NCBI GenBank assembly: GCA_013140465.1
Contig: JABFST010000193.1
Coordinates: forward strand, 1-18,355
Length of the DNA: 18,355 nt
DNA from: Methylococcaceae bacterium
GTDB taxonomy: Bacteria > Pseudomonadota > Gammaproteobacteria > Methylococcales > Methylomonadaceae
Direction: 5' to 3'
Below the pieces are notes generated by a model. That model was not told the DNA's origin and ran no database searches. It saw only the letters and a program-made list of their open reading frames with translations. Below, in pieces: positions 1 to 18,355 of the stretch; the stretch's first letter is position 1, and every line of letters starts with the position of its first letter. The position numbers and the translations under genes are program-made.

Positions 1-450
1 GCTAACAGTGACTGCCAATGTTGCAAAAGCACTGGCATTTTTATTGTCGGTGACAGTGAGCTTAAAGACCAAAGTAGTGCTTTTACTGCCTGATTTTAAT
101 TTTGGGCTGGTAAAGCTGGCGACGGCTTTATTGGCATTGGTTAGTTTCACCTTAGTGCCTTGGGTTTGTGTCCATTGCCATTTTTTAATGTTGCCGTCGC
201 TATCATTGCTGAGCTGTCCGTCAAGCATCACTGGGGTATTGACGACGACTGATTGCGCAGTTCCGACGACTGCTGACGGTTTGCTGTTTTTTATCGCCGC
301 ATCTGCACAATGGGGGGCGGATAGCATAAGCAACATACAAATCGGGATAAGTGCTTGTTTAATGTTGTGTGCTGACACCATGAGCTTATTGGCTGCGCTT
401 GTTTGGGTATGGCTGGTAGGTAAATCGCTCAGCTTTGGTAAAAATAGCAT
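1..450 (-). CDS. Secreted PKD/Ig-like domain protein, N-terminal part (gene runs off the window)
   Basis: The minus strand is open for 150 codons from the ATG at 450 to the window edge, so the C-terminus is missing. The product begins with a polar stretch, then a hydrophobic export segment around residues 33-45 and a likely signal peptidase I site after CADA (about residue 51). Next comes an Ig/PKD-like beta-sandwich with the hallmarks VMLDG, WQWTQTQG, ASFTSP and LTVTDN (about residues 60-150). The same signature pattern occurs in the PKD protein at 12418-13671, so the two are homologous. The start at 450 is chosen because AGGA lies six bases upstream. The in-frame ATG at 381 would give a more ordinary signal peptide but has no clear ribosome site, and the ATG at 471 has none. 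Such domains usually mediate adhesion or protein-protein contact outside the cell. The exact function is unknown. Confidence 0.72.
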   Translation of the reverse strand, partial: MLFLPKLSDLPTSHTQTSAANKLMVSAHNIKQALIPICMLLMLSAPHCADAAIKNSKPSAVVGTAQSVVVNTPVMLDGQLSNDSDGNIKKWQWTQTQGTKVKLTNANKAVASFTSPKLKSGSKSTTLVFKLTVTDNKNASAFATLAVTVS

Positions 451-522
451 AATTGATCCTTTCGTCTTCATGAGGGTGTCGTAGAGCCAAGCTGTATTTC
501 AGATTAGTGTGAAGTAATACAG

Positions 523-630
523 TTAAATCAGAATGATAGGCTCATTTTGTTCGGCAAGTGCCACAACAGCCTTAGGTATTGCAATGATTTCTTCGTTGTG
601 GGGGCATTCAATGTATAGATAATCCCGCAC
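523..630 (-). CDS. Possible tiny ORF or gene remnant (35 codons, GTG start)
   Basis: On the minus strand the frame is open from 663 to the TAA at 523-525 without an ATG. A GTG at 630 preceded by CAGG five bases upstream could start a 35-residue peptide containing DYLYIECPHNEE and ending EQNEPIILI. The mix of charged and hydrophobic residues looks protein-like, and the upstream codons in the same frame (TKKHKINQVI) look similar. It may therefore be the tail of a decayed gene interrupted by the TGA at 664-666, or simply chance. It lies 72 bases upstream of the PKD-like gene on the same strand. No family is recognised. Confidence 0.22.
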   Translation of the reverse strand: MRDYLYIECPHNEEIIAIPKAVVALAEQNEPIILI

Positions 631-701
631 AATAACCTGATTTATTTTATGCTTTTTTGTGGGTCAAAAATAGATTTTAGGGTGATGGTTTTAATGGTGG
701 C

Positions 702-733
702 TTGCAGAAGTTGTAAATGGCACGACTTCTACA
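702..733. repeat. Imperfect hairpin
   Basis: The arms AGAAGTTGT (706-714) and ACGACTTCT (722-730) pair at 8 of 9 positions around a 7-base loop. TTG/CAA extends the stem beyond one mismatch. This is the outermost of the five hairpins downstream of the cytochrome gene. Confidence 0.5.
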
Positions 734-752
734 AGTACCGATAACCACAAAA

Positions 753-800
753 AATACACACCGCATCGCTCTGTGCTGTAAAAGCGATGCGGTGTGTATT
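753..800 (-). terminator. Perfect 18-bp hairpin followed by T6 on the minus strand
   Basis: AATACACACCGCATCGCT at 753-770 is the exact reverse complement of 783-800, with a 12-base loop. Read on the minus strand the stem runs into TTTTTT (747-754), so it could be a second rho-independent terminator for the cytochrome gene. The arm is longer than most terminators, so a dispersed palindromic repeat is an alternative. Confidence 0.6.
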
Positions 801-836
801 CTGTGTCAGCAGGATGCCGAACACAACACTGTAAAG

Positions 837-868
837 CTAAAAAGGGGCGCAAGTGTTTTGCGCCCCTT
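837..868 (-). terminator. Rho-independent terminator of the multiheme cytochrome gene
   Basis: AAGGGGCGCAA (842-852) pairs perfectly with TTGCGCCCCTT (858-868) around a 5-base loop. On the minus strand the GC-rich stem is followed by TTTTT, and it lies about 90 bases past the cytochrome stop codon. The plus strand has no matching T-run, so the direction is clear. Confidence 0.75.
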
Positions 869-884
869 CGTTTAGTTGTTTGCC

Positions 885-914
885 CAAGCCTTGGCAAAAC
901 TCCGCCAAGGCTTG
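885..914. repeat. Perfect 11-bp hairpin
   Basis: CAAGCCTTGGC (885-895) pairs with GCCAAGGCTTG (904-914) around an 8-base loop, without a T-run on either side. A further small hairpin, TTAAAGC with GCTTTAA, lies next to it at 926-944. Both are between the cytochrome stop codon and its terminator, so they would form in the 3' untranslated RNA and may stabilise the transcript. Confidence 0.55.
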
Positions 915-959
915 AGTATCAGCAATTAAAGCGCAATGCTTTAACCGTTACTGCATGGC

Positions 960-3900
960 TTAGTGGCCACCGTGACCGCCGCCGCCGCCACCAGTGCCAG
1001 TACCCGTGGTAAACGAGGTAGGCGTTGGTGGCATGTGTTTTTGTGCTGCTGGCCAGCCGCCTGTTGGCGCTGTTTTGGCATTATACGGTTTTGGTGAACC
1101 CGTAAAGCTTTTTGCCAAGGTATGGCAAGTGTCGCAACCAATGATTTGGCCTTTAACCACTTTCACAGGTTTTCCTGCGGCGTTGGTTAAAGTGCGGTCA
1201 ACCAAGGTTTTAGACAAACGCGTGCCTTTATGGTTATCACCATGACATGCCGCGCATTGGTCTTCGCCATCAGGCCCTGGTTTTTTCGCCATGTCATTAT
1301 GCCAGCCACCATTCAGGTTCTCTTTGTGCGAGCCTGAGCTGGTGTTTTGAGCAGCGCCATCAGCGTGTTTATACCAAGATTCATCACCTACAGGATGTAA
1401 GCCATGTGGTCCTGCCAGATACGCTTTAGCACTGGCGGGTGTCACCACCGTACCATCGCGCACGCCTTGGCCTACGCCTAAACCTGAAGAGCCGCCATCG
1501 GTAGCCACCAAGCCTGTTTTAAAGTCGTCTTTAACGTGACAGACCGAACACTCGGCAATATTGCCGTCATAACCTTGCAATTGCTTGGCTGTTTGGTTGT
1601 CGTTGGCATTAGGTTCTTGGTTAGGCCAGATTGCATGAGAACCGCCGTGGCACGTTGAACAAGTCAATACGCCATTAGCGCCTGAGCCATGGACATCAGC
1701 ACTCTTACGGTAGAGTGCGCCGGACAGTTTTACCAATTTATAGTAAGTTTGTCCTGCGACCACCACTTTACCATCCAAGCCTTTAACACCCGCTGTCACA
1801 TCGGCAGCAGTCGCGGTGGCTTTTTCCGGACGGTCTTCTAGGGTAGGCATAACGGCAAAACGGGCATTCATCGGTGTGACTGAACGGCCTGATTTATCGC
1901 CATCGGACCAAGCTTGCATTAATGCACCTGCACTAAACACATTTTTCAATGGGTGGCTGTGCGTGCCATGTCCAACGCTATCGCCTTCTTTTATGTTGGA
2001 ATCACCAATATGGCATGAGCCACAATCCGGTTCATCCAGCCAAGGGCGGCGATAGTCGGCGGGTTCTATAGCTTCTGCTGTGTCGGCACCAAAAGCACCA
2101 CCACCAGTTAGGTTAGAGTCGTACTCTTCGTTGCTAAATGTATTACCGACTGCCAACATATCGCTATGGCAGTTATCGCACTTCAGGCCAACTGAATAAT
2201 GCACGTCACGGTAGGCTTTTTCAGTTGCACCCGTGTGGCATTTAACGCAGTTTTCTTCTACAGGCACTTGCTTGCCAAACGGCAGCATCAGCTCTGCAAT
2301 AGTTGCGGGTTGTTGCGGATACAAATCAGGCCGCCAGTTGTTCTTTTTGGCGTCATAAGCCACAGATGATTTAACGGTGAAATTACCGCTTGCGTCTGCT
2401 GACAAAGGCACGCCATTGTCATCATTCAACTGCGAATCCCAACCACGACCACCAAATTCTAATGGATGGCCACGCACGTCACGAACCAAGTCGCCTTTTT
2501 TATGCGCCAATCCGTCAACCGCTTCTGCTGCGGTCACGTCTTTTTTATAGACTTGGAATTTGGCATGGAAGGCATGGAACGCACGCGAGTAATCGGAACG
2601 GTTGGTGGCATACGATCTGGCGGTAATGCCCACATCCGATTTCAAATGGCTTTGGTGATGGCCCGAACAGAAATACATCGGTGCCGCACGGCTTTTGCCT
2701 AAGTCATCGGCATAACTATCCGCGACTTGGGTTGAGTAGCTGGCAGGCCAGGTTGCGCCTGTCGCTGGGGTAGGGCCGTAATACACCATGTAGTCATGGG
2801 CAATCAAAGTATTAAACAACGCCGCTTTTTCTTGGTTTACCCAAGAGTCGTCACCGTATTTATCAGCAGCCGCATAATTGATTTGCAGTTGCAAACGCCA
2901 TTCTGGGCCAGCGTTAGCGGGCTTAGTAGGGCTGGTTTCGCCTGTCGGTTTGTCGGTTTTGGTGTCAAACTTCATCCAACGTGAGGCTTTAACACGGTCA
3001 GTACGCAAGCCGTTTTGGTCAACTTTAATGTTAGTGGCGTTGGTTTCATTACCTGTAAGCGTCACACTTAGGTTGCTAAAGTTGGGGTTGCCGTCAATTT
3101 TGTCGTTAAACAAGTTGTGTATGGCAGGTGGCCAGGCTTTGTTGGGGTCTGTGCCTGGATCAAAACCGGAGATTTGTGCTTTGCCGTCGCTACCGTTGCG
3201 GCCAGCACCTGTGGCTGGGCCAGGTTTGGTGGGGTCGGTCAAGTCTTTCAACTCTGCAACTGTAACAGGGGTGCGCCAAGTGTCTTCATCCGCACCTACG
3301 CCACCCGGCAAATGACATTCGCGGCAGCGTGTTTCCGATGCCGTGGTGTAAACCGCATCCACAGTCGATATGGTTTTGCCTGTCCCTTTTTCCTTTGCTT
3401 GTACACGCATTAACGTGAAAGGGTTAGTGCGGCCTTGGTCATCAATGTCACTGGCAGGAATAAACTGTGCCACAAACGCATTTTGAAAACTATTGTAATC
3501 AAATTTTTGCTCATCATTGCTGATATAAGGCTTGGCAGCCCCCGGCATTTTCCGGTTGCCTGTGCCATTGTCCACATAGCCTCTTACCCCTTCATCAGGC
3601 AGCTCACGCGTTCTGGCGGGTGAAAAAGTGCTTTGGTTTTCGGCAAACGTGCCGCTAGTCAGTGGGTAACGATATATCGTGCCTGCTTCAATCAAGCCGT
3701 TTAAGGTCGTGGCTTTTTGGGCATCAGTTTGTGCGTTAAAAGCGGTAATTTCGGCTGCGCTAGGAATGTTTTGGGAAAACAGCGCAGTTTTGTCTGCCGC
3801 TGAAAGGGCGGTAAGATTTTCTAGCTTTTTATCCGCTGCCAATGCCTTATATTCGGCTTCTTTAGCGCGGTTAAACGCTTGGTCTATCCGGTCCCAATGT

Positions 3901-5036
3901 TCGGTTTTGCGGATTTTGGCTTTGCTATAATTTTGCTCGGCCATCAGCTTAACTTTGACGGGTGCTTTGCTGGTCGGGTTAAAAACCGTGGCTGCCTTAT
4001 CCCAGTTTGCCCCGACTACATTGCTGCCAAATAAGTTTTGGCTGGTGGAGTTAATGGAGTTAGGTGCGATAGGGTCTTTGTCGTTAGAGGCCGCAGAGTA
4101 AGTGACCTCTATACTGTTGTTGGCCAATATCGGGGGTTTGTTAGGCAGTTTTTGGATGACTTGCGCGTTTAGGGCGTTGTAGTTAATCATAGACGCGTAA
4201 GGCAAATGTACTTGGCTGCCGCCTTGCATACCGGTTTCTTCAAACGGCAATACCACATACGCGCCGTTATCATTTGCCCCGTTTGCGCCGGGCATTGCTG
4301 ACGCAACTTTGGGCTTGGCCAGTTCAGGCACTTTACCGTTGGGGTTAGTGCCAGCAGCTGGGATGACCGAAACGACGACATCGTCGTTACAGACTTTGTT
4401 GCCAGCTGTATCTATGCCTTTTAACACCACGCGATAACGTCCGACTTGGTCGAACTTGTGGTTGGCGGTGTTGGTTTTTTGGTCTGCCGCGCCATCGTTA
4501 ATAGACCACACCAGCGAAGGTGCTGTGCCTTTTTTGGGGATGTTGATGCTGGCGGTAAAGTTAAGTGTCGCACCTGCAAAGATTTCAGTGTCTTTGGCTG
4601 GAGTAGCAATAGCGCAAGTGGGTACGGTCGCACATGAGCTAGCTGCGCCGGACACCGCCACTAGGGTTTTGAGTTCGCTATTGTCGGCGGCGTTGGTCAC
4701 GTCCAAGCGCACGGCGCAAGGGATGTAGTCGCTGCCTGTCACGGGCAGGCTCATTTTGAACTTGCCCGTGCTATTGGTGTTGATTGTATAGAGGATGACG
4801 TGGTTGCTGGAATCGAAAGCCGTAATTTTGGAATTGGCTGCGATGGTTTTGGCGGTTGTGCCGCTGACCACCACAACACCCAAGGTTTTGTCGTATTTAG
4901 CCGTGGCCTTGATGGGCGCAACCGTTGCGGCAGGCGCCCATGTTGGCGCGGCTGCCAATAAGGCTGCCATTATCGGCGTAAGCCGCAGCAGACCTATGCG
5001 GCTGGGCGGTTTTGCCGTCATTTTAGTGTGGGACAT
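960..5036 (-). CDS. Large exported multiheme c-type cytochrome (eight CxxCH plus one CSGHH)
   Basis: This 1358-aa protein has a signal peptide (about residues 1-37, hydrophobic core near 20-30) and a PKD-like domain (about 145-225). A heme-poor region with one motif follows, then a C-terminal heme cluster. Canonical motifs are CRECH 571, CVKCH 930, CDNCH 953, CGSCH 1005, CSTCH 1126, CSVCH 1163, CAACH 1261 and CDTCH 1301. CSGHH at 790 lacks the second cysteine. The tail is Gly/His-rich (GTGTGGGGGGHGGH). The size and layout recall surface multiheme cytochromes of the OmcA/MtrC type and the large surface cytochromes of methanotrophs. Electron transfer at or outside the outer membrane is therefore the likely role, with partners unknown. 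The start at 5036 has AGGAG six bases upstream. The gene appears monocistronic: terminators follow it and a long divergent region precedes it. Periplasmic rather than surface location cannot be excluded. Confidence 0.88.
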   Translation of the reverse strand: MSHTKMTAKPPSRIGLLRLTPIMAALLAAAPTWAPAATVAPIKATAKYDKTLGVVVVSGTTAKTIAANSKITAFDSSNHVILYTINTNSTGKFKMSLPVTGSDYIPCAVRLDVTNAADNSELKTLVAVSGAASSCATVPTCAIATPAKDTEIFAGATLNFTASINIPKKGTAPSLVWSINDGAADQKTNTANHKFDQVGRYRVVLKGIDTAGNKVCNDDVVVSVIPAAGTNPNGKVPELAKPKVASAMPGANGANDNGAYVVLPFEETGMQGGSQVHLPYASMINYNALNAQVIQKLPNKPPILANNSIEVTYSAASNDKDPIAPNSINSTSQNLFGSNVVGANWDKAATVFNPTSKAPVKVKLMAEQNYSKAKIRKTEHWDRIDQAFNRAKEAEYKALAADKKLENLTALSAADKTALFSQNIPSAAEITAFNAQTDAQKATTLNGLIEAGTIYRYPLTSGTFAENQSTFSPARTRELPDEGVRGYVDNGTGNRKMPGAAKPYISNDEQKFDYNSFQNAFVAQFIPASDIDDQGRTNPFTLMRVQAKEKGTGKTISTVDAVYTTASETRCRECHLPGGVGADEDTWRTPVTVAELKDLTDPTKPGPATGAGRNGSDGKAQISGFDPGTDPNKAWPPAIHNLFNDKIDGNPNFSNLSVTLTGNETNATNIKVDQNGLRTDRVKASRWMKFDTKTDKPTGETSPTKPANAGPEWRLQLQINYAAADKYGDDSWVNQEKAALFNTLIAHDYMVYYGPTPATGATWPASYSTQVADSYADDLGKSRAAPMYFCSGHHQSHLKSDVGITARSYATNRSDYSRAFHAFHAKFQVYKKDVTAAEAVDGLAHKKGDLVRDVRGHPLEFGGRGWDSQLNDDNGVPLSADASGNFTVKSSVAYDAKKNNWRPDLYPQQPATIAELMLPFGKQVPVEENCVKCHTGATEKAYRDVHYSVGLKCDNCHSDMLAVGNTFSNEEYDSNLTGGGAFGADTAEAIEPADYRRPWLDEPDCGSCHIGDSNIKEGDSVGHGTHSHPLKNVFSAGALMQAWSDGDKSGRSVTPMNARFAVMPTLEDRPEKATATAADVTAGVKGLDGKVVVAGQTYYKLVKLSGALYRKSADVHGSGANGVLTCSTCHGGSHAIWPNQEPNANDNQTAKQLQGYDGNIAECSVCHVKDDFKTGLVATDGGSSGLGVGQGVRDGTVVTPASAKAYLAGPHGLHPVGDESWYKHADGAAQNTSSGSHKENLNGGWHNDMAKKPGPDGEDQCAACHGDNHKGTRLSKTLVDRTLTNAAGKPVKVVKGQIIGCDTCHTLAKSFTGSPKPYNAKTAPTGGWPAAQKHMPPTPTSFTTGTGTGGGGGGHGGH

Positions 5037-5074
5037 ATATCACTCCTGATACCATTTGTTTTAGTGAAGATGTG

Positions 5075-5096
5075 ATCTAAATAAGTTAATTTAGAT
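5075..5096. promoter_or_regulatory. Perfect palindrome upstream of the cytochrome gene
   Basis: ATCTAAAT (5075-5082) and ATTTAGAT (5089-5096) form an 8-bp inverted repeat with a 6-base spacer, 39-60 bases upstream of the cytochrome start codon. Its size and position suit a dimeric regulator or a hairpin in the 5' untranslated RNA. No known operator is recognised. Confidence 0.4.
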
Positions 5097-5129
5097 TTAT
5101 TTGATTAAGCAATTTGTATGCCTAAAATT

Positions 5130-5146
5130 ACCATCAAATTGATGGT
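5130..5146. promoter_or_regulatory. 17-bp perfect palindrome, candidate operator
   Basis: ACCATCAA-A-TTGATGGT is a perfect palindrome with one central base, about 95-110 bases upstream of the cytochrome start. It resembles a compact operator for a homodimeric repressor or activator. It does not match the FNR consensus TTGAT-N4-ATCAA. No regulator is assigned. Confidence 0.4.
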
Positions 5147-5390
5147 GCAAGTGGTGGCCTACTGGGCTGATTTATGTTTTTGTTATTGCTTGATTATTTG
5201 TGCTGGGTTTGATGACGCGAGGTGTTAGGCTGGTATTAACGGGCTGATGCTAGCCAAAGAAACCAGCCTTATTTCGTTGGTAATTTGGAAAGAAGTGGTG
5301 GCGGAGGAGTGGCAAATGCCATAGTAATTGTATTAAGGGTTTTTTATAACCTACTGTTTTAATAGGGAATAGATTTTTTTTTTGGTTAGG

Positions 5391-5456
5391 GTGTGTGATA
5401 TGACGTATTGGATTTTTAAAAATAGGTCATATCACACACTTTTTCAGTGAAAAAGT
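5391..5456. repeat. 14-bp inverted repeat with adjacent small hairpin
   Basis: GTGTGTGATATGAC (5391-5404) pairs perfectly with GTCATATCACACAC (5426-5439) across a 21-base AT-rich spacer. A second stem, ACTTTTT with AAAAAGT (5438-5444 with 5450-5456), abuts it. No gene ends just upstream, so a terminator is unlikely. A dispersed repeat or a looped regulatory site are the alternatives. Confidence 0.5.
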
Positions 5457-5502
5457 GACATGTTTGTTTTTTGGTGACTATTTAGCATCTGGGGCACGGC
5501 GA

Positions 5503-5560
5503 CCGTTCGCTGAGCGGAGTCGAAGCGAACAAACCGGCTTCGACTCCGCTCAGCCTACGG
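5503..5560. repeat. REP-like extragenic palindrome
   Basis: GCTGAGCGGAGTCGAAG (5509-5525) pairs perfectly with CTTCGACTCCGCTCAGC (5538-5554) around a 12-base loop. Beyond a symmetrical 2-base internal loop, CCGT (5503-5506) pairs with ACGG (5557-5560). From general knowledge, the TTCGACTCCGCTCAGC core is a common dispersed extragenic repeat in proteobacterial genomes; copy number here cannot be judged from one window. Confidence 0.65.
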
Positions 5561-5690
5561 TAAATTTGACTTATTAGAAGTCGCTCTGAATAGTTACGTT
5601 TTTTGTTGCGAAGGCGTGAAAAAATGTTTAGTAGTTTTTGGCGGGGGTGGCTTATGCCGTCCTTCTTTAATCCAGCTCTTGTAGATAGTC

Positions 5691-6392
5691 ATGGACATTA
5701 TTAACGGCAACGGCTTTGTTGCCCATATTACCCGCTCTGCCAAACGAAAAAGCATCGCCATTAAGGTACAAAAAGGCCAAGTGTATCTTGTTGTGCCTGT
5801 GGGCTTAAGGCTAAAGCTGATTGAGGAGGTCGTGGCTAAGAAAACCCGTTGGATACTGGAGAAGCTGGCGCATCAGCAGGTGTTGCTTGCCATCCCGCCT
5901 AAGGCGTTTATCTCTGGCGAGGTTTTTGGCTTGCTAGACCAACAATACACTTTAAAAATTGTCGGCGGCACTCATCCTGCCATCACTGTGTTAGGTGGCG
6001 AGCTGGTGGTGTCGGTGTGTAATGTGGCGGCGGATAACGTCCACGTTATCAGGCAGTTGCTAATTAAATGGTATCGTCGCCAAGCTGAGGTGCTGTTAAG
6101 CCAGAAAACTGACGTTTATGCGCGCGTGATCGGCGTTACCCCGTCTGGCGTTGCGATCAAGGCATATAAGTCTCGCTGGGGCAGTTGTAGTTATGCCAAC
6201 AGCATCGCCTATAACTGGAAGTTGGTGGGCGCACCTGAGCGGGTTGTGGATTATGTGGTCATCCACGAGCTGTGCCATATCCTGCATCATAACCATTCCC
6301 CTGCATTTTGGCAGGCCGTGGCGCGTTATTGCCCTGATTATCGGGAGCGGGGCGCGTGGCTAAAAAACAATGGCGGACGCTTGGAGATTTAG
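5691..6392 (+). CDS. YgjP-like (DUF45) zinc metallopeptidase-domain protein
   Basis: This 233-aa protein matches the YgjP/DUF45 family in length and motifs. RWGSCS lies at residues 162-167 and is followed by the IAYNWKL strand. The metal site HELCH is at 192-196, with NHSPAFW from 201, where H202 is a plausible third zinc ligand and E193 the catalytic base. The N-terminal half is the beta-rich region typical of the family. There is no signal peptide, so it should be cytoplasmic. Related proteins are sometimes encoded beside restriction genes, but the physiological substrate is not established. The upstream frame is closed by a TAG at 5682, so the ATG at 5691 is the first possible start; its ribosome site is poor. 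The gene stands alone, between a repeat-rich region and a palindromic element. Confidence 0.88.
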   Translation: MDIINGNGFVAHITRSAKRKSIAIKVQKGQVYLVVPVGLRLKLIEEVVAKKTRWILEKLAHQQVLLAIPPKAFISGEVFGLLDQQYTLKIVGGTHPAITVLGGELVVSVCNVAADNVHVIRQLLIKWYRRQAEVLLSQKTDVYARVIGVTPSGVAIKAYKSRWGSCSYANSIAYNWKLVGAPERVVDYVVIHELCHILHHNHSPAFWQAVARYCPDYRERGAWLKNNGGRLEI

Positions 6393-6419
6393 CTGCTGGC
6401 ATCATGCCGTATTTCCCTG

Positions 6420-6718
6420 TCATATCCCATAGGAATCTACACAAGTTTGAGCAAGTTATAAAAGCACCGTCATACTGGCATGGATGCCAGACAAATCCGC
6501 CGGGAGCGGATTTGCATTAACCCGTTAGGGTGCAGGGCAGGATAGCCCTGCATGAATCCAGTCACATGGATGTGAATGTTCACTATCACGGCAATGCTAA
6601 ATCAAGCACTTACAGCTTACCGTAGCAACCGTCCGTGGCACTGGGTTCCGGCATCCATGCCGGAATGACGGGCTAATGAATTGTGTAGATACTTATGGTC
6701 ATATCCCCTAAAAATCTA
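6420..6718. mobile_element. MITE-like palindromic element without coding capacity
   Basis: The element has nested symmetry. The outer arms, ATAGGAATCTACACAAGTT on the left (6429-6447) and the reverse complement on the right (about 6678-6696), match at 15 of 19 positions. The inner arms at 6467-6488 and 6650-6671 match as reverse complements at 20 of 22 positions and carry GGCATGGATGCC. Between them are the hairpins 6492-6514 (CAAATCCGC/GCGGATTTG) and 6531-6552 (TGCAGGGC/GCCCTGCA). Directly repeated 20-base flanks at 6420-6439 and 6699-6718 agree at 17 positions. There is no transposase gene, so any movement would need one supplied elsewhere. It could also be a composite of smaller extragenic repeats. 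Confidence 0.55.
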
Positions 6719-6989
6719 GCGTATTGGGTTATATAACGCAGTTTAATTGTTGTCTATCAGTAAGTGCCTGTAATCCCATACAAAAAAAGATGGTATGAAC
6801 TTTGCTTTATGATGCCTATTATAGGGTCATAAGCGCACCTTGTTCCGTAGGCTTGGTTCATCTGTTAGAAACATCCCCCGCTTATTACCGTGTTGTTGGT
6901 CTGGAGCATATCCGATCTACGGATACAGCCCCATAAGATTGGCTGGGTGTTTGCCCTAGCCTTACACTTTATTCTCGGTAAAAATATCA
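6719..6989. other. Upstream region of the di-heme protein gene, no gene seen
   Basis: This stretch holds no convincing ORF. It contains TTATATAACG at 6729-6738, which looks like one half of a ModE site, but the matching left half is absent. I see no clear promoter or hairpin. Confidence 0.45.
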
Positions 6990-9098
6990 ATGAAAATAAC
7001 AAAAATAGGAGCCGTACTGGCTGTTATCGGCCTAATCGGTGGCGGCTTTGCGCTGCCATTTTTTACGGCTAGCACTAACAGCGAAGAATTGGTGTTAGGA
7101 CACGGTAACGTAGATGCCTTGCAAGGTGTGTATCAGCAATGGCAAAACCATTATCAGGCGCGTGGCGGTGATGCCACACAGTTACGCTTGCCCTTGGCGC
7201 ATTCCCGCTTGTTATCGACCAGCGCATCCAAGGCGCGTGGCGCGATGACGCTTAACTTAATGACAGGTGCGGTGACGGTAAAGGCCAGCGGTTTAGAGGC
7301 CAGTGCCTATGATGTTTGGTTGGTTGATAACCTTGACGGCCCCAACCGCACGGTAAAGCCCGAAGCGGGGGATAGGTTTTTCCGCTTGGGTACGCTGGCT
7401 GCCGACCAACATCGCGGGGAATTAAGCACGTCTATTGATGCTAAGGCATTGGCGGGTTTTAACATTGACATGGTGGTCATGTCTTTGGCGGGGCAAAGTC
7501 CTGACCAAAGCTTGGTGATTGCGGGTGCGCCGGATTTGTTGCAGCGTTTGTATTATGCTGACAAGTTGTGGGCAAAGGCGACTTTAGGGCCGTTGCAAGC
7601 CGTTGCCGAAACTACTTCGGCGTTTGCTTTTTTGTTGCCTAAAGTCGCTAATGCCAAAAGCAATGGCAATGATGCTAATCTTGCGGCGGTGATGGGGGCT
7701 GAAATTGCCGAAGGGCGTAGGCTTTTTACTAAAGAAACGTTTAGTGGCAATGGGCGCACTTGTGCCACTTGCCATCGCTTAGACCACAACCACACGATAG
7801 ATCCTAAATACATTGCCCGCTTGCCGCCTACGGATCCGTTGTTTGTTGCCGAAACCAATCCCGCCTTAAAAACAGGTTTTGAAAACCCGAAGCTGATGCG
7901 CGAATTGGGCCTGATTTTGGCGAACATTGATGGTTTTGACAAACCGGGTGTTATGCGCAGCGTGCCGCATACCTTGGCGTTAGCCAAAAGCATCCAAACC
8001 GAAGGCACGGTGCGTGACGACCAAGGCGTGTTACTTAAAGGCGAGTTTGACTTGGATCTGGAGTTTGCCCATGCTTTAGGTTGGTCGGGTGACGGCTCGG
8101 TCGGTACAGGGTCGTTACGCGAGTTTGCCATAGGGGCTGTGGTGCAGCATTTCACCAAATCATTGGCGCGTAAGCCTGGCGCCGATTTTCGTTTGCCTAC
8201 CGATGCCGAGCTGAATGCCTTGGAAGCTTATATGCTGTCCTTGGGCCGTAGTGACGACATCAACTTAAGCAAAATGACGTTTACCTCGGCTATCGTGCAG
8301 CGCGGCAAAGTGTTGTTTGACCAAAAGAACAATCCGGTCGATCCTGTGACCAAAAAGCCAATATTAGGCAAATCCGCCAATTGTAACGGTTGCCATAGCA
8401 ATGCCGGGGCGATTAGTTCTACCACGCGCGGCAACCCGACCCGCGATACGGGTGTTGAGGTGATGGAAGACCAAGCTGCGGTGTTGGTGGATCCCACCAC
8501 GCCTATGGATGGCGGTATAGGCGATGAAGACAAATTGGGCTGGTGCGCCGATAACGATCCCGATACCCGCTGCAATTATGGCGAGGGCCGCTTTAACACG
8601 CCGCCGTTGATTGAGGCGGCAGACACCGCGCCTTTTTTCCATAACAATAGCGTCAGCACCTTAGAAGAAGCGGTGGCTTTTTATAATACCGATGCGTTTA
8701 ATAACTCCCCTGGGCATTTGACTTCTTCTAAGGCTGACCGGACGGTAAAAATCAGTTCTTCGCAAGTCGTGGCAGTGTCTTTGTTCTTGCGCACTATCAA
8801 TGCCTTAGAAAATATCAGAAACGCTAATAAGCTAGCTGACCAAGCGATGGCCTTAAATGGCAGCAATGGGCGGGAATTGGCGCGTTTGGCAATGGAGGAT
8901 ACGGAAGATGCAATAGAAGTGTTGACCGAAGGCCAGCTCATTCCTGACCAAGCGGCGGTAGCCAAGTTAAGGTCTGCTTATAATTATGAGTATTCGGCGG
9001 CGTTGTCGCCTTCTACTACGTTGCGCAATACCTTGTTAAGAAAAGCAAAAGCCTTAAAGCTTGAAGCCGATGCGTTGATGGTGACGAGGGCGCCTTGA
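6990..9098 (+). CDS. Di-heme c-type cytochrome of the MauG / cytochrome c peroxidase family with an N-terminal extra domain
   Basis: This 702-aa protein carries two heme motifs, CATCH at 258-262 and CNGCH at 465-469, separated by about 205 residues as in di-heme peroxidases. The surrounding features are also typical (EGRRLFTKETFSGNGRTCATCH, NTPPLIEAADTAPFFHNNSV). An N-terminal hydrophobic segment (residues 5-25) serves for export or membrane anchoring. Residues about 85-180 form a separate beta-rich part (YDVWLVDN, FFRLGTL) not present in ordinary ~350-residue peroxidases, and the C-terminal ~100 residues are predicted helical. Members reduce hydrogen peroxide or oxidise protein side chains with electrons from cytochromes. 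The large, surface-associated peroxidase of methanotrophs is a possible relative. The ribosome site is weak (only A-rich sequence before the ATG). The gene is isolated and convergent with modE; whether it pairs with the multiheme cytochrome is unknown. Confidence 0.85.
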   Translation: MKITKIGAVLAVIGLIGGGFALPFFTASTNSEELVLGHGNVDALQGVYQQWQNHYQARGGDATQLRLPLAHSRLLSTSASKARGAMTLNLMTGAVTVKASGLEASAYDVWLVDNLDGPNRTVKPEAGDRFFRLGTLAADQHRGELSTSIDAKALAGFNIDMVVMSLAGQSPDQSLVIAGAPDLLQRLYYADKLWAKATLGPLQAVAETTSAFAFLLPKVANAKSNGNDANLAAVMGAEIAEGRRLFTKETFSGNGRTCATCHRLDHNHTIDPKYIARLPPTDPLFVAETNPALKTGFENPKLMRELGLILANIDGFDKPGVMRSVPHTLALAKSIQTEGTVRDDQGVLLKGEFDLDLEFAHALGWSGDGSVGTGSLREFAIGAVVQHFTKSLARKPGADFRLPTDAELNALEAYMLSLGRSDDINLSKMTFTSAIVQRGKVLFDQKNNPVDPVTKKPILGKSANCNGCHSNAGAISSTTRGNPTRDTGVEVMEDQAAVLVDPTTPMDGGIGDEDKLGWCADNDPDTRCNYGEGRFNTPPLIEAADTAPFFHNNSVSTLEEAVAFYNTDAFNNSPGHLTSSKADRTVKISSSQVVAVSLFLRTINALENIRNANKLADQAMALNGSNGRELARLAMEDTEDAIEVLTEGQLIPDQAAVAKLRSAYNYEYSAALSPSTTLRNTLLRKAKALKLEADALMVTRAP

Positions 9099-9142
9099 GC
9101 GTAATGTTGTAGACTCCAAAGCTGATAAATCTATATCAAACG

Positions 9143-9163
9143 CCCTCTCCCTCAGGGAGAGGG
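9143..9163. terminator. Hairpin between convergent genes, possible bidirectional terminator
   Basis: CCCTCTCCC and GGGAGAGGG form a perfect 9-bp stem with a 3-base loop, 45 bases after the di-heme gene and 22 bases after the end of modE. There is no strong T-run. The CCCTCTCCCTCAGGGAGAGG core with GTGAGGGG following is also known as a widespread extragenic repeat, so it may be a repeat that serves as a terminator. Confidence 0.5.
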
Positions 9164-9184
9164 TAGGGTGAGGGGTATAACCCG

Positions 9185-9991
9185 CTAAATGCCCAAAATC
9201 ACAGCATTGCTTTTAAACACGGCATACACCCAGTCATCCAACTTTAAGGCCAATGTTTCGGCACTGCTTTGGGTGATGGTAGCCATTAAAGTGTCGCCGC
9301 TAGCCAATTTTAACGCCAACACCGCGTCCGTGCCGTCTTGCCGGATGCGGATTACCGTGCCGCCTAAACGGTTACGCGCAGAGACGGAATAGTCGTCATT
9401 TTGGGTGCCGACTATAATTTCCGCATCATTAATCAACATCACCACATCACTGCCCAGCACCACGCCTAGGGTTTCCAATTCGGCGATTGCCAGCGATGCA
9501 ATAACCGTTTCCCCACCTTTTAAGCCTATTTGCACTTCGGCATGAACGCCGCTACCGATTTCTATTGCCGTGACTGTGCCGAACAATTGGTTAGTGGCGC
9601 TGGTTTTAATGGCTAAGCGTTTAAACAGCAAGTGCATTTCGCCGTTAGCCGCCAGTTCTTGGTTAAGTTGGCTGATGAAGTGCTGGTGCTGTTCGGTGAG
9701 CTGCCCAAACAAGCGTAACAACGCCATGCCTGCTGTAGTCAGTTGTGTGCCGCCGCCTTTGCTGCCGCCTGTTGCGGTGGCAACCAACACTTTGGGTGCG
9801 AGGTTGTTGGCGCGTTCTATCATTTGCCACGCGCCTTTGTAACTCAGCCCCACTTGTTTGGCTGCTTGGTTGATAGAGCCGCTTTGTGCGATGGCGGACA
9901 ATAAGCCTATCATGCGCCCATCCAAAGCGCCGACTAAGCGTAAGTCGCCTTCTACCCATGTGGGGGCGGCGGTGTTTACAGGTTTGAGCAT
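9185..9991 (-). CDS. modE: Molybdate-responsive transcription regulator ModE
   Basis: This 268-aa protein has the two-part ModE structure. An N-terminal winged helix-turn-helix (about 15-90) includes SGSINQAAKQVGLSYKGAW and the wing-side GGSKGGGTQLT. A linker with a helix follows, then two Mop (molybdate-binding) domains at about 126-195 and 202-268. SATNQLFGTV and SARNRLGGTV are the oxyanion-binding starts. ModE dimers bound to molybdate or tungstate bind DNA and usually repress the transporter operon. AAGGA lies a few bases before the ATG at 9991. The gene is divergent from the molbindin gene and shares a 130-bp intergenic region with it, where a matching ModE-type site is present, so autoregulation is possible. 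Confidence 0.95.
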   Translation of the reverse strand: MLKPVNTAAPTWVEGDLRLVGALDGRMIGLLSAIAQSGSINQAAKQVGLSYKGAWQMIERANNLAPKVLVATATGGSKGGGTQLTTAGMALLRLFGQLTEQHQHFISQLNQELAANGEMHLLFKRLAIKTSATNQLFGTVTAIEIGSGVHAEVQIGLKGGETVIASLAIAELETLGVVLGSDVVMLINDAEIIVGTQNDDYSVSARNRLGGTVIRIRQDGTDAVLALKLASGDTLMATITQSSAETLALKLDDWVYAVFKSNAVILGI

Positions 9992-10040
9992 GATAATCCT
10001 TAATATTGTTTGGCTAAGGGCAATAATGTGTTGCTGATTT

Positions 10041-10064
10041 CGTTATTTACTTTTATACATAAAG
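10041..10064 (+). promoter_or_regulatory. ModE-type operator over the molbindin promoter
   Basis: The 24-bp site reads CGTTAT-N9-TACATAA-AG and fits the layout of the E. coli ModE site (CGTTAT...TACATAACG) with the same spacing. It covers a -35-like TTTACT (10046-10051), followed after 16 bases by TATACT (10068-10073). Binding there would block RNA polymerase, so repression by molybdate-loaded ModE is expected. It also lies upstream of modE on the other strand. Confidence 0.8.
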
Positions 10065-10121
10065 GCATATACTCGAAGTGAATTTTGCTCTGTCCATTTT
10101 AACTTATCAACGAGGTCTATT

Positions 10122-10550
10122 ATGAAAACCAGTGCCCGTAACCAATTTCCAGGTATCGTCAACGCTGTGCAAATCGGCGCAGTCAATGCTGAAGTCCATG
10201 TCGGCCTTGCAGGTGGCGCAAATATTGTTGCCACTATCACCAAAGAGTCGGTGGACACTTTGGGCATAGAAGTCGGCAAAGCGGTTATTGCTTTAGTTAA
10301 AGCGCCACAAATTATTTTAGTCACGGATTTTGGTGGCTACCGCGTTTCAGCGCGTAACCAATTGCCCGGCACGATCACCCAAGTCAAGCCGGGTGCTGTC
10401 AATACCGAAGTGGATATAGAACTGGTAGGCGGTGAAGCGGTCGCTGCATCGATTACCAATGATAGCGCAGAAACTTTAGGCTTGCGCAAAGGTTTGGCGG
10501 TCACGGCAATTTTTAAGGCAGGTTCGGTGATTTTGGCGGTGGCAGCTTAA
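10122..10550 (+). CDS. Molbindin with two Mop domains (molybdate/tungstate-binding protein)
   Basis: This 142-aa protein consists of two Mop repeats and nothing else. The first begins with SARNQFPGIV at residue 4 and the second with SARNQLPGTI at residue 76; each ends in a hydrophobic strand (IILVTD, VILAVA). The length equals that of tandem-Mop molbindins such as ModG of Azotobacter. These proteins assemble in the cytoplasm and store or buffer molybdate and tungstate. GAGG six bases before the ATG is a good ribosome site. The gene stands between modE and the modABC operon, and its promoter carries the ModE site. I see no clear terminator behind it, so read-through into the next unit is possible. 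Confidence 0.92.
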   Translation: MKTSARNQFPGIVNAVQIGAVNAEVHVGLAGGANIVATITKESVDTLGIEVGKAVIALVKAPQIILVTDFGGYRVSARNQLPGTITQVKPGAVNTEVDIELVGGEAVAASITNDSAETLGLRKGLAVTAIFKAGSVILAVAA

Positions 10551-10644
10551 GGCTAAACGGGTTTTCTGCTTCCAGTTGCTACATGATGCTTCTGCGCCTA
10601 CCTTAGCCATTGCTTACCAAACTGCAATTCACTATTATCGGTTT

Positions 10645-10668
10645 CGTTATTTACTTTAGTACATAATG
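10645..10668 (+). promoter_or_regulatory. ModE-type operator over the promoter of the PstS-like/modABC operon
   Basis: The site reads CGTTAT-N9-TACATAA-TG and is nearly identical to the one at 10041-10064; the first 14 bases, CGTTATTTACTTTW, are shared. It again overlaps a -35-like TTTACT (10650-10655), with TACACT (10672-10677) 16 bases downstream. The start codon of the first gene is about 75 bases further on. This makes the whole downstream unit a probable ModE target. Confidence 0.8.
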
Positions 10669-10750
10669 CTTTACACTTAAATCTCGCAATTTCTGACGAT
10701 GCCTTATTTTCTTGATGATGGGGCGCAATTTAGCTTGAGAGGTTTAACCG

Positions 10751-12403
10751 ATGAACAACTTAAAGAAACTCACGATAGTTTTGGGCTTTTTGGGCAGCGT
10801 CCCATTGTGCCATGCCTTGACACCTTGGACAGACGGTGCGCCTGATCTGGTGGTCTATACCTCGGGCGGCCCTGCGCTGGATGCGGCGTTTGCCAAGATT
10901 GTCACTAATACCTTGGCTGCCGCCAATACCGTGGATACGTTTAGTGATGTTGCTTCTACGGGCACAATAGGCGGGCGTTGGCAGGCGTTTTATTTTACTG
11001 GCAGCAGTAATTTGGGGACGACCTTGGCGGGCAAAAAAATTATCTTAGAAAAACGGACTTACGGTTCCGGCGGTTACGGGGTTGTGCCGCTGTATGCCAA
11101 TAATGGCCAAGGTTTGCCCTTAGAACATTTGAATATTGTCGGTTTGGGTGTTGCGGCTTGGGAAGCCGACGGCACGACGGGCAAAAAATGGAAAAAATCC
11201 CTAACGGGCAGCAATGCCGCTACTTATTTGACTAAAATCATTTCTGATGCCGGATTTTTGGCTTTAGATCCCGTTGCCTTGTTAAAACCTGCAACCGAAA
11301 ACTATCCTGAGCAAGTCAAAGAACTCATCAGTGGTGATTTTGAGCCAAACTGGCCTTTAGACATTAGCAAAACTCCCGACAATTTTACGGTTATCGGCAC
11401 AGGCGGCTATGTATATGGCGTGGAAGTTACCGAAGATTTTTACCGTGTGTTACAGGCGGCGCAGCAAAAATCGGGGATATTGCCATCAACCGTTAGCATA
11501 GGCACTTATACTGACGCGGCTATGCCTAGTTTAAGCCGGAATTTTTTGGCGTCTTTGTTGGCTGGAAAAATTAGCCATTGGGAACAAATTAAGGTCGTAG
11601 AAAAAGCGACGGGTACGGCAATTCCTTTGACCGATCCCAGTATTCTGGCTTTGGCGGGCGTAAAAGCCCCGCCGCTCAATAAGGATGGTATTACGCCTGT
11701 GGGTGTGGGTCGTCGCAACAAGGGGGCCACTTCGGCAGTGGTGGCTTATGCGCGTTTGTTGGGTTATCCGTTTACGGCGCGGTCCAACCCACCTGCCGCC
11801 AACACGCCAAATAGTGATGACAGTTTTGCCGCGCCTATAGTTAAATCACCCACGAGTTTAGGCGCAACAGATCTGTTATTGATCGATTGGCAAACGGGCA
11901 CTAACGTTTCCGGCCTTAACCCAAGCTTGACTAAGTTATGGGGTGTTGCCATCACTGGGGGCGACCGTGATCCTGGCGCAACTGCGGCAGGTGTCGGCGG
12001 CAAGCCGTGGCGTTATATTAAAGTGGATGGCGCGGCGCCAACGATAGAAAATGTTGCGGCGGGCGTGTATCCCTTATGGGCTGAAGGCACGGTGCTATAC
12101 CCAACGGAAAAATCCAGTGACCCGCAATGGGGCTTGAAGAAAGCTTTGCTAAAAGTGTTTGCCGAAGATATGGGCAGCCCCACTTTGGCGAAAACCGTAA
12201 ACTCCAGCCTGACGTTTGGGGTCAGCGGTATATTTGCCACCACTAAAGACCCGCGTGGCTTTAAGGCCAGTGTGCCTTTCGATCCTAACAATCCTGTTGT
12301 AGCTCTAACCCACAATTGTGTTGGCACGTCCACCACCAGTGCGTTGATTGTCCCTGTGGCAGATGATACTGCTATAGGTGGTCTGCAATTACAACTGAAA
12401 TAG
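10751..12403 (+). CDS. Secreted PstS-like substrate-binding protein at the head of the mod operon
   Basis: This 550-aa protein has a signal peptide (hydrophobic 7-19, cleavage near CHA-LT). It has the marks of the phosphate-binding-protein fold: VVYTSGGPALDAAF at 34-47, YGSGGYG at 104-110, LAGKISHWEQI at 270-280, and GVGRRNKGATSAVVAYARL starting at 318. VYPLWAEGTVLY near 440 is the usual late strand. Bacterial PstS is about 350 residues, so this is a long variant with extra segments around 130-210 and 345-430. The mature form keeps one cysteine, C523. GAGAGG lies eight bases before the ATG. The gene is the first of five, only 14 bases before the PKD gene, behind a ModE-type promoter. Its ligand is not known: phosphate, molybdate, tungstate or another ligand are all possible. 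It may act extracellularly or bind a surface rather than feed a transporter. Confidence 0.82.
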   Translation: MNNLKKLTIVLGFLGSVPLCHALTPWTDGAPDLVVYTSGGPALDAAFAKIVTNTLAAANTVDTFSDVASTGTIGGRWQAFYFTGSSNLGTTLAGKKIILEKRTYGSGGYGVVPLYANNGQGLPLEHLNIVGLGVAAWEADGTTGKKWKKSLTGSNAATYLTKIISDAGFLALDPVALLKPATENYPEQVKELISGDFEPNWPLDISKTPDNFTVIGTGGYVYGVEVTEDFYRVLQAAQQKSGILPSTVSIGTYTDAAMPSLSRNFLASLLAGKISHWEQIKVVEKATGTAIPLTDPSILALAGVKAPPLNKDGITPVGVGRRNKGATSAVVAYARLLGYPFTARSNPPAANTPNSDDSFAAPIVKSPTSLGATDLLLIDWQTGTNVSGLNPSLTKLWGVAITGGDRDPGATAAGVGGKPWRYIKVDGAAPTIENVAAGVYPLWAEGTVLYPTEKSSDPQWGLKKALLKVFAEDMGSPTLAKTVNSSLTFGVSGIFATTKDPRGFKASVPFDPNNPVVALTHNCVGTSTTSALIVPVADDTAIGGLQLQLK

Positions 12404-12417
12404 CTGAGGATTGTGCC

Positions 12418-13671
12418 ATGTGGAATAACTTACTATGCGTGTTCGTGCTGTTGTGGGGTTTGTTTGCAACACCTGCACTAGCCGCTGCAAATAAAAGCCC
12501 AGTGGTTGCCATTGCTAAAATTGCAGCGGTTAATGAAGGTGCTGTTGTCACTTTAGATGGGAGTGGCAGCACCGATAAAGACGGTGCGCTTGCAAAATAC
12601 TTATGGCAGCAAACCAAAGGTTCCACTACGGTGGCTTTAACGGCGGCGAATACGGCAAAAGCGGGGTTTACCGCGCCGTCGATTGTTAAGACCGACAAGC
12701 CTACTGTGGCGATTAAGCTGAGTTTTAAGCTGACAGTGACCGACAATCAGAATGCCAGTGCCAGTAAAACCGTGGTGGTTACGGTTAATCCGGTGAATAT
12801 CGTACCCATAGCACAGGCGGGCAACGATATGACCGTAGGCTTAAACAAGCTGGCTACGCTAGATGGCAGCCGCAGTAAAGACGATGGCAAGATAATCGCT
12901 TATGCTTGGCGGCAAACCAAGGGTAAGAAAGTGGCGTTAAAAAATGCCAATAAACCCCAGGCGACTTTCACAAGTGCTAATGTCACCGAGGTGTTGGAGT
13001 TTCAACTGACAGTGACCGATAACGACAAGAAAACCGCTACGGATACGGTATCAGTGAGTGTGACTGATACCCCGCCGCTGGCGTTGTCGGCAAATTTTAG
13101 CGTTGATAAGACCAGCCTGAGCAAAGGTGATGCGGCAACAGCGGGCATCAGCAACATCATTGGCGGTACTGCGCCTTATACGGTTAAGGTTGCTTGGGGC
13201 GATGGTTCAGCCACCGAAGAGTCGGTATTAGCTACTGGCGTGGCAGCTAAATCAGTTTCCCATGTGTATGCGTCTGCGGGTACTTTTACTGTCAGCTTGT
13301 TAGTGACAGATGCCGCTGGTGCCAGCAAATCGCACACCAGTGTGCTGACGGTTGCAGAACCTGTAAAACCGCTGGCGGCGGAATTTACCCTGAACAACAC
13401 GGTAGTCGTGGTGGGCGATACCGTGCTTGCCGCCGCTAAAAATATTGTTGGTGGGAGTGCGCCGTATAAGGTCAAATATGATTGGGGTGATGGTACGCCT
13501 GTTCAAGAATTGGCTTTGGCGGCAGGTGTCACCAGCCAATCTGCCAGCCATAACTACGCGGCTAATGGCGAGTTTGCCTTAGTCATCACTGTGACCGATG
13601 CCAATAACGGCGTTAAAACCTTTACTGTCCCGATCACGGTACAGGTCGCCAATCCCTTAGGGGAATGCTAG
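12418..13671 (+). CDS. Secreted protein with four Ig/PKD-like repeats, in the mod operon
   Basis: This 417-aa protein has a signal peptide (1-22, cleavage near ALA-AA) and four beta-sandwich units. Units 1 and 2 (about 27-124 and 128-216) share the pattern LDGS...W.QTKG...LTVTDN. Units 3 and 4 (about 222-313 and 320-410) are PKD domains with AWGDGS and DWGDGT and the end pattern HVYASAGTF or HNYAANGEF. There is no transmembrane anchor; the protein ends in NPLGEC. TGAGGA seven bases before the ATG and the 14-base gap show coupling to the PstS-like gene. PKD repeats commonly give protein-protein or protein-polymer contact outside the cell, so it could be a scaffold or partner for the preceding binding protein. 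It is not a standard mod gene. Units 1 and 2 resemble the partial protein at 1-450. Confidence 0.82.
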   Translation: MWNNLLCVFVLLWGLFATPALAAANKSPVVAIAKIAAVNEGAVVTLDGSGSTDKDGALAKYLWQQTKGSTTVALTAANTAKAGFTAPSIVKTDKPTVAIKLSFKLTVTDNQNASASKTVVVTVNPVNIVPIAQAGNDMTVGLNKLATLDGSRSKDDGKIIAYAWRQTKGKKVALKNANKPQATFTSANVTEVLEFQLTVTDNDKKTATDTVSVSVTDTPPLALSANFSVDKTSLSKGDAATAGISNIIGGTAPYTVKVAWGDGSATEESVLATGVAAKSVSHVYASAGTFTVSLLVTDAAGASKSHTSVLTVAEPVKPLAAEFTLNNTVVVVGDTVLAAAKNIVGGSAPYKVKYDWGDGTPVQELALAAGVTSQSASHNYAANGEFALVITVTDANNGVKTFTVPITVQVANPLGEC

Positions 13672-13713
13672 TTGCAGTAAATTTATAGAGCCTTACATTG
13701 GAGAGAATACTTT

Positions 13714-14475
13714 ATGTCAATTCATCGTGTTTTTCGTTTGGGCGGCTGTTTGGCGTTATTGCTGCTGTGTTCGAGTGCTTGGTCGGCGAGTGTGTTGGTT
13801 GCGGTCGCATCTAATTTCAGTAAGCCCATGACCGAAATTGCCGCCGAATTTGCCAAGGCGACAGGGCATGAAGCCAAGTTGTCGTTTGGTTCTACGGGCA
13901 AGTTTGTCGCGCAAATTGAAAACGGTGCGCCGTTTGAGGTGTTGTTATCGGCTGACGAAAAAGGCCCGATAAAATTGGAGCAAGCCCATTTAGCCGAGCC
14001 GGGCAGCCGTTTTGTCTATGCTTTGGGGCAATTGGTGTTATGGTCGGCGACGCCGGGTTTTGTCGATGCCCAAGGCAAGGTGTTAAGTACCGGCCAATTT
14101 AAGCATTTGGCCTTGGCTGACCCAAAACTTGCACCCTATGGGGCTGCCGCTATAGAAGTATTACAAAAACAAGGTTTGCTGGAAAAATTGCAGCCTTTGT
14201 TTGTGCAAGGCGAAAACATCGCCCAAACCTTGCAGTTTATTAGCACTGGCAATGCCGAATTGGGTTTTGTCGCTTATTCACAAGTGCTGGAAAACGGTAA
14301 AATCGCTAATGGTTCTGCTTGGCTAGTCCCTAGCGATAACTTTACGCCGATCCGCCAAAGTGCCGTGTTATTAAAGCTAGGCGCAAAAAATCCGGTGGCG
14401 GCGGCGTTATTGGCTTATTTAAAAACCCCCGAGGCGTTAGCGATTATTAAAAAATATGGTTATGACTTACCTTAA
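13714..14475 (+). CDS. modA: Molybdate ABC transporter, periplasmic binding protein ModA
   Basis: This 253-aa protein has a signal peptide (1-24, cleavage SAWS-A) and the full ModA pattern. VAVASNF (S33) and SFGSTG (S60) supply the oxyanion-binding serines. ADPKLAPYGAAA (135-146) and the QGENIAQTLQFISTG segment (165-179) form the second half of the site, with GFVAYSQ after it. The mature protein delivers molybdate (and usually tungstate) to ModBC. GGAGAG lies eight bases upstream of the ATG. It follows the PKD gene by 42 bases and precedes modB by 45. Confidence 0.95.
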   Translation: MSIHRVFRLGGCLALLLLCSSAWSASVLVAVASNFSKPMTEIAAEFAKATGHEAKLSFGSTGKFVAQIENGAPFEVLLSADEKGPIKLEQAHLAEPGSRFVYALGQLVLWSATPGFVDAQGKVLSTGQFKHLALADPKLAPYGAAAIEVLQKQGLLEKLQPLFVQGENIAQTLQFISTGNAELGFVAYSQVLENGKIANGSAWLVPSDNFTPIRQSAVLLKLGAKNPVAAALLAYLKTPEALAIIKKYGYDLP

Positions 14476-14520
14476 ATACTTGCTTACACGAGCCAATCAA
14501 CCCTACGCCCTTAGGCTTTT

Positions 14521-15207
14521 ATGCTGACTGCGGCTGATCTGGACACCTTGGTGTTGACCTTTAAAGTAGCCAGTCTTGCAACGGCGTTCATGCTGGTTTT
14601 AGGCACGCCGCTGGCGTGGTGGCTGGCGCGTACCCGTTCGCATTGGCGAGGCTTTATCAATGCCTTGGTGGCTTTGCCGCTGGTGTTGCCACCTACGGTT
14701 TTGGGGTTTTATTTGTTGGTCATGTTGGGGCCGTCTGGCGTAGTTGGCCAGTTCATGCTGGCTTTGGGTTTAGATGCGTTGCCGTTTACGTTTGCAGGTT
14801 TGGTCGTCGCTTCGGTGCTGTATTCCTTGCCGTTTGTTGTCCAGCCATTACAGGCGGCTTTCACCAGTATAGGCGCACATCCCTTAGAAGCGGCGGCAAC
14901 CTTGCGCGCCAGTCCATTAGACACGTTTTTTACGGTTGTGGTGCCGCTGGCTAAACCTGGTTTTTTAACGGCAACCATTTTAGGGTTTACCCATACGGTC
15001 GGCGAATTTGGCGTGGTGCTTATGGTTGGCGGTAATATCCCCGACAAGACCCGGGTTGTCTCGGTGCAAATTTACAATCATGTTGAAGCCTTGGAATACA
15101 GCCAAGCCCACGGCCTAGCCGCGTGTTTGTTGGTGTTTTCGTTTACCGTGTTACTGATACTTTATACGGTGTTGAAAACCCCTGCCACGACGGGGCTAGG
15201 CAAATGA
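14521..15207 (+). CDS. modB: Molybdate ABC transporter, membrane permease ModB
   Basis: This 228-aa inner-membrane protein has about five hydrophobic segments (roughly 10-35, 46-68, 88-110, 148-168, 198-217). The cytoplasmic EAA loop (EAAATLRASPLDTF at 123-136 and following) contacts the ATPase. The HTVGEFGVVLMVGGNIPDKT stretch is characteristic of ModB. The length is normal. The ribosome site is weak (AGG before the T-run), so translation may be partly coupled to modA. Its stop overlaps the start of modC by four bases (ATGA). Confidence 0.94.
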   Translation: MLTAADLDTLVLTFKVASLATAFMLVLGTPLAWWLARTRSHWRGFINALVALPLVLPPTVLGFYLLVMLGPSGVVGQFMLALGLDALPFTFAGLVVASVLYSLPFVVQPLQAAFTSIGAHPLEAAATLRASPLDTFFTVVVPLAKPGFLTATILGFTHTVGEFGVVLMVGGNIPDKTRVVSVQIYNHVEALEYSQAHGLAACLLVFSFTVLLILYTVLKTPATTGLGK

Positions 15208-16283
15208 CCGATATGATTAGCGCACGCTTTCAGCTGGATTACGGCGAGTTTAATTTAGACGTTGATTTGCAACTGCCCAGTACCGGCGTTACGGTGTTGT
15301 TTGGTCATTCCGGCTCGGGCAAGACCACGTTGCTGCGTTGTATGGCAGGTTTGCAGCGGGCGCCTGTGGGCTTTATGGCGATTAACGGCTGCTGTTGGCA
15401 AGACAGCGCGAAGGCTTGGTTTTTGCCCACGTTTAAGCGCAACTTGGGTTATGTGTTTCAGGAAGCCAATTTATTCGCCCATTTGACGGTGGCGGGTAAT
15501 TTGCACTACGGCGTTAAGCGCGCAGCCAAAGCGGTCGGGCATAAGGAGTTGCAGGTGATTATCGAATTATTGGGTATTGGGCATTTGTTGGCCAGATGGC
15601 CCGACCGTTTGTCGGGTGGCGAACGCCAACGCGTCGCCATCGCCAGGGCATTGGCGTTGCAGCCTGATATTTTATTGATGGATGAGCCGCTCGCGGCTTT
15701 GGATCAGCAACGCAAGCAAGAAATTCTGCCGTATTTGGCCCGCTTACACCAACACTGCGCAATCCCGATTATTTATGTGACCCATGCCCAGCAAGAAGTG
15801 GCGCAATTGGCTGATACTTTGGTCATTTTGTCTAAAGGGCGTGTTGTTGCCAGTGGTGTAATTGCAGAAACTTTAGGCCATTTGGCGGGGATAGCGGGGC
15901 AAGACGGTCTTGCCGCCTGCGTTTGGCAAGTGACTGTGGTTAGCCATGATGACGAGTTTCTGCTGACGCGTGTTGAGTTTGCGGGTGGTGCGCTGAGTTT
16001 GCCGTTAATTGATGCCGCCATCGGCACACAATTGCGTATCCAAATTTATGCGCGGGATGTCAGCATTGCTATGGCGGCACCAACGGCGAGCAGTATTCTG
16101 AATGTATTGCCCGCAACGATTATAGGTTTAGCCGATGATGCGCAAGGACAAAGCGTGGTGCGCTTACAAGTGGGTACGCAAATCTTGCTGGCGCATATTA
16201 CCCGCAAATCGGCGGTCATGTTGGGTTTGCGCAGTGGTCTGGCAGTTTTTGTGCAGCTTAAGGGGATTTCGTTGGTGCATTGA
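15204..16283 (+). CDS. modC: Molybdate ABC transporter, ATP-binding protein ModC
   Basis: This is a 359-aa ATPase. Walker A is GHSGSGKT (34-41), the Q-loop is at Q86, the signature LSGGE at 136-140, Walker B LLMDEP at 157-162, and the switch histidine H194 (YVTH). A C-terminal Mop/TOBE domain (about 294-359) can bind molybdate and may regulate transport. The open frame extends further upstream, but the start at 15204 is preferred. It gives the normal ModC N-terminus, and its ATGA overlaps the modB stop, as expected for coupled translation. It is the last gene of the unit and a terminator follows. Confidence 0.95.
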   Translation: MTDMISARFQLDYGEFNLDVDLQLPSTGVTVLFGHSGSGKTTLLRCMAGLQRAPVGFMAINGCCWQDSAKAWFLPTFKRNLGYVFQEANLFAHLTVAGNLHYGVKRAAKAVGHKELQVIIELLGIGHLLARWPDRLSGGERQRVAIARALALQPDILLMDEPLAALDQQRKQEILPYLARLHQHCAIPIIYVTHAQQEVAQLADTLVILSKGRVVASGVIAETLGHLAGIAGQDGLAACVWQVTVVSHDDEFLLTRVEFAGGALSLPLIDAAIGTQLRIQIYARDVSIAMAAPTASSILNVLPATIIGLADDAQGQSVVRLQVGTQILLAHITRKSAVMLGLRSGLAVFVQLKGISLVH

Positions 16284-16289
16284 TAAGAC

Positions 16290-16334
16290 AACTAGAGGTC
16301 GCCCCAAGCTTGCGGGTGTGGCCTCTAGTTTTAT
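16290..16334 (+). terminator. Terminator after modC, probably bidirectional
   Basis: AACTAGAGG (16290-16298) pairs with CCTCTAGTT (16322-16330), with a few further wobble pairs inside and TTTTAT after the stem. It starts seven bases behind the modC stop. It also lies just past the end of the convergent gene at 16347-16991, so it can serve both. Confidence 0.65.
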
Positions 16335-16346
16335 ATGGGCAATGGT

Positions 16347-16991
16347 TTATTCAACAGCGGATTTCCAATCGTAGGAATAAGTGTAACTGGCACTCGCCCC
16401 ATTTAACCCCGAAATGCTAATTTTAAAGCCAGCTTTTTCTTTGATTTCAACATAAGTGGTTAGCACGCCCTTAACCTTTTTTTGTGTGGCAACCGCTGTA
16501 TAGCTGTATAAGGTGTTTTTCCATGTATCCCCCGTTGAAGTTCGGGCAATATACGTTAAGGCAGACAGTATGGAGCCTTGTTCATCATTCATGCGCAGTT
16601 CGTATTGGTCAGGTTTGGTGGCAGTCATCACGCCATCAAAGTTGCCATACAAATGGTTTAGCTTAAAAGGTATGGAACCATTGGCGAGGGGCTGTCCAAA
16701 AGTATAAGTGGCGTGTTGGATTGCGGTTTTGTCTCCTGGCGCGTTAAATTTAAAGCTACGCCCCATATAGCTGGCTTTGCCGGAAATAGACAGTTTGCCT
16801 GTCAGTTTGACGGTTTTTCCTGCGAGCGGATACTTGTTGGTGATAGCCGCCGCACTTTGATGGACTACCAAGCCTGTTCGGGCAGCAAAATCCAAGATTT
16901 CAAAGGGGATGCCGTCATCCGCATAAGCTGTCGAACACGCAGTGGCAGCGGCAAGGCTGAAGGATGCAGCTAATATCTTTAATAATTTCAT
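16347..16991 (-). CDS. Secreted protein of unknown function
   Basis: This 214-aa protein is not recognised. A signal peptide is clear (MKLLKILAASFSLAAATACSTAYA then DDG). Signal peptidase I cleavage after TAYA is most likely. C19 sits in a poor lipobox-like ATAC, so a lipoprotein is less likely. The mature part has no cysteine and is rich in alternating polar and hydrophobic residues (VKLTGKLSISGKASYMGRSF), which suggests a beta-strand protein, perhaps a small beta-barrel or sandwich. The stop is close to the modC terminator, so it is convergent with the mod operon and probably not part of it. An AGG eight bases upstream is a weak ribosome site. Upstream lies an FNR-type box. Confidence 0.7.
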   Translation of the reverse strand: MKLLKILAASFSLAAATACSTAYADDGIPFEILDFAARTGLVVHQSAAAITNKYPLAGKTVKLTGKLSISGKASYMGRSFKFNAPGDKTAIQHATYTFGQPLANGSIPFKLNHLYGNFDGVMTATKPDQYELRMNDEQGSILSALTYIARTSTGDTWKNTLYSYTAVATQKKVKGVLTTYVEIKEKAGFKISISGLNGASASYTYSYDWKSAVE

Positions 16992-17396
16992 AGGGATGCC
17001 TATCAGGAGAAAGTTTAAGAATTCTAGTTTAATTGACTGTTATGTCTTTGGCGAGTAGATTTTTTGAAAAAATATTTACAAAAACAAGGTGATGATAAAA
17101 TTTTTGGTATGTTTAGGGCTAATGTCTAAGGTCAATAAAATATAGCTGGAGTGTAGCGGCTTTAGGCGTTGCCTAGTCGGTAAGGATTTAGGGAAGCAGT
17201 GTTTTTTGATAAATCGTTCATTTTACCTGTTGGGCGCAACAATAACTTGATTAGGATCAATAAAAAGCAAATTACCGAAAAATAGTGTGGCTTGTTGTTA
17301 AATAGTACTCTGGACTTTGCTTTTTGGTGAGTGTAGCTTTTGCTGGCGGTAAAACGTCGTTATTAATCTAAATTCATTTTCAAAGAGGTGACAGGC
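16992..17396. other. Divergent intergenic region with an FNR/ANR-type site
   Basis: This AT-rich stretch separates the unknown secreted protein (minus) from the ComEA-like gene (plus). No ORF is supported. Its main feature is the FNR-type box at 17247-17260, listed separately. A small GTTG/CAAC stem (17229-17240) lies beside it. Confidence 0.55.
17247..17260. promoter_or_regulatory. Perfect FNR/ANR-type box
   Basis: TTGAT-TAGG-ATCAA matches the FNR/ANR consensus TTGAT-N4-ATCAA at every defined base. On the minus strand TAAAAT (17220-17225) lies where a -10 element would be if the box were centred near -41, which points to activation of the unknown secreted protein gene, with a leader of about 220 bases. 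On the plus strand the corresponding hexamer (TAGTGT, 17283-17288) is weaker. Chance occurrence is possible, but both half-sites are complete. Confidence 0.6.
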
Positions 17397-17714
17397 ATGA
17401 AAAAATTAGTGTTATTGGCATTGGCTATGTTTTCCTTCAACGTATTGGCTGCACCGGTAAATATCAATACGGCTGACGCTAAAACCATCTCTGATGCGTT
17501 GTCAGGCATAGGCATTCAAAAAGCCGAGGCTATCGTAAAATACCGTACCGAGAATGGCCCTTTTAAAGCTGTAGAGGACTTGACTAACGTAAAAGGTATT
17601 GGTGAAAAAACTATCGCCAAGAACAAAATTGACATACTGTTGGATGATGCGCCAGCTGCCGCCGCCCCGGCTGTAACGGCGGAAGAACCCAAAAAAGAGA
17701 AAAAATCAAAATAA
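17397..17714 (+). CDS. ComEA-like helix-hairpin-helix protein, secreted
   Basis: This 105-aa protein has a signal peptide (MKKLVLLALAMFSFNVLA, cleavage LA-AP). A ComEA-type (HhH)2 domain follows, starting PVNINTADA. Its two hairpins are at LSGIGIQKAEAIVKYR and VKGIGEKTIAKNK. An Ala/Pro/Lys tail completes the protein. Such proteins bind double-stranded DNA without sequence specificity; in competent bacteria they pull DNA into the periplasm, though short homologues also occur in non-competent species. The start at 17397 is preferred to the GTG at 17388, because GAGGTGA lies just upstream of the ATG and overlaps that GTG. It is a single gene upstream of the tRNA cluster. Confidence 0.85.
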   Translation: MKKLVLLALAMFSFNVLAAPVNINTADAKTISDALSGIGIQKAEAIVKYRTENGPFKAVEDLTNVKGIGEKTIAKNKIDILLDDAPAAAAPAVTAEEPKKEKKSK

Positions 17715-17795
17715 CCCAATAAGATAGATAATTGGCTGCAATGGATGTGGCGCTGATGGCTGGTTTGTCTGGTTGGTTTGGGCAAGCCGGCTTTT

Positions 17796-17822
17796 TGGGC
17801 GGGTTTAATGCCCAGGTTTTTT
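17796..17822 (+). terminator. Weak terminator candidate after the ComEA-like gene
   Basis: TGGGC (17796-17800) and GCCCA (17810-17814) form a 5-bp stem with a 9-base loop, followed by GG and six T. The short stem makes it uncertain, but its place just before the tRNA promoter is suitable. Confidence 0.3.
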
Positions 17823-17877
17823 GCAGATGTAGCAACCATCACGAATAAGCTGACAAGATATTTTGGTAATTTTTTGT

Positions 17878-17906
17878 TTGACAGGCAAAGAAAAACAAAA
17901 GATAAT
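17878..17906 (+). promoter_or_regulatory. Strong sigma-70 promoter of the tRNA-tuf cluster
   Basis: TTGACA (17878-17883), a 17-base spacer and GATAAT (17901-17906) differ from the consensus at one base only. The tRNA-Tyr gene begins 20 bases after the -10 hexamer, as expected for a highly expressed stable-RNA unit. Confidence 0.85.
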
Positions 17907-17925
17907 AGTCAGCTTACCCGATATA

Positions 17926-18010
17926 GGAGGGGTTCCCGAGCGGCCAAAGGGATCAGACTGTAAATCTGCCGGCTCTGCCTTCGGAGGTTCGAATCCTCCC
18001 CCCTCCACCA
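17926..18010 (+). tRNA. tRNA-Tyr (anticodon GTA)
   Basis: This 85-nt class II tRNA has a long variable arm. The acceptor GGAGGGG pairs with CCCCTCC. The anticodon loop CTGTAAA carries GTA at 17960-17962, the T-loop is TTCGAAT, and the CCA end is encoded. It is the first gene of the cluster. Confidence 0.96.
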
Positions 18011-18027
18011 TCTTGAATTTAAAGTCT

Positions 18028-18101
18028 GCGGGTGTAGTTCAATGGTAGAACTCCAGCCTTCCAAGCTGATCACGTGGGTTCGATTCCCATCACCCGCTCC
18101 A
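18028..18101 (+). tRNA. tRNA-Gly (anticodon TCC)
   Basis: This 74-nt tRNA has the acceptor GCGGGTG pairing with CACCCGC. The anticodon TCC lies at 18060-18062 in the loop CTTCCAA, the T-loop is TTCGATT, and the CCA is encoded. It lies 17 bases after tRNA-Tyr. Confidence 0.96.
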
Positions 18102-18120
18102 ATTTCCTGCTAAGATTTAG

Positions 18121-18196
<76 letters not shown>

Positions 18197-18228
18197 TTCG
18201 TAAAAGTGATTGTAATTAGGTGTGATTT

Positions 18229-18355
18229 ATGGCCAAAGAAAAATTTTCACGCAGTAAGCCGCACGTCAACGTAGGCACAATCGGTCACGTTGACCACGGC
18301 AAGACCACGCTGACAGCGGCATTGACGACAGTCATGGCAAAACTGCACGGCGGTG
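18229..18355 (+). CDS. tuf: Translation elongation factor Tu, N-terminal part
   Basis: The first 42 codons are present and the gene runs off the window. [20 protein letters not shown] followed by [12 protein letters not shown] is the standard EF-Tu beginning; the P-loop GHVDHGKT binds GTP. EF-Tu brings aminoacyl-tRNA to the ribosome. AGGTG lies seven bases before the ATG. Location behind tRNA-Thr shows that it is co-transcribed with the tRNA cluster, as tufB is in E. coli. Confidence 0.97.

Follow-up and report, generated by a model that had tools for sequence, protein, structure and literature searches.

A probable extended ModE-type mod operon in a Methylococcaceae bacterium, led by genes for a predicted PstS-fold protein and a PKD protein

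The window analyzed here is a stretch of 18,355 nucleotides (contig C68, JABFST010000193.1) from a Methylococcaceae bacterium, the assembly of which, a MAG with 83% completeness, totals 3.6 Mb over 507 contigs. Its plus strand carries five genes, in the order PSTSL (10751–12403), a gene for a PKD protein (12418–13671), modA (13714–14475), modB (14521–15207) and modC (15204–16283), with gaps of 14, 42 and 45 bases followed by a 4-base overlap, coordinates that agree with the five-gene unit described in an earlier note on this DNA. The ModABC transporter is identified by matches above the NCBIfam cut-offs for all three genes, namely the molybdate-binding protein ModA (TIGR01256, 231.4 bits, cut-off 62.5), the permease ModB (TIGR02141, 233.6 bits, cut-off 182.6), and the ATPase ModC, which has a TOBE domain and an ATG start (TIGR02142, 414.9 bits, cut-off 285.05). 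Upstream lie mop (10122–10550, plus strand), encoding a di-TOBE protein of the molybdate-binding type that matches TOBE and, in two stretches, TIGR00638 (Mop, 146.8 bits), and, divergent from the operon, modE (9185–9991, minus strand), encoding a Mo-responsive regulator with HTH and Mop/TOBE domains. The sole modE match over its cut-off is that of the Mop domain (93.6 bits, cut-off 55), with PRK10676 below (140.4 bits, cut-off 369) and ModE_repress narrowly below (94.3 bits, cut-off 98.5). Just 3' of modC (16290–16334, plus strand), the sequence folds into a terminator-like hairpin (-26.5 kcal/mol, z -4.1), the U tract of which is short (UUUU, the first two within the stem), and folding finds no hairpin in the PKD–modA gap (z +1.8), consistent with the proposal that a terminator follows modC only; the terminator scan, which counted loops of up to 8 bases, does not list this hairpin. 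Among the window ORFs, no TpsA, TpsB or pst permease gene was recognized.

The site at 10645–10668 (plus strand), 82 bp 5' of the PSTSL ATG, is a 24-base palindrome in which 15 of 16 defined bases agree with CGTTATNTA-N6-TANATAACG, and a ModE-type palindrome between modE and mop (10041–10064, plus strand) likewise has 1 mismatch in 16. These two are the only sites in the whole assembly with at most 1 mismatch, and the window holds 2 sites at up to 3 mismatches, where 200 shuffled versions average 0.05, bearing out the ModE-type site that had been proposed. We note that only the best sites are meaningful, as the assembly-wide count at up to 3 mismatches is no different from the control (23 vs 24). 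The promoter that was placed at this site is the weak point of the observation: TTTACT-16-TACACT, read by eye, does put a candidate -35 across the palindrome, but agrees with only 8 of 12 promoter bases, and is omitted, as is the modC terminator, from a promoter and terminator scan the totals of which are at chance level. An equivalent arrangement is seen at the twin site 5' of mop (TTTACT-16-TATACT), and this one the scan does list.

PSTSL encodes a protein of 550 aa with a signal-like stretch at its N-terminus (by-eye reading), the predicted model of which (pLDDT 90.7, pTM 0.89) has a PstS fold by structure comparison. It nevertheless falls outside the PstS sequence family, as it matches no Pfam or NCBIfam family at E 0.01, and its profile finds no PDB sequence at E 1. 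A protein search in which 8000 candidates were scored gave 115 clusters, none with a precomputed Pfam domain and all, where the names are readable, called "hypothetical" or "uncharacterized protein"; the nearest named kin to carry the gene (L034, 91% identity) comes from a Methylococcales MAG. For the family search, the bar for inclusion was set at E 1e-80. Excluding sequences below 390 aa, duplicates, and L063, L229, L232 and L233, we obtained a tree of 81 rows, and an alignment of 80 rows for the pocket analysis once L041, with its very long branch, was set aside. In this sample, which is non-random because the loci were gathered by similarity to the window gene, TpsB (ShlB + POTRA_2) or TpsA (PF05860) is encoded within 6 kb in 55 of 81 rows, and a PSTSL paralog in the window's own genome (L060, with glycine at residue 171) sits before TpsB. 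PSTSL thus represents a family without a name, the genes of which mostly neighbour those for two-partner secretion (TPS).

To place the window gene among its relatives, we used a ModE matrix trained on the sites of other genes, namely 27 sites before AlgE-type genes and mop in the loci of the modB survey described below. Over the 350 bases 5' of each of 80 PSTSL genes, it gives 17 scores of at least 11.8, the highest of which (31.6) belongs to the window's box; for comparison, a score of 10 is attained by 5, and a score of 8 by 11, of the 383 unlabelled genes that these loci contain. With 500-base upstream regions, 18 of 81 PSTSLs score at least 11.5, as compared to none of 81 with the reversed matrix (20 vs 6 at a looser cut-off of 6). 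Including four further rows in mop-led units (L204, L213, L216 and L219), ModE-linked PSTSLs occupy 22 of 81 rows, in 22 genomes, six genera (g1, g13, g15, g24, g32 and that of P-RSF-IL-13, matched through G124 to genus g14) and two families; 12 of these rows have TPS genes within 6 kb. Across the 81 rows of the tree, 8 have modA or modB within 6 kb of PSTSL, and 12 have modE. A broader Mo label (given for any box up to 2.5 kb away, or for a neighbouring modA, modB, modE or mop) applies to 32 of 81 rows and requires 10 changes on the tree, compared to 25.4 when shuffled (0 of 500 shuffles as low), an effect to which near-copies add; 37 of the 55 TPS-adjacent rows lack even this label.

The most direct parallels to the window are found in genus g13, in which two loci (L213 in G259, L216 in G268) have the order modE, box, mop, PSTSL, modA, modB, modC, a third (L219 in G271) has mop-PSTSL and ends in PSTSL, and a fourth (L204 in G267) reads mop-modABC-PSTSL-TpsB-TpsA on one strand, with 431 bases from modC to PSTSL. 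In family f4 (L075–L077), a boxed PSTSL adjoins a PKD gene and has modA within 6 kb, with a Porin_O_P gene between PSTSL and modA in L076. The grouping of a PstS-like gene and a PKD gene with modABC, for which a search of other genomes had been suggested, recurs in its PSTSL–modABC part, but a PKD gene stands directly before modA in no other locus examined.

PstS motifs (such as ISDVDP and GSGT) are recognizable in distant PSTSL clades and altered in the 58-row clade that contains the window. Within this clade, residue 171 is alanine in 17 of 19 ModE-linked rows vs 2 of 39 others. Likewise, serine, threonine or alanine occupies residue 328 in 18 of 19 vs 2 of 39. The top 20 columns marking ModE linkage are, in order, 328, 369, 107, 103, 370, 375, 41, 171, 368 and 330, followed by 106, 59, 258, 319, 494, 329, 40, 387, 532 and 321; ten fall within loops that correspond, by motif order, to the anion pocket of PstS and ten fall outside, with loop bounds that were drawn after the column list was known. 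The profile alignment between PSTSL and PstS is confident around residues 260–332 only, and loops 40–41 and 103–107 and residue 171 are placed by motif order. At the equivalents of D56, S139 and T141, which we take to be phosphate ligands in PstS, the window protein has A171, A326 and S328 in the motif alignment (with profile backing for 326–328 and not for 171), suggesting on this alignment that the phosphate ligands are replaced in the window's clade.

The Fisher value for these pocket differences (1e-10) is overstated given kinship, as the tree holds just 4–5 independent pairs: about 2 show a joint change, about 2 do not, and none runs contrary (sign test p 0.5); with so few independent contrasts, we regard this as a pattern and not as proof. 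Moreover, there is no single Mo signature, since the ModE-linked f4 proteins (L075–L077) retain a D56-like aspartate, and L204 and L211 are ModE-linked yet have G171. Two A-type rows (L227 and L230) have weak boxes only (5.3 and 6.4). A G171 and an A171 protein occur as a pair in five loci (L034, L065, L067, L197 and L207), and the window genome has one copy of each.

The PKD protein (417 aa) matches the K319L-like PKD domain PF22352 in two stretches (136.6 bits) and PKD_4 (PF18911, 95.2 bits), both over their cut-offs, and has a cysteine at its C-terminus and, by eye, a putative N-terminal signal peptide. PSTSL in turn has C523, which is found in 9 of 58 rows and is the only cysteine beyond residue 30 in the rows concerned. 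In a stop-to-stop search over 2 kb downstream of all 58 rows, a PKD gene directly follows all 9 C523 rows (in L195 opposite another ORF) vs 0 of 49 others, 8 of which have fewer than 600 readable bases downstream and some of which are truncated ahead of column 523. In all 8 PKD partners that are complete, a cysteine is among the final three residues. As the C523 rows form a single clade, the pairing counts, on these sequences, as one event. We consider that the PKD protein probably pairs with PSTSL, perhaps through a disulfide link.

With regard to what leads modABC in related bacteria, modB is present in 69 of 121 genomes, and the survey of these 69 loci includes 7 with no modB ORF called and 15 with no modA called directly 5' of modB. 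In the other 47 loci, the gene before modA encodes an AlgE-type barrel (30), is unlabelled (9), lies on the opposite strand (4), is a ModE-like fragment (2), is cut (1), or, in the window, encodes the PKD protein (1). This AlgE-type outer-membrane barrel is PF13372 in the six that were typed. A barrel at least 50% identical to that of G035 occurs in 7 of 23 genomes queried, and in none of G000, G259 and G268, where PSTSL leads modABC; G002, G048 and G141 have both such a barrel and a ModE-linked PSTSL. In some lineages, the barrel may be replaced by the predicted secreted PSTSL–PKD pair. Within Methylococcales, there are also loci that combine a ModE-type box with genes for a TonB receptor, a binding protein and a di-haem protein.

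Taking these observations together, we find it somewhat probable that the locus is a ModE-controlled molybdate/tungstate operon with a secreted PstS-fold oxyanion binder, recruited from a TPS-linked family. Textbook molybdate uptake starts at periplasmic ModA, the Mo requirement of methanotrophs stems from formate dehydrogenase, nitrate reductase and nitrogenase, and in E. coli it is Mo-loaded ModE that represses. By this rule, low cytoplasmic molybdate would take ModE off the box, and the five genes would be expressed as one operon; PSTSL would be exported and catch its oxyanion at or near the outer membrane, to be handed to periplasmic ModA and imported by ModBC. The ligand is probably molybdate or tungstate. 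Most likely, the operon makes a secreted oxyanion trap and its partner along with the transporter when Mo is short, and by analogy the trap would work through capture of the PstS/ModA type, at or beyond the periplasm. Recruitment would have been from a family that mostly accompanies TPS exoproteins, with the pocket altered on recruitment. The earlier note had suggested a secreted module, made when molybdate is scarce, that captures an oxyanion or releases it from a mineral or polymer; capture is the part of this that we retain, and nothing in the data supports release. More tentatively, it is quite possible that Methylococcales practice ModE-regulated extracytoplasmic Mo scavenging by secreted PstS-fold proteins, often beside a TPS exoprotein able to display them, which would pass molybdate or tungstate to ModABC, and that the pocket changed repeatedly in duplicated TPS-linked copies under ModE, giving the G-type/A-type paralog pairs.

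The prevalence of TPS genes beside PSTSL, mostly with no Mo label, their retention in 12 of the 22 ModE-linked rows, and the position of the own-genome paralog before TpsB would all suit a different role, in which PSTSL and the PKD protein form a TPS-type surface or adhesion module that ModE places under Mo control for the sake of attachment or the choice of a niche when Mo is limiting. The PstS fold would then have a structural role, with no Mo oxyanion bound. In Methylococcus capsulatus, moreover, PKD proteins are predicted to be secreted, with two reported to be surface-located (PMC4257694). Against such a module, pocket-type loops differ between ModE-linked and other copies, and some copies (the window, L213 and L216) stand in mod operons with no TPS genes nearby. 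We consider this explanation unlikely.

Alternatively, PSTSL could bind another oxyanion or a Mo complex (vanadate, phosphate or metallophore-bound Mo), in which case its production when Mo is limiting would provide a substitute or offset competition at ModA. The predicted PstS core fold and the aspartate retained in f4 are compatible with this, and the ModE-box loci with a TonB receptor suggest that more than free molybdate may be handled; in the window's clade, however, the absence, by motif alignment, of equivalents of D56, S139 and T141 argues against ordinary phosphate binding, and the gene shares a unit with modABC. We regard this option as rather improbable. That the joint between PSTSL-PKD and modABC is a chimera of the assembly, or reflects a fortuitous insertion with no shared function, could be argued from the fragmented and incomplete MAG, from the position of the PKD gene, unique among the loci examined, and from the nearest kin genome (G002), where PSTSL-PKD lies in a TPS locus whereas modB is carried by a different contig. 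Set against these are the four g13 arrangements described above, and as two genomes of another genus have mop-PSTSL-modABC, the joint is probably no chimera; we give this explanation very little credence. We retain the ModE-controlled operon with a secreted oxyanion binder as our preferred reading.

How scarce molybdate is delivered to and across the Gram-negative outer membrane is poorly known, and the locus bears on this question, as a PSTSL in a mod operon points to an unstudied way of catching Mo outside the cell membrane. It also provides a protein family that has no name with a ligand and a regulator that can be tested, for which the G171/A171 paralog pairs are built-in controls. Among the papers listed for TPS with molybdate, methanotrophs or PstS, none deals with such a link in its title or in the opening of its abstract, and the same holds for the 20 listed of 160 for TPS with ModE. 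In Pseudomonas aeruginosa, the TPS pair PdtA/PdtB is under phosphate starvation control through PhoB and the sigma factor VreI (PMC7035377), resembling the control proposed for ModE-linked PSTSL-TPS loci in its dependence on nutrient starvation, but differing in nutrient (phosphate, not Mo) and regulator, and with no PSTSL mentioned in the part of that paper drawn on here. Methylococcus capsulatus Bath, of the same bacterial order, has the TPS pair MCA2226–MCA2227 and, close by in gene number, the PKD protein MCA2224, and is in this respect similar to the PSTSL loci; "molybd" does not occur in the main text of that study (PMC4257694). The TpsB/TpsA (FhaC/FhaB) type of locus is matched by most PSTSL rows and by the own-genome paralog locus, and not by the window itself. 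Compared to PstS and DING proteins, PSTSL is longer (550 aa vs some 240–380 for the solved chains compared), lacks a sequence-family match, and, in the window's clade, has its D56, S139 and T141 equivalents replaced in the motif alignment. Finally, the window resembles E. coli-type ModE-regulated modABC, the palindrome of which is quoted as ATCGNTATATA-N6-TATATANCGAT (PMC545781), in its modABC genes, its 24-base palindrome and its divergent modE, but differs in that the operon is led by two extra genes for predicted secreted proteins; in its kin, an AlgE-type barrel is commonly the leading gene.

Among the comparison loci, the gene order at L123 (9613-16076, genome G062) suggests a link between molybdenum (Mo) and two-partner secretion (TPS) of another, second kind, in which a ModE-type box lies directly 5' of a gene for the exoprotein TpsA (1072 aa, with TPS and GLUG domains), accompanied by genes for an SBP_bac_11 binding protein (353 aa) and for a 575-aa protein with weak similarity to TpsB. 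We note that this box carries 2 mismatches and is weak taken alone. At TPS loci with the PstS-fold family (PSTSL) and no Mo link, a gene of 250-311 aa often stands upstream of PSTSL (for example L048, 6805-7596; L055, 8153-8971; and L070, 11047-11898; others as well), and two of the three upstream genes tested gave a PEP-CTERM match slightly under the cut-off.

At L065 (9979-12053, genome G057), two genes are divergent from a PSTSL gene with a ModE box: one is a CCP_MauG-like di-haem gene, and the other, of 182 aa, has a weak, below-cut-off match to molybdopterin oxidoreductase; adjoining genes of similar size occur at L205, L208 and L209. The window itself encodes a 702-aa di-haem-type cytochrome adjoining modE (6990-9098), with weak MauG and MbnH-type matches, and, on the minus strand, a 1358-aa multihaem cytochrome (960-5036) that has a PKD domain at its N terminus and also contains an MtrC/MtrF-like domain. 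In related genomes (L034, 8690-9835, and several loci of the modB survey), mop is separated from the second ModE box by a gene for a ModC-like, TOBE-containing ABC ATPase, which the window lacks at this place.

Finally, ModE-type boxes precede a TonB-receptor gene at L122 (3505-8321, G062; 0 mismatches), L126 (7758-9959 and on, G039; 2 mismatches) and L131 (8014-12804, G117; 2 mismatches), the receptor being typed in L122 and L126. The sets further include a binding protein (SBP_bac_6) and a di-haem oxidoreductase (DHOR), typed at L122 and L131, and may represent an outer-membrane uptake operon under Mo regulation.
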